NCBI RefSeq assembly: GCF_035917455.1
Contig: NZ_CP109078.1
Coordinates: 124,001 to 188,000 of the forward strand
Reading direction: 5' to 3'
Origin: Micromonospora sp. NBC_01796
Lineage (GTDB): Bacteria; Actinomycetota; Actinomycetes; Mycobacteriales; Micromonosporaceae
DNA: 64,000 nt
How positions within the stretch are numbered: the stretch's first letter is position 1; each line of letters begins with the position of its first letter. The position numbers and the translations under genes were made by a program. The notes under the pieces are model-generated. The model saw only the letters and a list, made by a program, of their open reading frames with translations. It was not told the origin of the DNA and did no database searches. Shown here piece after piece: positions 1 to 64,000 of the stretch.

Positions 1-2
1 TC

Positions 3-185
3 AGCCACGACCTGCCGGTGGTGGCCAACCTGGCGCAACGGCTGATCGTGATGCGCGACGGTCGGGTGGAGGAGTCCGGCGCCACCGAAGACGTCCTGCG
101 CCGCCCCCGGTCCGCGTACGCCCGGCAGTTGGTCACCAGCGCGGCCCAGGTGACCCGCCTGACGGTTGGGACGGTTGAACGATGA
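3..185 (+). CDS. Oligopeptide/dipeptide ABC transporter ATP-binding protein, C-terminal fragment
   Basis: Only the last 60 codons are in the window; the 5' part lies upstream. The fragment opens with the H-loop (SHDLPVVANL) and continues with the MRDGRVEESG segment and the RRPRSAYARQLV region, which is typical of the DppD/OppD class of peptide or nickel importer ATPases. The stop codon overlaps the ATG of the next ATPase by four bases (ATGA), so the two are translationally coupled. They probably form the DppD/DppF-type ATPase pair that energises one peptide importer at the membrane. Walker A and B cannot be judged because they are outside the window, and the substrate is unknown. Confidence 0.85.
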   Translation, partial: SHDLPVVANLAQRLIVMRDGRVEESGATEDVLRRPRSAYARQLVTSAAQVTRLTVGTVER

Positions 186-1042
186 GCGCCGAACTGCTCG
201 CCGGTCGTTCGCTGACCCGTCAGTACGCCGGGCGTCCCCGGCCCGCGCTGGACCAGGTGGATGTCACCATCGACAGTGGCGTGAGCCTCGGCATCGTCGG
301 TGAGTCCGGTGCGGGCAAGAGCACGCTGCTGCGCCTGTTGCTCGGGGTCGACCGGCCCACCTCGGGTTCGGTTCTCTTCGGTGGGCAGCCGTTGGGCAAG
401 GTGCCTCGGCGGGAGTTCCGCAGCCAGGTGCAGGTGGTCTTCCAGGACCCGCGCTCGTCGCTGAACCCCCGGATGTCGGTCGGTGCGATCGTCGCCGAGC
501 CGCTCCGGTCGCTGAAGATCGGCAAGGACCGGGCGGAACGGGCGGACAGGGTGGCCGAGGTGCTGACCGCCGTGGGCCTGCATCCCGACGACGGGCGCCG
601 GTACCCGCACGAGTTCTCCGGCGGTCAGCGGCAGCGCATCGCCATCGCCCGAGCGCTTGCCCCGTCACCTCGGCTGCTGCTCGCCGACGAACCGGTCAGC
701 GCACTCGACGTCTCCGTACGTCTCCAGATCGTCGACCTGCTACGGGAACTGGTCGACACGCTCGGGCTGACGCTGGTGCTGGTGTCGCACGACCTGGCGA
801 TCGTCAGCCAACTCTGCCAGCAGGTGCTGGTGATGCGGCACGGACGGGTGGTCGAGTCCGGCCCGACCGCGACCGTGCTCGAACGACCGACCCAGGACTA
901 CACCCGCGCGCTGCTGGCCGCGATCCCCCAACTCCCCGCCGACCTGGTTGCCCCGCCGGGTAGGGCTGATCTGCTTCCGAGCGCGGCGGCCCTTCCGGGC
1001 GAGGCGGCGCTTCCGACTGCACGAACCGAGGAGACGGCATGA
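182..1042 (+). CDS. Oligopeptide/dipeptide ABC transporter ATP-binding protein (DppF/OppF-like)
   Basis: 286 aa, a normal length for an OppF-type ATPase. Visible motifs are Walker A GESGAGKST (about residues 40-48), the Q-loop VVFQDPRSSLNP, signature FSGGQRQR, Walker B LLLADEPVSALD and H-loop SHD. The RSSLNPRMSVG stretch after the Q-loop is characteristic of peptide-importer ATPases. The start overlaps the preceding ATPase by four bases and the stop overlaps the next gene by four bases, so all three are one operon. It should hydrolyse ATP on the cytoplasmic face of a peptide (or nickel/opine) importer whose permease and binding protein genes would lie upstream of the window. The exact substrate is not readable. 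Confidence 0.92.
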   Translation: MSAELLAGRSLTRQYAGRPRPALDQVDVTIDSGVSLGIVGESGAGKSTLLRLLLGVDRPTSGSVLFGGQPLGKVPRREFRSQVQVVFQDPRSSLNPRMSVGAIVAEPLRSLKIGKDRAERADRVAEVLTAVGLHPDDGRRYPHEFSGGQRQRIAIARALAPSPRLLLADEPVSALDVSVRLQIVDLLRELVDTLGLTLVLVSHDLAIVSQLCQQVLVMRHGRVVESGPTATVLERPTQDYTRALLAAIPQLPADLVAPPGRADLLPSAAALPGEAALPTARTEETA

Positions 1043-1827
1043 GCGTCGACACCGATGTGACCAGCGACAACTTCGCCGACGAGTGGCGGAAGTGGCACGA
1101 CCAGCGGGAAACCAAGGTCTCCTCCCCCGGTGGTGACCTGACCCTGACCGGCACCAACTGGATCTCCGACGAGACGGTCATCGAGGGTGTGCCGGGACGC
1201 TGGTCGGTCGAGAACGGAGTCGTCCGGGTCACCGACGCGGCCGGGCTCACCGTCGACGGCGAGCCGGTCACCGAGGCGGTGCTCCGCGACGGCCAGTGGC
1301 TCGCCGTGGGCGATGTCGCGCTGGTCCTCATCCGCCGGGGCAACGACACCGCCGTACGGACCTACGACCCGAACTCCGAAGGGGTACGGACCTTCGCCGG
1401 CATCGACTCGTTCGCGCCTGATCCCGCGTGGGTGGTGACCGCCGAGTTCCGCCCGGCGGAGGTGGACACGACCGAGCACATCGTGCACACGAACTCGGGG
1501 CGTGAGGTCGACTACCAGGTGATCGGTACGTTCTCGTTCGCGGTGGACGGTCACGAGGTGGAGATGGTGGGGCTCGACACCGGTCACGTGGGCGAGGCGC
1601 ACCTGACCTTCCGGGACGCCACGAGCGGCAAGCAGTCGTACGCGGCTTCGCGCTTCCTGTTCGTACCGCTGCCGACCGGTCCGGGGCCGGTGACGCTGGA
1701 CTTCAACCGGGTGGAGCTGCCCCCGTGCGCCTTCTCCGACGCCTTCATCTGCCCCCTCCCGCCGCGCCAAAACATCCTCCCCTTCCCGGTAGAAGCCGGC
1801 GAACAACGCGTACGCACCCACGCCTGA
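1039..1827 (+). CDS. DUF1684 family protein
   Basis: 262 aa, cytoplasmic, with no signal peptide or membrane segment. It shows the DUF1684 pattern: an N-terminal EWRKWHDQRE segment, a central TFRDATSGKQSYAASRFLFVPLP stretch, and the terminal block LDFNRVELPPCAFSDAFICP followed by LPPRQNILPFPVEAGEQRV, in which the Asn, Cys and Pro positions are family hallmarks. The biochemical role of DUF1684 is unknown to me. The ATG overlaps the upstream ATPase stop (ATGA) and is preceded by GAGGAG, so it is co-transcribed with the peptide transporter. That suggests a role tied to the imported substrate, which is inference only. Confidence 0.85.
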   Translation: MSVDTDVTSDNFADEWRKWHDQRETKVSSPGGDLTLTGTNWISDETVIEGVPGRWSVENGVVRVTDAAGLTVDGEPVTEAVLRDGQWLAVGDVALVLIRRGNDTAVRTYDPNSEGVRTFAGIDSFAPDPAWVVTAEFRPAEVDTTEHIVHTNSGREVDYQVIGTFSFAVDGHEVEMVGLDTGHVGEAHLTFRDATSGKQSYAASRFLFVPLPTGPGPVTLDFNRVELPPCAFSDAFICPLPPRQNILPFPVEAGEQRVRTHA

Positions 1828-2743
1828 CGCTGTTGCGCTCCTGGGTGGTCGTAGACCCTTAGGTGCACGCCGGAGTTTCCGAGGTACGTGCCACAGCAAT
1901 GGTTTTTCTGCCAGGGGCCGCCTGGCACTCTTAGCCGACGGAGCCGTTCGAGTCGCGTCAAGCATCGGATGAAACGAAGGTGTTTGGAAAGCATCTACCG
2001 CAGGACATGCCGGCTGCCGGCAGGTTGTGCAACCTTCTGTACGCCTTCAAGGCGGCCCTGAACGGGCCGCACGCAGCCGCCTGGGCGCGTCCGTCACTCC
2101 GCTGACGCTCCGACTCCGGCCGCGCAATACGCGCGGCGGCTGGCACGAAAGGCGGAAGCCCACTGGTCCGCCGGAGACGACAGGGTTGAAGTAAGAGATG
2201 CTGATGAGCAGGCCGGGCGGGCAAGAGCCGCGTCGCGTGCTCGACGCACGCCGCGCCGTTGGCGAGCTGCCGGAGGCGTGCGAGGTTGGCGATTACTGCT
2301 GAATACCGGGGCCGGGGGATCCATCGGCCCCGGAATGCCAGCGGCTCCGGCGCCGATGGACGCCGCCGGGTCCGGGGGTGGTCGAGGTGCGAAGCCATCC
2401 CGTGCGCCATCGGCCCAGTCGGAGCCGAGCAGACCACCGCCCGAGGCGCCAGCGTCCGTACGGGCATCAGGGCCCGCTTGTCGTGGCGCCCCCTCCGAAA
2501 GGAGTGCGAGTCGACGGCGCACGGGATGGCCTACCCGCAGTGTGGGAGCTGCTGCAACGCCCATGCAGCGGACATGCCCCCGTTGAACGAGGGTCGTGAA
2601 GCCGACACTCCGTTCCGACGACCGCTCGGATTGCTGGCTTGATCAGCAGGCTGTCTTGTAGTTCGCTGCAACCCATGTCTGAAAGCACATGGCCGTCCTG
2701 GGTACGGCAAGCACGTCCTGGAGCACGCGGGGGTGGTCCGGCT
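1828..2743 (+). other. Long intergenic stretch, no supportable gene
   Basis: About 0.9 kb between DUF1684 and the restriction endonuclease. Several open frames exist on both strands, but all have low-complexity Arg/Pro/Ala-rich translations and none resembles a protein family. The sequence is likely a degenerate flank of the accessory island and would hold the promoter of the endonuclease gene. A CCGGCTGCCGGC inverted repeat lies near 2010; I see no other strong structure. Confidence 0.5.
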
Positions 2744-3370
2744 ATGCGGCCGAAGACTCCCAGCTCACCCTACTTCGGCGAGGACTTCAGCGACTGGCCA
2801 AGCGTCACCCGCAGTCTGCTTGCCGCCCAACCACTGAGTGGACCAGATTTGGTGAGGACGGTACTTGCAAGCTGGGAGTCAATCTTCCATTCACGGCTCG
2901 GCAGCGGATTCCACATTGGTCGAGAGATCAAGCCGACGCCACAGGTGATGGGATTCCTGCTACACGCACTAATCCCCCTGGAACTGGCAAGAACCCATTC
3001 GGGTTGGCGAGCAGAGCTCGCCGCACGTGACAAAGATCTCGTCTACGTCCCGGACGAACGATACTCGATCGAGATTAAGACGTCCTCGCATCCGAGCCAG
3101 ATCTTTGGTAACCGAAGCTTCGGCGTGGACAACCCTGGCACAGGAAAGAAAGCCAAGGACGGCTACTACCTAACGGTGAACTTCGAGAAATGGCCCGCCG
3201 ACAGCAACAGAATTCCTCGGATCCTGATGATTAGATTCGGCTGGCTGGACCACACGGACTGGGTGGCACAGAGGGCAGAGACTGGACAACAGTCGGCTCT
3301 CCCTGCACTCGTGGACAATAATCAGCTGCTTGTTCTCTACACCGCAGACTCAGAAGAGCTGCTGTTCTGA
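2744..3370 (+). CDS. Type II restriction endonuclease, ScaI-like family
   Basis: About 208 aa from the ATG at 2744, which follows a GGGGGTGG stretch. In-frame ATGs at 2639 and 2675 would add up to 35 poorly structured residues. The core contains KDLVYVPDERYSIEIKTSSH, which fits a PD-(D/E)xK nuclease core (Asp, then Glu-x-Lys), followed by IFGNRSFG, GYYLTVNFEKW and MIRFGWLDHTDW. These blocks resemble the ScaI endonuclease family, which cuts AGTACT. The adjacent convergent methyltransferase supports a complete restriction-modification system for cutting unmodified foreign DNA. GC is visibly lower than in the flanking genes, which indicates horizontal acquisition. Recognition of AGTACT is inferred, and the family assignment is from memory. 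Confidence 0.68.
   Translation: MRPKTPSSPYFGEDFSDWPSVTRSLLAAQPLSGPDLVRTVLASWESIFHSRLGSGFHIGREIKPTPQVMGFLLHALIPLELARTHSGWRAELAARDKDLVYVPDERYSIEIKTSSHPSQIFGNRSFGVDNPGTGKKAKDGYYLTVNFEKWPADSNRIPRILMIRFGWLDHTDWVAQRAETGQQSALPALVDNNQLLVLYTADSEELLF
3350..3370. terminator. Palindromic tail-to-tail overlap of the R and M genes
   Basis: The 21-base overlap of the two stop regions is itself an imperfect inverted repeat: arms TCAGAA and TTCTGA with most inner bases also paired. The two proteins therefore end in almost the same residues (SEELLF and SEQQLF). It could act as a short bidirectional terminator, but there is no following T-run, so this is tentative. Confidence 0.35.
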
Positions 3371-4198
3371 CGCCTCTAAGCGCGTAATTGCAAGGTCCAG
3401 GTAGTCTGACCGGAGATCAAAGCCTACGCTCACTCTTTTGTGCTGCCGGGCCACAACGCAAGTGGTTCCTGAACCAACGAAAGGATCAAGCACAAGTCCA
3501 CCGATCGGGCTGGAAGATTTAATCACGCGCTCAACGAGAGCTGATGGAAACTGGGCCGGGTGCGGTGTCCGCTCCCGGCTTGCCCGGTTGGTTCCTGAGG
3601 TAACCTTTGGAATCTGCCATACGTCGCTTGGATTTTTTCCGAGAGGATTGCATTTAAGCTTCCCATTCTTTTTTTGGTTTGGATACTTGACGTCAGGGTC
3701 GCGGACCGGGTCCAGATCAAAGTAGTAGCCTTCTGGATCGCGCACGTACCACAGAAGCTTTTCGTTCCGAGGCGAGAACGACTTGCGCGAAGCTACGCCG
3801 GCACCGTAGTTCCATACCACTTCTTGAAGCAGGTAGAACGGACTTTGATCCCATAGCAGATACGGTAGTGGCACCGCTTTGCCTCGGTCCGCTACGGATA
3901 CGTATCCGACGTTTAGCCAAAAAGATCCGGATGGAAGAGTCAGGTCATAGATTCTGCTCATCCACTTGCCGCACCAGGCAACGTAATCGGCAAGAGGGAG
4001 GACCCTTTCGTACTCTTTACCAATGTTGTAGGGCGGGCTTGTCATTGTCAAGTCGAAGCTTGGCTGACTCAGTCGCTCCATGAGCGCAGTGCAGTCGCCC
4101 TGATAAAGGAGTACATCTTCCGACTCGTAGTACGGGGTTCCCAACTCTGCTTTGATCTCCGCAAGCTGCCGCACCAGGCTACCTTCCTTGCCGCACAT
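3350..4198 (-). CDS. DNA methyltransferase of a type II R-M system (probable N4-cytosine type)
   Basis: 282 aa. The catalytic motif IV TSPPYNIG is near residue 52, and the SAM-binding motif I DPFVGSGTTCVVA is near the C-terminus (about residue 238). This order (catalytic before SAM motif) is the beta class, and SPPY rather than DPPY favours N4-cytosine methylation. FWLNVGY and LLWYVRDPEGYYF sit between them. It should protect the host sites recognised by the neighbouring endonuclease. The gene converges on the endonuclease and overlaps its 3' end by 21 bases. Codon use and GC are lower than in the flanking housekeeping genes, consistent with transfer. Strict specificity cannot be read from the sequence. 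Confidence 0.85.
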   Translation of the reverse strand: MCGKEGSLVRQLAEIKAELGTPYYESEDVLLYQGDCTALMERLSQPSFDLTMTSPPYNIGKEYERVLPLADYVAWCGKWMSRIYDLTLPSGSFWLNVGYVSVADRGKAVPLPYLLWDQSPFYLLQEVVWNYGAGVASRKSFSPRNEKLLWYVRDPEGYYFDLDPVRDPDVKYPNQKKNGKLKCNPLGKNPSDVWQIPKVTSGTNRASRERTPHPAQFPSALVERVIKSSSPIGGLVLDPFVGSGTTCVVARQHKRVSVGFDLRSDYLDLAITRLEASEQQLF

Positions 4199-4847
4199 CG
4201 ATTACTGTCTGTAGCTTCCAGGGCGTGCCCCGCATTACCTTACTTCCTCAAATGTTTCAGTCACGGTAGCCACCACTACACGCCGACGGTGACTCCCTTG
4301 TAGTAATCCCACTACGCCTCGTGCTTGAAGGATCGGGCGGTGAGGGGACGCCCGGCAGGACAGGCAGGCAGACAGGCAGACACACAGACACACAGACACG
4401 CAGGAAAGTTTGTAGGGCCTTCCGACCGGGCGAGGCAGCTCGAGCCAAGAGCACGGATACGACCAATCGACAGCAAGTCCCACCCGGGCTGACTCGTGGA
4501 TGCGCTCACCGATGACCAGCAACAGGCGTTGACCACGCAGGTTCGCGCCCCCGACGGGGCTGCGGCGTCTCGTTTCGACGTCCACTTGCCGGCCGGCCTT
4601 GGACCGTCGCTGGGCCGTCTGGGCCGTCGTTGGACCGTCAGATGCCGACCAGCACCGCCCAGCAATGACCAACGATGCCGAGAGGGTACAGCCTTGATCG
4701 TGACTGTGACCTGGTGGGCGACGAACGAGTCGACCTGTACGCGAGATTTTGCCCCACTGGGCTGAAGATCTGCCGGCTAAAATCATGACCGCGCCCCGAC
4801 CTCCGCCGGAGCCGTTCCTACTAGTCAGAGGCGGTTTCCACGTCTCG
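4199..4847 (+). other. Gene-poor stretch inside the accessory island
   Basis: About 650 bases upstream of the methyltransferase start without a convincing gene. Open frames here give low-complexity or repeat-derived translations only. It contains the CAGACA-rich simple repeat at 4356-4404 and must include the methyltransferase promoter near 4200-4260. Confidence 0.5.
4356..4404 (+). repeat. CAGG/CAGACA-rich simple repeat
   Basis: About 49 bases made of irregular CAGG, CAGACAGG and CAGACACA units with a core of repeated ACACAG. Such microsatellite-like DNA is unusual in a GC-rich actinobacterial chromosome and lies between the R-M system and the tRNA-like scar. It does not code for anything recognisable. 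Confidence 0.7.
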
Positions 4848-4902
4848 TGGTGGGTAGAGGATTCGAACCTCTGAAGCTTCCGCAACGGGTTTACAGTCCT
4901 GC
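4848..4902 (-). pseudogene. 3' half of a tRNA-Tyr-like gene, probable attachment-site scar
   Basis: Read on the minus strand, this segment has an anticodon loop CTGTAAA (anticodon GUA, Tyr), a long class II variable region, a perfect T-arm (AGAGG, TTCGAAT, CCTCT) and an acceptor 3' strand ACCCACC with discriminator A. The CCA end is not encoded. The 5' half is not intact: the upstream bases start GGTG but then lack a proper D-arm and are too short, and the anticodon stem is mismatched. A tRNA 3' end without its 5' half is the classic product of integrase-mediated recombination at a tRNA gene, so I read this as an old att site. An intact tRNA-Tyr is not in the window. Confidence 0.55.
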
Positions 4903-4938
4903 CCTGGAGGCCCTTGCACCTGACCGATCCGGGTGACA

Positions 4939-5208
4939 TCAGGTTGGGTGGCGGCGGGTCCAGCCGAGAAATCTGGCGAACAGGTCCGCCGGGTCAGGGC
5001 CGGGGTTCGGCTTCAGGCGGTAGAGGTCGGCGGCAGCCTCATGCAGGACCGTCGAGAGGTAAATGGCGAGCGAGACGCGGTCGTGGGCGTACTCATGCCA
5101 GAGGTGGAGGCGGGCGGGGGCGCAAGGCCAGGGGGCGGCGCCGGTCCGGCAGATCCAGAGCGGGCGCAGCGGGAGATGTTGGCGTTGCCGTAGTGGCGGG
5201 GTGGTCAC
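4939..5208 (-). CDS. Small accessory protein of actinobacterial integrative-element type, unknown function
   Basis: 89 aa from a GTG whose bases overlap the preceding stop as GTGA (5205-5208). The core has a PWPC motif, then LHLWHEYAHDRVSLAIYLST and a C-terminal PADLFARFLGWTRR. This resembles a small family often seen beside regulators and integrative elements in Micromonosporaceae and Streptomyces, which I recognise by pattern and cannot name. It has no signal peptide or membrane segment. It lies directly beside the tRNA-like scar and is translationally coupled to the gene before it. Function is unknown. Confidence 0.6.
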   Translation of the reverse strand: MTTPPLRQRQHLPLRPLWICRTGAAPWPCAPARLHLWHEYAHDRVSLAIYLSTVLHEAAADLYRLKPNPGPDPADLFARFLGWTRRHPT

Positions 5209-5483
5209 CAGCGACCGCCGTTCGCGCGCCAGCGCTGAGCGGGGGTGGGGTAGCTGGGGCGGCCGACACGGGGGTTGGCGACGGTGAGCGCGTCCCAGTT
5301 CGGGCGGTTGTCCCGGTCGGGGCGGATGGCGGGACCCGACTGGGGCTCGTACGGGACCGGTGTGCGGCGGTCGGGGCAGGACGCCCAGCGCAGGCCACAG
5401 GAACACCAGCGACGGAACCTGCGCCAGGTGCAGCGGTGGGTGGGTGCCAGGGGGATCGGTTTAAGCGCTCTCCGCTTGGGCAT
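5205..5483 (-). CDS. Small Cys-containing accessory protein, unknown function
   Basis: 92 aa if started at ATG 5483 (MPKRRALKP). It has an early HRCTWRRFRRWCSCGLRW cluster with further Cys (C-x9-C-x-C and a later CPD) that could bind a metal, then a Pro/Arg-rich second half ending RWRANGGRW. The last codon runs into the next gene's start by a GTGA overlap, so the pair is one transcript. The upstream side faces two palindromic sites and the divergent helix-turn-helix gene, an arrangement expected for a repressor-controlled divergent promoter. I do not recognise a function. Confidence 0.55.
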   Translation of the reverse strand: MPKRRALKPIPLAPTHRCTWRRFRRWCSCGLRWASCPDRRTPVPYEPQSGPAIRPDRDNRPNWDALTVANPRVGRPSYPTPAQRWRANGGRW

Positions 5484-5500
5484 ACCGACGAGCTTCGCAA

Positions 5501-5523
5501 GGGGTTGACGACTCGTCAACCCC
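5501..5523. promoter_or_regulatory. 23-bp palindrome, candidate operator
   Basis: Arms GGGGTTGACGA and TCGTCAACCCC flank one central base and match perfectly. It lies in the divergent intergenic region between the accessory gene starting at 5483 and the helix-turn-helix gene at 5567, where a repressor of both promoters would bind. The binding protein is not identified. Confidence 0.6.
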
Positions 5524-5527
5524 CCTA

Positions 5528-5542
5528 TTGGCAACTTGCCAA
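5528..5542. promoter_or_regulatory. 15-bp palindrome, second candidate operator
   Basis: Arms TTGGCAA and TTGCCAA flank a single central base. It sits five bases from the 23-bp palindrome but has a different sequence. It may therefore bind a different protein, or be a second site of the divergent promoter. Confidence 0.5.
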
Positions 5543-5566
5543 CTCCATTCGTCGGATGGTGCGCCG

Positions 5567-5761
5567 ATGCAGGTGATGGCGCTCGCCGAGGTGGCCGACT
5601 TCCTCGGGGTCAGCCGCCAGCGAGCCGCGATCCTGGTCGATCGAGCTGACTTCCCCGCTCCGATCGCCACCCTCACCGTGGGCCGCATCTGGTCGGCAGC
5701 AGACGTCCGCACGTACACCGAGAAGCGGAACCGGCGGATGGACGGCTCGGACGCGGGCTGA
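5567..5761 (+). CDS. Small helix-turn-helix DNA-binding protein (excisionase/AlpA-like)
   Basis: 64 aa from ATG 5567; a TTG at 5528 is an unlikely alternative because it lies in the palindrome. The sequence MALAEVADFLGVSRQRAAIL is a MerR/AlpA-type winged helix-turn-helix: EVADFLGVSRQRA forms the recognition helix. It is followed by DFPAPIATLTVGRIWSAADV, the usual wing and 'R.W...DV' ending of excisionase-like proteins. Such proteins direct excision of integrated elements or regulate them. Divergent placement from the two small accessory genes, with palindromes between, fits local regulation. No integrase is nearby, so an excision role is only inferred. Confidence 0.7.
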   Translation: MQVMALAEVADFLGVSRQRAAILVDRADFPAPIATLTVGRIWSAADVRTYTEKRNRRMDGSDAG

Positions 5762-5818
5762 CCGCGACGGGCCTGGCCGGGACTGCGGGGCTGCGGTTCC
5801 GACGGGCTCCTGGCGATA

Positions 5819-6703
5819 ATGGGCGCGATGATCCAGGCCCTCGAACTCACCAAGCAGTATCGCCGGGTGCGAGCCGTGGACGGTGTCAGCTTCACTGCCG
5901 TACCGGGCAGGGTTACCGGGTTTCTCGGGCTCAACGGCTCGGGCAAGACCACGACGCTGCGGATGCTGCTCGGGCTGAGCCGACCGACGTCCGGCGACGC
6001 GCTGATCAACAACAAGCGGTTCCGTGACCTCGCGCATCCGCTGCGACAGGTCGGCGCGGTCCTCGAACAGGGCATCAGTCATCCGGGTCAGACCGGTCGG
6101 GCGCACCTGATCTCCCAGGCGATCGCGGCCGGTGCACCCCGGTCCCGTGCGGACACCCTGCTGGAGTACGTCGGGTTGGCGTACGCCGCCGACCAGCGCA
6201 GCGGCGACTACTCGCTGGGGATGCGCCAGCGTCTCGCGGTGGCGACCGCGCTGTTGGGAAATCCGGCGGTGCTCATCCTGGACGAGCCGGCGAACGGGCT
6301 CGACCCGGAGGGCATCGCGTGGCTTCGTCAACTGCTGCGCGACCACGCTCGCGAGGGTGGGACCGTACTCATCTCCAGTCACCTGCTGGCCGAGCTGGCG
6401 CAGCTCATCGATGACGTGGTGATTATCGCCAAAGGCCAGGTCAGGTGTACGGCACCGCTCGCCAGCCTCTACGGCGCCACAACCCGCAAGCTTCGGGTAC
6501 GCGGCCGCGACCCGCAACGCCTGTGGCGGGCGTTCGAGGATGCCGGTGGCAGTGTGACCACGGACGGACACGCACTGGAAGTGGTCGGACTGTCCCCCGA
6601 GGACGCAGGTGAGATCGCGTTCGGTGCGCAGGTGCCCATCTACGAGCTGACCGTCGACGCCCCGAACCTCGAACAGATCTTCCTCGACCTGGCGGCCGCC
6701 TGA
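5819..6703 (+). CDS. ABC transporter ATP-binding protein (DrrA/CcmA-like exporter class)
   Basis: 294 aa with a single NBD: Walker A LNGSGKTTT (about residue 40), Q-loop VLEQGISHPGQTG, signature YSLGMRQRLAVA, Walker B VLILDEPANGLDPEG and H-loop SSHLLAELAQLIDDV. The C-terminal 70 residues form the extra domain seen in multidrug/antibiotic export ATPases. The SLGMRQR signature is typical of this class rather than of importers. The start could be ATG 5819 or ATG 5828; neither has a strong ribosome site. The stop overlaps the next gene (TGATG), whose product is the membrane partner. The substrate is unknown; lantibiotic or drug export or self-resistance is possible. Confidence 0.88.
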   Translation: MGAMIQALELTKQYRRVRAVDGVSFTAVPGRVTGFLGLNGSGKTTTLRMLLGLSRPTSGDALINNKRFRDLAHPLRQVGAVLEQGISHPGQTGRAHLISQAIAAGAPRSRADTLLEYVGLAYAADQRSGDYSLGMRQRLAVATALLGNPAVLILDEPANGLDPEGIAWLRQLLRDHAREGGTVLISSHLLAELAQLIDDVVIIAKGQVRCTAPLASLYGATTRKLRVRGRDPQRLWRAFEDAGGSVTTDGHALEVVGLSPEDAGEIAFGAQVPIYELTVDAPNLEQIFLDLAAA

Positions 6704-7305
6704 TGATCGCTCCCGTACGCAGTGAGCTCTACCGAGCGGCGACGATCCGATCCAGTTGGATCTCGATAGCCATCCTCGGCACGGTCGGCGCGTTGTTCGG
6801 CTCGTTCAACGTCGACTCATGGGTGCTGCTGACCTGCCTCGGCGCGTTCGGGCTGGCCGTGATGACCGTCGCCCAGCACTACCAGCACCGTACGGTGGTG
6901 TTGCTCTACCTGGCCCAGCCGAAGCGGGCGCTGGTGTTGGTCGCCCAGGTCATCGCGAGCGTGGTCGTCGCCTCGGGAGTCGCCGCGGTGAGCGGTGCCA
7001 CCGTGCTCGCCAAGGGTGACGTGACCCAGTACCGGTACACCTTGACCGTCGTGCCGATCATGGCCGTCTTCGGTGCCGCCACCGCGGCGATCGTGCGTCG
7101 TCCGACCTGGCTGTTCCTGGGGTGCGCGGGCTGGTTCGTCTTCATCGAGGGGCTGGTCGGCCGGTTGAAGGCACCGCTGCCGTTCTCCGCCTTCCTGGGC
7201 AGCGGTGCCGGTGAGCGCGACAGTCTGCTGATCGCCGCCGCCTGGGCGGTCCTGGCGTTGGTGGGCGCGGTCATCGCCATCCGCCGCGACCTGACCGGCG
7301 ACTGA
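6703..7305 (+). CDS. ABC-2-like membrane permease subunit
   Basis: 200 aa. Hydrophobic segments cover roughly residues 18-33, 42-58, 78-100, 112-128, 135-150 and 175-193, giving about six transmembrane helices. The N-terminus SELYRAATIRSSWISIAI is typical of ABC-2 type permeases partnered with the ATPase encoded just upstream; the two genes overlap by one base. It is shorter than most ABC-2 permeases (about 250 aa), so it may work as a homodimer. The transported substrate is unknown. Confidence 0.75.
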   Translation: MIAPVRSELYRAATIRSSWISIAILGTVGALFGSFNVDSWVLLTCLGAFGLAVMTVAQHYQHRTVVLLYLAQPKRALVLVAQVIASVVVASGVAAVSGATVLAKGDVTQYRYTLTVVPIMAVFGAATAAIVRRPTWLFLGCAGWFVFIEGLVGRLKAPLPFSAFLGSGAGERDSLLIAAAWAVLALVGAVIAIRRDLTGD

Positions 7306-7374
7306 CCAGTCGTTCGGCGCGTTCGCCGCTGGCGCGCCGGAACCGTGTGCCGCGCCCACACATCGCCCGTGAGG

Positions 7375-8028
7375 TCAGGGGTTGCCGTAGAGGCCGGTCA
7401 GGGTGCCGGTACCGATCGCCGCCGCCTCGATCGCCTTACGCGCCTCGCCGGCTTCGGTGCCGGCCGGCAAGCCGATCTTCTTCTCCAGGGCGTACACGGT
7501 GAACTGGTAGCGGTGAACGCCGCTGGGCGGGCAGGGCGGAGTCCAGGTCGCGCCACCGTTGGAGTTCGACGCCTGGAGCAGGTCGGCTGACAGGTCACCG
7601 GCCGGGATCTCCTTCGTGGCGGCCGGGATGTCGTAGGCGATCCAGTGCACGTACGTGAAGCCCGGTGCGTCCGGGTCGTCGACGATGACCGCGAACGCGG
7701 CCGCGTCCCCGACGTCACCGGACCAGGCCAGCGGCGGGCGCTCGCTGCCGCCCTTGCAGGTGTGCCGCTCGGGTATCCGCGCACCCTCGGCAAAGGCCGA
7801 ACTGGTGACCGTGATCGTCTTCGCCGGACCGGCCGACGTCATCGGATCCGGCGTCGGCGTCAGACTCGGCGCCGATGTCGGATCGGGCGTCGGTGCAGTG
7901 TCCTGCCCGCATCCGGTCAGCAGCGAGCCGACCACCACCAGTACGATCAGGCTGGCCGACCGGGTCACCGCCCGTAGCCGGCCTCCCCGTATGGGCCGCC
8001 CTGGTTCCACAACCGACCGCTGTCCCAT
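7375..8028 (-). CDS. YbhB/YbcL (PEBP) family lipoprotein
   Basis: 217 aa. A hydrophobic signal (SLIVLVVVGSLLTGC) ends in the lipobox LTGC, so the protein should be lipid-anchored outside the membrane. A short Ser/Thr/Pro-rich linker follows and then the phosphatidylethanolamine-binding fold: RIPERHTCKGGSERPPLAW, FAVIVDDPDAPGFTYVHWIAYDIPA and the CPPSGVHRYQFTVYAL block, all hallmark PEBP segments. Bacterial members have no firmly known role. The start could be ATG 8028 (with GAGGAC upstream) or the GTG at 7965, which would give a more standard signal length. It is divergent from the urease operon. Confidence 0.88.
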   Translation of the reverse strand: MGQRSVVEPGRPIRGGRLRAVTRSASLIVLVVVGSLLTGCGQDTAPTPDPTSAPSLTPTPDPMTSAGPAKTITVTSSAFAEGARIPERHTCKGGSERPPLAWSGDVGDAAAFAVIVDDPDAPGFTYVHWIAYDIPAATKEIPAGDLSADLLQASNSNGGATWTPPCPPSGVHRYQFTVYALEKKIGLPAGTEAGEARKAIEAAAIGTGTLTGLYGNP

Positions 8029-8130
8029 CCCCCGTGTCCTCTCCCCCGTTAACGTGGCAATGCTGCGTACATCGACGAAGCTACCGGGACCGACCGGGTC
8101 GCGAAGCCCCGTGAGCAGCGGCCATACCGC

Positions 8131-8146
8131 GTAACACCTGCGTTAC
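8131..8146 (+). promoter_or_regulatory. Candidate GlnR-type operator upstream of urease
   Basis: GTAAC, six bases, GTTAC, about 50 bases before ureA. The first half fits the GlnR a-site (gTnAc) and the n6 spacing matches. The second half fits the GaAAc b-site only partly but makes the site a perfect inverted repeat. GlnR control of urease is known in actinobacteria; its use here is inferred. Confidence 0.33.
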
Positions 8147-8197
8147 CTGCGACTGGCACGATCCACAATGTTCGCTCCCCTGTCCGGAGGTACTGCG

Positions 8198-8500
8198 TTG
8201 TTCCTCACCCGACACGAGCAGGACCGGTTGCTCATCCACGTCGCCGCCGACGTCGCTTGGCGCCGGCGAGAACGTGGGCTACGGCTGAACCACCCGGAAG
8301 CGACGGCGGTGATCACCGCGTTCCTCTTGGAGGGGGCGCGCGACGGTCGCAGCGTCGCCGACCTGATGGACGCCGGCCGGCGGGTGCTCGGCCGCGAGGA
8401 CGTCCTCGAAGGGGTGCCCGAGATGTTGCCCGAAGTGCAGGTCGAGGCAACTTTCCCGGACGGTACGAAGCTGGTGACCGTACACGACCCGATCTCGTAG
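8198..8500 (+). CDS. ureA: Urease gamma subunit
   Basis: 100 aa from the TTG at 8198. That start is preceded at seven bases by GGAGG (8186-8190) and gives the canonical length and N-terminus ([19 protein letters not shown]); the ATG at 8168 would add ten non-conserved residues. Family signatures include [21 protein letters not shown], the [15 protein letters not shown] segment and the C-terminal [15 protein letters not shown]. UreA is the smallest structural subunit of the nickel urease, which hydrolyses urea to ammonia and carbamate in the cytoplasm. It heads the ureA-B-C-F-G-D operon and follows a possible nitrogen-control site. Confidence 0.97.
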
Positions 8501-8540
8501 GCCAGGGGCCCGCAGCGGCTCCGTTGGGAAGGTGGACCAC

Positions 8541-8990
8541 ATGATCCCGGGCGAGGTGCTTCCTGGTGCGGGCGACATAGAGATCAATGCCGGTCGACCG
8601 GTGCTGACCCTGCCGGTCAGCAACACCGGCGACCGGCCGGTGCAGGTCGGCTCGCACTACCACTTCGCCGAGGCGAATCCGGCGTTGGAGTTCGACCGAT
8701 CCGCCGCCTGGGGCCACCGACTCGCCGTACCCGCCGGCACCGCCATCCGCTTCGAACCCGGCATCACCCGCGACGTACCCCTGATCCCCCTAGCCGGCAC
8801 CCGCACAGTCCCCGGCCTCCGCTCCGCCTCCGCCGGCCCCCTCGACCCAGTCGACCAGCGCGCCGACCAGCGCGTTGATCATGAAGTTAGCGCAGATTTC
8901 AGGCCGAAAACCGTCGCTAACTTCATGATCAACGAGGCGAGCGAGGGCGAGCCGGGCAGCGGCGCGGGCGGCAGCGGGGGTGTGGTGTGA
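8541..8990 (+). CDS. ureB: Urease beta subunit with repeat-encoded C-terminal tail
   Basis: 149 aa from ATG 8541 (AAGGTGG upstream). The conserved core ([50 protein letters not shown]) ends near residue 100, where ordinary UreB stops. About 49 extra residues follow; residues 111-131 ([10 protein letters not shown] through ANFMIN) are encoded by a palindromic repeat that also occurs elsewhere in the window, and the end is Gly/Ser-rich. The stop overlaps ureC by GTGA. The core looks complete, so the subunit should still assemble with UreA and UreC; the tail is probably a tolerated insertion. Confidence 0.95.
8873..8934. repeat. Palindromic repeat GTTGATCATGAAGTTAG, copy 1 (inside ureB)
   Basis: Perfect inverted repeat with 20-base arms (8873-8892 and 8915-8934) around a 22-base loop. 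A second copy with the same arm sequence but a different loop lies at 61338-61400. Conserved arms with variable loops fit a mobile REP- or MITE-like palindrome. This copy lies inside the ureB reading frame and is translated without a stop. Confidence 0.85.
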
Positions 8991-10696
8991 GCACGATGGA
9001 TCGGCGGCGGTATGGCGCGCTGTATGGGCCTACGGCCGGGGACCGGATTCGGCTCGCGGACACGAATCTGCTGGTCGAGGTCGAGGAGGACCGCTGCGGG
9101 TACGGGGACGAGGCGGTGTTCGGCGGGGGGAAGGTGATTCGGGAGTCGATGGGGCAGTCGATGGCTACCCGGGCCGAGGGTGCGCCGGACACGGTCATCA
9201 CGGGTGTGGTGGTGCTCGATCACTGGGGCATCGTGAAGGCGGATGTCGGAATCCGGGACGGTCGGATCGTGGCGCTCGGCAAGGCCGGCAACCCGGACAC
9301 CATGGACGGTGTGCACCCCGACCTGGTCATCGGACCGGGCACCGAGATCATCTCCGGTAACGGGAAGATCCTGACCGCCGGTGGGATCGACAGTCACGTA
9401 CACCTGATCTGTCCACAGATCCTGGAAACGGCGCTGGCCAGCGGGATCACCACGATCATGGGTGGTGGCACCGGCCCGGCCGAGGGGACCAAGGCGACCA
9501 CGGTGACGCCGAACGCCTGGTACCTGGCCCGGATGCTGGCCTCGATCGACCCGTGGCCGGTGAACGTACTGCTGCTCGGCAAGGGCAACACGGTCCGCGA
9601 AGAGTCCATGTGGGAGCAGTTGCGCGGCGGCGCGGGCGGCTTCAAGCTGCACGAGGACTGGGGCACCACCCCGGCCGCGATCGACGCCTGCCTGCGGGTC
9701 GCGGACGCCTCCGGGGTGCAGGTGGCGATCCACACCGACACCCTGAACGAGGCCGGTTTTGTCGCCGACACGCTGCGCGCGATCGGCGGCCGATCGATCC
9801 ACGCCTATCACACCGAGGGGGCGGGTGGCGGGCACGCGCCGGACATCATCACCGTCGCCGCCGAGCCGAACGTGCTGCCGTCGTCGACGAACCCGACCCG
9901 GCCGTACACGCGCAACACCCTCGACGAGCACCTCGACATGCTGATGGTGTGCCACCACCTGAACCCGACCGTGCCGGAGGACCTGGCGTTCGCGGAGAGT
10001 CGGATCCGGCCGAGCACGATGGCGGCCGAGGACGTGTTGCACGACCTCGGGGCGATCTCGATGATCGGGTCGGACGCGCAGGCGATGGGGCGGGCCGGCG
10101 AGGTCATCCTGCGTACCTGGCAGACCGCGCACGTGATGAAGGCCAGGCGCGGCTCGCTGCCCGGTGACGGGGCCGCGGACAACCAGCGGGCCCGGCGGTA
10201 CGTGGCCAAGTACACGATCTGCCCCGCGATCGCGCACGGTATCGACGCCGAGGTCGGCTCGGTCGAGAAGGGCAAGCTCGCCGACCTGGTGCTCTGGGAT
10301 CCGGTGTTCTTCGGCGTACGCCCGCACCTGGTCATCAAGGGCGGCATGATCGCGTGGGCGCAGATGGGTGACGCCAACGCCTCGATCCCGACCCCGCAAC
10401 CGGTCCTGCCCCGCCCCATGTTCGGCGCGTACGGCACCGCGCCGGCCCAGACCAGCCTGGCGTTCGTCGCGCCGGCCGCGATCGAGGACAAGCTCGGTGA
10501 GCGGCTCGGGTTGGGTCGACGGCTCGCCCCGGTGGCCGACGTCCGGTCGCGCGGCAAGGCGGACATGCCGCTCAACGACGCGCTCCCCCGGATCGAGGTC
10601 GAGCCGGACACGTTCACCGTCCGGATCGACGGCGCGGTGATCGAGCCCGAACCGGCGACGGAGCTGCCGATGGCCCAGCGCTACTTCCTCTTCTAG
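8987..10696 (+). CDS. ureC: Urease alpha (catalytic) subunit
   Basis: 569 aa, standard length. The nickel ligands and active-site residues are visible: HVHLICP (two His), the carbamylated Lys in [10 protein letters not shown], the following His, [12 protein letters not shown], the [12 protein letters not shown] segment, the flap [12 protein letters not shown] and the Asp of [12 protein letters not shown]. Catalysis is urea to ammonia plus carbamate with two Ni(II). The start is GTG 8987, overlapping the ureB stop; an in-frame ATG three codons on is also possible. Metal loading should depend on the UreF, UreG and UreD products encoded next. Confidence 0.98.
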
Positions 10697-10701
10697 CCGA
10701 C

Positions 10702-11364
10702 ATGTCCTCGCTGGCCACGTTGTTGGTGCTCGCCGACGGGCGGCTGCCCGCCGGTTCGCACGCCCACTCCGGTGGGCTGGAGTCGGCGGTCGCCTCGGGC
10801 AGGTTGCGGGACCTGGCCGGGCTGGCCGAGTTCCTGCGGGGCCGGCTCGCCACCACGGGCCGGGTCGGCGCGGCGTTCGCCGCCAGCGCCTGCGCCGGCC
10901 GGGTGCCGGCCGCCGACCTGGACGACGGCCTGGACGCGCGTACGCCCTCACCCGCGCTGCGGCGGGCGTCGCGTGCCCAGGGCAGGGCACTCGTACGCGC
11001 CGGACGGGCGATCTTCGGCCCGGTGGCGCTGCCGGTCGGGGTTTCCCCGGCCGGTCTGCACCAACCGGTGGCGCTCGGCCTGGTGGCGGCTGCCGCCGGA
11101 CTGGGCCCGACCGAGGCGGCGGTGGCCGGTGCGTACGGGTCGGTCAGTGGTCCGGCCAGCGCCGCCGTACGCCTGCTCGGTCTTGACCCGTACGCGGTCC
11201 ATGCCCTGCTTGCCGGTCTGGCCGGCGAATGCGACCGGCTGGCGGCCGACGCTGCCGGCCGGGTGGATGATCCGGTCGACGACCTGCCTGCCGACTCCGC
11301 TGTCCTGCTGGAGATCGGCGCCGAACTGCACGCGAGCCAGGAGGTGCGTCTCTTTGCATCCTGA
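10702..11364 (+). CDS. ureF: Urease accessory protein UreF
   Basis: 220 aa, all-helical accessory protein. The N-terminal block [27 protein letters not shown] and the central [13 protein letters not shown] and [16 protein letters not shown] segments match the UreF family. UreF binds the urease apoprotein with UreD and acts as the checkpoint for UreG-driven nickel insertion. It starts five bases after the ureC stop and its end overlaps ureG by eleven bases, so it is translationally coupled on both sides. Gly/Ala-rich composition is normal for this genome. Confidence 0.93.
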
Positions 11365-12205
11365 TACCTCTCACCCGGCCGGTACGCCGCACGTGCACGA
11401 CCCGGACGAGCCGCCGCACACCCATCCCGATCCGGGCGTAGATCCGCATCCGCCGCTGGCCGGATCATCGGCCGATGGTGGTCGGGCGTTGCGGATCGGA
11501 ATCGGCGGGCCGGTCGGTTCCGGCAAGACCGCGCTGGTCGCGGCGCTGTGCCGGACGCTGTCGGCGGAGCTGCGGCTGGCGGTGGTGACCAACGACATCT
11601 ACACCACCGAGGACGCGGACTTCCTGCTCCGGCACGGTGTCCTGCCGGCCGAGCGGATCCGGGCGGTGGAGACCGGGTGCTGCCCGCACACAGCGATCCG
11701 GGACGACATCTCCGCCAACCTCGACGCGGTCGAGGAGTTGGAGGCGACGCTCGGGCCGCTGGACCTGGTACTGGTGGAGAGCGGCGGCGACAACCTGACC
11801 GCGACGTTCAGCAAGGGGCTGATCGACCAGCAGATCTTCGTGGTCGACGTGGCCGGCGGTGACAAGGTGCCACGCAAGGGCGGGCCCGGGGTCACCGGCG
11901 CCGACCTGCTCGTGATCAACAAAACGGACCTGGCGCCGCTGGTCGGGGCCGACCTGTCGGTGATGGCCCGGGACGCGGGGGCCCGCCGGGGTGACCTGCC
12001 GACCGTCTTCCTCTCCCTGGTCCAGGACCGCTCGGCAACCCCCGTCGCCGACTGGGTACGCACCCTCGTCGCGAATCGGGTGCCGCCACTCACCACCCCG
12101 GACAGCAGTGGCCTCACGCGGCAAACCGACTCGGACCACGGCAGCGTCGTGCGGCAAACTGACTCGGACCGGACCGGGGTTACGCGGCGACCGGCCTCGT
12201 ACTGA
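11354..12205 (+). CDS. ureG: Urease accessory GTPase UreG with His-rich N-terminus and repeated C-terminal tail
   Basis: 283 aa from TTG 11354, with GGAGG nine bases upstream inside the ureF end. Residues 1-38 are rich in His and Asp/Pro ([15 protein letters not shown]), a probable nickel-binding extension known in some UreG and HypB proteins. The GTPase core has P-loop [23 protein letters not shown], the nickel motif [25 protein letters not shown] and guanine motif NKTD. After the core comes about 38 extra residues with a repeated RQTDSD unit. It couples GTP hydrolysis to nickel delivery. Normal UreG is about 200-230 aa, so both ends are extended. Confidence 0.95.
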
Positions 12206-12990
12206 TGCGGGCGGTCGCCCGGATCGTGGCGGTGGCGGACGGCTCGCGGGGAACGAGGCTGACCGAGCTGCGCGGGGAGGCTCCGCTGCTGGTGCGGCGT
12301 ACCGGACCCGATGGCGACCCCGGCGAGGTGCAGGTGCACCTGGTCGGGGGCGCGGCCGGACCGCTCGGCGGGGACCGGCTACGGATCGAGATCGAGGTGG
12401 GCGCGGGCGCGCTGCTGTGCGTACGGACCGTGGCGGCGTCGTTGGCGCTGCCGGGGGCGGGCGGTGGGCAGTCCCTGCTGGAGGTGGTGGCACGGGTGGC
12501 GGCGGGAGGTCGGCTGCGGTGGCTGCCCGAGCCGCTGATCGGGGCCGCGCGCTGTGATCACCTCTCCCGCTCGGTGCTGGAGCTGGCGGAGGGCGCCGCC
12601 CTGGTCTGGCGCGAGGAGCTGGTCTGCGGGCGGCACGGCGAGCCGGTCGGTGACGTACGGATCAGCACGACCGTGCGCTACGCCGGCCGTACGCTGCTGC
12701 GCAACGAACTGGCGGTGGGGCCGAGGGCGCCGGGCTGGGCGGGTCCGGCGGGGCTCGGCGGTGCACGGGTCACCGGAACACTCCTGCGGGTCGACCCGAC
12801 CTGGACCGGGAGCGGGCTGCCGGAGGCGGCACCGCTGGGAGCGTACGCCGCCCGGCTGCCACTGGCCGGCGGACCGGCCGTACTTGTCAACGCGACCGGC
12901 CCAGACCTCGCCACGGTCCGGGGCGCCATGCGTGGTGACCCCGAGTTGGCCACCGCGAGCCCCGAGCCAGCCGGGATCGTCGGCTGCTGA
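12205..12990 (+). CDS. ureD: Urease accessory protein UreD (UreH)
   Basis: 261 aa. The family pattern is visible: an early LTELRGEAPLLVRRT segment, GGAAGPLGGDRLRIEIEVGAGA, then GGRLRWLPEPLIGAARCDHLSR and WREELVCGRHGE. UreD forms the scaffold with UreF that carries nickel to apo-urease. The ATG shares one base with the ureG stop (TGATG), marking the end of the urease operon. The last residues (AGIVGC) and the stop are encoded by the left arm of a large hairpin that also looks like the operon terminator. Confidence 0.9.
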   Translation: MRAVARIVAVADGSRGTRLTELRGEAPLLVRRTGPDGDPGEVQVHLVGGAAGPLGGDRLRIEIEVGAGALLCVRTVAASLALPGAGGGQSLLEVVARVAAGGRLRWLPEPLIGAARCDHLSRSVLELAEGAALVWREELVCGRHGEPVGDVRISTTVRYAGRTLLRNELAVGPRAPGWAGPAGLGGARVTGTLLRVDPTWTGSGLPEAAPLGAYAARLPLAGGPAVLVNATGPDLATVRGAMRGDPELATASPEPAGIVGC

Positions 12991-13035
12991 ACCCTGTTCC
13001 GGTGGGTGTGTCACAGGGCTGAGCAGCCGACGATC
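12975..13035 (+). terminator. Hairpin terminator overlapping the ureD stop
   Basis: Perfect 14-base arms (GATCGTCGGCTGCT at 12975-12988 and its complement at 13022-13035), with an inner CCCTGT/ACAGGG pairing, form a stable stem. The left arm is the 3' end of the ureD coding region. There is no T-run, as is common in high-GC actinobacteria. Confidence 0.65.
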
Positions 13036-13140
13036 GAGGATCCGCTCGAGGCGGCGGGTCCGGAGGGAGGGGTTCCGCTTCGCGGTGATCGCGGAAGGAA
13101 ATAGGGTTCGCGTTCGAGGCCGGAAACCGGGAGGACGCGC

Positions 13141-13464
13141 ATGATCTGGATCCTGTTGGGTGCCGCGATTCTCAGCGAGGTGAGCGCGACCATCGCGCTG
13201 CGGATCTCCGAGGGGTTCTCGAAGCTGGTTCCGTCGGTGATCGTCGTGATCGGCTACATCATCGCCTTCGTACTCCTCGCCGAGGTGCTGAAGCGGGGGA
13301 TGCCGGTCGGTGTCGCGTACGGGGTCTGGTCGGCCATCGGGGTGGCCCTGGTCGCGGTGATCGGTGCCGCGTTCCTGGGTGACAGCCTCACCTGGATCCA
13401 GGTCGGTGGGCTGGTGCTGGTGATCGCCGGAGTGGCCGCCCTGGAGTTGGGCGCGCGTCACTGA
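13141..13464 (+). CDS. Small multidrug resistance (SMR) efflux protein, EmrE/Qac-like
   Basis: 107 aa, four transmembrane helices, standard SMR length. The essential membrane Glu lies in ILSEVSATIAL (residue 13 or 14). ISEGFSKLVPS, GVAYGVWSAIGVALV and FLGDSLTWIQVGGLVLVIAGV follow the EmrE pattern. The Trp just after the Glu that marks guanidinium exporters (Gdx) is absent, so a proton-coupled export role for cationic compounds is more likely than guanidinium export, despite the urease neighbourhood. GGGAGG lies just before the ATG. It is probably transcribed separately from urease because a hairpin precedes it. Confidence 0.9.
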   Translation: MIWILLGAAILSEVSATIALRISEGFSKLVPSVIVVIGYIIAFVLLAEVLKRGMPVGVAYGVWSAIGVALVAVIGAAFLGDSLTWIQVGGLVLVIAGVAALELGARH

Positions 13465-13540
13465 CAGTGCCGCCCACTAGGGCTCAACGACCGTCCGCAA
13501 TCGCCGGACCTGCACCGATGCTCCGCAGTACGGTGACCGA

Positions 13541-14212
13541 ATGCGACCCGTGCCGTGGTGGGCCCTACTCTCCGCCATCGGTGCCCCGTTCTTCCTGATC
13601 GGCGGCTGGACCGCCGGGGCGGCTCGTCAACCCGACCATTACGACCCGGTCTTCGACACCATCAGCGTGCTCGCCGGGCCCGGTGCGACCGACCCGTGGA
13701 TCATGCAGCTCGGTTTGGCCGCCGCCGGGGCCTGCTACCTGGTCACCGCGATCGGGTTGGTGCTGGCCGGGGTGCTGGGCCGGGCCCTGCTCGCCCTCGG
13801 CGGGATCGCCACCGGCCTGGTGGCACTGTTTCCGCAACCGGAGAACGGCGGTTCGGACGAGCACGCGTTTGTCGCCGGGACCGCCTTCGTCGCGCTCGCC
13901 CTCTGGCCGCTGGCATCCACGGTGGCACTGCGGGACCGGTTCTGGCCGACCTGGGCCGACCCGACCGCGCCCCGCCCCTGGGCGGTACGCCGACCCGCCG
14001 CGATCATCGCGAGCCTGGTCCCGATCGGGCTCTGTGCCTGGTTCGGCGTCGAGATGTTCAGTCGTGGCCCGTGGATCGGGCTGACCGAGCGGTTCGCCGC
14101 CGGGGCCGAGTCGATCTGGCCGATGGTGGTGGCGATCAGCGCCCGCCTGGCCCCGTCCGCGCTGCCGGCCGCCGGGACCGACTCGGCGACCGAACCAAGC
14201 CCGGTCGAGTGA
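13541..14212 (+). CDS. DUF998 family membrane protein
   Basis: 223 aa. About six hydrophobic segments are visible: residues 7-27, 55-75, 78-98, 105-125, 148-168 and 185-203. The HYDPVFDTISVLAG motif after the first helix and the PQPENGGSDEHAFVAGTAFVAL block are characteristic of DUF998 proteins. Their function is not established; related proteins occur in many actinobacterial genomes as stand-alone membrane genes. The C-terminus is a short polar tail. The ATG at 13541 gives a proper first helix. Confidence 0.82.
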   Translation: MRPVPWWALLSAIGAPFFLIGGWTAGAARQPDHYDPVFDTISVLAGPGATDPWIMQLGLAAAGACYLVTAIGLVLAGVLGRALLALGGIATGLVALFPQPENGGSDEHAFVAGTAFVALALWPLASTVALRDRFWPTWADPTAPRPWAVRRPAAIIASLVPIGLCAWFGVEMFSRGPWIGLTERFAAGAESIWPMVVAISARLAPSALPAAGTDSATEPSPVE

Positions 14213-14312
14213 GCCGACCCCGCCGAACCGAGCACCACCCGCGAGACTGAGCCACCCGACCACCGCCGCCCGACCACCGCCGCCCGAGGGGCATAATCGC
14301 CGCTGCCCGAGG

Positions 14313-14414
14313 GGCCGGATCACCGCCGCCCAAGGGCCGGATCACCGCCGCCCAAGGGCCGGATCACCGCCGCCCAAGGGCCGGATCACCACCGCCCCAG
14401 AGGTTGGATCACCA
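14313..14414 (+). repeat. 22-bp tandem repeat, four copies plus partial
   Basis: Unit beginning GGCCGGATCACCGCCGCCCA repeats at 14313, 14335, 14357 and 14379 with the last copy slightly diverged, then a partial at 14401. Degenerate CCACCGCCGCCCG units precede it from about 14260. The array fills most of the gene-free region between DUF998 and the SGNH hydrolase (14213-14527). Confidence 0.9.
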
Positions 14415-14527
14415 CTTCACGAGCAGGCCGAGGGTGTCGCCGACACATTGTGTGCAGCGATGGACGTCTATATGATTCCCGGCACCCAGCACCACCACCG
14501 TCAGGCACCCGTGATCCGGAGGCCCCC

Positions 14528-15367
14528 ATGTCCCTCTCCCGGCGCACCCTGCCCCTGCTCACCGCTCTTGCCGTACTGATCGGTTCGGTTGTCGTCGGCG
14601 CCGTCCCCGCCGCCGCAGCCCCCGGTCCCCCGCCCGCTTCGATGTCCAGCCTGGGTGACTCGATCACCCGCGGTTTCAACGCCTGCGGCTGGTACGTCGA
14701 CTGCACCTCGCGCTCGTTCAGCACCGGCGACAACTCGTCGGTGAACCCCCACTACCTGCGTATCCGGGCCGTCAACCCGGCCATCAACGGTCGCAACCAC
14801 AACGACGCCCAGACCGGGGCCGACTCGGCGGACCTGCTCGGTCAGGCCAACAGCGCGGTCTCCCGTGGGGTCCAGTACGTGACCGTGCTGATCGGCGCCA
14901 ACGATGCCTGCACCGGTTCGGAGTCGAGCATGACGACGGTCGGCACCTTCCGGGCGAACGTCGACGCCGGGCTGAACCGGCTGAAGTCCGGCCTGCCCGG
15001 CGCCCGGGTGTACGTGATCAGCGTGCCGGACATCCAGCGGCTCTGGTCGGTGGGCCGGGACAGCGGCAGTGCCCGTACGGCGTGGTCGCTGTTCGGCATC
15101 TGCCAGTCGATGCTGGCGAATCCGACCTCGAACGCGCAGGCCGACGTCGACCGGCGCAACCGGGTACGTCAGCGCGTGGTCGACTACAACGCCCAGCTCG
15201 CCGCCGCCTGTGCCGCGTACGGCGCCAACTGCAAGTTCGACAACAACGCGGTGTTCAACTACCCGTTCGCGCTGAACCAGCTTTCGAGCTGGGACTACTT
15301 CCACCCGAACGCCACCGGTCAGCAGGTCCTGGCCAACGTCACGTACGCCGCCGGCTTCGGCTGGTAG
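14528..15367 (+). CDS. Secreted SGNH/GDSL-family hydrolase (probable lipase/esterase)
   Basis: 279 aa from ATG 14528, preceded by CCGGAGG. The N-terminus has two Arg, a hydrophobic core and an AAAAP cleavage region near residue 31, so it is secreted. The catalytic Ser is in block I SLGDSITRG (about residue 45), block III contains GANDAC (Gly-x-Asn-Asp) and block V has the Asp-x-x-His equivalent YFHPNATGQQVL. Several Cys (NACGWYVDC, FGICQSM, CAAYGANCKF) could form disulfides, as in secreted actinomycete SGNH esterases. The natural ester substrate is unknown. An upstream tandem repeat separates it from DUF998. Confidence 0.9.
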   Translation: MSLSRRTLPLLTALAVLIGSVVVGAVPAAAAPGPPPASMSSLGDSITRGFNACGWYVDCTSRSFSTGDNSSVNPHYLRIRAVNPAINGRNHNDAQTGADSADLLGQANSAVSRGVQYVTVLIGANDACTGSESSMTTVGTFRANVDAGLNRLKSGLPGARVYVISVPDIQRLWSVGRDSGSARTAWSLFGICQSMLANPTSNAQADVDRRNRVRQRVVDYNAQLAAACAAYGANCKFDNNAVFNYPFALNQLSSWDYFHPNATGQQVLANVTYAAGFGW

Positions 15368-15381
15368 CAGGTTCCCGGTCC

Positions 15382-15411
15382 GGGGCGGCCGACCGTGCGG
15401 ACGGCCGCCCC
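15382..15411. terminator. Bidirectional hairpin between SGNH hydrolase and urtE
   Basis: Arms GGGGCGGCCG and CGGCCGCCCC with a ten-base loop lie between two convergent genes that stop at 15367 and 15419, so it can end transcription from both sides. Confidence 0.65.
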
Positions 15412-15418
15412 GTACGGG

Positions 15419-16117
15419 CTAGACGGCGAGCAGGCGGTGCACCGACTCGTCCTGGAGATCGGCGCGCTCGCCTGAGCGGGCCACCTCGCCCGCGTCGAGG
15501 ATGACGAACCGGTCGGCGATCCGCAGTGCCAGTTCGAGGTACTGCTCGACCAGCAGGATCGCCAGTCCCAGTTCGCTGTGCAGCCGCTCGATCGCGGCCT
15601 CGATCTCCAGGATGATCGACGGTTGGATGCCCTCGGTCGGCTCGTCGAGCAGGAGCATCTTCGGCCGGGTGACCAGGGCCCGGGCGATGGCGAGTTGCTG
15701 TTGCTGGCCGCCGGAGAGGAAACCGGCCCGGCGGCGCAGCAGCGGTGGCAGGGCCGGGAAGAGGTCCAGCGCCTCGTCCACCGCGCTCTTGTCGCCGCCG
15801 CCGGGTGACGCCTCCAGCGCCACCTGGAGGTTTTCCCAGACGGTGAGCTGGGGGAAGGTCTCGTGCCCCTGCGGCACGTAGCCGAGGCCGAGGCGTACCC
15901 GCTCGTGGGTCTTGAGGCGGGTGATGTCCCGGTCACCGAACTCGATTTTGCCCTTCTTCGCCGGCAGCACACCCATGATCGCCTTGAGCAGGGTGGTCTT
16001 GCCGACCCCGTTGCGTCCCATCACGCAGACCAGTGACCCGCCGGGCGCCCACAGGTCCACCCCGAACAGGGCCTGCGCCCGCCCGTACGCGACGTCCAGT
16101 CCCGACACCCGCAGCAA
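15419..16117 (-). CDS. urtE: Urea ABC transporter ATP-binding protein UrtE
   Basis: 232 aa. Motifs are Walker A MGRNGVGKTTL, signature FLSGGQQQQLAIA, Walker B MLLLDEPTEGIQPS and the following EQYLELA region; the GIQPSII phrase is a UrtE/LivF hallmark. With UrtD it forms the ATPase pair of the high-affinity urea importer. The TTG start abuts the urtD stop directly (TAG then TTG), with GGAGG eight bases upstream. It is the last gene of the urt operon and ends in front of a convergent hairpin. Confidence 0.93.
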   Translation of the reverse strand: MLRVSGLDVAYGRAQALFGVDLWAPGGSLVCVMGRNGVGKTTLLKAIMGVLPAKKGKIEFGDRDITRLKTHERVRLGLGYVPQGHETFPQLTVWENLQVALEASPGGGDKSAVDEALDLFPALPPLLRRRAGFLSGGQQQQLAIARALVTRPKMLLLDEPTEGIQPSIILEIEAAIERLHSELGLAILLVEQYLELALRIADRFVILDAGEVARSGERADLQDESVHRLLAV

Positions 16118-16885
16118 CTAACCCGCCTCCTTGATCAGCTCGGTGCTCTCCTTGCGGGTCCGGCCGAGGTAGACCTCCTGCACCCGTGGGTCGGCCTGAA
16201 CCTGTGCCACCGTTCCCTCGCAGAGCAGCCGGCCCTCGTGCAGGACGCTGACCGTGCTGGCGAACCGGCGCAGGAACTCCATGTCGTGCTCGATCACGAT
16301 CACGGTGTGTTCCCGGGCCACCTCCTGGAGCAGTTCGCCGGTGCGTTCCCGTTCCGGCCGGCTCATTCCGGCCACCGGCTCGTCCAGCAGCAGCAGGCTC
16401 GGTCGCTGGACGACCAGCATCCCGATCTCCAGCCACTGCCGCTGGCCGTGCGAGAGGACCCCGGCGGGGCGGTCCGCGAGCGCGGTCAGCCCGGTCGTCT
16501 CCAGTGCCGCGGCGACCTCGTCGGAGGTGCCCCGGCGACGGCGCAGCAGGGCGCCGAGCGGGCGCCGGAAGCTGGCCGCGAGGTCGAGGTTCTCCAGCAC
16601 CGACAGTTCCTCGAAGACTACCGAGGTCTGGAAGGTGCGCCCGACGCCGAGCCGGACGATCCGGTGCTCGCGCCGGCCGACCAGTTCGGTGCCGTCGAAG
16701 GTGACCGAACCGGAGGCGGGTTTGGTCAGCCCGGTGATCACGTCGATCAGGGTGGTCTTGCCGGCACCGTTGGGCCCGATCAGGAAACGCAGCTCACCGG
16801 CGGCGACGGTGAAGTCGAGATCGGTGATGGCCCGGAACCCGGAGAAGGTGACGTTCAGCCCGCGTACCCGGAGCAGTTCGGTCAT
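16118..16885 (-). CDS. urtD: Urea ABC transporter ATP-binding protein UrtD
   Basis: 255 aa from ATG 16885, which overlaps the urtC stop (ATGA). Walker A is IGPNGAGKTTL, the FQTSVVFEELSVLENL stretch is typical of UrtD, the signature is variant VLSHGQRQWLEIG (SHGQ instead of SGGQ, normal for this family), Walker B LLLLDEPVAGMSR and H-loop IEHDMEFL. It works with UrtE to drive urea import through the UrtB/UrtC channel. Homology to LivG is expected, but the neighbours make urea the clear substrate. Confidence 0.92.
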   Translation of the reverse strand: MTELLRVRGLNVTFSGFRAITDLDFTVAAGELRFLIGPNGAGKTTLIDVITGLTKPASGSVTFDGTELVGRREHRIVRLGVGRTFQTSVVFEELSVLENLDLAASFRRPLGALLRRRRGTSDEVAAALETTGLTALADRPAGVLSHGQRQWLEIGMLVVQRPSLLLLDEPVAGMSRPERERTGELLQEVAREHTVIVIEHDMEFLRRFASTVSVLHEGRLLCEGTVAQVQADPRVQEVYLGRTRKESTELIKEAG

Positions 16886-18054
16886 CTCGCCACCTCGCTC
16901 GGCTCGGGCGCCGCGGCGGCCGGCGTGGTCGCCGCCGGCGGGTCCGTGGCCCCCGCCGGCTGGTCGGGCGTGACCGTCGATCGGGTACGCCTGCGGCGGC
17001 GCACCACTGCCCGCCCGTCGGCGAGGAGTCCGGCGAGTCCGCGCGGTGCCCAGATCATCACCGCGATGAACATGGCGCCCTGTAGGTAGATCCAGTTGTC
17101 GGCGGACTCCTCGCTGAAGACCGTCTTGGCGTAGTTGACCAGCAGCGCCCCGCCGACCGCCCCCGCGAGGGAGTAGCGACCGCCGATGGCCACCCCGACG
17201 AGGAGTTCGAGGGAGGCGACGATGCCGAGGTTGGCCGGGCTGAGCAGGCCGACCATGGGCACGAACAGGGCACCGGCGAGCCCGGCCATGCCGGCCGAGA
17301 TGGCGAACGTGATGGTCTTGACCACGGCCGGGTCGTAGCCGAGGAAACGTACCCGGTCCTCGCCGTCGCGGATCGCGACCAGGAGTTTGCCGAACCGGCT
17401 GTGGCTGAGCTGCCAGGCGATCAGGAACGTCACCCCGAGCACCAGCACCACGACCAGGTAGAGCAGGCGTTTGTCGGCCGGGTCGTAGAGGTCGAGGCCG
17501 AAGAAGAACTGGAAGTTGGTCAACCCGTTGGTGCCACCGGTCAGGCCCTGCTGGCCGACCAGCAGGATGACGAACGCCGCCGCGAGCGCCTGGGACAGTA
17601 CGGCGAAGTAGGCGCCCCGGACCCGCTGGCGGAAGACCAGCAGGCCGAGCAGGACCGCCACGGTCACCGGCAGCAGGACCGCCATGGCGAGGGCGAAGAC
17701 CGGGTTGGCGAACGGTCGCCAGATCGCCGGCAGGCTCTCCACCCCGCTCCAGACCATGAAGTCGGGCAGCCCGCCCGGTCCGGCCTCGCGCAGTTTGAGG
17801 TGCATACCCATGGCGTAGCCGCCGAGGCCGAAGAAGACGCCCTGGCCGAGGGTGAGCATGCCGCCCCGCCCCCAGGCCAGGGCGATCCCGACGGCGACGA
17901 TGGCGAAGCAGAGGTACTTGCCGAGCAGGTCCAGCCGGAACGGCGAGAGCAGGTTCGGCGCGGCCAGGAACAGCAGGGCCACCACGAGGAAGAGCACCGG
18001 CCCGGCGACCCGGCCCCGCCACCTGCCGGCGGCGGCGACCTGCGGGGCGGTCAT
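16882..18054 (-). CDS. urtC: Urea ABC transporter permease UrtC
   Basis: 390 aa, LivM-type permease with about ten hydrophobic helices. LCFAIVAVGIALAWGRGGMLTLGQG, the FGLGGYAMGMHLKLRE block and QGLTGGTNGLTNF are diagnostic of UrtC, and the C-terminus is a basic, Pro/Ala-rich cytoplasmic tail. It pairs with UrtB to form the membrane channel. The start overlaps the urtB stop and the stop overlaps the urtD start (both ATGA), so expression of B, C and D is coupled. Confidence 0.92.
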   Translation of the reverse strand: MTAPQVAAAGRWRGRVAGPVLFLVVALLFLAAPNLLSPFRLDLLGKYLCFAIVAVGIALAWGRGGMLTLGQGVFFGLGGYAMGMHLKLREAGPGGLPDFMVWSGVESLPAIWRPFANPVFALAMAVLLPVTVAVLLGLLVFRQRVRGAYFAVLSQALAAAFVILLVGQQGLTGGTNGLTNFQFFFGLDLYDPADKRLLYLVVVLVLGVTFLIAWQLSHSRFGKLLVAIRDGEDRVRFLGYDPAVVKTITFAISAGMAGLAGALFVPMVGLLSPANLGIVASLELLVGVAIGGRYSLAGAVGGALLVNYAKTVFSEESADNWIYLQGAMFIAVMIWAPRGLAGLLADGRAVVRRRRRTRSTVTPDQPAGATDPPAATTPAAAAPEPSEVAR

Positions 18055-18932
18055 GCCAGCCCCCTGGTCCGGACCACGAACATGCCCTGCGGCCGGACCT
18101 GGAGGAAGGCGATGATCACGGCGAACAGCACCACCTTGGCGAAGCTGGCGCCGTTGTCGACCCAGAACTCGACGAAGCTGTTCAGGATGCCGAGGGCGAA
18201 CGCGGCGATCACCGCCCCGCGCAGTTGCCCGAGTCCGCCGGCCACCACGACCAGGAACGCGTCGACGATGTAGTTCGTGCCGAGGGTCGGTCCGACCGGG
18301 CCGATCAGGGTGAGCGCCACCCCGGCGACCCCGGCCAGGCCCGACCCGATGAAGAAGGTGAGCTGGTCGACCCGGCCGGTGGCGACGCCGCTGACGGCGG
18401 CGAGCTGCCGGTTCTGCATCACCGCGCGCATCCGCCGGCCGTGTCGCAGCTTGGTCAGGTAGGCCCAGATGCCGAACACGCAGGCGGCGGCGAGCAGCAT
18501 GATGAAGATCCGGTTGTACGGCAGCCGTACGCCGCCGAGGTCCAGGCCGCCGGTGAGCCAGCCGGGTGCGCGTACCTGGACGTTGGGGGCGCCGAAGATG
18601 TCCCGGGCCACCTGTTGCAGGACCAGGCTGACACCCCAGGTGAGCAGCAGGGTGTCCAGCGGGCGGCCGTAGAAGTGCCGGATCGCCAGCCGTTCCAGGA
18701 TCAGCCCGAGCACGCCGCCGACCAGGAACGCGACCGGGATGGCGGCCGGGACCGCCTGCGCCCCGAACACCGGTTGCAGCAGGTACGCGGTGTACGCCCC
18801 GGCCATGATGAACTCGCCGTGCGCCATGTTGATGACGCCCATCTGGCCGAACGTGAAGGTCAGGCCGAGCGCGATCAGCAGCAGGACCGCGCCGATGCTC
18901 GCGCCGATGACCAGTTGGTTGAGTGTCGCCAC
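18051..18932 (-). CDS. urtB: Urea ABC transporter permease UrtB
   Basis: 293 aa from GTG 18932, preceded by GGAGGAG. It is a LivH-type permease: LIALGLTFTFGQMGVINMAHGEF is the hallmark first block, followed by RLAIRHFYGRPLDTLLLTWG and QNRQLAAVSGVATGRVDQLTF. About eight helices are visible. It lies 28 bases after urtA and overlaps urtC. Together with UrtC it moves urea across the membrane. Confidence 0.93.
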   Translation of the reverse strand: MATLNQLVIGASIGAVLLLIALGLTFTFGQMGVINMAHGEFIMAGAYTAYLLQPVFGAQAVPAAIPVAFLVGGVLGLILERLAIRHFYGRPLDTLLLTWGVSLVLQQVARDIFGAPNVQVRAPGWLTGGLDLGGVRLPYNRIFIMLLAAACVFGIWAYLTKLRHGRRMRAVMQNRQLAAVSGVATGRVDQLTFFIGSGLAGVAGVALTLIGPVGPTLGTNYIVDAFLVVVAGGLGQLRGAVIAAFALGILNSFVEFWVDNGASFAKVVLFAVIIAFLQVRPQGMFVVRTRGLA

Positions 18933-18960
18933 CGGTGACTCCTCCTCCCGTCGCCGCCGG

Positions 18961-20178
18961 TCAGGACAGCCCGCTCGCCCAGGGATAGCCCTTGAGGTAC
19001 GGATCGGGCTTGATCGGCTTGCCGGAGTTCCAGACCTCCTTGATCTGCCCGTCGGGCTGGACCAGGCCGATCCTGGCGGTCTTGAAGACGTGCTGGTTCT
19101 CGCCGTCGATGGTGACGGTGCCCTCGGGGGCGTCGAGGGTGATCCCGCCGGCCGCCTGCTTGACCGCCGCGACGTCGACGCTGCCGGCCTTCTTGACCGC
19201 CTCGGCCCAGAGGTGGACGGCGTTGTAGCCGGCCTCCATCGGGTCGGAGGTGACCTTGTTGGCGCCGTACTTGGCCTTGAACGCCTTGACGAAGGTGTCG
19301 TTACGGGCGCCGGCCGTGGTCTGGTAGTAGTTCCAGGCGACCAGGTGTCCGGCGACGTTGTCCGCGCCGATGCCGACGACCTCCTCCTCGGCGACGCTGA
19401 CCGAGACCGTGGGCATGGTCTGGGCGGTGATGCCGGCGCTGCGCAGCTGCTTGAAGAAGGCGACGTTGCTGTCCCCGTTGAGGGTGTTGAAGACGGCGTC
19501 CGGCTTGGCCTGCTGGAGCTTGTTGACCACGGTGCTGTACTCGGTGTGGCCCAGCGGGGTGTACTCCTCGCCGAGGACCTGCATCCCGTTCGCGGCCGCG
19601 TACGCCTTGATGATCTTGTTGGCGGTACGCGGGAAGACGTAGTCGCTGCCGACCAGGAAGATCTTCTTCTTGCCCTGTTCGGCGAGGTAGTCCAGGCCGG
19701 GCACGATCTGCTGGTTGGTGGTGGCCCCGGTGTAGAAGATGTACGGCGAGCTTTCGAGGCCCTCGTACTGGACCGGGTACCAGAGCAGCGCCTTGTTGCG
19801 CTCGAAGACCGGGAGCATCGCCTTGCGGCTGGCCGAGGTCCAGCCACCGAAGACGGTTGCGACCTTGTCCTGCGAGATCAGCTTCTGTGCCTTCTCGGCG
19901 AAGGTGGGCCAGTCCGACGCGCCGTCCTCGACCACCGGCTCGATCTTCTTGCCGAGTACGCCACCGGCGGCGTTGATCTCCTCGATGGCGAGCAGCTCGG
20001 CGTCCCGGACGGTGACCTCGCTGATCGCCATCGTGCCGCTCAGCGAGTGCAGGATGCCGACCTTGATGGTGTCCGATCCCCCGGCCGAGCTGCCGGGATC
20101 CTCGACGCAGCCCGTGGTCAGCAAAAATGTCGACAATATACAGAGAACGGCTAGCCGGTTGCGCAAACCTCGTGCCAT
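18961..20178 (-). CDS. urtA: Urea ABC transporter substrate-binding lipoprotein UrtA
   Basis: 405 aa. A lipoprotein signal ends at Cys24 (lipobox LTTGC). The mature protein has the type I periplasmic-binding fold with UrtA-specific blocks: [17 protein letters not shown], the [20 protein letters not shown] segment, [17 protein letters not shown] and [15 protein letters not shown]. It captures urea outside the cell for the UrtB-E importer. As first gene of the operon it should respond to nitrogen supply, but I could not find a convincing GlnR site upstream. The PadR regulator gene is divergent from it across about 190 bases. Confidence 0.95.
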
Positions 20179-20328
20179 CCGGGGCTCCCTCGAGTCGATG
20201 TCAGAGTGCCCGCCACCGTAGGGACGAGGGATTTCAAGTATCTGAGTACATCGATGTCGTAAATGTTAACGGCCCCTCACAGCCGCCCGGAGCAGCAGGT
20301 GAGGGCTCGCCACGGCCCTGGTCAGGGG

Positions 20329-20359
20329 CTATACATCACGGGTATACACCATCATGTAG
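20329..20359 (+). promoter_or_regulatory. Promoter/operator region of the PadR-ABC operon
   Basis: An AT-rich segment just upstream of the PadR gene contains TACAT and ATGTA inverted halves flanking a GTATAC palindrome. PadR proteins usually repress their own promoter by binding such inverted repeats. The exact -10 and the site boundaries are uncertain. Confidence 0.38.
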
Positions 20360-20369
20360 AGTGCTCCGC

Positions 20370-20894
20370 ATGTCAATCGGGCAGACCTTCCTCGGACTCC
20401 TGGAGTCCCGCCCCCGCCACGGTTACGACCTCAAGCGGGCCTACGACGAACGCTTCGGACACGGCCGACCCCTGCACTACGGGCAGGTCTACTCGACCCT
20501 GGCCCGGCTGCTGAAGAGCGGCCTGGTCGAGGTCGACGGCGTCGAACCGGGCGAAGGCCCCGAACGCAAGCGGTACGCGGTCACCACAGCCGGGGTGACC
20601 GACGTACAGAGCTGGCTGGCCAGCCCGGAGAAGCCCGACCTGTACCTCCAGAGCACCCTCTACACGAAGGTCCTGCTCGCCCTGCTCACCGAGCGGAACG
20701 CGGCCGAGATCCTGGACGTACAGCGGGCCGAACACCTGCGCCTGATGCGCGAGCTGACCGTACGCAAACTCAACGGCGACCTGGCCGACCAGCTCATCTG
20801 CGACCACGCCCTGTTCCACCTGGAAGCCGACCTGCGCTGGCTGGAGCTGACCACCGCCCGGCTCGACCAGCTCGCCGCGACGGTGCGCAAGTGA
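20370..20894 (+). CDS. PadR family transcriptional regulator
   Basis: 174 aa from ATG 20370. The N-terminal winged helix is typical (FLGLLESRPRHGYDLKRAYDERF, then LHYGQVYSTLARLLKSGLVE and the wing GEGPERKRYAVT). A C-terminal four-helix region, which mediates dimerisation, follows. The stop overlaps the downstream region of the ABC ATPase, so regulator, ATPase and permease make one operon. PadR proteins of this layout usually derepress a drug or antimicrobial-peptide transporter when a ligand binds; the ligand here is unknown. Confidence 0.9.
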   Translation: MSIGQTFLGLLESRPRHGYDLKRAYDERFGHGRPLHYGQVYSTLARLLKSGLVEVDGVEPGEGPERKRYAVTTAGVTDVQSWLASPEKPDLYLQSTLYTKVLLALLTERNAAEILDVQRAEHLRLMRELTVRKLNGDLADQLICDHALFHLEADLRWLELTTARLDQLAATVRK

Positions 20895-20920
20895 CGCCCG
20901 ACCCGGGACAGGAGAAGGAC

Positions 20921-21631
20921 ATGACCACCGACACCCCGAAGCCCGGCCCCGGCGAACCCCTGCTGCTCGGGCTCGACCTGCACAAACGGTACGGGCCGAC
21001 CCCCGCCCTGGACGGGGCGTCGATCACCGTACGGGCCGGCGAGGTGGTGGCCGTGATGGGTGCGTCGGGCTCCGGCAAGTCGACACTGCTGCACTGCCTG
21101 GCGGGCATCGTCACGCCCGACTCCGGCCAGGTCCGCTACCGGGACCGGGAGCTGTCCGCGATGTCCGACGGCGAGCGCAGTGCGCTGCGCCGGGGCGAGT
21201 TCGGCTTCGTCTTCCAGTTCGGCCAGCTCGTACCCGAGCTGACCTGCCTGGAGAACGTGGCCCTGCCGCTGCGGCTGGACGGGGTCCGGCGCCGGGAGGC
21301 CGAACGGCGGGCGGCGGAGTGGCTGGAACGGCTCGAGGTGAACGACGTGGCCGGCAAGCGGCCGGGTGAGGTCTCCGGCGGGCAGGGCCAGCGGGTGGCG
21401 GTGGGCCGGGCACTGGTCACCGCACCCCGGGTGGTCTTCGCCGACGAGCCGACCGGGGCGCTGGACTCGCTCAACGGCGAACGGGTGATGCGGCTGCTCA
21501 CCGAGGCCGCCAAGCAGAGCGGGGCGGCGGTGGTGCTGGTCACCCACGAGCCACGGGTGGCCGCGTACTCCGATCGTGAGGTGGTGGTCCGCGACGGCCG
21601 CGCCCGCGACCTCGAACTGGTGGCGCCGTGA
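20921..21631 (+). CDS. ABC transporter ATP-binding protein (MacB/LolD class)
   Basis: 236 aa from ATG 20921, preceded by AGGAGAAGG; an upstream GTG at 20891 is possible. Walker A MGASGSGKSTL, Q-loop FVFQFGQLVPELTCLENV, signature VSGGQGQRVAVG, Walker B VVFADEPTGALDS and H-loop VTHEPRVAA are all intact. The FADEPTGALDS phrase marks the MacB/FtsE/LolD class. It partners the FtsX-like permease whose GTG overlaps its stop. Likely role: ATP-driven mechanotransmission or removal of a membrane-active compound, controlled by the PadR regulator upstream. Confidence 0.92.
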   Translation: MTTDTPKPGPGEPLLLGLDLHKRYGPTPALDGASITVRAGEVVAVMGASGSGKSTLLHCLAGIVTPDSGQVRYRDRELSAMSDGERSALRRGEFGFVFQFGQLVPELTCLENVALPLRLDGVRRREAERRAAEWLERLEVNDVAGKRPGEVSGGQGQRVAVGRALVTAPRVVFADEPTGALDSLNGERVMRLLTEAAKQSGAAVVLVTHEPRVAAYSDREVVVRDGRARDLELVAP

Positions 21632-23979
21632 GCCGCCGCTCCGGCCCCGTCCGCTGGCGCGACGACCTGCTGCTCGGCGCCCGGATGGTGTTCGTGGGGG
21701 GCCGGGAGGGACTGCTCCGGACCGTGCTGGCCGCGGTCGGCGTCGGTCTGGGTGTGTCGCTGCTGCTGGTCGCTGTCTCCATCCCGAACATGCTCGACGA
21801 CCGGTCCGCGCGCGGCGAAGCCCGCGAGGACCAGTCGTACGGAGAGGAGCTGACCACCGCCGCCGCCGACACGATGCTGGTCGCCCGGTTCGACACCACC
21901 TACGGTGCGCACTCCATCCGTGGCCGGGTGCTGCAACCGGAGGGGCCGGACGCCCCGGTGCCGCCGGGCCTTCACCGGCTGCCCCGTCCGGGCGAGATCG
22001 TCGTCTCACCCGCCCTGGCCGACCTGCTCGCCTCACCTGAGGGTGCCCTGCTCCGGCCCCGGCTCGACCACCCGGTCGTCGGCACCATCGGCGACCCGGG
22101 CCTGACCGGCCCCCGCGAGTACGCCTTCTACCTCGGCAGCGACCAGCTCGCACCGGACCAGTCCCCGGTCGCGCGGATCGACCACTTCGGTGAGCCGAGC
22201 ACCAACGACGGCCTCGACCCGGTACTGCTGCTGTTGGTGGCGATCATCCTGGTGGTGCTACTGCTGCCGATCGCCGTGTTCATCGGGACCACGGTGCGGT
22301 TCGGCGGCGAACACCGGGACCGCCGGCTGGCGGCACTGCGGCTGGTCGGCGCCGACCGGCGGATGGCAACCCGGATCGCGGCCGGGGAATCGCTGGTCAG
22401 CGCCCTGCTCGGGCTGGCCGCCGGGGCGCTGTTCTTCCTCGCCGGGCGGCAGCTCGTCACTTTCGTCTCGCTGCGCGAGATCAGCGTCTTCCCGTCCGAC
22501 GTCCGACCGGACCCGGCGCTGGCCGTACTGATCCTGCTCGGTGTGCCGGTCACGGCGGTGGCGGTGGCGCTGCTCGCCCTGCGCCGGGTGGTGATCGAGC
22601 CGCTCGGCGTGGTCCGCCGGGCCGCCGGCACCCGACGGCGGCTCTGGTGGCGGCTGATCATGCCCGTCGTCGGCGCCGCGCTGCTCCTCCCCCTCTTCGG
22701 CCGGGTCAGCCAGACCGGGGAGCCGGCCAACCAGGCACAGATCACCGTCGGCGTGGTGCTCCTGCTCGGCGGGGTCACCACGGTTCTGCCCTGGCTGGTG
22801 GAGGCGGTCGTGGGCCGGCTGCGCGGTGGCGGCGTCTCCTGGCAGCTCGCCACCCGGCGGTTGCAGCTCGACAGCGCCGCCTCCGCCCGGATGGTCAACG
22901 GGGTGGCGGTCGCGGTCGCCGGTGGGATCGCGTTGCAGATGCTCTTCTCCGGCATCTCGCCCGACTACCAGCTCCGGACCGGCGCGGATCCCGACCGCGC
23001 CACCATGACCGCCACCATCCCGCTGGACAGCACCAACGGCGCCAACCCCGCGACGATCGCCGAACGGCTGCACACCACCACCGGCGTCCGGTCCGTGTTC
23101 CACGTCGAGCGGACCGGCATCGCGCTGACCGAGGGACCGGCCGGTCCGGACGGGGAGCGCCAGCGATGGCCGCTGTTCGTCGGCGACTGCGCCGCCCTGG
23201 CCGAACTGGCCACCGTGGGCACCTGCGCCGACGGGGACACGTTCGCCGTCGACATCCCCGACCAGCTCTCCGGCCCGCTGCCCACGCCCGGTCAACGGGT
23301 CGAGGTCGGTTCGCCGTACGAGGGCAGCACCCCCGGCCGACCGTGGACCGTACCCGCCCTGCGTGTGGTGTCGCCCCGGCCCTCGCCGGACGGCGCACTG
23401 CACGCCGGGGTGCTGGCCACCCCCGGGGCGGTGGACATGGCCGCCGTCCCGAACCAGAGCATGCTCGTCTACGTGGGGCTGGACCCGGCGGCGCCGGACA
23501 CGGTCGAGCGCGTACGCAACACCGCGGCGGGCATCAGTCCGCTGATCGACATCTGGCCGCTGCGATCCTCGACGGAGGACACCACGTTCCGCGACATCCG
23601 CCGGGGGCTGTTCATCGGGGTGGTGGCAGTTATGCTGCTGCTCGGTGCGAGCCTGCTGGTCACCACGTTGGAGCAGTTGCGGGAACGGCGCCGGCTGCTC
23701 GCCGTGCTGGTCGCGTTCGGCACCCGGCGCAGCACGATGACCTGGTCGGTGCTCTTCCAGACCGCCGTGCCGGTGACCCTCGGACTGGCCCTGGCCGCCC
23801 TGCTCGGCACCGCCCTGGGTGCGGCCCTGCAACGGGTGGTGCAGGGCCCCGTACGGGTCAACTGGGTGAACCTGGCCCAGCTCTCCGGCGTGGCCGCCGG
23901 GGTGGTGCTCCTGGTGACCGTACTCAGCCTGCCGGCGCTCTGGCGGCTGATGCGCCCGGACGGGCTGCGTACCGAGTAG
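21628..23979 (+). CDS. FtsX-like ABC permease
   Basis: 783 aa. One N-terminal helix (about residues 30-50) is followed by an extracellular domain, a block of helices near 190-370, a second extracellular domain and a final set of three helices at about 665-775. This is the duplicated FtsX layout used by BceB-like and MacB-like permeases. The C-terminal LRERRRLLAVLVAFGTRRSTM and LGTALGAALQRVV segments match the FtsX core. It has no export signal for a secreted substrate. With the ATPase upstream it probably protects the cell envelope from a peptide or extracts a lipid-linked compound. The stop is followed by a strong hairpin terminator. Confidence 0.88.
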   Translation: MSRRSGPVRWRDDLLLGARMVFVGGREGLLRTVLAAVGVGLGVSLLLVAVSIPNMLDDRSARGEAREDQSYGEELTTAAADTMLVARFDTTYGAHSIRGRVLQPEGPDAPVPPGLHRLPRPGEIVVSPALADLLASPEGALLRPRLDHPVVGTIGDPGLTGPREYAFYLGSDQLAPDQSPVARIDHFGEPSTNDGLDPVLLLLVAIILVVLLLPIAVFIGTTVRFGGEHRDRRLAALRLVGADRRMATRIAAGESLVSALLGLAAGALFFLAGRQLVTFVSLREISVFPSDVRPDPALAVLILLGVPVTAVAVALLALRRVVIEPLGVVRRAAGTRRRLWWRLIMPVVGAALLLPLFGRVSQTGEPANQAQITVGVVLLLGGVTTVLPWLVEAVVGRLRGGGVSWQLATRRLQLDSAASARMVNGVAVAVAGGIALQMLFSGISPDYQLRTGADPDRATMTATIPLDSTNGANPATIAERLHTTTGVRSVFHVERTGIALTEGPAGPDGERQRWPLFVGDCAALAELATVGTCADGDTFAVDIPDQLSGPLPTPGQRVEVGSPYEGSTPGRPWTVPALRVVSPRPSPDGALHAGVLATPGAVDMAAVPNQSMLVYVGLDPAAPDTVERVRNTAAGISPLIDIWPLRSSTEDTTFRDIRRGLFIGVVAVMLLLGASLLVTTLEQLRERRRLLAVLVAFGTRRSTMTWSVLFQTAVPVTLGLALAALLGTALGAALQRVVQGPVRVNWVNLAQLSGVAAGVVLLVTVLSLPALWRLMRPDGLRTE

Positions 23980-23985
23980 TGACAG

Positions 23986-24028
23986 CCGCGAAGGGCCCCT
24001 CTCCGCGCCGGAGCGGGGCCCTTCGCGG
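23986..24028. terminator. Bidirectional hairpin terminator
   Basis: Perfect 14-base arms (CCGCGAAGGGCCCC and its complement) separated by 15 bases lie between the FtsX permease and the convergent desaturase gene, with stops a few bases on either side. Confidence 0.8.
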
Positions 24029-24036
24029 TCAGTAGG

Positions 24037-24984
24037 TCAGCGGGCGGCGAGGCGGGCGGCCCGGGCGTCGCGCTTCTCCTCGAACCGGGACGCCGCCTTG
24101 TCCAGCTCCTCCAGTTGCGCGCCGAGCTGCTCGCGGGCTGCCTCGCCGTCGGCGTCCAGGCCGGTGCGGTTCCAGACGTCCCACTGGCGCAGCACCGGCA
24201 CCAGCACCTCGTCGCGGTGCTGACGCAGGTCGTAGATGCCGGCCAGGGCGATCGCCACCGACTTGCGGGCGAAGCCGTCGATGCCTGCGCCCGGCATCGC
24301 GAAGTCGGCCGCCACGTCCGCCACCGCCCGCATCGCCTGGCTCGGTGACAGCTCGAACGCGGCGTTGAGTAGGTTGCGGTAGAAGATCATGTGCAGGTTC
24401 TCGTCGGCCGCGACCCGGGCGAGCAACTGCTCGCAGAGCGGGTCGCCGGTGACCCGGCCGGTGTTGCGGTGCGAGATCCGGGTGGCGAGTTCCTGGAACG
24501 ACACGTACGCCAGCGAGTGCAGGACCTCGTTGGAGTGGGCGTTGGTGTACCCAGTGGACATGTGGACCATCCGGGCCCGCTCCAGCGCCACCGGGTCGAC
24601 CGCCCGGGTGACGGTCAGGTAGTCGCGGATCGCCACACCGTGGCGACCCTCCTCGGCGGTCCACCGGTGCACCCAGGTCCCCCAGGCGCCGTCGCGACCG
24701 AACAGCGTCGCGATCTCGTGGTGGTACGAGGGCAGGTTGTCCTCGGTGAGCAGGTTGACCACCAGCGCGGTCCGGGCCACCTCGGGAAGCTCGAAGTCCT
24801 CCGGGGACCAGGCCTCACCACCGAGCAGCCCGTCGAACGTACGCCCGTCGCTCCACGGCACGTACTCGTGCGGGAACCACTCCTTGGCGACCGCGAGGTG
24901 CCGGTCGAGGTTCTGGGCGACGACGGAGTCCAGCTCGGTCAACAGCGCGGTCTGGCTGAGCGGACGGGTGATGGCGGCAGTCAC
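24037..24984 (-). CDS. Acyl-ACP desaturase (diiron, DesA-like)
   Basis: 315 aa from GTG 24984 with GGGAGAG upstream. The four-helix diiron ligands are visible: LTEDNLPSYHHEI, WTAEEGRHG, FQELATRISH and ADENLHMIFY. This places it among soluble plant-type stearoyl-ACP desaturases, which introduce a cis double bond into acyl-ACP using O2, ferredoxin and an electron source. A near-perfect 31-base palindrome begins nine bases before the start, so a TetR-type regulator of unsaturated fatty acid synthesis probably controls it. The C-terminal tail is basic and coiled-coil-like. It is a single gene between two terminator or intergenic regions. Confidence 0.9.
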   Translation of the reverse strand: MTAAITRPLSQTALLTELDSVVAQNLDRHLAVAKEWFPHEYVPWSDGRTFDGLLGGEAWSPEDFELPEVARTALVVNLLTEDNLPSYHHEIATLFGRDGAWGTWVHRWTAEEGRHGVAIRDYLTVTRAVDPVALERARMVHMSTGYTNAHSNEVLHSLAYVSFQELATRISHRNTGRVTGDPLCEQLLARVAADENLHMIFYRNLLNAAFELSPSQAMRAVADVAADFAMPGAGIDGFARKSVAIALAGIYDLRQHRDEVLVPVLRQWDVWNRTGLDADGEAAREQLGAQLEELDKAASRFEEKRDARAARLAAR

Positions 24985-24992
24985 AGGCTCTC

Positions 24993-25023
24993 CCTACGGT
25001 GGCGTAAGTTACGCTACCGTAGG
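24993..25023. promoter_or_regulatory. 31-bp palindromic operator upstream of the desaturase
   Basis: Arms CCTACGGTGGCGTAA and TTACGCTACCGTAGG flank one base and match at 14 of 15 positions. The outer end overlaps the ribosome-binding region of the desaturase gene, so a bound protein would block both promoter and start. The ACGGT/ACCGT pattern is typical of TetR-family lipid regulators; the regulator gene is not adjacent. Confidence 0.7.
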
Positions 25024-25111
25024 TCAAGCCGGACCGCAGCGCCAGTCCGCCCGCCCAGCCGGATCGCTCGCCCAGCCGGATCGCCCGAGCCGCCCTCGGG
25101 CCGCCCGACGG

Positions 25112-26440
25112 TCAGCTGACCAGGGGACGCAGGTCCTCGACCGGCGGCGTCCAGTCGTCCGGGGTCGCCGGCACCTGCTCGCCCGAGCGGATGTCCTTCA
25201 CCTCGTCCACCGCCCCTTCGGCACCCGGGAACCACACGTACGGGATCCCGCGCCGCTCGGCGTACCGGATCTGCTTGCCGTACTTCGCGGCGGACGGTGA
25301 GACCTCGGTGGCGATGCCGCGCCTGCGCAGCGCCGACGCGATCCGGTCACCGGCCGACCGGTCCTCCTCCGCCCCCAGTGCCACCAGGACGCAGGTCGGT
25401 ACCGAACGGGAGACGTTCAGCTCACCGGCGCCGAAGAGCAGGCCGAGCAGCCGGGTCACTCCGATCGAGATGCCCACACCGGGGAAGGTGGTCGAACCGG
25501 CGGTGGCCAGGTTGTCGTAACGGCCACCGGAGCAGATCGAGCCGAACCGCTCGTAGCCCCGCATCTGGGTCTCGTAGACCGTACCGGTGTAGTAGTCCAG
25601 GCCGCGCGCGATGCGCAGGTCGGCGACGCAGAGGCCGGGCGAGTGCGCGGCCGCCGTCTCCACCACCGTCGCCAGCTCGGCGAGCCCCTCGTCGAGCAGT
25701 GGGTGCTCCACCCCGAGGGCGCGAACCGCGTCCGCGAACGAGGCGTCCGGGCTGCGGATCGTCGACAGGGCCAGGCATCCCTTGGCCTGCGCCTCGGTCG
25801 CACCGGCGGTCTCGACCAGCAGCGCCGCGACCTTCTCCGGTCCGAGCCGGTCGAGCCGGTCCACCGCGCGCAGTGCGGCTTCCGGATCGGTCAGCCCGAG
25901 GCCCCGGTAGAAGCCCTCGTTGACCTTGCGGTTGTTGACCTGGATCACGATCGGTGGGATCGGCAGGCCGCCGAGGGCGTCGCCGATGACCAGCGGCAAC
26001 TCGGCCTCGTAGTGCGTCGGCAGGGTGTCCCGGTCGACGATGTCGATGTCGGCCTGGAGGAACTCGCGGTAACGCCCCTCCTGCGGGCGCTCGCCCCGCC
26101 ACACCTTCTGGATCTGGTAGCGCCGGAACGGGAACTGCAACTTGCCGGCGTTCTCCAGCACGTACCGGGCGAACGGCACTGTCAGGTCGAAGTGCAGGCC
26201 CAGGGCGTCGTCACCGTTCGGTCCGCCCGGATCCTCCTGCAACCGGCGCAGCAGGTAGACCTCCTTGGAGGTCTCCCCCTTGCGCAGGAGCTGGTCCAGT
26301 GGCTCGACCGACCGGGTCTCCAGCGGCGCGAAGCCGTACAGCTCGAAGGTGCGCTGAATCCGGCCGATCACGTACTGCTCGATCATCCGCTGCGGCGGGG
26401 CCCACTCGGGAAAACCGGAGATGGGCGTGGGCTTGCTCAT
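25112..26440 (-). CDS. hisS: Histidine-tRNA ligase, eukaryote/archaea-like type
   Basis: 442 aa from ATG 26440 with AAGGAG upstream. Class II motif 2 is visible in RRYQIQKVWRGERPQEGRYREFLQAD, the histidine-binding motif in ARGLDYYTGTVYE and motif 3 in GVGISIGVTRLLGLL, so the enzyme should be active in charging tRNA-His. The sequence differs from the usual bacterial HisS (which begins with a KGTYD block and a GVGESTD loop) and instead has ISGFPEW at the start, LHFDLTVPFARYV and NNRKVNEGFY, which resemble the eukaryotic and archaeal lineage. No second hisS is in the window. Aminoacylation specificity should be normal, but the lineage is unusual for an actinobacterium. Confidence 0.88.
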   Translation of the reverse strand: MSKPTPISGFPEWAPPQRMIEQYVIGRIQRTFELYGFAPLETRSVEPLDQLLRKGETSKEVYLLRRLQEDPGGPNGDDALGLHFDLTVPFARYVLENAGKLQFPFRRYQIQKVWRGERPQEGRYREFLQADIDIVDRDTLPTHYEAELPLVIGDALGGLPIPPIVIQVNNRKVNEGFYRGLGLTDPEAALRAVDRLDRLGPEKVAALLVETAGATEAQAKGCLALSTIRSPDASFADAVRALGVEHPLLDEGLAELATVVETAAAHSPGLCVADLRIARGLDYYTGTVYETQMRGYERFGSICSGGRYDNLATAGSTTFPGVGISIGVTRLLGLLFGAGELNVSRSVPTCVLVALGAEEDRSAGDRIASALRRRGIATEVSPSAAKYGKQIRYAERRGIPYVWFPGAEGAVDEVKDIRSGEQVPATPDDWTPPVEDLRPLVS

Positions 26441-26500
26441 GACGCTCCTTGAACTCCCGCGGGGCACGCGGGCGGGATCTGGGTGACGCGGGGCGCGGGC

Positions 26501-27220
26501 TTACCGGCCTCGGCGGGAACCGGCCGGTCGCGCTTCGTCGGGCGAGGCGACCTGACGCAGGTGCGGGTTGCTCCCGCGCTCACGGCCGATGGTGGTCCGG
26601 GGTCCGTGGCCGGGCAGGACGACGGTGTCGTCGGCGAGCGGGAGGACCTTGTCCCGCAGGCTGGTCAGCATGGCTGGCATGCTGCCGCCCGGCAGGTCGG
26701 TGCGACCGATCGAACCGGCGAACAGGACGTCTCCGGAGAGGCAGATCTGATCCGCGTCCCACTGCGAGCCGGCCCCCGGCAACCGGAACATCACCGACCC
26801 GCCGGTATGGCCGGGTGCATGGTCGACGGTGATCTCCAGCCCGGCGAGGGTCATGGTCGCCCCGTCGGTCAGCTCGGCCACGTCGTCCGGCTCGGTGTAG
26901 GGCAGCCGACCGCCGAGGAGCTGTTCCAGGTCGATCGAGATCCCCTTGCTCGGGTCGGCGAGCAGTTCCAGGTCGGCCGGGTGCACGTACGCGGTGATCC
27001 CGCGGGCGCCGCAGACGGGTGCGACGGAGAAGACGTGGTCGAGATGGCCGTGGGTGAGCAGGACGGCGGCCGGCTGCAACCGGTGCTCGGCGAGTAGCTC
27101 GTCGAGGCGGTCGACCACTCCGATTCCCGGGTCGACCACGACACACTGCTCTCCCGGCGCGGTCGCGACCACGTAGCAGTTGGTGCCGAAGGCATCCGCG
27201 GGAAACCCGGCGACGAACAC
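26501..27220 (-). CDS. MBL-fold metallo-hydrolase (glyoxalase II-like)
   Basis: 239 aa from GTG 27220, which follows GGGAGGGG. The zinc motif is in LTHGHLDHVFSVAPV, a second His in HAPGHTGGSVMF, an Asp ligand in LSGDVLFAGSIGRTDL and the last His in VLPGHGPRT. The sequence matches the glyoxalase II / YcbL-like subfamily that hydrolyses glutathione- or mycothiol-linked thioesters. The organism would use mycothiol rather than glutathione, so a mycothiol-thioester substrate is plausible but unproven. It lies next to hisS and the cyclophilins, an arrangement common in actinobacteria. Confidence 0.88.
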   Translation of the reverse strand: MFVAGFPADAFGTNCYVVATAPGEQCVVVDPGIGVVDRLDELLAEHRLQPAAVLLTHGHLDHVFSVAPVCGARGITAYVHPADLELLADPSKGISIDLEQLLGGRLPYTEPDDVAELTDGATMTLAGLEITVDHAPGHTGGSVMFRLPGAGSQWDADQICLSGDVLFAGSIGRTDLPGGSMPAMLTSLRDKVLPLADDTVVLPGHGPRTTIGRERGSNPHLRQVASPDEARPAGSRRGR

Positions 27221-27594
27221 GTCCGCTCCCCTCCCGTAGACGTTGGCGTCCCCCGCAGCCTATCCGCCCGTCCGGTCGCGTGCCGCGCCGCACACACGGG
27301 CGGCGAGGGTGACGGGTGGGCGATCGGGGCGGCACCGGACCCGGACACCGGGCGCCGTACGGCACAGACAAGGCCGGTCGAGTCGGCCGACGTGGGGGAT
27401 ATATCCGATAGAACGGTCCGGAACGGCGGCGGTGGACGGTCCGGAGGCACAGATTCACGTAGCGGCCACCTCGTACACCACATTCTCAGCCGATAGCCGT
27501 ACACTCTGGCGGGCGTGTGGCGTGGCGCACTTGACGCCCGACGGCGAGAACGTGGCCGTCCGCCACGACCAGGGTAGAGGGAAAAGGAGCGCGG
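27221..27594 (+). other. Divergent intergenic region between the MBL hydrolase and the first cyclophilin
   Basis: 374 bases without a gene. It should hold the promoters of both flanking operons. ACGGTCCGGA occurs twice near 27410-27450 and a TACACT box lies about 95 bases before the cyclophilin start. I see no other repeat. Confidence 0.45.
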
Positions 27595-28482
27595 GTGGCT
27601 TCCAGCAGGGACCGGCAGCGCAAGTTGGCGCGTGCCAAGCTCGACCGGCAGATGGCTCGGCGAGCCGCCTCCGCCCGTCGTCGGCGACAGATCCAGGCCG
27701 GGGTCGGCGCGGCTCTCGCGCTGGCGCTGATCGTACTCGGCTCGGTCTGGGCGCTCGGCGGGTTCGACCGCGAGCCGGCTCCGGCCGCGGCCCCCGAGAT
27801 CTGCGCCTGGACGCCGCAGGACGCGGCGGGCAACAGCAGCCTCAAGGACGTCGGCAAGCCGGCGACCACGGGGCTGCCGACCGCCGGCACCCGCCCGATG
27901 ACCATCACGACCAACCAGGGCAGCCCGGTGACGGTCGACCTGGACCTGGCCAACGCGCCGTGCGCCGGGGCGAGCTTCGCCCACCTGGCCGGCCAGTCGT
28001 TCTACGACAACACCACGTGCCACGAGATCACCGCCGAGGGCGCCCTGCGCTGCGGCGACCCGAGCGGCACCGGGCAGGGCGGCCCGACCTACTCGTTCAC
28101 CAGCGAGAACGTCCCGTCCGTACCGGCTCCGAGCCCGTCGGCCAGCCCGGCACCGGGTGAGCCGCCGCTCTACCCGGCCGGCACGGTCGCCCTGATCGGC
28201 AGCGCGCCGGGCGCCAACGGCAGCCAGTTCCTCGTCTTCTTCAAGGACTTCAACCCGGCCGACCCGACCTACCCGATCGTCGGGAAGGTCAGCGCCGGAC
28301 TCGACGTGATCCAGAAGATCGGTACCACCGAACTGGTGGACAATGGCAGTGGCGAGAAGGTCAAGCCGAAGACCGACGTGGTGATCCAGAGCCTGACCGT
28401 CGGCGAGGTCGCCACCGACGCGCCGCCCGCCGCCCCACCGGCGACGCCGACCGCCAGCCCGACGGCGGCCGGGCAGTCCTGA
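27595..28482 (+). CDS. Membrane-anchored cyclophilin-type protein, active site degenerate
   Basis: 295 aa from GTG 27595 with AAAGGAG upstream. A basic N-terminal stretch (RQRKLARAKLDRQMARRAAS) precedes a single transmembrane helix (about residues 38-57), and the cyclophilin fold lies outside. The usual FHRV active-site block is CHEI here, so the catalytic Arg is replaced by Glu, and the QFF motif reads QFLV. GDPSGTGQGGPTYSF is retained. A Pro/Ser/Ala-rich insert (SPSASPAPGEPP) and tail are present. It is probably a non-catalytic binding or scaffolding protein. It is 65 bases before a paralogue with an intact active site. Confidence 0.87.
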   Translation: MASSRDRQRKLARAKLDRQMARRAASARRRRQIQAGVGAALALALIVLGSVWALGGFDREPAPAAAPEICAWTPQDAAGNSSLKDVGKPATTGLPTAGTRPMTITTNQGSPVTVDLDLANAPCAGASFAHLAGQSFYDNTTCHEITAEGALRCGDPSGTGQGGPTYSFTSENVPSVPAPSPSASPAPGEPPLYPAGTVALIGSAPGANGSQFLVFFKDFNPADPTYPIVGKVSAGLDVIQKIGTTELVDNGSGEKVKPKTDVVIQSLTVGEVATDAPPAAPPATPTASPTAAGQS

Positions 28483-28546
28483 GCCAAGCCCCAGACACCA
28501 GCCGCGGACGCAGCACCGCAGCGCAGATAGTCCAGGAGGAGTCACC

Positions 28547-29386
28547 GTGACGTCCACGAGAGAGCGGCAGCGCGCCGCGGCGCGGGCCCGGCTCGAACGG
28601 GAGATGGCCCAGCGGGCCGGCGCTGCCCGCAAGCGCCGTCAGCTGCAGACGATCATCGCGGCCGGGGCGGGTCTGCTAGTGGTCATCGCCGGCACCGTGT
28701 GGCTGGTCGCCAGCCTCGGCGGCGACGACAAGACCACCGACGCGGCCCCGGTCGGCGCCGGCTCGACCCAGTGCACCTGGACCGACATCCCGGCCGACCA
28801 GCGGACGCCGACGACCAAGGACGTCGGGCTGCCGCCGGTCGCGGCGCCGAACACCGGGTCGCAGACGATGACCATCGACACCGGGCTCGGACCGATCACC
28901 GCCAAGCTCGACCTGACCAAGGTCCCGTGCACCGCGGCCAGCTTCACCCACCTGGCGGAGAAGAAGTTCTTCGACAACACCAAGTGCCACCGGTTGGTCA
29001 CCGAGGGCCTCCAGGTGCTCCAGTGCGGCGACCCGAGCGCCACCGGCGCCGGCTGGCGGGACAGCGACGGCACCGGTGGCCCGAGCTACCGGATGGCCGA
29101 GGAGAACCTGCCGACCGAGCAGCGTCCGCCGTACCCGGCGGGTGTGATCGCGATGGCGAACTCCGGCCAGCCCGGCAGCAGCGGCAGCCAGTTCTTCATC
29201 GTCTACGGTGACTCGCAGCTCGACGCGACCTACACCGTGCTGGGTACGGTCACCAGCGGGATGGACCTGGTCAAGGAGGTCGGCGCGGCCGGCGACGACG
29301 GCGCCTTCGCCCAGCAGGCCGGCGGCGGCCACCCGAAGAAGGAAGTTCTGATCAAGTCGCTGACGATGAGCGCCGTGGCCGGCTGA
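28547..29386 (+). CDS. Membrane-anchored peptidyl-prolyl isomerase, cyclophilin type
   Basis: 279 aa from GTG 28547, with AGGAGGAG upstream. The N-terminus repeats the architecture of the gene before it: a basic RERQRAAARARLEREMAQRA segment, one transmembrane helix (about 35-54) and an extracytoplasmic cyclophilin domain. The active site is intact: CHRLV (catalytic Arg), GTGGPSYRM and SQFFIVYGD. It should catalyse prolyl cis-trans isomerisation during folding of exported proteins. The two genes arose by tandem duplication and are followed by a strong terminator. Confidence 0.92.
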   Translation: MTSTRERQRAAARARLEREMAQRAGAARKRRQLQTIIAAGAGLLVVIAGTVWLVASLGGDDKTTDAAPVGAGSTQCTWTDIPADQRTPTTKDVGLPPVAAPNTGSQTMTIDTGLGPITAKLDLTKVPCTAASFTHLAEKKFFDNTKCHRLVTEGLQVLQCGDPSATGAGWRDSDGTGGPSYRMAEENLPTEQRPPYPAGVIAMANSGQPGSSGSQFFIVYGDSQLDATYTVLGTVTSGMDLVKEVGAAGDDGAFAQQAGGGHPKKEVLIKSLTMSAVAG

Positions 29387-29413
29387 GCCAGCCGCCACCA
29401 GCGCCACCGAACG

Positions 29414-29447
29414 AAAGGGGCGGCCCGCTACGGCGGGCCGCCCCTTT
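29414..29447. terminator. Bidirectional terminator between cyclophilin and rel
   Basis: Perfect 15-base arms (AAAGGGGCGGCCCGC and its complement) with a TACG loop, ending in TTT on one strand and AAA on the other, lie between convergent genes. Confidence 0.88.
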
Positions 29448-29494
29448 ACTCGTCTCTACCGCTGTTCCGTGCCTGGTTGCCGGAGGTGGTGCCG

Positions 29495-32400
29495 TCAGGC
29501 GCCGGAGGTGACCCGGTACGCGTCGAAGACACCGTCGACCTTCCGTACGGCCGCCAGCAGGTGCCCCAGGTGCTTCGGGTCGGCCATCTCGAAGCTGAAC
29601 CGGCTCACCGCCACCCTGTCCCGGGTGGTGGTGACGGTCGCGGACAGGATGTTCACCCGCTCGTCGGAGAGCACCCGGGTCACGTCGGCGAGCAGCTTGT
29701 GCCGGTCCAACGCCTCGACCTGGATCGCCACCAGGAAGGTCGACGCCGAGGTCAGCTTCCAGCTCACCTCGACGATCCGCTCCCCCTGGACCCGCAGGTC
29801 CTCGGCGTTGGCGCAGTCGTCGCGGTGCACGCTCACCCCGCCGGAGCGGGTCACGAAGCCGAACACCGAGTCCGGCGGCACCGGGGTGCAGCAACGGGCA
29901 AGCTTGATCCACACGTCGCTGACCCCACGGACCACCACACCGGGGTCGTGGCTGGACGTACGGCTGCGCGGCGGCCGGGTGGCGACGGCGGTCTCGGCGA
30001 TGTCCTCCGCCGCGCCCTCCTCGCCGCCGTAGCCGGCCATCAGCCGCTGCACCACCGACTGGGCGGAGACCTGGCTGTCGCCGACCGCCGCGTAGAGCGA
30101 CGCGACGTCGGCCAGGTGCAGGTCCCGGGCGATCGCCATCAGGTTGTCCGAGCTGAGCATCCGCTGCAACGGCATGCCCTGCTTGCGCATCTGCTTGACG
30201 ATCGCGTCCTTGCCGGCCTCGATCGCCTCCTCGCGGCGCTCCTTGTTGAAGTACTGACGGATCTTCGTCCGCGCCCGAGGGCTCTTGACGAAGCCCAGCC
30301 AGTCCTGCGTAGGGCCGGCGGTGTCGGACTTCGAGGTGAAGATCTCGATCACGTCGCCGTTGGAGAGCGTCGACTCCAGCGGCACCAGCTTGCCGTTGAC
30401 CCGGGCGCCGATGCACTTGTGGCCGACCTCGGTGTGCACCGCGTACGCGAAGTCGACCGGGGTCGACCCGGTCGGCAGCGGGATCACGTCGCCCTTCGGC
30501 GTGAAGACGTACACCTCCTGGCTGGACAGGTCGAAGCGGAGCGCGTCCAGGAACTCGCTCGGGTCGCTCGCCTCCCGCTGCCAGTCCAGGAGTTGCCGCA
30601 GCCAGGTCATCTCGTCGATGTTGGCCGGCGGGCCGACGACGGTGGCGCCCTTCTGCTCCTTGTACTTCCAGTGCGCGGCGATGCCGAACTCGGCGGTGCG
30701 GTGCATCGCGTACGTCCGGATCTGCATCTCCACCGGCTTGCCGCTCGGGCCGATCACGGTGGTGTGCAGGGACTGGTACATGTTGAACTTCGGCATCGCG
30801 ATGTAGTCCTTGAACCGGCCCGGTACGGGCTGCCAGTTCGCGTGGATCACACCGAGTGCCGCGTAGCAGTCGCGCACCGTCTCGACCAGGATCCGCACCC
30901 CGACCAGGTCGTAGATGTCGTTGAAGTCCCGGCCCCGGACGATCATCTTCTGGTAGATCGAGTAGAGGTGCTTGGGCCGCCCGGTCGTCTCCGCCTTGAT
31001 CTTGGCGGCCTTGAGGTCGACCTGGACCTTCTGCGTCACCTGGCGCAGCAGCGCCTCCCGCTGCGGCTGGTGCTCGCCGATCAGCCGGTTGATCTCCTCG
31101 AACCGCTTGGGGAACAGGGTGCCGAAGGCGAGATCCTCCAGCTCCCACTTGATCGTGTTCATACCCAGGCGGTGCGCCAGCGGAGCCAGGATCTCCAGCG
31201 TCTCCTTGGCCTTCTGCTCCTGCTTGGCGCGGGGCAGGAAGGTCAGCGTACGCATGTTGTGCAGCCGGTCCGCGAGCTTGATCACCAGGACCCGGGGGTC
31301 CTTGGCCATCGCGACGACCATCTTGCGGATCGTCTCGGCCTTGGCCGCGTCACCCAGTTTGACCTTGTCGAGCTTGGTGACCCCGTCGACCAGCAGGGCG
31401 ACCTCGGCCCCGAAGTCGATCCGCATCTGGTCGAGGCCGTAGTTGGTGTCCTCGATGGTGTCGTGCAGCAGCGCCGCCACCAGCGTGGTGGTGTCCATGC
31501 CGAGGTTGGCCAGGATGGTGGCCACCGCGAGCGGGTGGGTGATGTACGGGTCACCGGACTTGCGGTACTGCCCCGAGTGCCAGCGGGCGGCCATGTCGAA
31601 GGCGCGCTGCAACATCCGGGGGTCCATCTTGGGATGGGCGGCCCGGTGGGTGGCGATCAGCGGTTCGAGCACCTCGCTCACCTGCGGCGTCTGCCAGGGA
31701 GCGTTGAACCGGGCCAGCCGGGCCCGAACCCGTCGCCCGGTCGGCGCGCTGGCCAGACCGAAGCTGGACGTGGCCGCGCCGGGCTCGTCGGTCGTGATGA
31801 CCCGACCGGCCGCGCCGACCGGCACCACAACACCCCCGAGGGGTACGGGCGTGGCGGGCGCGCCGAGACCGTTGACCGCGGCGCCCGACGGGGCGACGGC
31901 GATCGGGACCACGGCGGCGGGATCGTCACCGGCCACCACCGCGATCGGGGCGATCGGCTTTTCCCTGATCGAGCCGACAGCGGCAACGGGTGCTGCCGCG
32001 CTCGGGCCGACGGGTGTTGTAGCGCTCGGGCCGACGGGTGCTGCGGCGGTCGGGGCAACCGGTGCCTGCGTGCTCGGGGCGACCGGTGCTGCGGCGGTCG
32101 GAGCGGCGCCGTCGGGACCCTGTGCCGATGCGGCTCCGGAGCCGTCGGACGGGCTGCGGGGGCCGTCGGACGAACTGCCGGGGCCGGCGACGGGACGGCC
32201 TTCACCGTCGGCCGGCGGGGTGCTGGCGTTGCCGGCAGCGGGCGTGCCCGTGCCGTCAGTGCCGGATGCGGTCGGAGCACCGGCGCCGGTTCCGTTGCCG
32301 GAATCGTCGCGGGTGGTCGGATCGGCCGCCGTGGCGGCGTCGACCGGCTCGGCCTCACCGCCCCCATCGGTGGGGACGGGAGAACCGGGCGCGGCCGGAA

Positions 32401-32500
32401 CCGGCCCGCTGGGGGACCCGGCCACGGGATACCCGACACCGTCGGCCTCGCTGGTCGATTGCACCGTGCCCTCCGCCGGAGGGGCGACATCGTGGGACAC
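29495..32500 (-). CDS. relA: RelA/SpoT-family (p)ppGpp synthetase/hydrolase with long disordered N-terminus
   Basis: 1001 aa from GTG 32500 (GAGGAGG upstream). The first ~255 residues are low-complexity Ala/Pro/Thr/Gly with repeated APV(A/G)P units and no structure. The HD hydrolase domain ([10 protein letters not shown]), the synthetase domain ([19 protein letters not shown]), the TGS domain ([20 protein letters not shown]) and a C-terminal ACT domain ([15 protein letters not shown]) follow. The HD and synthetase motifs are intact, so it should make and degrade (p)ppGpp for the stringent response. Actinobacterial Rel proteins are commonly about 790-850 aa, so the N-terminal extension is unusual. 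apt and secDF are adjacent in the same orientation. Confidence 0.95.
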
Positions 32501-32671
32501 CGGCCTCCTCACACCTCGCTTGGGACGAGCCGACCGTAACCGGTCGACCTGGTCCTGCACCAGCCTGGTAGAACGGCCTCCACCTGGTCAGCGAAAGGCA
32601 ATGCTACCCGTCTCGACGGCCGGATGCCGCTCCCCCGCACGCACCGGATCGGTCCCCGGTGACAAGAGCTG

Positions 32672-33235
32672 CTAAACCGTCAGAAGTGCATGTACGGGAC
32701 GGGGAGCAAGCCGCTCCCGGCCACCGAGGAACGAGAGTTCCAGCAGTACGGAGAGCCCCGCCACGGTCCCCCCGGCCCGCTCGACCAGGCTCAGCGTCGC
32801 GTCCGCCGTACCGCCGGTGGCGAGCACGTCGTCGACCACCAGTACCCGGTGACCGGCCGTGAAGGCGTCCTGGTGCACCTCGAGCGTGGCCTCGCCGTAC
32901 TCCAGGGCGTAGGAGGCGGCGTACGCGGCCCGGGGCAGCTTGCCGGCCTTGCGTACCGGAACCACACCCAGCCCGGTGGCGTACGCGATGGCGGCGGCGA
33001 GCACGAAGCCACGCGCCTCGATGCCGGCGACCACGTCGAACGAGTCCCGCCCGTGGTACTCGATGATCTCGTCGATCACCTGGCGGAACACCGCACCGTC
33101 GGCGAAGAGCGGCATCAGGTCCTTGAACATCACTCCGGGCTGGGGAAAGTCCGGTACGTCCAGCACCCGGCTGGCCACCAGTTCCGCCGTGGCGGGGCCG
33201 CTGTCGCCCCGTACCCCGGTCTGGGTCTCCGTCAC
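32672..33235 (-). CDS. apt: Adenine phosphoribosyltransferase
   Basis: 187 aa from GTG 33235 with GAGAGGAGC upstream. The family start (SRVLDVPDFPQPGVMFKDLMPL), EARGFVLAAAIAYA and the PRPP-binding loop VLVVDDVLATGGTADA are all present. It converts adenine and PRPP to AMP in purine salvage. It lies between rel and secF, the gene order expected in actinobacteria (secD-secF-apt-rel). The upstream reading frame is open for another ~110 residues, but that part is Arg/Pro-rich and has no ribosome site. Confidence 0.95.
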   Translation of the reverse strand: MTETQTGVRGDSGPATAELVASRVLDVPDFPQPGVMFKDLMPLFADGAVFRQVIDEIIEYHGRDSFDVVAGIEARGFVLAAAIAYATGLGVVPVRKAGKLPRAAYAASYALEYGEATLEVHQDAFTAGHRVLVVDDVLATGGTADATLSLVERAGGTVAGLSVLLELSFLGGRERLAPRPVHALLTV

Positions 33236-33356
33236 GCTGCTCCTCTCACCGGACGTCCGCGTTACCGGACATCCGTGCCGATACGCGATGCGAAAGGCGC
33301 CCGGCACGCCGCCGAAGCCAGCATGCCGGACGCCTCCGTCGCCTGTTCCGCCAGGG

Positions 33357-34586
33357 TCAGCGGCGCTTGGCCCCACTGGGCCGGCTACCGCCGCCGCCAC
33401 CCGGTCGACCACCCCGGGCACCACCGGTGGACCGCTTGCCGGCCGGACGGGCACCGACCTTCGGGGCCGCGCCGGCAAGCGCCGCCGCCTCCTCGTCGGT
33501 CGGGCCGGACGGTGCGGTGTCGTCGTCGACCGTTTCCTCGCCGGTACGGGCGGCCGGCCGGCGGGCACCGGAGGCGGGTCGTCCGCCGCCGGAGGAGCGC
33601 CGGGCCAGGACCCGCTTCGTGTGCGTCTGGATCCGCGGCTCGTAGTCCTTGAGCAGGCTCAGCACCGGGGTCGCGAAGAAGATCGAGGAGTAGACCGCGA
33701 TGCCCATACCGAGGAACAGCACCAGGCCGAGGTCCTCCAGGGTGCCCGCGCCGAGCAGGCCGGCACCGATGAAGAGCAGGCCACCGACCGGCAGCAGCGC
33801 CACCAGACCGGTGTTGATCGACCGCATCAGCGTCTGGTTGATGGCCAGGTTGGCCGCCTCGCCGTAGGTCTGGGTGCCGCTCGCGGTGATCCCGCGGGTG
33901 TTCTCCTGGACCTTGTCGAACACCACCACGACGTCGTAGAGCGCGAAGCCGAGGATGGTGAGGAAGCCGACGATGGTCGACGGGGTGACCTCGAAGCCGA
34001 CCAGGGCGTAAATGCCGGCGGTCAGCACCAGGTTGAGGAAGAGCGAGGAGACGGCGGCGACCGCCATCCGCCACTCGAACCGCAGGATCAGGTAGATCAT
34101 GACCAGTACGACGAAGACCACCAGACCGAGCAGGGCCCGTTCGGTGACCTGGTCACCCCAGGCCGCGCTCACCTGGTTGATGCTGATCTGGTCCTCGGCG
34201 ATGCCGAACTTCTGGGCCAGGTCGGCCTGCACCTCGTTGGACTGCTGGGTGTTCAGCTCGGTGGTACGCAGCTCGTAGAACGAACCACCGACGCCGTTGA
34301 CCGTCTGGGTGGAGACGACGTGCGCCGCCTCGGCACCGTCGAGGCTGCCCAGTGCCGCGTCGACCTGGTCCTCGGCGTGCGTGATGGAGCCGACGCTGGC
34401 CGGGACCTGGAAGGAGTTGCCACCGGAGAACTCGATGCCGAGCTTGAACCCGGGGATCGAGATGCCCAGGATCGCGATCAGCACCAGCCCGGCGGCGATG
34501 CCGAACCAGACCCGGCGGCGTCCGATGATGTTGAGACCGGCCTCGCCCTGGTAGAGCCGGGTGGCCAGACCGCTACGGCGGCTCAT
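33357..34586 (-). CDS. secF: Protein translocase subunit SecF
   Basis: 409 aa. One N-terminal helix precedes an extracytoplasmic domain (GIEFSGGNSFQVP is the family motif); the remaining five helices are near residues 160-330, including LTAGIYALVGFEV and GFALYDVVVVFDKVQEN. The C-terminal tail of ~85 residues is basic, Gly/Arg/Pro-rich (GARPAGKRSTGGARGGR) and cytoplasmic. It acts with SecD and YajC to help the Sec channel release and translocate proteins using the proton gradient. It follows secD with a gap of about 70 bases. Confidence 0.95.
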   Translation of the reverse strand: MSRRSGLATRLYQGEAGLNIIGRRRVWFGIAAGLVLIAILGISIPGFKLGIEFSGGNSFQVPASVGSITHAEDQVDAALGSLDGAEAAHVVSTQTVNGVGGSFYELRTTELNTQQSNEVQADLAQKFGIAEDQISINQVSAAWGDQVTERALLGLVVFVVLVMIYLILRFEWRMAVAAVSSLFLNLVLTAGIYALVGFEVTPSTIVGFLTILGFALYDVVVVFDKVQENTRGITASGTQTYGEAANLAINQTLMRSINTGLVALLPVGGLLFIGAGLLGAGTLEDLGLVLFLGMGIAVYSSIFFATPVLSLLKDYEPRIQTHTKRVLARRSSGGGRPASGARRPAARTGEETVDDDTAPSGPTDEEAAALAGAAPKVGARPAGKRSTGGARGGRPGGGGGSRPSGAKRR

Positions 34587-34658
34587 GCCGCTACCTCGCT
34601 TTGCTCTGCGACGGCCGGGTGGGCCGGGGCGCTGCCCTGGATGACTGGCTCGCTCATG

Positions 34659-36641
34659 CTAGGCCTCCTTGGCGCGCGGGTTGCGCGGCTCGGTCGGCTC
34701 GGCCTCGGCCTTGTGCAGGACCCGTCCGAGTCCGCTGACCCGGGGCGACAGGAACGCCTTGGTGTTGGCGAACATCGTCATGATCGGGTGCCGGAAGAGG
34801 AAGACGACGACCAGGTCGAGGATCGTGGCCAGGCCGAGCGCGAAGGCGAAGCCCTTCACCGTGCCGACCGAGACCACGTAGAGCACGACCGCGGCCAGGA
34901 TCGAGATGGCGTTGGCCGAGATGATCGTCCGCCGGGCCCGGGCCCAGGCGCGGGGAACCGCGCTACGCGGGCTGCGTCCCTCCCGGATCTCGTCCTTGAG
35001 TCGTTCGAAATAGATCACGAACGAGTCGGCGGCGACACCCAGGGAGACGATGAATCCGGCGATGCCGGCGAGGGTCAGCGTGAAGCCGATCTGCCGGCCG
35101 AGCACGATCAGCGCACCGAACACCAGCAGGGCGGAGAGCCCGAGGCTGAGGATGATGACCGTACCGAGCAGGCGGTAGTAGAAGAACGAGTAGATCGCGA
35201 CCAGCAGGAGGCCGACACCGGCGGCCAGCAGACCGGCCTTGAGGTGGCTGGAGCCGAGCGTCGCGGAGACGCTCTCCTGCTCCTGCGGCTCGAACGTCAC
35301 CGGCAGCGCACCGAAGCGGAGCTGGCCGGCGAGGGTGTTCGCGTCCTTGCTGGTGAAGTTGCCGGTGATCTGCGAGTCGCCGGTGAGGACGCCCTGGATC
35401 TCGGGCGAGGAGACGATCGTGTTGTCGAGCACCACGGCGACCCGGCAGTTGCCGTCCTGGCCGAGCGCGCTCTGGTCGCACGTACCGCCCTTGTTGCCGA
35501 ACGCCTCGCGGGTCAGGTCGGTCCACTTCTTCTGTCCGTCGCCGGTGAAGTTGAGGCTGACCACCCACTGGCTGTTCTGGTCCAGCTGGCCGCTCGCGTC
35601 GTCGACGTCGGTGCCCAACACCTTGGCCACGTCGAGCAGGTTCTTCACCGGGCCCTCACAGGCCACGACCTGCTGGTCCGGGGCGCTGATCGAGGCCGGC
35701 GGGCGCTGCCCGAGCAGGTCACACGTGATCGTCGGTACGTTGAACTGCATCGCCGCCGGCAGCGCGGCGACCTCACGACCGGTCAGCTCGCCGAACGGCT
35801 TGAGGGTGTCGAGCAGGGTCGGATCGGTGGTCAGGTCGGCCGGCGCCTGCAGCGCGCTCGCCGCCTGCCAGGCCGCCGGGCCCACCTTCTGCTGGACCGC
35901 GGCCCGCGCCTGCTCCACGCTCTGCGGCACCGGGGCCGCAGAGGCCGAGGCACTCGGGGTCGGCGTCGCCGGGGGTGCGCTGGTGGCACCGGCGCTCGGC
36001 GTCGGGGCCGGAGCCATCCCGCCCTGACCACCCGCGGACGGGGTGGTGCTCGGCGCACCCGCGGCGGGGGCGCTCGGGGTCGCACCGGCGGACGGGTTCG
36101 CCGCCGCACCGGACGGGGTCGGGGTCGCGCCGGCCGGCGGCGTCGGCTGGGCCGCAGCGGGCTCCCCACCGTCGGTCGCCTTGATCACCTTGCGGAACCG
36201 CAGCTCGGCCGCGTTGCCGACCTCGCTGAGGTCCCGGCTCTGGCCGGGCAGCGAGATGACGATGTTGCGGTTGCCCTCGGTCACCACCTCGGCCTCGGAG
36301 ACACCCTGGGCGTTGACCCGGTTCTCGATGATCTGCCGGGCCTCCTCCAGGTTCTCGGCCGTGGGGGGCTGGTTGTTGAGGCTGGTCGCCTCGAGCGTCA
36401 TCCGGGTGCCACCGACGAGGTCGAGACCCAGCTTCGGCTCCAACCGGTCGCGGAAGCTCCCGCTAGCACCGCCGGCGAAGAAGACTAAGAGGTAGAGGAC
36501 GACAAAGATGCCCCCGAGTACGGCTAGCTGCCGCCCGGGGTGCATCTGTCCCTGAGGTGGTGCCACGGCTGTCCTGTCTCCCTGCACGGTTCGGCCGCTG
36601 GTGGTGGGCGGCGATGGGCGCGCCGGCATGCCCGGCGACAT
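34659..36641 (-). CDS. secD: Protein translocase subunit SecD with Pro/Ala-rich insert
   Basis: 660 aa, with six transmembrane segments: one near residues 37-55 and five at the C-terminal end. DLVGGTRMTLEA and the D5-like VAADSFVIYFERLKDEIREG, which is essential for proton-driven movement, are intact. The first extracytoplasmic domain holds a ~90-residue low-complexity Ala/Pro/Thr/Ser insert (residues about 155-245). It should still form the SecDF complex with the downstream SecF. Actinobacterial SecD proteins are usually about 570-630 aa, so the insert explains the extra length. Confidence 0.95.
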   Translation of the reverse strand: MSPGMPARPSPPTTSGRTVQGDRTAVAPPQGQMHPGRQLAVLGGIFVVLYLLVFFAGGASGSFRDRLEPKLGLDLVGGTRMTLEATSLNNQPPTAENLEEARQIIENRVNAQGVSEAEVVTEGNRNIVISLPGQSRDLSEVGNAAELRFRKVIKATDGGEPAAAQPTPPAGATPTPSGAAANPSAGATPSAPAAGAPSTTPSAGGQGGMAPAPTPSAGATSAPPATPTPSASASAAPVPQSVEQARAAVQQKVGPAAWQAASALQAPADLTTDPTLLDTLKPFGELTGREVAALPAAMQFNVPTITCDLLGQRPPASISAPDQQVVACEGPVKNLLDVAKVLGTDVDDASGQLDQNSQWVVSLNFTGDGQKKWTDLTREAFGNKGGTCDQSALGQDGNCRVAVVLDNTIVSSPEIQGVLTGDSQITGNFTSKDANTLAGQLRFGALPVTFEPQEQESVSATLGSSHLKAGLLAAGVGLLLVAIYSFFYYRLLGTVIILSLGLSALLVFGALIVLGRQIGFTLTLAGIAGFIVSLGVAADSFVIYFERLKDEIREGRSPRSAVPRAWARARRTIISANAISILAAVVLYVVSVGTVKGFAFALGLATILDLVVVFLFRHPIMTMFANTKAFLSPRVSGLGRVLHKAEAEPTEPRNPRAKEA

Positions 36642-36695
36642 GCGTACCTCTCCGGCGTGGGGTCACGCCGGCACAGCTATTAACTATCTTCGATC

Positions 36696-36730
36696 AGTGA
36701 CCCGCCCCGTACACCGGGGGGTGGGTCACT
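36696..36730 (-). terminator. Hairpin between yajC and secD
   Basis: Arms AGTGACCCGCCCC and its near-complement overlap the yajC stop codon (36726-36728) with a short loop. It may reduce read-through from yajC into secDF rather than end transcription completely. Confidence 0.5.
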
Positions 36731-37094
36731 CCTTTGCTTCGACCTCGTCCGAGATCGTCTCAAGCTTAGGAGCCGAGTTGATCACCCGGGCCACTGCGGG
36801 CCGCGCGTACTTGTTGTGTACACCGGGGGCCACCTCGAGGGTGACTGTCTCGTCCTCGACCGAGGCGACGGTGCCGTGGAGACCACCAATGGTGACCACC
36901 TCATCGCCGGGGCCGATCGAGGACTGCATGTTCTCAGCCTCGCGACGGCGCTTCTGCTGCGGCCGGATCATCATGAAATACATGACGCCGAAGAGCAGGA
37001 CAATCATCAGGATCGGCGTGAAGCTGCCGGCTCCACCGCCGCTTGCTGCCGCTTCCAAAACCACGATATGACCTTCCCATTGGCTCCGCCGCAA
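36726..37094 (-). CDS. yajC: Preprotein translocase subunit YajC
   Basis: 122 aa with one transmembrane helix near the N-terminus (SFTPILMIVLLFGVMYFMMIRPQQKRR). The MIRPQQKRRREAE motif after the helix and the GDEVVTIGGLHGTVASVED segment are diagnostic. It is a small accessory subunit of the SecDF complex. It lies upstream of secD as in most actinobacteria, with ruvB just upstream of it. A hairpin overlaps its stop codon. Confidence 0.94.
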   Translation of the reverse strand: MRRSQWEGHIVVLEAAASGGGAGSFTPILMIVLLFGVMYFMMIRPQQKRRREAENMQSSIGPGDEVVTIGGLHGTVASVEDETVTLEVAPGVHNKYARPAVARVINSAPKLETISDEVEAKE

Positions 37095-37211
37095 CGTGGT
37101 ACGTCACGACGAAAGCGAAATCTCCTGTCTCTACAGACAGATCGCGGCGAAGTCTAGTCGGTGAGTCTGTGTACGCCGAATGCGGCACGGATCACAAACA
37201 CATCACGGCGC

Positions 37212-38270
37212 TTACGACTCGGCACTGAACAGATCGGGCGCCGCGCTCGGACTGGCACCAAATGTACCATTCGGTGGATTACGCCCCAGATGGTGCCAGG
37301 CAGCCTCGGTGGCCACCCGCCCGCGCGGAGTCCTGGCCAACAGCCCCGCCCGGACCAGGAACGGCTCGCACACCTCCTCCACCGTGTCCGGCTGTTCCCC
37401 CACCGCCACGGCCAGCGTGGAGAGGCCGACCGGCCCGCCCCGGAACGAGTCGATCAAGGCGGTGAGCACCGCCCGGTCGAGCCGGTCCAGCCCGAGCGCG
37501 TCGACGTCGTACACCTTGAGGGCGGCGCGGGCGGTCTCCAGGGTGACCACGCCCTCGGCCCGGACCTCGGCGAAGTCCCGCACCCGGCGCAGCAGCCGGT
37601 TGGCGATCCGGGGCGTGCCCCGCGACCGGCCGGCGATCTCGACCGCGCCCTCCTCGGTGATCGGTACGCCGAGAATGCGCGCCGAACGGTGCAGCAGCGC
37701 CTCCAGGTCGGCCGCGCTGTAGAAGTCGAGGTGCGCCACGAAACCGAACCGGTCGCGCATCGGCCCGGTCAGAAGCCCGGACCGGGTGGTCGCACCGACC
37801 AGGGTGAATGGCTCCACGTCGATCGGGATGGCGGTCGCACCCGGGCCCTTGCCGACGATCACGTCGACCCGGAAGTCCTCCATCGCGCTGTAGAGCAGTT
37901 CCTCGGCCGGCTTGGCGATCCGGTGGATCTCGTCGATGAAGAAGACGTCACCCTCGGCGAGACTGGTCAGGATCGCCGCCAGGTCGCCCGAGCGCTCGAT
38001 CGCCGGGCCGCTGGTGACCCGGATGCCGGTGCCGAGCTCGGCCGCGACGATGTTCGCCAGGGTGGTCTTGCCCAGGCCCGGCGGGCCGGAGAGCAGGATG
38101 TGGTCGGGCGGGGCGCCCCGGCCCATGGCGCCCTTCAACAGCAGGTCGAGCTGGTCGCGTACGCGGTGCTGGGCGATGAAGTCGGACAGCCGCTTCGGTC
38201 GGACGCTGACCTCGGCGTCCCGTTCGGCGTCGTCCGCGTACGCCGAGACCAGGTCCTCGGAGTCGGTCAT
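37212..38270 (-). CDS. ruvB: Holliday junction branch migration helicase RuvB
   Basis: 352 aa AAA+ ATPase. Walker [12 protein letters not shown], Walker B DEIHR, sensor motif GATTRSGLL and the C-terminal winged helix ([20 protein letters not shown]) are all visible. It drives branch migration of Holliday junctions, loaded by RuvA. Its ATG overlaps the ruvA stop (ATGA), in the usual ruvC-ruvA-ruvB order on the minus strand. Confidence 0.97.
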
Positions 38271-38869
38271 CGGGTCTTACCGAGCAGCCGGATCGCCTGC
38301 TTGAGCAGCACCGGCACCGGCGGTGTCGGGCCGTCGATGGTCTCCGCCACGGTGGCCACCGCCTGGTCGGCCTGGGCGACACTCCAGCCGAGCCCGACCA
38401 GCGCCTGCCGGATCTGGTCCGGCCACGCCCCGCCGACCACACCGCCCGCGCCGTCCGGGCCGATCGCCACCGGCCCGATCTTGTCCCGCAGCTCGAGCAC
38501 CAGGCGCTCGGCGCCCTTCTTGCCGATCCCCGGCACCCGGACCAGGGTGGCGGTGTCGGAGTTGGCGATCGCCTTGCGGACCACGTCCGGCGAGTGCACC
38601 GCCAGCACCGCCTGGGCCAACCGGGGACCGACCCCGCTGGCCGTCTGGAGCAGCTCGAAGAGGTGCTTCTCGTCGTCGTCGGCGAAGCCGTAGAGGGTCA
38701 GCGAGTCCTCCCGGACCACCAGGGTGGTGGCCAACCGGGCCTCGACCCCGATCCGGAGCCCGGCCAGGGTGCCCGGCGCGCAGTGCACGGCCAGCCCCAC
38801 CCCACCGACCTCGATCACCGCGGTGTCGCCCCCGATCCCGGCCACCACGCCCCGCACACTCGCGATCAT
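38267..38869 (-). CDS. ruvA: Holliday junction DNA-binding protein RuvA
   Basis: 200 aa from ATG 38869. The N-terminal OB fold ([22 protein letters not shown]), the helix-hairpin-helix segments ([17 protein letters not shown] and [20 protein letters not shown]) and the C-terminal domain that contacts RuvB are present. It binds four-way junctions as a tetramer. The start overlaps the ruvC stop and the stop overlaps ruvB, so the three are translationally coupled. Confidence 0.96.
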
Positions 38870-39447
38870 TGCGTTCCTCCACGTCGGGCGGCGCCCGCCC
38901 CCGGACGTCGCGGTGCGGTGACCGCCGCGGTCCGCCGGGCGACGGCGTCCGCCGCTGCGGCCAGCCGGGCTCGGGTCCCACCCCGCCACACATGACAGAT
39001 GGCCAGTGCCAGCGCGTCCGCCGCGTCCGCCGGCTTCGGCGGCGCGTCCAGCCGGAGCAGCCGGGTGACCATCGCGGTGATCTGGTCCTTGTCGGCGCGA
39101 CCGGACCCGGTCACCGCCGCCTTCACCTCGCTCGGCGTGTACGTCTGCACCGGCAGCCCGGCCCGCGCGCCGGCCAGTACGGCGATCGCGCTCGCCTGGG
39201 CGGTGCCCATCACGGTCCGGGTGTTGGACTGGCTGAACACCCGCTCGACCGCGACGCTCTCCGGCTGGTGCTCGGCGACCAGTTCGGTCAGCGCCCGGTC
39301 CAGGTGCAGCAGTCGCAGCGACAGGTCGGCGGCCGGATCGGTACGGACCACGGTGTACGCGATCAGCGTGCACGGTCGGCCGGGGACCCCCTCGACCACA
39401 CCGACTCCGCACCGGGTCAGCCCCGGGTCGACGCCGAGCACCCGCAC
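38866..39447 (-). CDS. ruvC: Crossover junction endodeoxyribonuclease RuvC
   Basis: 193 aa from GTG 39447, which follows GGGGAGGGGG; upstream in-frame codons are not conserved. The acidic catalytic residues are in [17 protein letters not shown] and the terminal [12 protein letters not shown]. The C-terminus is an Arg/Ala/Gly-rich tail of about 30 residues. It cuts Holliday junctions as a dimer together with RuvAB. Confidence 0.95.
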
Positions 39448-39617
39448 GCCGCCCCCTCCCCTACGCACCGGCAGTACACGTGTTCGACACCCTACTGGCG
39501 GCGTCGAAACGGGGACACGGCGACACGCCCGCTCCGTCGGAGCCACATAGGCTCCCCGGCGAGTATGTGTTCGTTGCCCATGTGCGCCTGCCCGTCAGGG
39601 TCGTAGCTTCTTGCGCC

Positions 39618-40400
39618 ATGACGGCAGAAAGCGTGGCGGATCCCCACGTCGTACGGCTCGACCTGTCGGGGCGCAGCGCGCTGGTCACCGGTGGTGGGAG
39701 CGGCATCGGTCGGGCCTGCGCGGTCCGGCTGGCGGCGGCCGGGGCCGAGGTCACCGTGGTCGACCGCAACGCCGAGTCGGCCAAGGCGGTGGCGGCGGAG
39801 ATCGGTGGGCACGCGGTGGCCGCCGACCTGTCCGACCCGGCGGCGACCTCGGCGCTGGACGCGGCCGTGGACATCGTGGTGAACAACGCCGGCCTGCAAC
39901 ACGTCGCCCCGATCGAGGACTTTCCGGCCGAGCGGTTCGCGTACATCCACCGGGTGATGGTGGAGGCCCCGTTCCTGATCATCCAGCGGGCGCTGCCCCG
40001 GATGTACGAGCGCGGCTGGGGGCGAGTGATCAACATCTCCTCCGTGCACGGGCTGCGCGCGTCGCCGTACAAGTCGGCCTACGTGTCGGCGAAGCACGCC
40101 CTGGAGGGGCTCTCCAAGGTGGTAGCGCTGGAGGGCGCCCCGCACGGGGTGACCGCCAACTGCATCAACCCGGCGTACGTGCGTACCCCGCTGGTCGAGG
40201 GGCAGATCGCCGCCCAGGCGGCCACCCACGGCATCCCGGAGAGCGAGGTGGTCGAGAAGATCATGCTGGCTCGGGCCGCGATCAAACGCCTGATCGAGCC
40301 GGAGGAGGTCGCCGAGCTGATGGCGTACCTGTGCTCGCCCGCGGCGTCGTTCATCACCGGCGCCGCGATCGCGGTCGACGGGGGCTGGACAGCAAACTGA
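39618..40400 (+). CDS. 3-hydroxybutyrate dehydrogenase (SDR family)
   Basis: 260 aa from ATG 39618. The cofactor motif is TGGGSGIGRA, the NNAG motif NNAGLQHVAPIEDF, the catalytic Tyr-x3-Lys is in YVSAKHALEG, and the active-site lid INPAYVRTPLVEGQI is characteristic of 3-hydroxybutyrate dehydrogenases, so the likely reaction is oxidation of 3-hydroxybutyrate to acetoacetate with NAD+. There is no clear ribosome site before the ATG, so the message may be leaderless. A GAF-PucR regulator follows directly and probably controls it. Confidence 0.88.
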   Translation: MTAESVADPHVVRLDLSGRSALVTGGGSGIGRACAVRLAAAGAEVTVVDRNAESAKAVAAEIGGHAVAADLSDPAATSALDAAVDIVVNNAGLQHVAPIEDFPAERFAYIHRVMVEAPFLIIQRALPRMYERGWGRVINISSVHGLRASPYKSAYVSAKHALEGLSKVVALEGAPHGVTANCINPAYVRTPLVEGQIAAQAATHGIPESEVVEKIMLARAAIKRLIEPEEVAELMAYLCSPAASFITGAAIAVDGGWTAN

Positions 40401-40426
40401 AGATCCCCACCCGCACAATGGGTCCC

Positions 40427-42337
40427 ATGTCGTCGCCGATCGAGTTCCTGGAGTTGCTGGCCCGCGAGGCCGCGGCGGTGGAGTTCGAGGGGCCGCTGGT
40501 CGCCGCCCGCGCCGCCGGCCTGCCGGCTGAGCGGCTGGCCGAGCTGGAACAGGCCAAGGTGGTCGCGCTGCGGGTGCGAGCGCTGCTGGAGCGACGACGC
40601 CAACGCGAGGTCGAACTCTCCGGCCTGTACGACACCGCCAGCGATCTCGCCGGCCTGCGTGACCTGGACGCGGTGCTGCACGCGATCGTGCACCGGGCCC
40701 GGCACCTGCTCGGCACCGACGTGGCGTACATGACGCTCAACGACGAGGCGCACGGCGACACGTACATGCGGGTGACCGACGGTTCCGTCTCGGCCCGGTT
40801 CCAGCGGCTGCGGCTGCCGATGGGGGCGGGACTCGGCGGTCTGGTCGCGCAGAGCGGCACCCCGTACGCGACCGCGAACTATCCCGAGGACGCCCGCTTC
40901 CACCACACCGGGGAGATCGACGCCGGGGTCGGCGAGGAGGGGCTGGTCGCGATCCTCGGCGTACCGCTGCGGCTCGGTGCGAGCGTGATCGGGGTGCTCT
41001 ACGCGGCGAACCGGTCCGCCCGACCGTTCGCCCGCGAGGAGGTGGCCCTGCTGGTCTCGCTGGCCGCGCACGCGGCGGTCGCGATCGACACCGCCCGGCT
41101 GCTCGCCGAGACCCAGGCCGCGCTCGCCGAACTCTCCTTCGCCAACGGCACCATCCAGACCCACAGCGCGTCGGTCGAGCGGGCCGCCGCCGCCCACGAC
41201 CGGATGACCGCGCTGGTGTTGCGCGGCGGCGGGGTGGAGGACGTGGCGGCGGCGGTGACCGAGGTGCTCGGGGGCGCGCTGCTCGCGCTCGACGCCGAGG
41301 GCCGGCTCCTGGCCCGGGTCGGCACCATCGACGAGCCGGAACGGTCGGCCCTGGTCGAGGCCGTGGTCGCGTCCCGGACCGAGGGCCGCAGCGTCCGCCG
41401 GGGACCCCTCTGGTACGCCGCCGTGGTCGCCGGTACGGAAAACCTCGGCGCGTTGGTCCTGCACCCCGACGACGAACTCGTCAACGCCGACCAGCGGATC
41501 CTGGAGCGGGCGGCCCTGGTCACCGCGCTGCTGCTGCTGTTCCGCCGGACGGTGGCCGAGGCCGAGGGACGGGTCCGCGGTGAACTGCTCGACGACCTGA
41601 TCGCCCGCCCGGTACGCGACGCGGAGGCGCTGCGCAGCCGGGCCCGGCGACTCGGGGTGGAACTGGACGCCCCGCACGTACTGGTGGCGGTCGGGGACGA
41701 CGTGATCGCGGCAACCGGTTCGGCCCGGCAGCGGGTGGTGTCGTGGGCGACCACGTACGCCTCGACCCGGGGTGGGTTGGCCGCGGCCCGCGACGGCCGG
41801 GTGGTGCTGATGCTGCCCGGTCAGGACGCCGGTGGGGCGGCGCGGGCGGTGGTCCGGGACCTGTCCCGGGTGACCGGTCGGCCGGTGACCGCCGGCTCCA
41901 GCGGCCCGTCCACCGGGCCGGCGTCGCTGGGCACCGCGTTCCGTGAGGCGGACCGCTGCCTGACCGCGCTCTGGGCGCTCGGCCGGGCCGGCGAGGGGGC
42001 GAGCACCGCCGAACTCGGCTTCGTCGGGCTGCTCCTCGGCGCGGTCACCGAGGACGGCGACCGGGACGTGGCCCGGTTCCTGGCCGACACGGTGGGTCCG
42101 GTGGTCGACTACGACGCCCGGCGCGGCACGGCGCTGGTGAAGACGCTGGAGGCGTACTTCGGGGTGGGTGGCAGCCTGGCCCGGGCGGCCGAGCAGTTGC
42201 ACGTACACGTGAACACGGTGACCCAGCGGCTGGAGCGGGTCGGGCAACTGCTCGGCCCGGACTGGCAGAAGCCGGAGCGGGCGCTGGAGGTCCAGCTCGC
42301 GCTCCGGCTGCACCGCCTCCGTACGCCCACCCCCTGA
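40427..42337 (+). CDS. GAF domain and PucR-type C-terminal helix-turn-helix regulator
   Basis: 636 aa from ATG 40427 (an ATG at 40418 is also possible). An N-terminal helical segment is followed by a GAF domain (about residues 75-230, with LYDTASDLAGLRDLDAVL and GLGGLVAQSGTPYATANYPED) and a middle domain resembling the CdaR/GGDEF-like region. The C-terminal PucR helix-turn-helix (LEAYFGVGGSLARAAEQLHVHVNTVTQRLERV) binds DNA. The architecture fits a ligand-sensing transcription regulator. It begins about 25 bases after the 3-hydroxybutyrate dehydrogenase gene, so autoregulation of that catabolic gene is likely. The effector is unknown. Confidence 0.88.
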   Translation: MSSPIEFLELLAREAAAVEFEGPLVAARAAGLPAERLAELEQAKVVALRVRALLERRRQREVELSGLYDTASDLAGLRDLDAVLHAIVHRARHLLGTDVAYMTLNDEAHGDTYMRVTDGSVSARFQRLRLPMGAGLGGLVAQSGTPYATANYPEDARFHHTGEIDAGVGEEGLVAILGVPLRLGASVIGVLYAANRSARPFAREEVALLVSLAAHAAVAIDTARLLAETQAALAELSFANGTIQTHSASVERAAAAHDRMTALVLRGGGVEDVAAAVTEVLGGALLALDAEGRLLARVGTIDEPERSALVEAVVASRTEGRSVRRGPLWYAAVVAGTENLGALVLHPDDELVNADQRILERAALVTALLLLFRRTVAEAEGRVRGELLDDLIARPVRDAEALRSRARRLGVELDAPHVLVAVGDDVIAATGSARQRVVSWATTYASTRGGLAAARDGRVVLMLPGQDAGGAARAVVRDLSRVTGRPVTAGSSGPSTGPASLGTAFREADRCLTALWALGRAGEGASTAELGFVGLLLGAVTEDGDRDVARFLADTVGPVVDYDARRGTALVKTLEAYFGVGGSLARAAEQLHVHVNTVTQRLERVGQLLGPDWQKPERALEVQLALRLHRLRTPTP

Positions 42338-42364
42338 CGCCCGTACGCCGGGCCTCCGGGTGTG

Positions 42365-42979
42365 TCAGGCGGCGCCGATGCCGGTGAGCAGGGCGTCAAC
42401 CACCCGCTCGGGCAGGTCGTCGTCGGCGATGCCGAGCTTCGGGTGCCAGCGCAGCAGCCGCTGGAGCAGCACCGGTGCGGTGAGCATGGCCAGGGTCAGC
42501 TCGATGTCGAAGTCGGGGCGGAGTTCCCCGCGATCGATCCCCCGCTGGAGCACGTCCCGCATCACCTGCCGGCGGGGTTCGAGCAGCTCCTGGTAGAGCC
42601 GGTGCATGTCGGAGTCGCGCTGGATGGTCGGCATCATGCACGGGAAGATGGACGCCGCTCGGGAGTCCGGGTTGTGGCCCACCTGGCTGAGCAGCGTCAC
42701 CAGGTCCTCGCGGGCGGTCGCCCCGTTCGGCATCGTCGGCGGACCCTTGAGGGTCCGGAGGGTGTCGATGATCAGAGCGTCCTTGCCGGACCAGCGACGG
42801 TAGATGGTCGCCTTGCCGACGCCCGCACGGGCGGCGATCGCCTCGATGGAGAGCGCCTCGATGGTGCTGCCCTCGGCGAGCAGGTCCAGAGTGGCTTCGA
42901 CGATCGCCTCGTCGACGCGGGTGCTCCGCGGTCGCCCGGGCGACCGCGGAGCATCAGCGGTGGTGGTCATGTCGGTCAT
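42365..42979 (-). CDS. TetR family transcriptional regulator
   Basis: 204 aa from ATG 42979. The TetR N-terminal helix-turn-helix is clear ([19 protein letters not shown], then [26 protein letters not shown]), followed by an all-helical ligand domain with TetR_C-like features ([19 protein letters not shown]). It is downstream of the DHA2 efflux gene on the same strand with an 11-base gap, so it is the expected repressor of that pump, binding the palindromic sites at 44587-44671. The ligand is unknown. An upstream in-frame stretch (to 43057) is not conserved. Confidence 0.92.
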
Positions 42980-42989
42980 TGTTTCCGAC

Positions 42990-44573
42990 TTATGACGCGG
43001 GTGCCAGTTCCGGCGCGGGCGCCGTCTCCGGCTGGACGTGCGCGTCGGTCGCGGCACGTCCCGGCATCCAGCGCAGTACCACCAGGATGCCGACGACCAC
43101 GACGATGGCCGACAGCCCGGAGGCCCAGTGCATGGCCGAGACGAACGCGTCGTTGGCCGCGCCGATCACACCCTGGCCGGCCGGACCCATCTGGGCGGCG
43201 GCGCCGTACGCACCGGAGATGGACTCGTTGACCGCGTCCCGGGCCGGACCGGGCAGCGCGGCCGTGGACCCGGCGATCTGGTCCCGGTAGACCGCGGAGA
43301 GCACCGACCCGAGCACCGCGACGCCGAGTGCGGCACCGACCTGCCGGACGGTGTTGCTGACCGCCGAACCGACGCCGGCCTTCTCCCGGGGCAGCGCGGA
43401 CATGACCGACTCGGTGGCCGGGGCGACGATGTGCGCCATCCCCATGCCCTGGAAGAAGAACGAGACCAGCAGGACCCAGATCGGCGTCTCCGCCCCGACG
43501 AAGATGAACACGGCGAGGGCGAGGGCGGTCAGGGTCAGCCCGAACGCGGAGACCGCCTTGGCGCCGTACCGCTTGACCATGCCCGCGCTGCGCGGGGCGA
43601 AGATCAGTTGCGCGGCGGCGAAGGGCAGGAACAGCAGGCCGGTGTGCAGCGGCGCGTAGCCCCGGACCAGTTGCAGGTAGAACGAGCTGAAGAACATCAC
43701 GCCCATGGCGGCGAAGAAGGTCAGCCCGACCACCGCGACCGGCGCGGCGAACCGGGGCAGCTTGAACAGCCGTACGTCCAGCGCGGGGAACTCGATCCGC
43801 CGCTCGTAGAAGACGAACGCGGCCAGTACGGCGAGGCCGCCGATGATCGCGGTCCAGACCAGCGGGCGGTCGAACCCGTGCTCACCGCCGTCGATGATGC
43901 CGTAGGTCAGGCCGACCAGACCGATCACCGAGAGCAGTACGCCGATCACGTCGACCCGGTTCGGTCGCGGGTCCCGCGACTCGGGTACCAGGATGAACGC
44001 GGCCACCAGGCCGACCAGCACCACCGGTACGTTGATCAGGAAGACCGAGCCCCACCAGAAGTGCTCCAGCAGCAGGCCACCCAGGATCGGGCCGATCGCC
44101 ACGGCGAGGCCGACCGCGCCGGCCCAGATGCCGATCGCGCGGGCCCGCTCGCGGGGGTCGAACACGTTGGAGATGACCGACAGGGTGGCCGGCATGATCG
44201 CCGCACCGCCGAGGCCCATCAGGGCCCGTGCCCCGATCAGTTGGCCGGGGCTCTGGGCGTACGCGGAGAGCAGCGACGAGGCCCCGAACATGGCCAGACC
44301 GAGCAGCAGGAACCGCTTGCGCCCGAGCCGGTCGCCGAGCACCCCGAAGGTGAACAGCAGGCCGGCGAAGACCAGCGTGTAGGAGTTGATCGCCCATTCC
44401 AGCTCGCCCTGGCTGGCCCCGAGCCCGTGTACCGGGTCGGACAACGTACGCAGGGCGACGTTGAGGATCGTGTTGTCCAGGACCACCACCAGCAGGCTGA
44501 TCACCAGCACGCCGAGGATCGCCCACCGCCGTGGGTGCCCGGTGTTCTCGAACGGTTGTGGGTTTTGCATCAA
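42990..44573 (-). CDS. MFS DHA2 family drug efflux transporter
   Basis: 527 aa with about 14 hydrophobic segments, as in the DHA2 (EmrB/QacA) family. The family motif A equivalent is in [16 protein letters not shown], motif C in [24 protein letters not shown] and the first helix [12 protein letters not shown] is typical. It should export drugs in exchange for protons. It starts with ATG 44573 downstream of clustered TetR-type palindromes and is translated before the TetR gene, which lies 11 bases beyond its stop. The substrate range is unknown. Confidence 0.95.
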
Positions 44574-44586
44574 ACGCCCCTACCCC

Positions 44587-44671
44587 GATACTCCGTATCC
44601 TCAAAACGATACGGAACAGACTCGTAACGTAAAGAACCTAGCCCTCTCCTAACCGATACGGAACCGTATCG
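44587..44671. promoter_or_regulatory. Cluster of CGATACGG operator sites
   Basis: Three sites precede the DHA2 pump: GATAC-TCC-GTATC at 44587-44599, the half-site CGATACGGAAC at 44607, and the inverted repeat CGATACGG-AA-CCGTATCG at 44654-44671. The shared CGATACGG core indicates one TetR-type repressor, most likely the one encoded downstream of the pump. Confidence 0.72.
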
Positions 44672-44715
44672 TTTCGAATTGTGATCGCCCTCACTCCGCC
44701 TCCGGGTCGACCCGC

Positions 44716-45750
44716 TCAGGTAAGGGCGGACAGGGCCCGGTCCACGTCCGACGGGGTGGAGTAGAGGTGGAAGGAGGCGCGGACGCGGCCCGCCCGGACG
44801 GCGGCCCGGATGCCGGCGGCGGCCAGCCGCTCCTCCGCGCCGGGTACGTCCACCGTCACGATCGCGCTGTTGCCGGGCGGCTGCCCCAGGCCGGTGAGGA
44901 ACCGGTTGGCCAGGGCCACGTTGTGGTCCCGGATCGCCGGCAGGCCGATCTCGGCGACGAGTTCCAGGGCGGGCGCCGCCCCGACGTAGCTGAACCAGGC
45001 CGGGGAGAGGTCGAACCGGCGGGCGTCGGTGGCCAGGCGCAGCGGCGGCCCGTAGTAGGAGCCGTGCGGGTCCTCGCCCGCGTACCAGCCGGCGGCGAGC
45101 GGGGTGAGCCGGTCCCGCAGCGCCGGGGCGAGGTAACCGAACGCGGCACCCCTGGGTGCCATCAACCACTTGTACGCGCCCACCACCACCGCGTCGGCCA
45201 GTCCCGCGTCGAACGGCAGCCAGCCGCAGCTCTGGGTCGCGTCGACCACCACCAGGGCGCCGTGCGTACGGGCCGCCACCACCACCGACTCGTACTCGGC
45301 GACCGCCCCGGTGGCGGACTGAACCAGGCTGAACGCGACCAGGTCGGTGGACGCGTCGATCGACTCGACCAGCCGCGCCGCCGGTACGGTCCGTACCCGT
45401 ACGCCCCGGTCGGTGTGCACCAGCCAGGGGAAGAGGTTCGAGGTGAACTCCTCCTCCGGCGCCAGTACGGTGGTGCCGGCCGGCAGTGCGGCGGCGATCG
45501 GGGCGAGCAACTGGGAGACCCCGGCGCCCACGCACACGTCGGCGACCGGCACCCCGACCAACCCGGCGAACGCGGTCCGGGACCGGTCGGCCGCCGCACC
45601 CCACCCCTCCCACGAGGTGGCCCCGACCTGCCACTCGCCCAGTGCCCGCTGCAACGCCTCCCAGCCCGGTCGGGGCGGCAGCCCGTAGCTTGCGGTGTTG
45701 AGCCAGCCCGGCTCGGGGTTCCACAGCTGCTGTGCGCGTACGAGATCCAT
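44716..45750 (-). CDS. Aminotransferase class V-fold PLP-dependent enzyme
   Basis: 344 aa. The PLP-binding Lys lies in VVVGAYKWLMAPRG and the Asp before it in LVVVDATQSCGW, the class V pattern also seen in cysteine desulfurase-like and kynureninase-like enzymes. The N-terminus WLNTASYGLPPRP is typical of the isopenicillin-N-epimerase-like group. It lacks an Fe-S scaffold neighbour, so a desulfurase role is not supported. The substrate is unknown. It is a single gene, convergent with nothing obvious and spaced 98 bases from the YVTN lipoprotein. Confidence 0.83.
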   Translation of the reverse strand: MDLVRAQQLWNPEPGWLNTASYGLPPRPGWEALQRALGEWQVGATSWEGWGAAADRSRTAFAGLVGVPVADVCVGAGVSQLLAPIAAALPAGTTVLAPEEEFTSNLFPWLVHTDRGVRVRTVPAARLVESIDASTDLVAFSLVQSATGAVAEYESVVVAARTHGALVVVDATQSCGWLPFDAGLADAVVVGAYKWLMAPRGAAFGYLAPALRDRLTPLAAGWYAGEDPHGSYYGPPLRLATDARRFDLSPAWFSYVGAAPALELVAEIGLPAIRDHNVALANRFLTGLGQPPGNSAIVTVDVPGAEERLAAAGIRAAVRAGRVRASFHLYSTPSDVDRALSALT

Positions 45751-45848
45751 GGCCGCAGGGTAGGCCGCGGCCCGGACCGGCCGGTGTGGCCTGCGTCACC
45801 GCCCGTTCGGGACGGTCACGGTGGGCCTGTGCCCGGGTAGGACCCCGG

Positions 45849-47039
45849 TCAGCGGATGTTGGCGGTGTGGCCCAGGGAGTAGCGGCCCGGTTGGGGCCAG
45901 ATGGTCAGGCCGTGCGGGCCGGAGCCGACCGGGATCCGGGCCAGCAGCCGCCCGTCGGCGGTGCTCATCGCGTACACCTCGTCGTGGTAGCGGCCGGAGA
46001 GCCAGAGCACCCGCCCGTCGGCCGAGAGCCCGCCCATGTCCGGGCTGCCCCCGTCGGGGATCCGCCAGAGTCCGGCCGTGGTGAGCGTGGCCAGGTCGAT
46101 CAGGCTCACGGTGCCCTCGTCCCGGTTGGTCACGTACGCGAGGGTGCCGTCCCGGCTGAAGTAGATGCCGTGCGCGCCCTTGCCGGTGGGGATGAACCCG
46201 GTCCGGCGGGTGGCCGCCCCGTCGAAGACGTACACACCGGCCGCCATCATGTCCGCGACCAGGAAGTGCCGCCCGTCCGGGGTGAGCCGGGTGTCCTGCG
46301 GCATCCCGTCGGCCACCACGTCCAGGTCGAACTGGCGCACCTTGGTCCGCGTGACCGCGTCGACCACCAGCATCCGGTTGTCGAACTCGCAGCTCACCAG
46401 CATGGTCCGGCCGTCGACCGAGTAGTCCATGTGGTTGATCCCGGCGCACTCCGGAAACGTCACCGAGCTGGTCCGTTCCCAGGTGGCGGCGTCGTAGAAG
46501 TCGAGTCGCTGGTAGAACTCGGCGACCACGATCCCCTGCTTGCCGTCGGGGGTGAAGTACAGGTTGTAGACGTCCTGCACGTCGATCATCTTGCCCGGCG
46601 TGCCGGTACGCGGGTCGATCGGCACCAGCCCGCCGGACGGGACCTGACTGGAGGCGACGTAGAGCGTGCGCAGGTCGTAGGACGGGACCACGTGCTGCGG
46701 TTCCGGGCCGCCGGGGAACTTGTCCACCACCTCGTACGTCTCCGGGTCGATCACCCACACGTCGTCGCTGCCGGTGTTCGGGACGTACACCAGGGGTTTG
46801 TCACCGCGTACCGCCTCGATGAACTGATCGGCGCCGGCGGCTGCGTACACGTTCGTTGTGGAGGTGTAGGGCGGCATGCCGGCGATCAGCTCCAGGGCCG
46901 GCGTGGCCTGCGGCTCGGCCTGCTGGCCGGGAGGGACCGAGGCCCGTCCGGACGGCCGCGGCGTCTGCTCGGTGCAGGCGGTGAGCGCGATCAGCAGGGT
47001 CAGCACGGACCCGGCGAGGATTTTCTGCCCTCTGGTCAC
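45849..47039 (-). CDS. YVTN-type beta-propeller lipoprotein
   Basis: 396 aa from GTG 47039. A lipoprotein signal (ILAGSVLTLLIALTAC) ends at Cys22. The mature part has repeated propeller blades with the YVPNTGSDDVWVIDPET, LYVASSQV, NLYFTPDGKQGIVVAEF, GIYFSRDGTLAYVTNRDEG and LWLSGRYHDEVYAMSTADG motifs, i.e. seven-bladed YVTN repeats. It should sit outside the membrane. No catalytic residues are recognisable, so its role (binding, cell-surface, or accessory to a redox enzyme) is unknown. A strong terminator lies upstream. Confidence 0.88.
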   Translation of the reverse strand: MTRGQKILAGSVLTLLIALTACTEQTPRPSGRASVPPGQQAEPQATPALELIAGMPPYTSTTNVYAAAGADQFIEAVRGDKPLVYVPNTGSDDVWVIDPETYEVVDKFPGGPEPQHVVPSYDLRTLYVASSQVPSGGLVPIDPRTGTPGKMIDVQDVYNLYFTPDGKQGIVVAEFYQRLDFYDAATWERTSSVTFPECAGINHMDYSVDGRTMLVSCEFDNRMLVVDAVTRTKVRQFDLDVVADGMPQDTRLTPDGRHFLVADMMAAGVYVFDGAATRRTGFIPTGKGAHGIYFSRDGTLAYVTNRDEGTVSLIDLATLTTAGLWRIPDGGSPDMGGLSADGRVLWLSGRYHDEVYAMSTADGRLLARIPVGSGPHGLTIWPQPGRYSLGHTANIR

Positions 47040-47084
47040 GGCCTGACTTTACCGACGAAACCTCGCAAATTTCGCTTTACATAC

Positions 47085-47128
47085 TTTTCGGGCCATCCAC
47101 CCGTCGCGCGGGGTGGATGGCCCGAAAA
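47085..47128 (-). terminator. Strong terminator after the dicarboxylate carrier
   Basis: Perfect 18-base arms (TTTTCGGGCCATCCACCC and its complement) with an eight-base loop, ending in TTTT, lie 16 bases after the carrier gene stop on the minus strand. Confidence 0.9.
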
Positions 47129-47143
47129 CCGGGTCGGTGACGG

Positions 47144-48538
47144 TCAGTTTCTCGCGCCCGCCGACGCCGGCTCGGCACCCTCGGACGCGGTCCGGTCGCC
47201 GGAGTCGTCGTCCGGCGTCTCGTCGTCCGCCGGCCCGTGCTCGTCGACCATGGTCGACTCGTCGAACGGCCGCTCACCGGAGAGCACCGCGAGCGCCTGT
47301 TCCTTGTCGAACTCGCGGGTCCAGGTGCCGATCAGTACGGTCGCCACCGCGTTGCCGGCGAAGTTGGTCAGCGCGCGGGCCTCGGACATGAAGCGGTCGA
47401 TGCCCACGATCAGGCCCACCCCGTCGACCAGGTCCGGCCGGTGGCTCTGCAACCCGCCGGCCAGGGTGGCGAGCCCGGCACCGGTGATGCCGGCCGCCCC
47501 CTTGGACGCGATGACCATGAAGACCAGCAGGGAGATCTGCTCACTGATGGCGAGTGGCTTGCCCAGCGCCTCGGCCACGAAGAGCGAGGCCATGGTCAGG
47601 TAGATCGCGGTGCCGTCGAGGTTGAACGAGTAGCCGGTCGGGACGGTGATGCCGACCACCGGCTTGCTCACCCCGAAGTGCTCCATCTTGGCGATCAGCC
47701 GGGGCAGCGCCGACTCCGAGGAGGAGGTGGAGAGGATCAGCAGGAACTCCCGGCCCAGGTAACGCAGCAGGGAGAAGATCGAGATGCCGGCGATGAGGCG
47801 GAGCAGCAGCCCCAGGATGACGACGACGAAGATCAGACAGGTGGCGTAGAAGCCGATCATGATCTGGGCCAGGCTCTTGAGCGCGTCCATCCCGGTCGCG
47901 CCGACCACGGCGGCGATCGCACCGAACGCACCGATCGGCGCCAGCCACATGACCATCGTCAGGATCTTGAAGACCAGCCGCTGGATCACACCGACGGCCC
48001 GCAGGACCGGCTCACCCCGGCGTCCCATCGCCTGTACGGCGAAGCCGACGAGGAGCGCGACCAGCAGGGTCTGCAACACCTCACCCTCGGTCAACGCCGA
48101 CAGCAGCGAGGTCGGGATGATGCCGAGCAGGAAGTCGACCGTACCCTCGCTCTCCCCGCTGACCTGGGCCTGGCCGGCGGCGGCCTGAGCCGCACCGAGG
48201 TGCAGGCCCGAGCCGGGGTGGACGATGTTGCCGACCACGAGCCCGATGGCGAGCGCCACCGTCGACATGATCAGGAAGTAGCCGAGCGCCAGGCCGCCGA
48301 CCTTGCCGACCTTGGCGGCCTGCCGGACCGAGCCGACGCCGAGCACGATGGTGCAGAAGATGATCGGGCTGATCATCATCTTGATCAGCGCGACGAAGCC
48401 GGTACCGATCGGCTTCAGCTCCTTGGCCGCCTCCGGCGCGGCGAAGCCGAGGACGATGCCGGCGACGACGGCGACGATGACGGCAAGGTACAGATAGTGG
48501 GTGCGGTCCCGTCGTGGCCGGGCGGTGGGGGTGTCCAT
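47144..48538 (-). CDS. dctA: C4-dicarboxylate/cation symporter (DctA family)
   Basis: 464 aa from ATG 48538; the frame is open for 35 codons upstream, but that part is not conserved. About eight helices and two re-entrant loops are present, with MISPIIFCTIVLGVGSV, LSTSSSESALPRLI (Ser-rich loop) and VPTGYSFNLDGTAIYL, the hallmark substrate- and ion-binding blocks of the DAACS family. It should import succinate, fumarate or malate with protons or Na+. A CitA/DcuS-type sensor kinase gene is divergent across about 140 bases and probably regulates it. The acidic C-terminal tail is a species feature. Confidence 0.93.
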   Translation of the reverse strand: MDTPTARPRRDRTHYLYLAVIVAVVAGIVLGFAAPEAAKELKPIGTGFVALIKMMISPIIFCTIVLGVGSVRQAAKVGKVGGLALGYFLIMSTVALAIGLVVGNIVHPGSGLHLGAAQAAAGQAQVSGESEGTVDFLLGIIPTSLLSALTEGEVLQTLLVALLVGFAVQAMGRRGEPVLRAVGVIQRLVFKILTMVMWLAPIGAFGAIAAVVGATGMDALKSLAQIMIGFYATCLIFVVVILGLLLRLIAGISIFSLLRYLGREFLLILSTSSSESALPRLIAKMEHFGVSKPVVGITVPTGYSFNLDGTAIYLTMASLFVAEALGKPLAISEQISLLVFMVIASKGAAGITGAGLATLAGGLQSHRPDLVDGVGLIVGIDRFMSEARALTNFAGNAVATVLIGTWTREFDKEQALAVLSGERPFDESTMVDEHGPADDETPDDDSGDRTASEGAEPASAGARN

Positions 48539-48678
48539 GACCGAGACTGTGGCCTGGATCTCACGAGCACACATCCTTGCGTTCATTGTGTTCACCGCGC
48601 CGACCCCAACCCGAAACAACGAGATGTTCCCCGGCGTCGTCAAGCGCCGGACCCGTCACACAGGGAACACTGGTGCGC

Positions 48679-50286
48679 ATGTCCAGACGACGATGGAGCA
48701 TCGCGGGCCAGCTCTTCGCCCTGCAGGTCCTGGTCGTCACCCTCCTGGTGGTGGCCGGCATGGCCGGGGCGGTGCTGCTCGCCCGTGCCGACGTACGCGA
48801 CGCCGCCAAGGAGGAGGTGCTCGCGGTGGCCGAGGCTGTCGCCCGGTCCCCCGACGTGGCAACCGCACTGCGCTCCCCCGACCCCGCCGCCACCCTCCAG
48901 CCGTACGCGGAATCGACCCGCCGGGCCACCGGGACCGACTTCATCGTGGTGATGGCACCCGACCGCACCCGCTACTCGCACCCCAACCCGGCACAGATCG
49001 GTCACCCCTTCGTCGGCGAGATCGAACCCGCGCTCGCCGGCCGGGCGTTCACCACGATCAACATCGGCACCCTGGGCGAGTCCGTCCGGGCGGTGGTGCC
49101 GGTACGCGCCGAGGGCGGCACGGTCATCGGCCTGGTCTCGGTCGGCATCACCACCGAGGCGATCAACCGCAAGCTGCTCGCCCAGGCACCCGCCCTCGCC
49201 CTCGCCACCGCCGCCGCACTCGCCCTCGCCGCCGCCGGATCCTGGCTGCTCAGCCGCCGCCTGCGCCGACAGACCCATGGCCTCGGCCCGGCCCAGATCA
49301 CCCGGATGTACGAGTACTACGACGCCGTCCTGCACTCGGTACGGGAGGGGCTGGTCGTACTCACCCCGGACCGGCGGGTGGCCCTGATGAACGACGAGGC
49401 GCGGCGCCTGCTCGGGCTCACCGGGGCGCAACCGGTGCAGGACCGCCCGGTCGCCGAGCTCGGCTTCCCCCCGTCCGTCGCCGACCTGATCATCTCCGGC
49501 CGACCCGCACACGACGAGCCGATGCTCGCCGGTGACCGGGTCCTGGTCGCCAACCAGCGGCCCACCACCTTCGGCGGCCGGGCGGTCGGGACCGTACTGA
49601 CCCTGCGCGACCACACCGAGCTGCGCACCCTGGCCAGCGAACTCGACTCCGTACGCGGACTCAGCGAAGCACTCCAGGCACAGGCGCACGAGTCGGCGAA
49701 CCGGCTGCACACCGTACTGACGCTGGTGGAGCTGGGGCGTACGGACGAGGCGGTGCAGCTCGCCACCGCCGAGCTGACCCTCGCCCAGCAACTCACCGAC
49801 CGGGTCGTCGGCGCGGTCACCGAACCGGCGCTGGCCGCCCTCCTGCTCGGCAAGTCCGCCCAGGCCGGTGAACGGGGCGTGGACCTGGTCGTCGACCCCG
49901 ACTCCCGCCTCGACGGCAACCCGCTGCCCATCGGCGACCTGCTCACCGTCGTCGGCAACCTGGTCGACAACGCCCTCGAAGCCGTCGGTGGCACCGAACC
50001 GCCCCGACAGGTCCGGGTCTTCGTCGGCGCCACCGACCGGGAGGTGACCGTACGGGTCGCCGACAGCGGCCCCGGACTGGACCCGGCGCAGGTCACGGAC
50101 GCGTTCCGGCGGGGCTGGTCGACCAAGAGCGCCGGCCGGGGACTCGGTTTGGCGCTGGTCGGACAGGTGGTGTCCCGCTATGACGGCAAGGTCGACGTGA
50201 GCCGTCCCGCCGCAGGTGGCACGCTGTTCAGCGTCCGGCTGCCGATCCCGGCCCGGCTACCGATCCCCCGGGAGTCCCCGACGTGA
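48679..50286 (+). CDS. CitA/DcuS-type sensor histidine kinase
   Basis: 535 aa from ATG 48679 (a GTG two codons earlier is possible). Two transmembrane helices (about 10-34 and 175-195) flank an extracytoplasmic sensor domain with the CitA/DcuS-like FTTINIGTLGESVRAVVPV. A PAS domain follows, and the kinase core has the unusual H-box QAHESANRLHTVLTLVELG, typical of this subfamily, plus N-box VVGNLVDNALEAVGG and DSGPGLDP. It should sense a C4-dicarboxylate or citrate outside the cell. The stop overlaps the response regulator gene by GTGA, and the divergent dctA gene is its likely target. Confidence 0.92.
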   Translation: MSRRRWSIAGQLFALQVLVVTLLVVAGMAGAVLLARADVRDAAKEEVLAVAEAVARSPDVATALRSPDPAATLQPYAESTRRATGTDFIVVMAPDRTRYSHPNPAQIGHPFVGEIEPALAGRAFTTINIGTLGESVRAVVPVRAEGGTVIGLVSVGITTEAINRKLLAQAPALALATAAALALAAAGSWLLSRRLRRQTHGLGPAQITRMYEYYDAVLHSVREGLVVLTPDRRVALMNDEARRLLGLTGAQPVQDRPVAELGFPPSVADLIISGRPAHDEPMLAGDRVLVANQRPTTFGGRAVGTVLTLRDHTELRTLASELDSVRGLSEALQAQAHESANRLHTVLTLVELGRTDEAVQLATAELTLAQQLTDRVVGAVTEPALAALLLGKSAQAGERGVDLVVDPDSRLDGNPLPIGDLLTVVGNLVDNALEAVGGTEPPRQVRVFVGATDREVTVRVADSGPGLDPAQVTDAFRRGWSTKSAGRGLGLALVGQVVSRYDGKVDVSRPAAGGTLFSVRLPIPARLPIPRESPT

Positions 50287-50966
50287 CCACCATCCGGGTG
50301 CTGGTCGTGGAGGACGAGCCCCTGCTCGCCGACGCCCACCGCGCCTACACCGAACGGGTGCCCGGCTTCGCCGTGGTCGGGGTCGTGCACACCGCCCGGG
50401 ACGCGATGGCCGCCCTGCGCGCGGGTGGTGGCGACGGCGTGGACCTCGTACTGCTGGATTTCCGGCTGCCCGACCTGCACGGCCTGGACGTCTGCCGGGC
50501 CCTGCGGGCGGCCGGCAGCAGCACCGACGTGCTCGCCGTGACCTCGGCCCGGGACCTCACCATGGTCCGGGCCGCGGTCGCCCTCGGGGTCACCCACTAC
50601 CTGCTCAAGCCGTTCACCTTCGCCGCGTTCCGCGACAAGCTGGAGCGGTACGCCGAATACCGCCGCCAGGCTCTCGCCGACGGCACGGTGGTGGCCCAGC
50701 ACGAGGTCGACCGGATGTTCGCCACGTTGCGCGGCGCGGACGCCGACACCCTGCCCAAGGGGCTCGGCACGGAGACCCTGGACGCGGTCCTGGCGGTGCT
50801 GCGGGCCGAGCCGGGACTGTCGGCGACCGAGGTGTCGACCCGGACCGGCACCTCCCGGGTGACCGCCCGCCGCTACCTCGAACACCTGGTCGGGACCGGC
50901 CGGGTGAGCCGCAGTTCCCGGTACGGCACCCCCGGCCGCCCCGAGGTCGAGTACCGCCCGACCTAG
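50283..50966 (+). CDS. Response regulator of the CitB/DcuR class
   Basis: 227 aa from GTG 50283. The receiver domain has the phospho-acceptor Asp in LVLLDFRLPDLHGL (about residue 57), the Thr of VLAVTSARDL and Lys of LLKPFTF. The C-terminal output domain is an IclR/CitT-like helix-turn-helix (ATEVSTRTGTSRVTARRYLEHLVGTGRVSRSSRYG). It overlaps the kinase gene by four bases. It should activate dctA, divergent from the kinase gene, in response to external dicarboxylate. Direct target sites are not recognisable. Confidence 0.92.
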   Translation: MTTIRVLVVEDEPLLADAHRAYTERVPGFAVVGVVHTARDAMAALRAGGGDGVDLVLLDFRLPDLHGLDVCRALRAAGSSTDVLAVTSARDLTMVRAAVALGVTHYLLKPFTFAAFRDKLERYAEYRRQALADGTVVAQHEVDRMFATLRGADADTLPKGLGTETLDAVLAVLRAEPGLSATEVSTRTGTSRVTARRYLEHLVGTGRVSRSSRYGTPGRPEVEYRPT

Positions 50967-51042
50967 CCCCGCCCGGTCAGCTCCCCTTCACCACCGACTC
51001 CTCCAGGTCGCCTGCGTCACGCGGTTGCCAGTGTGGATTCCG

Positions 51043-51603
51043 TCAGGCCGGGTCGTGTCGCTCGCCGCCGCCCTTGCGCCGCTTCCGTGCCGATCGAGCC
51101 AGGAGCTGGTCCCCCCACAGGACGACGACCAGGCCGATACCGCCGAGCACGGCGAGCAGCAGGCCGAACGGGATCCCGCCCCAGGAGTTGAAGAAGAAGA
51201 CCGAGTCGTCGGTGTTCCCGTTGGCCGCGACGAACTCCTCCGGTCGATCCGGGTCGACCCACACGGTGCTCTCCCGTACGGGATCGCGGTGACAGCCGGT
51301 CTGCCCGGCACACAGGATCCGCTTCGTGTACAGCTCGCCCTGGTACAGGTACGTGACCTTCACGGTGTCGGTGCCGCCGCCGCGTCCCATCGTGTCCCGA
51401 CGGTCCGACAACGTGGCGGCAACCGGTATCCCCTCGGCCCGGAGCCGCTCCGACTTCTGGGCGAGGTGCCACTTGTACGACCCCGTCGTGATGGCCAGCC
51501 CCAACCCCAACAGCAACACGACTGCCGACACGCCACCGATCTGGATCCTGGACCGCCGGTCCGCCGACCCGGCGCGGGCGGGCCTCGTCGACTTCCGGCC
51601 CAT
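51043..51603 (-). CDS. DUF3592-like membrane protein
   Basis: 186 aa. Two transmembrane helices (about 22-41 and 143-163) flank an extracytoplasmic domain of ~100 residues with a YLYQGELYTKRILC block. VWVDPDRPEEFVA is typical of DUF3592 proteins (an SH3-like fold predicted at the membrane). The C-terminus is basic and cytoplasmic. Its function is unknown. The ATG 51603 is preceded by AGGAG. It has no clear operon partner. Confidence 0.72.
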   Translation of the reverse strand: MGRKSTRPARAGSADRRSRIQIGGVSAVVLLLGLGLAITTGSYKWHLAQKSERLRAEGIPVAATLSDRRDTMGRGGGTDTVKVTYLYQGELYTKRILCAGQTGCHRDPVRESTVWVDPDRPEEFVAANGNTDDSVFFFNSWGGIPFGLLLAVLGGIGLVVVLWGDQLLARSARKRRKGGGERHDPA

Positions 51604-51845
51604 CAGTGGTCGACTCCTGACGACGGGCCACCGCTGTTGGTTCCCGCACGTCGCCGGGCGGCCTCCCGGCTGCCGAGCCGGGTCACCACCAGCCCCGCGG
51701 GTCTGTCGAAGGCGGCGGCTTACCCGTCACCCGCTTTTTCCGGCCCACCTGACACCCGCCCGTCCGTCGGCACCCATCCAAGATTCACCACAACGATCCG
51801 ACAGGGTGTCAAGGGTCCACCACCACCGGAAGGCCGGGTGTCCAC

Positions 51846-53618
51846 TCAGGAGGACGGGGTTCGTTCGGCGTGCCAGGAGTTCCAGAGTGCGGCGTACGCA
51901 CCGTCGGCGGCCACCAGGTCGTGATGGGTGCCGAGTTCGGAGATCCGACCGTCCTCCAGCACCGCCACCCGGTCCGCGTCGTGCGCGGTGTGCAGGCGGT
52001 GGGCGATCGCGATCACCGTACGCCCGGCGAGGACCGCGGCCAGCGCCCGCTCGGTGTTGCGTGCGGTGGTCGGGTCGAGCAGCGCGGTCGCCTCGTCCAG
52101 GATCAGCGTGTGCGGGTCGGCCAGCACCACCCGGGCCAGCGCGAGTTGCTGGGCCTGTGCCCCGTCGAGCCGGTGACCGGCCTCGCCCAACTCGGTGTCC
52201 AGCCCGTCGGGCAGGTCGTCGACCCAGTCGGCGCCGACCGCGGCGAGGGCGGCGCGCAACTCCCCGTCACCCGCCCCGGCCGACGCGACCAGCAGGTTGT
52301 CCCGCAACGAGTCGAGGAACACGTGGTGCTCCTGGGTGACCAGGACAACCTGGCGGCGAAGGCGTTCCGGTGGCAGGTCGACGATCGGCACCCCGCCGAC
52401 GGTCACACCGCCGGTACGCGGCCGGTCCACACCCGCGAGCAACCGGCCCAGGGTCGACTTGCCCGCACCGGAGGGCCCGACCAGGGCCAGCCGCTCGCCC
52501 GGCCGTACGGTCAGGTCGACGCCGTGCAGCACGTCGCGTACGCCGTCGTAGGCGTAGTGCACACCGGTCACCTCGATCCGGTCGTCGGCCGGTTCGGCGT
52601 ACGTCGGAGGCGCCGGTCGGGCGATCCGGTCCAGACCCTCGACCCGGGCGAACGAGGCACCGCTGCTCTGCAACTGCTCGACCCAGACCAGGATCGTGTC
52701 CAGCGGACTGGTCATCTGCCGCAGGTAGAGCGCTGCCGTGACGACCGTGCCGAGGCTCACCTCCCCCCGGCCGTACAGCACACCGCCGAGCAGGAGCACC
52801 CCGACCACCGGCAGGGTCTGTGAGATGTCCGTACCGGGGAAGAGCACGCTGCGCAGGAACAGGGTCCGCATCCGGGTACGCCGGCACCGCTCGATCGCCT
52901 CCAGGCAGGCGGTGATCCGGCGTTGTTGCAGTCCCAGCGCCTCGACCGTACGGGCACCGGAGGCGGTGGCGGCGAGCACCTCCGCGAGGCCCGAGTTCGC
53001 CTCCCCCTCGACCAGGTACGCGGGATGTGCGCGGCGCAGGTACCAGCGGCTGACGAGCCAGATGCCGAGCAGCCCGATCAGGCCGCAGGCACCGAGTGGC
53101 GGGGAGAGGACAAGAAGCGCGCCGAGGATGAAAACAACCTGGATGCCGGCGATGAACACGTCCGGCCCGGCGTCGCGCAGGGTGGTGCCGACGATGGCGA
53201 CGTCGGTGGTGCCCCGGGCGGTCAGGTCACCGGCGCCCACCCGCTCCACCACCGAGGTCGGCAGCGTCAGGACCCGGTCGACGAACTGCTCCCGGATCCG
53301 GGCCGAGGTCCGCTCGCCGAAGCGGTGGCCGAGGTAGCGGGCGTACCGGGTCAGCACCGCCTGGACCAGGGCGAAGGCCAGGATGGCAACGGCGATCCGG
53401 TCCACCGCGGCCACCCCGCCGCCGCTCTCGACCGTGTTGACGATGCGCCCGAGCAGCCACGGGCCGACCAGTCCGGCGGCTGCGGCGAGCGCGTTCAGCA
53501 CGATGACGGCGGCGAAGACACGTCCGTCGCGCCGGATCAGCCGCAGCGCCGCCCGGCGTACCCGTACCGGTTCGGCGACCGGCAGCCCGCCGCCCGCTGG
53601 TTCCGCCGGGGCGGTCAC
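51846..53618 (-). CDS. ABC exporter subunit (TMD-NBD), second half of a heterodimer with variant signature
   Basis: 590 aa from GTG 53618. Six helices (residues about 30-320) precede one nucleotide-binding domain. Walker A GPSGAGKSTLG and Walker B TLILDEATALLD are intact, but the signature reads RLDGAQAQQLALA (LDGAQ instead of LSGGQ). Its partner encoded just upstream has the opposite pattern, so one composite ATP site in the heterodimer should be active and the other dead. The start overlaps the partner's stop by GTGA. The exported substrate is unknown. Confidence 0.9.
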   Translation of the reverse strand: MTAPAEPAGGGLPVAEPVRVRRAALRLIRRDGRVFAAVIVLNALAAAAGLVGPWLLGRIVNTVESGGGVAAVDRIAVAILAFALVQAVLTRYARYLGHRFGERTSARIREQFVDRVLTLPTSVVERVGAGDLTARGTTDVAIVGTTLRDAGPDVFIAGIQVVFILGALLVLSPPLGACGLIGLLGIWLVSRWYLRRAHPAYLVEGEANSGLAEVLAATASGARTVEALGLQQRRITACLEAIERCRRTRMRTLFLRSVLFPGTDISQTLPVVGVLLLGGVLYGRGEVSLGTVVTAALYLRQMTSPLDTILVWVEQLQSSGASFARVEGLDRIARPAPPTYAEPADDRIEVTGVHYAYDGVRDVLHGVDLTVRPGERLALVGPSGAGKSTLGRLLAGVDRPRTGGVTVGGVPIVDLPPERLRRQVVLVTQEHHVFLDSLRDNLLVASAGAGDGELRAALAAVGADWVDDLPDGLDTELGEAGHRLDGAQAQQLALARVVLADPHTLILDEATALLDPTTARNTERALAAVLAGRTVIAIAHRLHTAHDADRVAVLEDGRISELGTHHDLVAADGAYAALWNSWHAERTPSS

Positions 53619-55423
53619 CGGATCACCCGCTGGCTCGGCAACCCCGGCTCGTCGGACCGATCCCCCGGACCGGCCGCGAGCGGTTCGTCGGGCGGATCCA
53701 CCGGACCGGCCGCGAACGGTTCGTCGGGTGCGTCGCGGGAGACCAACCGGCGGTACGCGGCGGAGCCGGCCAGGAGTTCCCGGTGTGTGCCGGCGTCGGC
53801 GACCCGCCCGTCGACCAGGTGGTACACGATGTCCGCCTGGTCGGCCAGGAGCGGTGACGTGCTGGTGACCAGGGTGGCGCGACCGGCACGGGCGGCCCGC
53901 AGCCGGGTGGCGACGGCGGCCTCGGTGTGCGCGTCGACCGCCGAGGTCGGTTCGACCGCCAGCAGCACCTCCGGGTCGGCCAGCAGCGCCCGCGCCAGGC
54001 GGACCCGCTGCCGCTGACCGCCGGAGAGGTTGCGCCCCTGCGCGTCGATGGTCGAGTCGAGCCCGTCCGGGGCGCCGAGGACGATGTCCTGTGCCACGGC
54101 GGCGTACACGGCCTGCATGATGGTGTCGTCGTTCCGGTCCCACCGGCCGGCGATCATGTCGCGCAGGGTGCCGGAGAAGAGGTCGGCCTCGTTCTCGGCG
54201 ACCAGGATCCGGTCCCGTACGCGGGCCGGGTCGAGGCGGTCGAGGCGGATCCCTCCCCAGGTCACGTCCGAGGCGACAAAACCGCCGAGGCGGTCGACGA
54301 CGGTCCCGGTCTCCGCCGGGCGGGCTCCGGCCAGTACGGTCAGCCGCCCCGGCGCCACCTCCACACCGGACACGGGGTCGCGCAGCACCGCGGGTGCCTC
54401 GGGCGGGCCCACGGTTGCGGCAGGAACCGTGGAGCCGGGCTCCATGGACAGGAAGCGGATCACCCGTCGGGCGGCGACCAGGCCACGGCTGAGGTCGAGC
54501 CCGCCCTCGATGAAGAAGTACACCGGCACGGCGAGGACCGCGACGTATCCGTAGACGGCGACCAGTTCGCCGACGGTGATGTCGCCCGCGGCGGCCGTCC
54601 GGGCGGCCAGCCAGGTCACCCCGGCGAGGAAGATCGCCGGCAGGCCGACCCCGAGAGCCTCGATCCAGCTCGTCACCGCACCGACCCGGTAGCCGTCGGC
54701 CTGCAACGTCCGCGAGCCCTGCCGGTAGCGCTCGGCGTACAACCGCTTGCCGCCGAGGCCACCGAGAACCCGCAGGCCGCCGACGATGTCGACCAGCCGG
54801 GCGGCCAGCGCGCCCTCCCGTTCCCGGTACACCATTCCGACCCGCTGCAACCGTCCCAGCAGCGGGCCGACCAGCACGGCGAGCAGCGGAACACCGAGCA
54901 GCACCACCACCGCGAGCAGCGGCGAGACGGAGAGCAGCAGCGCGGCGACCACGACGTACGTCATCACCGCCCCGACGCCGGGACCGGTGAGGGTCAGCAC
55001 CCGGCTGATCACCCAGACGTCACCGATGCCGATGGTGACCACCTCGCCGGCCGTGACCAGCCGGGGCAGCGCGGCACCGAGCCGGGTCGCCTGACCGACC
55101 ACCACCCGCACGGTACGGAAGGCCGCGTCCATCCGGATCCCGGTCATCGTCCGGTGCCGTAGCATGCCGACGAAGCCGTTCAGCACCCCGACGCCGAACA
55201 GTGCCGCCACCCACCCGACCAACGCACCGGTGTCCCGGGGCCGCAGTCCGTCGTCGATCGCCCGGCTGAGCAGGTACGGCGGCAGCGCCAGGCAGACCAT
55301 CCACACCGTGCCCAGCGACGCACCCGCGATCACCCGCCGCCACTGGCTGGTCACCAGCCACCACAGGTACCGCCCGGGACCGCGTACGTCCGGCTTCCCG
55401 GGATCCTCGTACGAGTGGGCCAT
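53615..55423 (-). CDS. ABC exporter subunit (TMD-NBD), first half of a heterodimer with degenerate Walker A
   Basis: 602 aa. Six helices precede a nucleotide-binding domain in which the Walker A region reads LTVLAGARPAETGTVVDRLGG, with no Gly-Lys-Ser/Thr, and the Walker B reads VLLAVEPTSAVD, with the Asp replaced by Val. The signature NLSGGQRQRVRLARAL is perfect. It therefore contributes a good signature but no functional Walker A site. With the downstream partner (degenerate signature, intact Walker A and B) it forms an asymmetric heterodimer. The ATG 55423 begins a normal first helix region. The substrate is unknown. Confidence 0.9.
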   Translation of the reverse strand: MAHSYEDPGKPDVRGPGRYLWWLVTSQWRRVIAGASLGTVWMVCLALPPYLLSRAIDDGLRPRDTGALVGWVAALFGVGVLNGFVGMLRHRTMTGIRMDAAFRTVRVVVGQATRLGAALPRLVTAGEVVTIGIGDVWVISRVLTLTGPGVGAVMTYVVVAALLLSVSPLLAVVVLLGVPLLAVLVGPLLGRLQRVGMVYREREGALAARLVDIVGGLRVLGGLGGKRLYAERYRQGSRTLQADGYRVGAVTSWIEALGVGLPAIFLAGVTWLAARTAAAGDITVGELVAVYGYVAVLAVPVYFFIEGGLDLSRGLVAARRVIRFLSMEPGSTVPAATVGPPEAPAVLRDPVSGVEVAPGRLTVLAGARPAETGTVVDRLGGFVASDVTWGGIRLDRLDPARVRDRILVAENEADLFSGTLRDMIAGRWDRNDDTIMQAVYAAVAQDIVLGAPDGLDSTIDAQGRNLSGGQRQRVRLARALLADPEVLLAVEPTSAVDAHTEAAVATRLRAARAGRATLVTSTSPLLADQADIVYHLVDGRVADAGTHRELLAGSAAYRRLVSRDAPDEPFAAGPVDPPDEPLAAGPGDRSDEPGLPSQRVIR

Positions 55424-55650
55424 CCTCGTACCCTATGGGCTTTGCGGACCCCGCTTCGGTGCCCTCGCGGCGGTGGGGCACGCGTCACCCGGACCGCTGC
55501 CGTTCCGGTCGCGAACCGGGCCATTCGGAAAGGTCAACTTCCGCAGGCCACCGCCCTGTCGTCGACCCACCCGGCGTGTCCGTCGCCGGTGATACAGTCC
55601 ACCGGCCTGACCGGCGAGGGGCCGAGCCGGCCGGTAACTGGGGAGGAAAC

Positions 55651-56526
55651 ATGGGAATCACGGCGGACGAGAGCAGTCGTCTCGCAGCGTTGCTGAGTAA
55701 GCACGCAGAGCATCTGGTGACCCGGTGGACGGAGATCGCCGCCGCATCGCTGCGCGGCCGGATGACCGAGGCCGAGCTGCGCCAGGAGGTGCAGGAACTG
55801 CACCGCACCCTGACCACCACCCTGGGTTACGGCCAGTTCGACCTGACCGTTGAGAGTGCAGCCGGACTGCGGGCCACGCTCGCGGATCTGTCCCGCACCC
55901 GGGCCCGGCAGGGTTTCACCGCCACCGAGACCGCGGTCAGCGTGTTCGCGCTGAAGGACGCGCTGCTCGACGTGCTGGACGTACGCGCCGGTGACCGGGA
56001 GACGTTGACGGCGTTCGTCGCGGCGTCGACCGTGGTGGACCAACTCGGCCTGTTCACCTTCGAGCAGTACACGAAGTCGCGGGAACGGCTGATCGCCGAC
56101 CAGACCGAGCAACTGCTGGAGCTGTCCACCCCGGTGGTCAAGCTCTGGGACGGCGTGGTCGCGATTCCGCTGGTCGGGACGCTGGACTCGGCACGGGCGC
56201 AGGTTGTCATGGAACGGCTCCTGCAGACCCTGGTCGACACCGGTTCCCCGTACGCGATCATCGACATCACCGGGGTGCCGGCGGTCGACACCCAGGTCGC
56301 GCAGCACATCCTCAAGACCGTGGTCGCCGCCCGGCTGATGGGCGCGGAGTGCATCATCTCCGGCATCCGCCCGCAGATCGCGCAGACCATCGTGGCGCTC
56401 GGCATCGAGTTCGGCGACATCGCCACCAAGTCGACGCTCGCCGACGCGCTGCGGCACGCGCTCCGGATGATCGACGCGTCCCGGCGGGCGACCGGCGCGG
56501 TGGCCACCGGCCACCGGAGCGCCTGA
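55651..56526 (+). CDS. rsbR: Stressosome co-antagonist RsbR-like (N-terminal globin-fold plus STAS)
   Basis: 291 aa from ATG 55651, which follows GGGGAGGAAAC. The N-terminal ~150 residues form the RsbR-type sensor region (WTEIAAASLRGRMTEAE..), then the ELSTPVVKLWDGVVAIPLVGTLD linker and a STAS domain. The regulatory positions are kept by motif: the Thr of DITGVPAVDT and of GIRPQIAQT correspond to the two phosphorylated Thr of Bacillus RsbR. It builds the stressosome shell together with RsbS and holds RsbT. The stop shares one base with the rsbS ATG. It starts the six-gene signalling operon. Confidence 0.88.
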   Translation: MGITADESSRLAALLSKHAEHLVTRWTEIAAASLRGRMTEAELRQEVQELHRTLTTTLGYGQFDLTVESAAGLRATLADLSRTRARQGFTATETAVSVFALKDALLDVLDVRAGDRETLTAFVAASTVVDQLGLFTFEQYTKSRERLIADQTEQLLELSTPVVKLWDGVVAIPLVGTLDSARAQVVMERLLQTLVDTGSPYAIIDITGVPAVDTQVAQHILKTVVAARLMGAECIISGIRPQIAQTIVALGIEFGDIATKSTLADALRHALRMIDASRRATGAVATGHRSA

Positions 56527-56975
56527 TGGACCGGGTACCGGTCCTCAAGATCGGTGACCTGCTCCTGGTCTCGATCCAGGTCGACATGGAGGACCAGACG
56601 GCCCTCGCCCTCCAGGAGGACCTGGCCGACCGGATCGTTGCGACCGGCTGCCACGGGGTCATCATCGACATCACCGCGATGGACATCGTCGACTCGTTCG
56701 TCGGCCGGATGCTCTCCACCATCGCGGGCATCGCCCGGGTGCTCGACGCGGAGACCGTGGTGGTCGGCATGCGACCCGCGGTGGCGATCACCCTGGTCGA
56801 GCTGGGACTGTCGCTGGACGGCATCCGTACCGCGCTGAACGTGGAGCGGGGCATGGAACTGCTGGCCCGTTCCCGGGCCGACGAGGCGGCGTACGAGGTC
56901 GACCCGTACCCGGCGGACGTCTGGGCGCTACCGGGAGGCCCGGACCTCGACACACCGACACCGACCGCCCCGTGA
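56526..56975 (+). CDS. rsbS: Stressosome antagonist RsbS
   Basis: 149 aa, a single STAS domain plus a short Asp/Pro-rich tail. VPVLKIGDLLLVSIQVDMEDQ and TAMDIVDSFVGRML match RsbS, and the Ser in VDSF corresponds to the residue phosphorylated by RsbT. The ATG 56526 overlaps the rsbR stop (TGATG). RsbS sequesters RsbT until stress; phosphorylation at this Ser releases it. Confidence 0.92.
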   Translation: MDRVPVLKIGDLLLVSIQVDMEDQTALALQEDLADRIVATGCHGVIIDITAMDIVDSFVGRMLSTIAGIARVLDAETVVVGMRPAVAITLVELGLSLDGIRTALNVERGMELLARSRADEAAYEVDPYPADVWALPGGPDLDTPTPTAP

Positions 56976-57397
56976 CCGGCGGCTCCGATCCGGGCACCGC
57001 CCAGGTCGTGACGATCAGCTCGGACGGGGACGTGGTCCGGGTACGTCAACTCGTCCGCACCGCCGCCGTCACGGTCAAGCTGTCCCTGGTCGACCAGACG
57101 AAACTGGTAACCGCCGCGAGCGAACTCGGCCGGAACACCCTCGTGTACGGCGGCGGCGGGGCCGCCGAGGTCAGCTTCGTCGACAGCGGTCGACGCAGGG
57201 GCGTACGGGTCGTGTTCTCCGACGACGGCCCCGGCATCGCCGACCTGGACCTCGCTCTCACCGACGGTTACACCTCGGGCGGTGGGCTCGGGTTGGGGCT
57301 CAGCGGAGCCCGGCGCCTGGTCGACGAGTTCGAGATCGACACCGGGGCCGGTCGCGGCACCAGGGTGACCATCACCAAGTGGGCCCGGTCGACGTGA
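56972..57397 (+). CDS. rsbT: Stressosome switch kinase RsbT
   Basis: 141 aa from GTG 56972, overlapping the rsbS stop (GTGA). It is an HATPase-fold kinase: N-box VTAASELGRNTLVYGGGG, G1 FSDDGPGIADL and G2 GGLGLGLSGARRLVDEFEI. RsbT phosphorylates RsbS and RsbR, leaves the stressosome and activates its partner phosphatase; here that is presumably the receiver-PP2C protein at the end of the operon. The stop overlaps the next gene by GTGA. Confidence 0.92.
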   Translation: MTGGSDPGTAQVVTISSDGDVVRVRQLVRTAAVTVKLSLVDQTKLVTAASELGRNTLVYGGGGAAEVSFVDSGRRRGVRVVFSDDGPGIADLDLALTDGYTSGGGLGLGLSGARRLVDEFEIDTGAGRGTRVTITKWARST

Positions 57398-58407
57398 ACG
57401 GCGACGACCGGCTGACCGACGACGGGGTCTGGTTCCGGGTCGAGGAGCCGGGCACGATCGGTACGGTCCGGCGGGCCACCGAACAACTCGGCGTGCGGGT
57501 CGGCCTGGACAAGGGCCGGGTCGACGCGCTCGCGATCGTGGTGACCGAACTGGCCACCAACCTGGTCAAGCACGCCGACGACGGGCTGCTCCTGATCCGC
57601 CCGGCACGGGCCGAGAAGATCGCCGGGGTGGAACTCGTCGCGGTCGACTCCGGCCCCGGCATGGCCGACGTGGCGAAGTCGTCGCGGGACGGGCACTCGA
57701 CCGCCGGTTCGCTCGGCATCGGACTGGGCGCGATCCTGCGGCAGTCGACCTGGGTCGACGTGTTCTCGACGCCCGGCCGGGGCACGGTGACGGTCGCCCG
57801 GGTCTGGCCGGCGGAACAGCCCGAACCGATCTGGACCGCCGGGATCAGCCGCCCGATGACCGGCGAGCAGTCGTGCGGCGACGGGTACGCCGTACGGGTC
57901 GTCGACGGTCGGCGGCAGGTGCTGGTCTGCGACGGGCTCGGCCACGGGCCGCTGGCGGCGATGGCGGCGCAGGCCGCCGTACACGCCTTCCACTCCGCCC
58001 CGGTGGGGCCACCGTCGGCGGTCCTGGAGTACCTGCACCGGTCGATCTCCCACACCCGTGGTGCCGCCGCCGCGGTCGCCGAACTCGTCCCGGACGCCAA
58101 CCTGGTCCGGTACGCCGGGCTCGGCAACATCGCCGGGTTCGTGGCGGACGGCGATGAGCGACGCGGACTGGTGTCCCTGCCCGGAATCGTCGGCCACCAG
58201 CGCCGGACGTTACGCGACTTCGAGTATCCGTTGCCGGACGACGCGAACCTGGTCATGCACAGCGACGGGGTGACCGACCGGTGGCGGCTGACGGACTATC
58301 CGGGGCTGCAACGCCGCTCCCCGCAGGTGATCGCCGCGACACTGCTGCGGGACGCGGGCGTACGCCGGGACGATGCCTGCGTACTCGTCGCCCGGACCCG
58401 ACCATGA
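57394..58407 (+). CDS. HATPase-SpoIIE phosphatase fusion (RsbX-like feedback phosphatase)
   Basis: 337 aa from GTG 57394, chosen because it overlaps the rsbT stop as GTGA, as elsewhere in this operon; a GTG five codons earlier is possible. The N-terminal HATPase domain has N-box VTELATNLVKHADDG, VDSGPGMADV and GSLGIGLGAIL. The C-terminal SpoIIE/PP2C domain keeps metal ligands in VLVCDGLGHGPLA and LVMHSDGVTDRW. RsbX-type phosphatases dephosphorylate RsbR and RsbS and reset the stressosome. The fused kinase-fold domain suggests an RsbT-like sensing role in the same protein. Confidence 0.87.
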   Translation: MNGDDRLTDDGVWFRVEEPGTIGTVRRATEQLGVRVGLDKGRVDALAIVVTELATNLVKHADDGLLLIRPARAEKIAGVELVAVDSGPGMADVAKSSRDGHSTAGSLGIGLGAILRQSTWVDVFSTPGRGTVTVARVWPAEQPEPIWTAGISRPMTGEQSCGDGYAVRVVDGRRQVLVCDGLGHGPLAAMAAQAAVHAFHSAPVGPPSAVLEYLHRSISHTRGAAAAVAELVPDANLVRYAGLGNIAGFVADGDERRGLVSLPGIVGHQRRTLRDFEYPLPDDANLVMHSDGVTDRWRLTDYPGLQRRSPQVIAATLLRDAGVRRDDACVLVARTRP

Positions 58408-59765
58408 CCGACACCGGCACACCGCTGCTGCGGATGGCGCTGCGTACCGAGTCGGACGTGTTCGTGGTGCGTCAACGCGGCCGGGAGGTGGCCGCCGCCG
58501 TCGGTTTCGAGCACCAGGACCAGGTACGGCTGGCCACCGCGCTGAGCGAGATCGGCCGCTATCTGCTGGGCGCCGTCCGTACGCCGACCCGCAGCGAGGT
58601 GGTGTTCTCGGTCGAGGTCGACGCGGAGGCGGTACTGGTCATCGAGGTCACCACCGGCGTGACGGCCGGTACGTCCCAGCGGGAACTGTCGCAGGCGCTG
58701 GCCGTGGCCCGGCTCGTCGACACGTTCGCGGTACGGCAGGACGGGACGACGGCGGTCATCCGGATGTCCCGGCGCATCCCCGCGTCGGCCGGTCCGCTCA
58801 CTCCCGCCCGACTGGCGGTGGTACGCGACAAGCTCGGCACCTCGGTCGCCCGTACGCCGCTGGACGAGATGGCCGAGCAGAACGAGCAGTTGCTCGCGGC
58901 CCTGGAGCAGGCGCGGGCCCAGCGCGACGAACTCGCCCGGCTCAACGACGAGCTCAGCGAGACCAACCAGGGGGTGTTGGCGCTCTACACCCAGCTCTCC
59001 GAGGAACTCGACGAGACGAACCGGGGCGTGGTCGCCCTGCACGCCGAGTTGGAGGACCGCTCGGTGCGGTTGCGGGCGGCGAGCGAGGCAAAAACCCGGT
59101 TCCTGGCCAACGCCAGTCACGAGTTGCGGGCGCCGGTGACCGCGGTGATCGGGCTGTCCCGGCTGCTGGTCGACCCGTCCTCGGATCCGCTCACCGGCGA
59201 GCAGCAGCAACAGATAGAGCTGATCCGTGGTTCGGCGGTCGACCTGTTGGCGCTGGTCAACGACCTGCTCGACCTGGCCAAGGCGGAGTCCGGCACGATC
59301 GAGCCGACCTGGTCCGACATCGAACTCCGGGCCGTTTTCGGCCAGTTGCGCGGTACGGCACGCGCGCTCGCCACCCGGCCCGAGGTCGAGTTGGTGGTGG
59401 TCGAGCCCGACCCGTCGGCCGTGATCCGCTCGGACGAGGTCCTGCTGACCCATGTGCTGCGTAACCTGCTGCACAACGGGCTCAAGTTCACCGAACGGGG
59501 GGAGGTGCGGATGACCGCCGAGAACGACGGGCAGACCTGGGCGCTGCGGGTCAGCGACACCGGCATCGGCATCGCACCCGAACTTCAGGAACGGATCTTC
59601 GAGGAGTTCTACCAGGTGCCGGGCCGGTCGCCGGGCGGCACCGGGCTCGGGCTCCCCTACGCCCGCCGGCTGGCCACCCTGCTCGGCGGCACCCTCGACG
59701 TCGAGAGGACCCCCGGCGCGGGCAGCGCCTTCACCGTCCGTCTACCCGTACGACCGATGCCATGA
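58404..59765 (+). CDS. Hybrid sensor kinase: HATPase-like domain, coiled coil, HisKA and HATPase
   Basis: 453 aa from ATG 58404, overlapping the previous stop (ATGA). An N-terminal RsbT/RsbW-like HATPase domain (about 1-135) is followed by a long coiled coil (EQNEQLLAALEQARAQRDEL, then EELDETNRGVVALHAELEDR), a HisKA domain with the phospho-His in FLANASHELRAPVTAVIG and a catalytic HATPase domain (LLTHVLRNLLHNGLKFTE, DTGIGIAPEL, GGTGLGL). There is no transmembrane helix, so it is cytoplasmic. It likely phosphorylates the receiver domain of the next protein and may be set by the stressosome. Confidence 0.9.
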   Translation: MTDTGTPLLRMALRTESDVFVVRQRGREVAAAVGFEHQDQVRLATALSEIGRYLLGAVRTPTRSEVVFSVEVDAEAVLVIEVTTGVTAGTSQRELSQALAVARLVDTFAVRQDGTTAVIRMSRRIPASAGPLTPARLAVVRDKLGTSVARTPLDEMAEQNEQLLAALEQARAQRDELARLNDELSETNQGVLALYTQLSEELDETNRGVVALHAELEDRSVRLRAASEAKTRFLANASHELRAPVTAVIGLSRLLVDPSSDPLTGEQQQQIELIRGSAVDLLALVNDLLDLAKAESGTIEPTWSDIELRAVFGQLRGTARALATRPEVELVVVEPDPSAVIRSDEVLLTHVLRNLLHNGLKFTERGEVRMTAENDGQTWALRVSDTGIGIAPELQERIFEEFYQVPGRSPGGTGLGLPYARRLATLLGGTLDVERTPGAGSAFTVRLPVRPMP

Positions 59766-61321
59766 CCGCGCCGGACCAGAGGGCATCCGACGCCACGATC
59801 CTGGTCGTCGACGACCGGGCCGCGAAGCGTTACCTGCTGGTGAGCTGGCTGACCCGGGCCGGGTTCACGGTGATCCAGGCCGACAGCGGCGCGGCGGCGC
59901 TGGCCCGGATGGAGCACGAGGACGTCGACCTGATCGTGCTCGACGTGCGGCTCGGCGACATGACCGGGTTCGAGGTCAGTGAACGGATCAAGGCCGATCC
60001 GCGTTGGGCGTCCCGGCCGGTGATCCACGTGTCCGCGCACGCGGTCGACGTCGGGGACCGGATCCAGGGCCTCACCCGGGGCGCGGACGCGTACCTGGTG
60101 GAGCCGATCGAGCCGGACGAGCTGATCGCCACCACCCACGCCGCGCTGCGGTACTACCGGGCCCGGCGCCGGGCCGAGCTGCTCGCCGCCCGCCTCGCCC
60201 GGCTCGCCGAGACCACGCTCGCGGTCAACTCCGCCCCCACCCTGGTCCAGCTCCTCACCGCAGCCGTGGCCGGGGCCGCGCAGATCTTCGGTACGGGCGC
60301 GGTTGTCGCCGCGCAGAACACCGACGGCGAACGGCTGATCGCCACCACCACCGAGCCCGGCACCCCGGTGACGATCCAGTCGTGGCCGGTCGACCCGAGT
60401 CCGGTTCCGGTCGGCGTCGCCCTGCGCACCGAACCGCCCACCGCGTGGCCGTTGCTCACCGGGGCGGAGGAGCGGATCGCGGTGGCCACCGCGCGACTGC
60501 GCGACGACCGGCCGGGAGTGCAGATCGCCGTACCGGACTCGGCCCTGGCCGCCGAGTCCATCGTGCTCAGTCAGCTCGTGCAGGCGCTCGCCGCGGCGGT
60601 CGAGGCGCAGCGCTCGTACGACCAGGAGCACCGGATCGCGGTGACGCTGCAACGCAGCCTGCTGCCCCGTACGCTGCCCCGGATCGAGGGCCTGGATCTC
60701 GCGGTCCGCTACGAGCCGGCGAGCGCGCAGACCGAGGTCGGTGGCGACTTCTACGAACTCGCGATGATCGACGGCAGGCTCCTGGTGGCGATCGGCGACG
60801 TGGCGGGCCACTCACTGCACGCGGCGACCGTGATGGCCGAACTCCGGCACGCCATCCGGGCGTACGCGGTGGAGGGGCATCCGCCGGGCGCCATCGTCGC
60901 GCGGGTCGACAAACTCGTGCGTACGCTCCTGCCGGGCGAGTTCGCCACGCTCTGCGTGCTGACCCTCGAACCCGACACGGGCAGAATCCGGCTCGCCAGC
61001 GCCGGCCACCTGCCGGCTCTGCTGGTCACCGAAGGCGGCGCCACCACCTTCGTCGAGCACACGGCGACCCTGCTCGGCGTACGCGCGAACCGCCCCGACG
61101 ACCTGGAACTCGTCCTCCCACCCGGCGCGACCCTGGTCCTCTACACCGACGGCCTGATCGAACGCCGCGACATCGACATCGACCTCCGGATGCTGGCCCT
61201 CGCCGCCACCGCCGCCCCGGTCGACGCCAACCTCGACCACTTCTGCGGCCGCCTCCTCACCAACCTCGCCCCCCCAGAAATAACCGACGACATAGCCGTA
61301 GTAGCCCTCCGCCGCCACTGA
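59762..61321 (+). CDS. Receiver-GAF-PP2C (SpoIIE-type) phosphatase
   Basis: 519 aa from ATG 59762, overlapping the kinase stop (ATGA). Receiver domain: phospho-Asp in LIVLDVRLGDMTGF (about residue 62), Ser in IHVSAHA. A GAF domain (about 150-280) follows, then a PP2C-type phosphatase with the metal-binding motifs VGGDFYELAMIDGRLLVAIG, DVAGHSLHAATVMAELR and LYTDGLIERRD. It fills the role of RsbU: activated by phosphorylation or by RsbT, it would dephosphorylate an anti-anti-sigma factor and free a stress sigma factor. The target is not encoded in the window. It is the last gene of the operon. Confidence 0.92.
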   Translation: MTAPDQRASDATILVVDDRAAKRYLLVSWLTRAGFTVIQADSGAAALARMEHEDVDLIVLDVRLGDMTGFEVSERIKADPRWASRPVIHVSAHAVDVGDRIQGLTRGADAYLVEPIEPDELIATTHAALRYYRARRRAELLAARLARLAETTLAVNSAPTLVQLLTAAVAGAAQIFGTGAVVAAQNTDGERLIATTTEPGTPVTIQSWPVDPSPVPVGVALRTEPPTAWPLLTGAEERIAVATARLRDDRPGVQIAVPDSALAAESIVLSQLVQALAAAVEAQRSYDQEHRIAVTLQRSLLPRTLPRIEGLDLAVRYEPASAQTEVGGDFYELAMIDGRLLVAIGDVAGHSLHAATVMAELRHAIRAYAVEGHPPGAIVARVDKLVRTLLPGEFATLCVLTLEPDTGRIRLASAGHLPALLVTEGGATTFVEHTATLLGVRANRPDDLELVLPPGATLVLYTDGLIERRDIDIDLRMLALAATAAPVDANLDHFCGRLLTNLAPPEITDDIAVVALRRH

Positions 61322-61337
61322 CCCTCCCGGATCACGC

Positions 61338-61400
61338 CGTTGATCATGAAGTTAGGTACGCGATCAGGGCCTCGGCGGCGCGCTAACTTCATGATCGACG
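61338..61400. repeat. Palindromic repeat GTTGATCATGAAGTTAG, copy 2
   Basis: Arms CGTTGATCATGAAGTTAG (61338-61355) and its complement at 61383-61400, with one mismatch and a 27-base loop that differs from copy 1 at 8873-8934. It lies between convergent genes and its right arm supplies the TGA stop of the 460-aa membrane protein. It may also end transcription. Confidence 0.82.
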
Positions 61401-62771
61401 CGTGGAGGGGCGGTGCCGGCGGCGGCGGAGGAGGGCGGCGAGGGCCAGGGCGGTGGAGAGGGCGAGGGCGGCCGAGGGGAGGGCTACGGCTATTGCGTTA
61501 CGGGTCGAGATGAGCGGGACGGCACGCTGCGGGGTTCGGTGGTCGGGTGCTGGGGAGGCCGCTGGGCGCTCGGTCGGACCGGGCTTGTGGTCGACGGCGG
61601 GGGTCGTGCTGACCGGCGATGCCGGCGACGGGCCGGCCGACGGCCCCGGAATGCCGGCACTGGGCGGCGGCACGCTGCTGGTGGGAGGCGTCGGCGCGGG
61701 AGGCGTTGAAGTGGTGGGCGGGGCGGGTTGGGCGATGGGCTCCCGTTTCGGGATCAGGGCCCACAGCAGCATTGCCAGGCCGATGAGGCACGCCTCGATG
61801 CTGATCATGAAGGCGGCGTACTCGTGCCAGCCTGCGGCCACGGTCTTGGTCGGGTCCGCGTTGGGCAGCACGGTCAGCACCATGGCCTCGGCGACACAGA
61901 GCATCAGGACCGTCACGATGGTTGCCGCCCGACCGACGGGCGACCGCCCGTGCCGGTGGAAGTGCCGCGCCTCGAATCCGATGGCGATGAGCAAAAGCGG
62001 GATCACCTGGCTGACCTGGGCGAAGTACTCGTGGTCGACGGGCGACTGTGGCGGCGGCGAACCCGCCTCCCCCGGTGAGTAGTTGTGCAACTCGTTCCAG
62101 TACTGCGTGTACAGGACGTCCCAGTACTCCGCGCCGAGATAGGCGGCGAACGTACCCAGCACGAGCGGCACCATCAGGCTGAAGTCGACAACGGGCCCAC
62201 CGTCGCGGCCACCTCCGGACGGCCGGAACCGTGGCAGCCCCTGCCACCCGAGGACCGCCGCGCCGATCACCATCAGTGACACCGCGTAGAGCGCCGAGTT
62301 GGTCACGACGAAGGCGGACCCGTCGCGCTCCTCGATCGGCCGCGCCAGTACGAGATAGTCGAGTCCGAGATGGAACGCGGAGCCGACGGCGAACCAGTCC
62401 CAGCGAAGCCTTCCCGAGGATCCTCTCCGGCTCGCCCAGAGCCCCAGCCCGAAAAGCAGGGCCAGCAGACCCACGTCCACCGGGAGCAGTACCTCACGCG
62501 GCGGACCGATCATCTCCCTGGATTCGTACAGCGGCTCCAGCCACTCCTCGCTGAACGCCAGCAGGACGAACAACACGAACAGCGCCGCCGTCAGCAGGAA
62601 CGTGTCCCAGCCTGTCGACCTCCGGTACGCCGCTTCCGCCAAAGTCCTCGCACTCCTCGGAAAACCGCGCCCCGACAGACGGCAACCAACCCGGGCCGGA
62701 CGGGTCCCCCCGCGGACCTGAGTGGACAGATCAGCTCCTGTGGCGGGAAAGATATCCGATCGGACACCCAC
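61389..62771 (-). CDS. Multi-pass membrane protein of unknown function with Pro/Ser/Thr-rich loop
   Basis: 460 aa if started at GTG 62771; no ribosome site supports that start and an internal start is possible. Hydrophobic segments are near residues 56-76, 96-115, 128-142, 155-175, 195-212, 265-280, 285-305, 325-343 and 432-448. LAFSEEWLEPLYESREMIGPP and DHEYFAQVSQVIPLLLIAIGF are among its better-conserved-looking stretches. A long Pro/Thr/Ser-rich segment (about 345-420) precedes the last helix. I do not recognise a family. It is convergent with the stressosome operon across the palindromic repeat. Confidence 0.6.
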   Translation of the reverse strand: MGVRSDIFPATGADLSTQVRGGTRPARVGCRLSGRGFPRSARTLAEAAYRRSTGWDTFLLTAALFVLFVLLAFSEEWLEPLYESREMIGPPREVLLPVDVGLLALLFGLGLWASRRGSSGRLRWDWFAVGSAFHLGLDYLVLARPIEERDGSAFVVTNSALYAVSLMVIGAAVLGWQGLPRFRPSGGGRDGGPVVDFSLMVPLVLGTFAAYLGAEYWDVLYTQYWNELHNYSPGEAGSPPPQSPVDHEYFAQVSQVIPLLLIAIGFEARHFHRHGRSPVGRAATIVTVLMLCVAEAMVLTVLPNADPTKTVAAGWHEYAAFMISIEACLIGLAMLLWALIPKREPIAQPAPPTTSTPPAPTPPTSSVPPPSAGIPGPSAGPSPASPVSTTPAVDHKPGPTERPAASPAPDHRTPQRAVPLISTRNAIAVALPSAALALSTALALAALLRRRRHRPSTRRS

Positions 62772-62831
62772 GATCGAGACCGTACGTGAGTCAGCGGCGT
62801 CGACATCCCGACACTGTCTCTGCCGGGAGCG

Positions 62832-63089
62832 TCAGCGCTCTCGGGCGACATGAAGCCGCCCGAGCAGTACGAGCAGCCCACCGCCGACGACGAGACCGAT
62901 GATGGCGAAAGCCAGGGTCTGCACCAACCAGTGGACGCCGCTCAGCAGCGAAACGGCCAGCCAGGCGCAGAGAAGCCCGGCCAGGGTCCCTCCCGCCAAC
63001 GCCACGACGGTCGCTGTGAGTCGTTGTCCGCCGCTGGCCGCGGGATACGTGTTGAACCGGTTGATCGAAAGGCGCTCGCGCTTCGACAT
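62832..63089 (-). CDS. Small two-helix membrane protein, unknown function
   Basis: 85 aa from ATG 63089. Two hydrophobic segments (about residues 26-50 and 56-79) are separated by SGVHW, with a basic N-terminus SKRERLSINRF and a basic C-terminus LGRLHVARER. The composition fits a small inner-membrane protein. No family is recognised. It lies upstream of the membrane protein gene on the same strand, with a 60-base gap between them, so the two could be co-transcribed. Confidence 0.5.
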   Translation of the reverse strand: MSKRERLSINRFNTYPAASGGQRLTATVVALAGGTLAGLLCAWLAVSLLSGVHWLVQTLAFAIIGLVVGGGLLVLLGRLHVARER

Positions 63090-63264
63090 AACCCCTGACT
63101 ACCCAAGACCGTGCCGTCGAGAAACGGTTGCGCCAGCGGCGAAGTAACTGAAGCGCCCTGTTAGTCGCCCACGCCCACCCACCCGCCGATGGCATCAACG
63201 ACCCAGCACCTCGGGCTGTGACGACTAACTGCCCCCAGAGGGGCAGCAAATCGCCACAGCCGCC

Positions 63265-63329
63265 ATGATCCACGCGCGCTGAGCTGTCGAAAGACCCGCC
63301 TCACCGACAGCTCAGCGCGCGTGGATCAT
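63265..63329. repeat. Long perfect palindrome, 25-base arms
   Basis: Arms ATGATCCACGCGCGCTGAGC... (25 bases, 63265-63289) and a perfect complement (63305-63329) surround a 15-base loop. It is in the gap between the small membrane protein gene (start 63089) and the DUF397 gene stop at 63388. It may be a terminator for DUF397 or a REP-type element, and its outer bases (ATGATC) resemble those of the GTTGATCATGAAG repeat. Confidence 0.85.
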
Positions 63330-63387
63330 CGACTGGTGTGCGTCGCCCACCCACGCGGGTACCACGAGGCACACCGTCACGGGTGGG

Positions 63388-63588
63388 TCAGCTTCCGTAG
63401 GGCAGGTCTGCTTGGTGGGGCAGGTCGGCGAGGAACGCACGCCACGCGTGGTCGGGGAACGCGAGCACCGGCCCGGCCTGGTCCTTGCTGTCACGCACCG
63501 AAATCACCCCAGGCAGCCCAGCCACCTCGACGCAGTCACCATTGCCGCCCGAGCGGGTCGACTTGCGCCACACTCCATCAGTACGCAC
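63388..63588 (-). CDS. DUF397 domain protein
   Basis: 66 aa from GTG 63588, with AGGAG upstream. The family pattern is clear: WRKSTRSGGNGDCVEVAGLPGVISVRDSKD, then VLAFPDHAWRAFLADL. DUF397 proteins are small actinobacterial proteins almost always paired with an XRE regulator carrying DUF5753; such pairs influence development and antibiotic production, and they behave like toxin-antitoxin-like regulators. Its start overlaps the partner gene's stop by 11 bases. Confidence 0.92.
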   Translation of the reverse strand: MRTDGVWRKSTRSGGNGDCVEVAGLPGVISVRDSKDQAGPVLAFPDHAWRAFLADLPHQADLPYGS

Positions 63589-64000
63589 TGTGGAACTCCT
63601 TCGCTGTCGCAATGATCAACTCTTGTGATTCTCCCGGATCCAGCGCCAACTCGGTGAGCGAGCGCCAGGCTTCCTCATAGGTTGCGATTTCGTAGGGCTT
63701 TTCGAGGTAGACCGCCCCGCAGGGGCCATCCATGTAGACGGTGGAAGGCTCCGGCTCACGGACGTTCTCGGTCGCGAAGTCCATGATCGTGAAACTGCCG
63801 GTGGTTGCCCACCGCTGGATACCGCTGGCCAACGGCACGACTCTGATGTTCACGTTGTGCCGCTGCCCAGCCGCCACCAGGTAGTCGAGCTGGCGACCCA
63901 TCGCCGCCGGACTGCGCAACGGCCGGCGCAACACCGCCTCGCTCAGCATCACGTCGAGGTTCGGCGCGGGCGGCACGGCTCGGGCCAGCAGCCCCTGTCG
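63578..64000 (-). CDS. XRE-family regulator with DUF5753, C-terminal fragment
   Basis: The last 140 codons are present; the 5' part with the helix-turn-helix lies beyond the window. The visible part is the DUF5753 domain: a RQGLLARAVPPAPNLDVMLSEAVLRRP stretch, the GRQLDYLVAAGQRHNVNIRVVPLASGIQ segment and SFTIMDFATE followed by VYMDGPCGAVYLEKP. Such regulators work with the DUF397 protein encoded downstream, which overlaps this stop. A promoter cannot be described because the gene is cut by the window edge. Confidence 0.9.
   Translation of the reverse strand, partial: RQGLLARAVPPAPNLDVMLSEAVLRRPLRSPAAMGRQLDYLVAAGQRHNVNIRVVPLASGIQRWATTGSFTIMDFATENVREPEPSTVYMDGPCGAVYLEKPYEIATYEEAWRSLTELALDPGESQELIIATAKEFHSAY

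Follow-up and report, generated by a model that had tools for sequence, protein, structure and literature searches.

A conserved TNRG coiled coil in a stressosome-associated histidine kinase of Micromonospora, a candidate entry point for the stressosome signal

Six overlapping genes of Micromonospora sp. NBC_01796 encode the stressosome proteins RsbR, RsbS and RsbT, an RsbX-like phosphatase, a histidine kinase and a receiver-PP2C protein. The kinase contains, behind its N-terminal domain, a coiled coil with a near-invariant motif, ELEETNRGVVALYAELDE, referred to here as TNRG. Our best reading is that the TNRG helix is the point at which the stressosome would act on the kinase, which would then control the receiver-phosphatase, the binding and phosphotransfer steps being predicted ones. 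The genes lie in a stretch of 64,000 nucleotides (the window; contig NZ_CP109078.1, positions 124,001 to 188,000), and coordinates are given within it.

The six open reading frames (55651-61321) are all on the forward strand and overlap, in order, by 1, 4, 4, 4 and 4 bp; a preliminary description of this DNA had them overlapping or abutting without gaps. As all five junctions overlap by 1 or 4 bp, the genes are called one operon, a prediction from the sequence. In gene order, Pfam (cut-off E ≤ 0.1) identifies RsbRD_N and STAS; STAS; HATPase; HATPase_c_2 and SpoIIE; HisKA and HATPase_c; and REC and SpoIIE, in agreement with the earlier naming of the three stressosome proteins and of the HATPase-SpoIIE fusion. 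The genome-context search proposed alongside this domain search also bore out the arrangement, with the six-gene order kept in 34 of the 40 Micromonosporaceae loci read, which is more than chance. The order is conserved across the Actinomycetota, and a related order is found in Pseudomonadota. An inverted repeat directly behind the operon (61340-61398, strand not assigned) is a possible terminator; it is one copy of a hairpin family scattered through the genome.

The genes rsbR, rsbS and rsbT are adjacent and encode STAS, STAS and GHKL domains, respectively. RsbR (55651-56526, +) has an RsbRD_N domain (residues 11-109) followed by STAS (residues 163-266); RsbS (56526-56975, +; its ATG shares 1 bp with the rsbR stop) is a STAS protein; and RsbT (56972-57397, +; GTG start, 4-bp overlap) is a GHKL switch kinase with N-box Asn55 and an intact GLGLGL box. 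RsbS Ser57 aligns with S56, and RsbR Thr214 with T209, of the Listeria proteins, whose phosphosites are those given in PMC7705745. The claim that the key phosphosites are kept thus stands for these two, but the second RsbR site, T175 in Listeria, is Ser180 here; the position is Ser in 38 of 41 RsbR proteins of the family set, the other three not having been parsed. The threonine of the RsbR IAQT motif was considered for this second site and rejected by position count in the Listeria alignment. From the genes, RsbR and RsbS are predicted to form a megadalton shell.

The fourth gene (57394-58407, +; GTG start, 4-bp overlap) adjoins rsbT and encodes the RsbX-like protein, with a GHKL domain (residues 18-133) and then a SpoIIE/PP2C domain (residues 171-335). 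The N-box and G1 of the GHKL domain are intact, as are the metal-site aspartates of the PP2C domain (Asp163 and Asp180 in 35/35 rows; Asp291, Asp326 and Asp327 in 34/35, with one gap). The extra HATPase on this phosphatase had been thought unusual; the GHKL-PP2C fusion is in fact present in 134 of the 146 loci whose sequence reaches 5 kb or further downstream of rsbS, and so is not peculiar to this genome, although counts over loci are not independent, given shared ancestry and some species entered twice (L047 and L099, for instance, are one contig). The X-type GHKL domain is present in every one of the 131 TNRG loci counted, split from its PP2C in L109, and TNRG was found without it in none. 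The fusion occurs without detected TNRG in three loci (L127, L194 and L197). In two further loci that also lack TNRG, L199 and L201, the GHKL half of the fusion scored best as RsbT, and these were therefore entered as having no fusion.

The fifth gene (58404-59765, +; ATG start, 4-bp overlap) encodes the 453-residue histidine kinase. Its N-terminal domain (residues 6-126; 58419-58781, +) has no Pfam match at E ≤ 0.1, but aligns with the RsbT profile (hhalign E 3.9e-10), and its predicted fold superposes on RsbW (VIA-align Z 15.2; rmsd 1.7 over 108) and on SpoIIAB (Z 14.0). RsbW and SpoIIAB serve as the fold references, since the RsbT of the window matched no solved structure by sequence at E ≤ 0.001. 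The domain is, on this profile and model evidence, a relative of RsbT with a predicted RsbW/SpoIIAB-like GHKL fold. The ATP site of the switch kinases is absent, with the N-box Asn in 0/35 family rows and G1 and G2 missing; the domain is accordingly not classed as a switch kinase by sequence. The extra HATPase that had been described on the kinase is thus real as a fold, but it is a degenerate RsbT homologue, and its reading as a second catalytic unit is rejected because the ATP site is lost. Two arginines, Arg23 (36/36 rows) and Arg27 (33/36), are kept on the RsbT-like helix. They align with what we take to be R19 and R23 of Bacillus subtilis RsbT. In that protein, R19 and R23 have been reported to bind RsbU (PMC12143880), and in Listeria the N49A variant of RsbT left RsbR1 unphosphorylated (PMC7705745).

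In some Pseudomonadota (L142, L187, L188, L190, L191 and L193) and in a spirochaete, an RsbT domain with complete ATP-site boxes is fused directly before the coil, while the corresponding domain in Actinomycetota is degenerate; in L194 an RsbT domain is fused in front of a HisKA_2 kinase that shows no TNRG. Such a gradation from intact to degenerate, in an RsbT domain joined to the part on which it presumably acts, suggests that RsbT-type domains pair physically with this coil. Literature searches found no published description of this kinase architecture, parts of which earlier reviews may cover, and no paper containing the motif strings. Stressosomes beside two-component genes are already in print (PMC9237108, PMC10014275), so the novelty suggested for the output arrangement does not hold in general form, and it is the kinase that we did not find reported.

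The coil contains two TNRG repeats, residues 183-200 (ELSETNQGVLALYTQLSE; 58950-59003, +) and residues 201-218 (ELDETNRGVVALHAELED; 59004-59057, +). Across 32 kinases of the Actinomycetota and Pseudomonadota, Thr205, Asn206 and Gly208 never vary. A 36-row alignment likewise has Thr205 in every row, and position 187 is Thr in all 34 rows where the first repeat is present. Profile A1 had no more than weak matches among PDB sequences, which were helical proteins or segments of sensor kinases. At E ≤ 1e-4, the TNRG profile A4 matched 8 of 198 Actinomycetota genomes (one being that of the window, and seven of the eight belonging to one genus) and 13 of 299 Pseudomonadota genomes (497 in all). RsbS is present in all 21 positive genomes, and every reported match lies 1.8-2.6 kb downstream of it on the same strand (start to start), with none reported elsewhere by a profile that was trained on stressosome-linked sequences and could miss weaker relatives, and in a search that in many genomes scored part of the first-look candidates (e.g. 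37/58 in the Actinomycetota search and 25/49 in the Pseudomonadota). One spirochaete match to TNRG (G697) comes from an assembly in which RsbS is absent, although the contig breaks off 92 bases upstream of the matching ORF. The near-exclusive occurrence of the helix beside this type of stressosome makes it a possible transfer site for the stress signal.

RsbU_N is the known dock for RsbT, and most of the outputs beside the stressosomes analysed by Heinz et al. do not have it; how such outputs receive the signal is only suggested there (PMC9237108). RsbU_N (PF08673) has no match in the proteins of the window at E ≤ 0.1, nor, at E ≤ 0.01, in any of 32 TNRG kinases, and it is absent from the three TNRG-PP2C proteins scanned. 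Of the 15 loci lacking TNRG that were scanned, six have RsbU_N and the other nine show none.

Behind the coil, HisKA (residues 229-297, with His239) and HATPase_c (residues 344-450) form the kinase core (59088-59753, +), in which the H, N, G1 and G2 boxes are intact (His239, Asn358, Asp385, Gly387, Gly412 and Gly414 in 35/35 rows). No other recognised sensor domain was found by Pfam at E ≤ 0.1. The TNRG kinases of the Comamonadaceae and Lysobacteraceae (8 named members aligned) and that of an unplaced gammaproteobacterium (L108; 279 residues) likewise show no sensor domain in Pfam.

The last gene (59762-61321, +; ATG start, 4-bp overlap) encodes a receiver (residues 13-124) and a SpoIIE/PP2C domain (residues 337-519). 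The GAF domain that had been placed between them was not detected: the middle region has no Pfam match at E ≤ 0.1, and a match to GAF_3 in the homologous part of the L047 phosphatase is sub-threshold. The acid-pocket residues Asp17 and Asp18 and the phospho-acceptor Asp61 are conserved in 33/33 rows. Canonical receivers carry a conserved Lys after beta-5. Here the position is Glu114 in 33/33 rows, and no Lys was seen among the parsed receivers of the wider set, as read by pattern over all loci, with or without TNRG; six receivers left unparsed (2 actinobacterial, 4 proteobacterial) have D and H at the site by eye. Phosphorylation or activation of a receiver without the usual Lys may be unusual. 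Eight loci lack a full kinase core, the coil leading into PP2C, and no receiver was found in any of them, so that kinase and receiver look like one inserted step. Together with the conserved gene order, this gives indirect support to the earlier proposal that the stressosome feeds the kinase and receiver-phosphatase.

The gene order, the domain make-up, the loss of ATP-site residues, the conservation of the motif, its occurrence beside RsbS and the joint absence of kinase core and receiver were seen directly. We see an even chance that the operon represents a class of stressosome that signals through the TNRG coil, and not RsbU_N, into a kinase and receiver-phosphatase, with each binding, phosphotransfer and target step being a prediction. 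RsbR and RsbS would form the sensing shell that holds RsbT; under stress, RsbT would phosphorylate RsbS Ser57 and RsbR and be freed, and the shell would be reset by the GHKL-PP2C protein in the manner of RsbX. The TNRG coil, which runs straight into the DHp helix, would then be acted on by either the released RsbT or the RsbX-like protein's GHKL domain, with a change in kinase activity as the result; a precedent for such control is the activation of RsbU by RsbT, which orders the linker coiled coil (PMC12143880). The N-terminal RsbT copy, having lost ATP binding, would most likely have a structural or docking role, tethering the kinase to the stressosome or fixing the state of the coil. The kinase would then phosphorylate or dephosphorylate Asp61 of the receiver-PP2C protein, and this phosphatase may act on an anti-anti-sigma (STAS) protein encoded elsewhere. 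In Mycobacterium smegmatis, a kinase and a receiver-PP2C protein control an anti-anti-sigma factor (PMC10950880).

It is unlikely, though a serious contender, that the TNRG helix only keeps the kinase dimeric and that the signal enters through the degenerate RsbT domain, docking on unphosphorylated RsbS in competition with RsbT. The retention of Arg23 and Arg27 on a domain that has lost its ATP site would suit such docking, but 21 TNRG-kinase architectures (20 from Pseudomonadota) show no fused RsbT domain, the profile has no reported match away from RsbS in the 497 genomes, and the motif letters are, in our judgement, too strictly conserved between phyla for a role in dimerisation alone. The partner of the coil might instead be the GHKL domain of the RsbX-like protein and not RsbT, perhaps as a kinase of Thr205 whose action is reversed by its own PP2C. 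The presence of the X-type domain in 131/131 TNRG loci, the invariance of Thr205 and the retention of Thr187 all agree with this, and RsbT-dependent phosphorylation of the downstream kinase has been proposed for Vibrio (PMC9237108). However, the loci are related by descent in the RsbS tree, from which the association may be inherited; such a fusion occurs without TNRG in three to five loci; and the domain seen fused to the coil is of the RsbT type and not of the X type. We regard this partnership as improbable. Plain co-transcription, with a two-component pair that senses a signal of its own and is merely co-regulated with the stressosome, would be allowed by the intact catalytic boxes of the kinase. 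It is very unlikely, given the lack of another recognised sensor domain, the relatives with little but coil before the kinase core, and the order shared across the Actinomycetota and, in related form, with Pseudomonadota.

The arrangement proposed here, with the TNRG coil as entry point, has its closest known counterparts in four systems. One is rsbRSTX with VvD1-VvD2 of Vibrio vulnificus, where RsbR, S, T and X are followed by a kinase and receiver as presumed output (PMC9237108, PMC10014275). There, RsbX is reported as a single-domain protein and the output is presumed to be c-di-GMP, whereas the window encodes a GHKL-carrying RsbX, a TNRG kinase with a degenerate RsbT domain and a receiver-PP2C output. 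With RsbT-RsbU of B. subtilis it shares the RsbT homologue, the PP2C output and a coiled-coil linker as proposed control point (PMC12143880), but it has the TNRG coil in place of RsbU_N and an inserted histidine kinase-receiver step. RsfS-RsfR of M. smegmatis is likewise a histidine kinase and receiver-PP2C pair acting on an anti-anti-sigma factor; RsfS, however, carries a CHASE3 sensing domain at its N terminus, and no stressosome genes are mentioned for the system in the abstract (PMC10950880). In Moorella, a different effector is joined to the stressosome module, an RsbU_N-GGDEF output with RsbU_N as adaptor (cited in PMC12143880).

More broadly, and with somewhat less than even confidence, we propose that the TNRG coil is a second stressosome output adaptor, an alternative to RsbU_N shared, in two or more phyla, by stressosomes that have the GHKL-RsbX fusion. 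The coil would be bound, or its invariant Thr phosphorylated, by a GHKL switch protein (RsbT, or the RsbX-like protein through its GHKL half), which would thereby switch the attached effector, a histidine kinase or a PP2C; in Actinomycetota a cis-fused RsbT copy without catalysis, a pseudo-RsbT, would set the resting state. The motif provides, for one large class of outputs and in both kinases and phosphatases, a defined stretch of 18 residues in which individual positions can be mutated, and, if the proposal is true, stressosome signalling into two-component relays would be testable with two small purified pieces.

Six ORFs on the + strand, read from the sequence, span positions 55651-61321 of the window and overlap at every junction, in line with the gapless arrangement of the preliminary description, by 1 bp between rsbR and rsbS (the start over the preceding stop) and by 4 bp at the other four. 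The Pfam domains are, in gene order, RsbRD_N+STAS, STAS, HATPase, HATPase_c_2+SpoIIE, HisKA+HATPase_c and REC+SpoIIE. These domains, with matches to solved stressosome chains (E 1.6e-33 for RsbR and 3.2e-33 for RsbS), bear out the identification of the stressosome proteins, and the HATPase-SpoIIE fusion proposed for the fourth, RsbX-like gene (X) is likewise present. The genome has a single RsbS; a second match (31%) is the STAS domain of RsbR. Divergent ABC transporter genes lie upstream and a convergent ORF without a Pfam match lies downstream; a scan of three flanking genes gave no sigma-factor domain. Directly behind the operon is a hairpin (61340-61398), with another copy at 8875-8932. 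Members of this hairpin family share constant arms (TTGATCATGAAGTTAG / CTAACTTCATGATC) that enclose 26-27 variable bases, with 39 forward and 41 reverse matches genome-wide, mostly the same places seen from both strands, and none in the genome for the reversed-pattern control.

An AlphaFold2 model predicts a single helix at kinase residues 152-239, within which lie two 18-residue repeats, ELSETNQGVLALYTQLSE and ELDETNRGVVALHAELED, sharing the near-invariant motif TNRG. The repeat is present once in Pseudomonadota kinases and twice in most Actinomycetota kinases. Thr205, Asn206 and Gly208 are invariant in two overlapping alignments (36/36 and 32/32 rows); the divergent stressosome loci L068 and L069 have Ser in place of the TNRG Asn. 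The hydrophobic spacing, read by hand as 3-4-3-4-4, would place the TNRG Thr in the coil core.

The extra N-terminal HATPase domain described for the kinase stands as an RsbT-like domain, by profile and predicted fold, but one that has lost the N-box Asn and the G1 and G2 boxes. Residues 1-130 have no Pfam match. Compared by hhalign, the family profile of the domain gives a probability of 96.7% against RsbT (E 3.9e-10), a much closer match than the 5% against the GHKL part of the RsbX-like protein (E 0.0076). By VIA-align, the AlphaFold2 model of residues 1-240, made from 36 sequences (mean pLDDT 93.8), matches RsbW (Z 15.2, rmsd 1.7 over 108), SpoIIAB (Z 14.0) and the ATPase domains of histidine kinases (Z about 8). 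The N-box Asn is absent from this fused domain in 35/35 family rows and G1 and G2 are lost in the window type; in the wider alignment the Asn is found in 2/36 rows, both from Pseudomonadota (L142 and L150), and the full box set is found at L142, L187, L188, L190, L191 and L193. A quick tree of 86 GHKL domains, with modest support outside the X group, resolves free RsbT, X domain and fused domain, with 25 of the 26 fused domains clustering and L181, on a very long branch, among RsbT. The complete boxes in Pseudomonadota and this grouping suggest that the domain in the window was most likely derived from a fused RsbT that had once been complete. At L194 (3383-4618), an RsbT-like domain with its boxes kept is fused to a HisKA_2 kinase without the TNRG coil.

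RsbS was matched in 80/150 genomes of the Micromonosporaceae (E<=1e-15). A genome-context check at 40 of the listed places found the order rsbR-rsbS-rsbT-GHKL/PP2C-kinase-receiver/PP2C in 34, three with frame-split genes (L033, X; L056, RsbR and the receiver gene; L060, the receiver gene) and six with an extra C-terminal receiver on the kinase (L040, L049, L061, L064, L065 and L070). The exceptions are L047 and L048, with the coil on a PP2C, and L050, L063, L068 and L069, of another type, with a kinase and no receiver-PP2C found. The latter four form a second stressosome type, divergent and present in some family genomes, with RsbS 38-43% identical to that of the window, TNRG-like coils on the kinases and receivers in three of the four. 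Among the best 80 of at least 588 RsbS relatives in a species-genome collection, the window-type design is also found in Actinomadura, Streptosporangiaceae, Pseudonocardiaceae, Streptomyces, Frankiaceae and Nocardioides, and a shorter design in Comamonadaceae, Stenotrophomonas and Xanthomonas.

Of 152 loci, which are not independent of one another, 6 were set aside, leaving 146 that have 5 kb or more of sequence following rsbS. Both TNRG and the X-type GHKL domain are present in 131 of these; 12 have neither, 3 have the X-type GHKL domain alone and none has TNRG alone. Two of the 12 (L199 and L201) encode a GHKL-PP2C fusion whose GHKL part scores best as RsbT; taken as fusions, they give 131 both, 10 neither, 5 fusion only and 0 TNRG only. 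In these two, a separate RsbT is lacking: the sole GHKL domain found behind RsbS belongs to the fusion with the RsbX-type PP2C. RsbU_N, the known RsbT dock, was found in 0/32 TNRG kinases and 0/3 TNRG-PP2C proteins scanned. It is present in outputs of six (L173-L176, L178 and L195) of 15 loci without TNRG, for which one or two downstream ORFs each were scanned, L127 and early-ending contigs being left out; at the other nine, the neighbours lack RsbU_N and are PP2C, kinase, EAL/GGDEF or unrelated proteins. TNRG and RsbU_N are proposed here as complementary adaptors. In an RsbS tree of 76 rows, 59 TNRG loci group with three lacking detected TNRG (L127, L194 and L145, the last on a cut contig), with modest support (84/82) and long branches that caution against further reading.

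The TNRG profile (40 positions, E<=1e-4), built from stressosome-linked rows and scored in larger genomes on part of the first-look candidates, matched 8/198 Actinomycetota genomes, the window's own among them, and 13/299 Pseudomonadota genomes. RsbS is present in all 21, and each reported match is located 1.8-2.6 kb downstream of RsbS. As seven of the eight Actinomycetota matches come from one genus, this phylum counts as few events. The 13 Pseudomonadota genomes have exactly the top 13 RsbS scores among 28 with a STAS match (E<=1e-15); the remaining 15 gave no TNRG match. The one match among 149 Spirochaetota genomes is a hybrid kinase in which a complete RsbT domain immediately precedes a TNRG-like coil; its ORF starts 92 bases from a contig end and its assembly gave no RsbS match. 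The two Spirochaetota genomes with RsbS gave no TNRG match, their contigs ending near RsbS (about 1.3 kb behind it in G349, locus L145; less than 500 bases from it in G707).

Kinase core and receiver are both present in 122 of the 131 TNRG loci and both absent from eight, where the coil runs into PP2C; in the remaining one, L069, a kinase was found but no receiver. The eight represent about four independent cases (L047 = L099; L048 and L171; L170, L172 and L181; L109). This joint presence and absence is the best evidence, though indirect, of communication between kinase and receiver. At L109 (Sphaerisporangium), PP2C follows the coil and a partial HisKA, no receiver was found and the X gene is split over two frames. 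The usual receiver Lys is Glu in 33/33 family rows (Glu114, 60101-60103 in the window). The site has 43 E, 12 D, 1 Q and 2 unparsed in other receiver-PP2C proteins; in the receiver-kinases, counted over the loci read, it is mostly His, with 18 H, 2 A, 2 Q and 4 unparsed.

Arg23 and Arg27 of the fused domain, kept in 36/36 and 33/36 rows, align with what we take to be R19 and R23 of B. subtilis RsbT. RsbT is reported to activate RsbU by ordering its linker into a coiled coil, through an interface that includes R19, R23 and N24 (PMC12143880). Together with the retention of both Arg, this leads us to propose that an RsbT-type partner would act on the TNRG coil, which runs into the DHp helix of the kinase. 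In RsfS-RsfR of M. smegmatis, a kinase and a receiver-PP2C can set an anti-anti-sigma factor, phosphorylation lowering phosphatase activity (PMC10950880). TNRG motif strings were not found in the literature searched, subscription reviews lying outside that search; the term 'RsbT-like' is in use (PMC9237108 and PMC7647112). Stressosome loci with two-component outputs are a known kind (PMC9237108 and PMC10014275).
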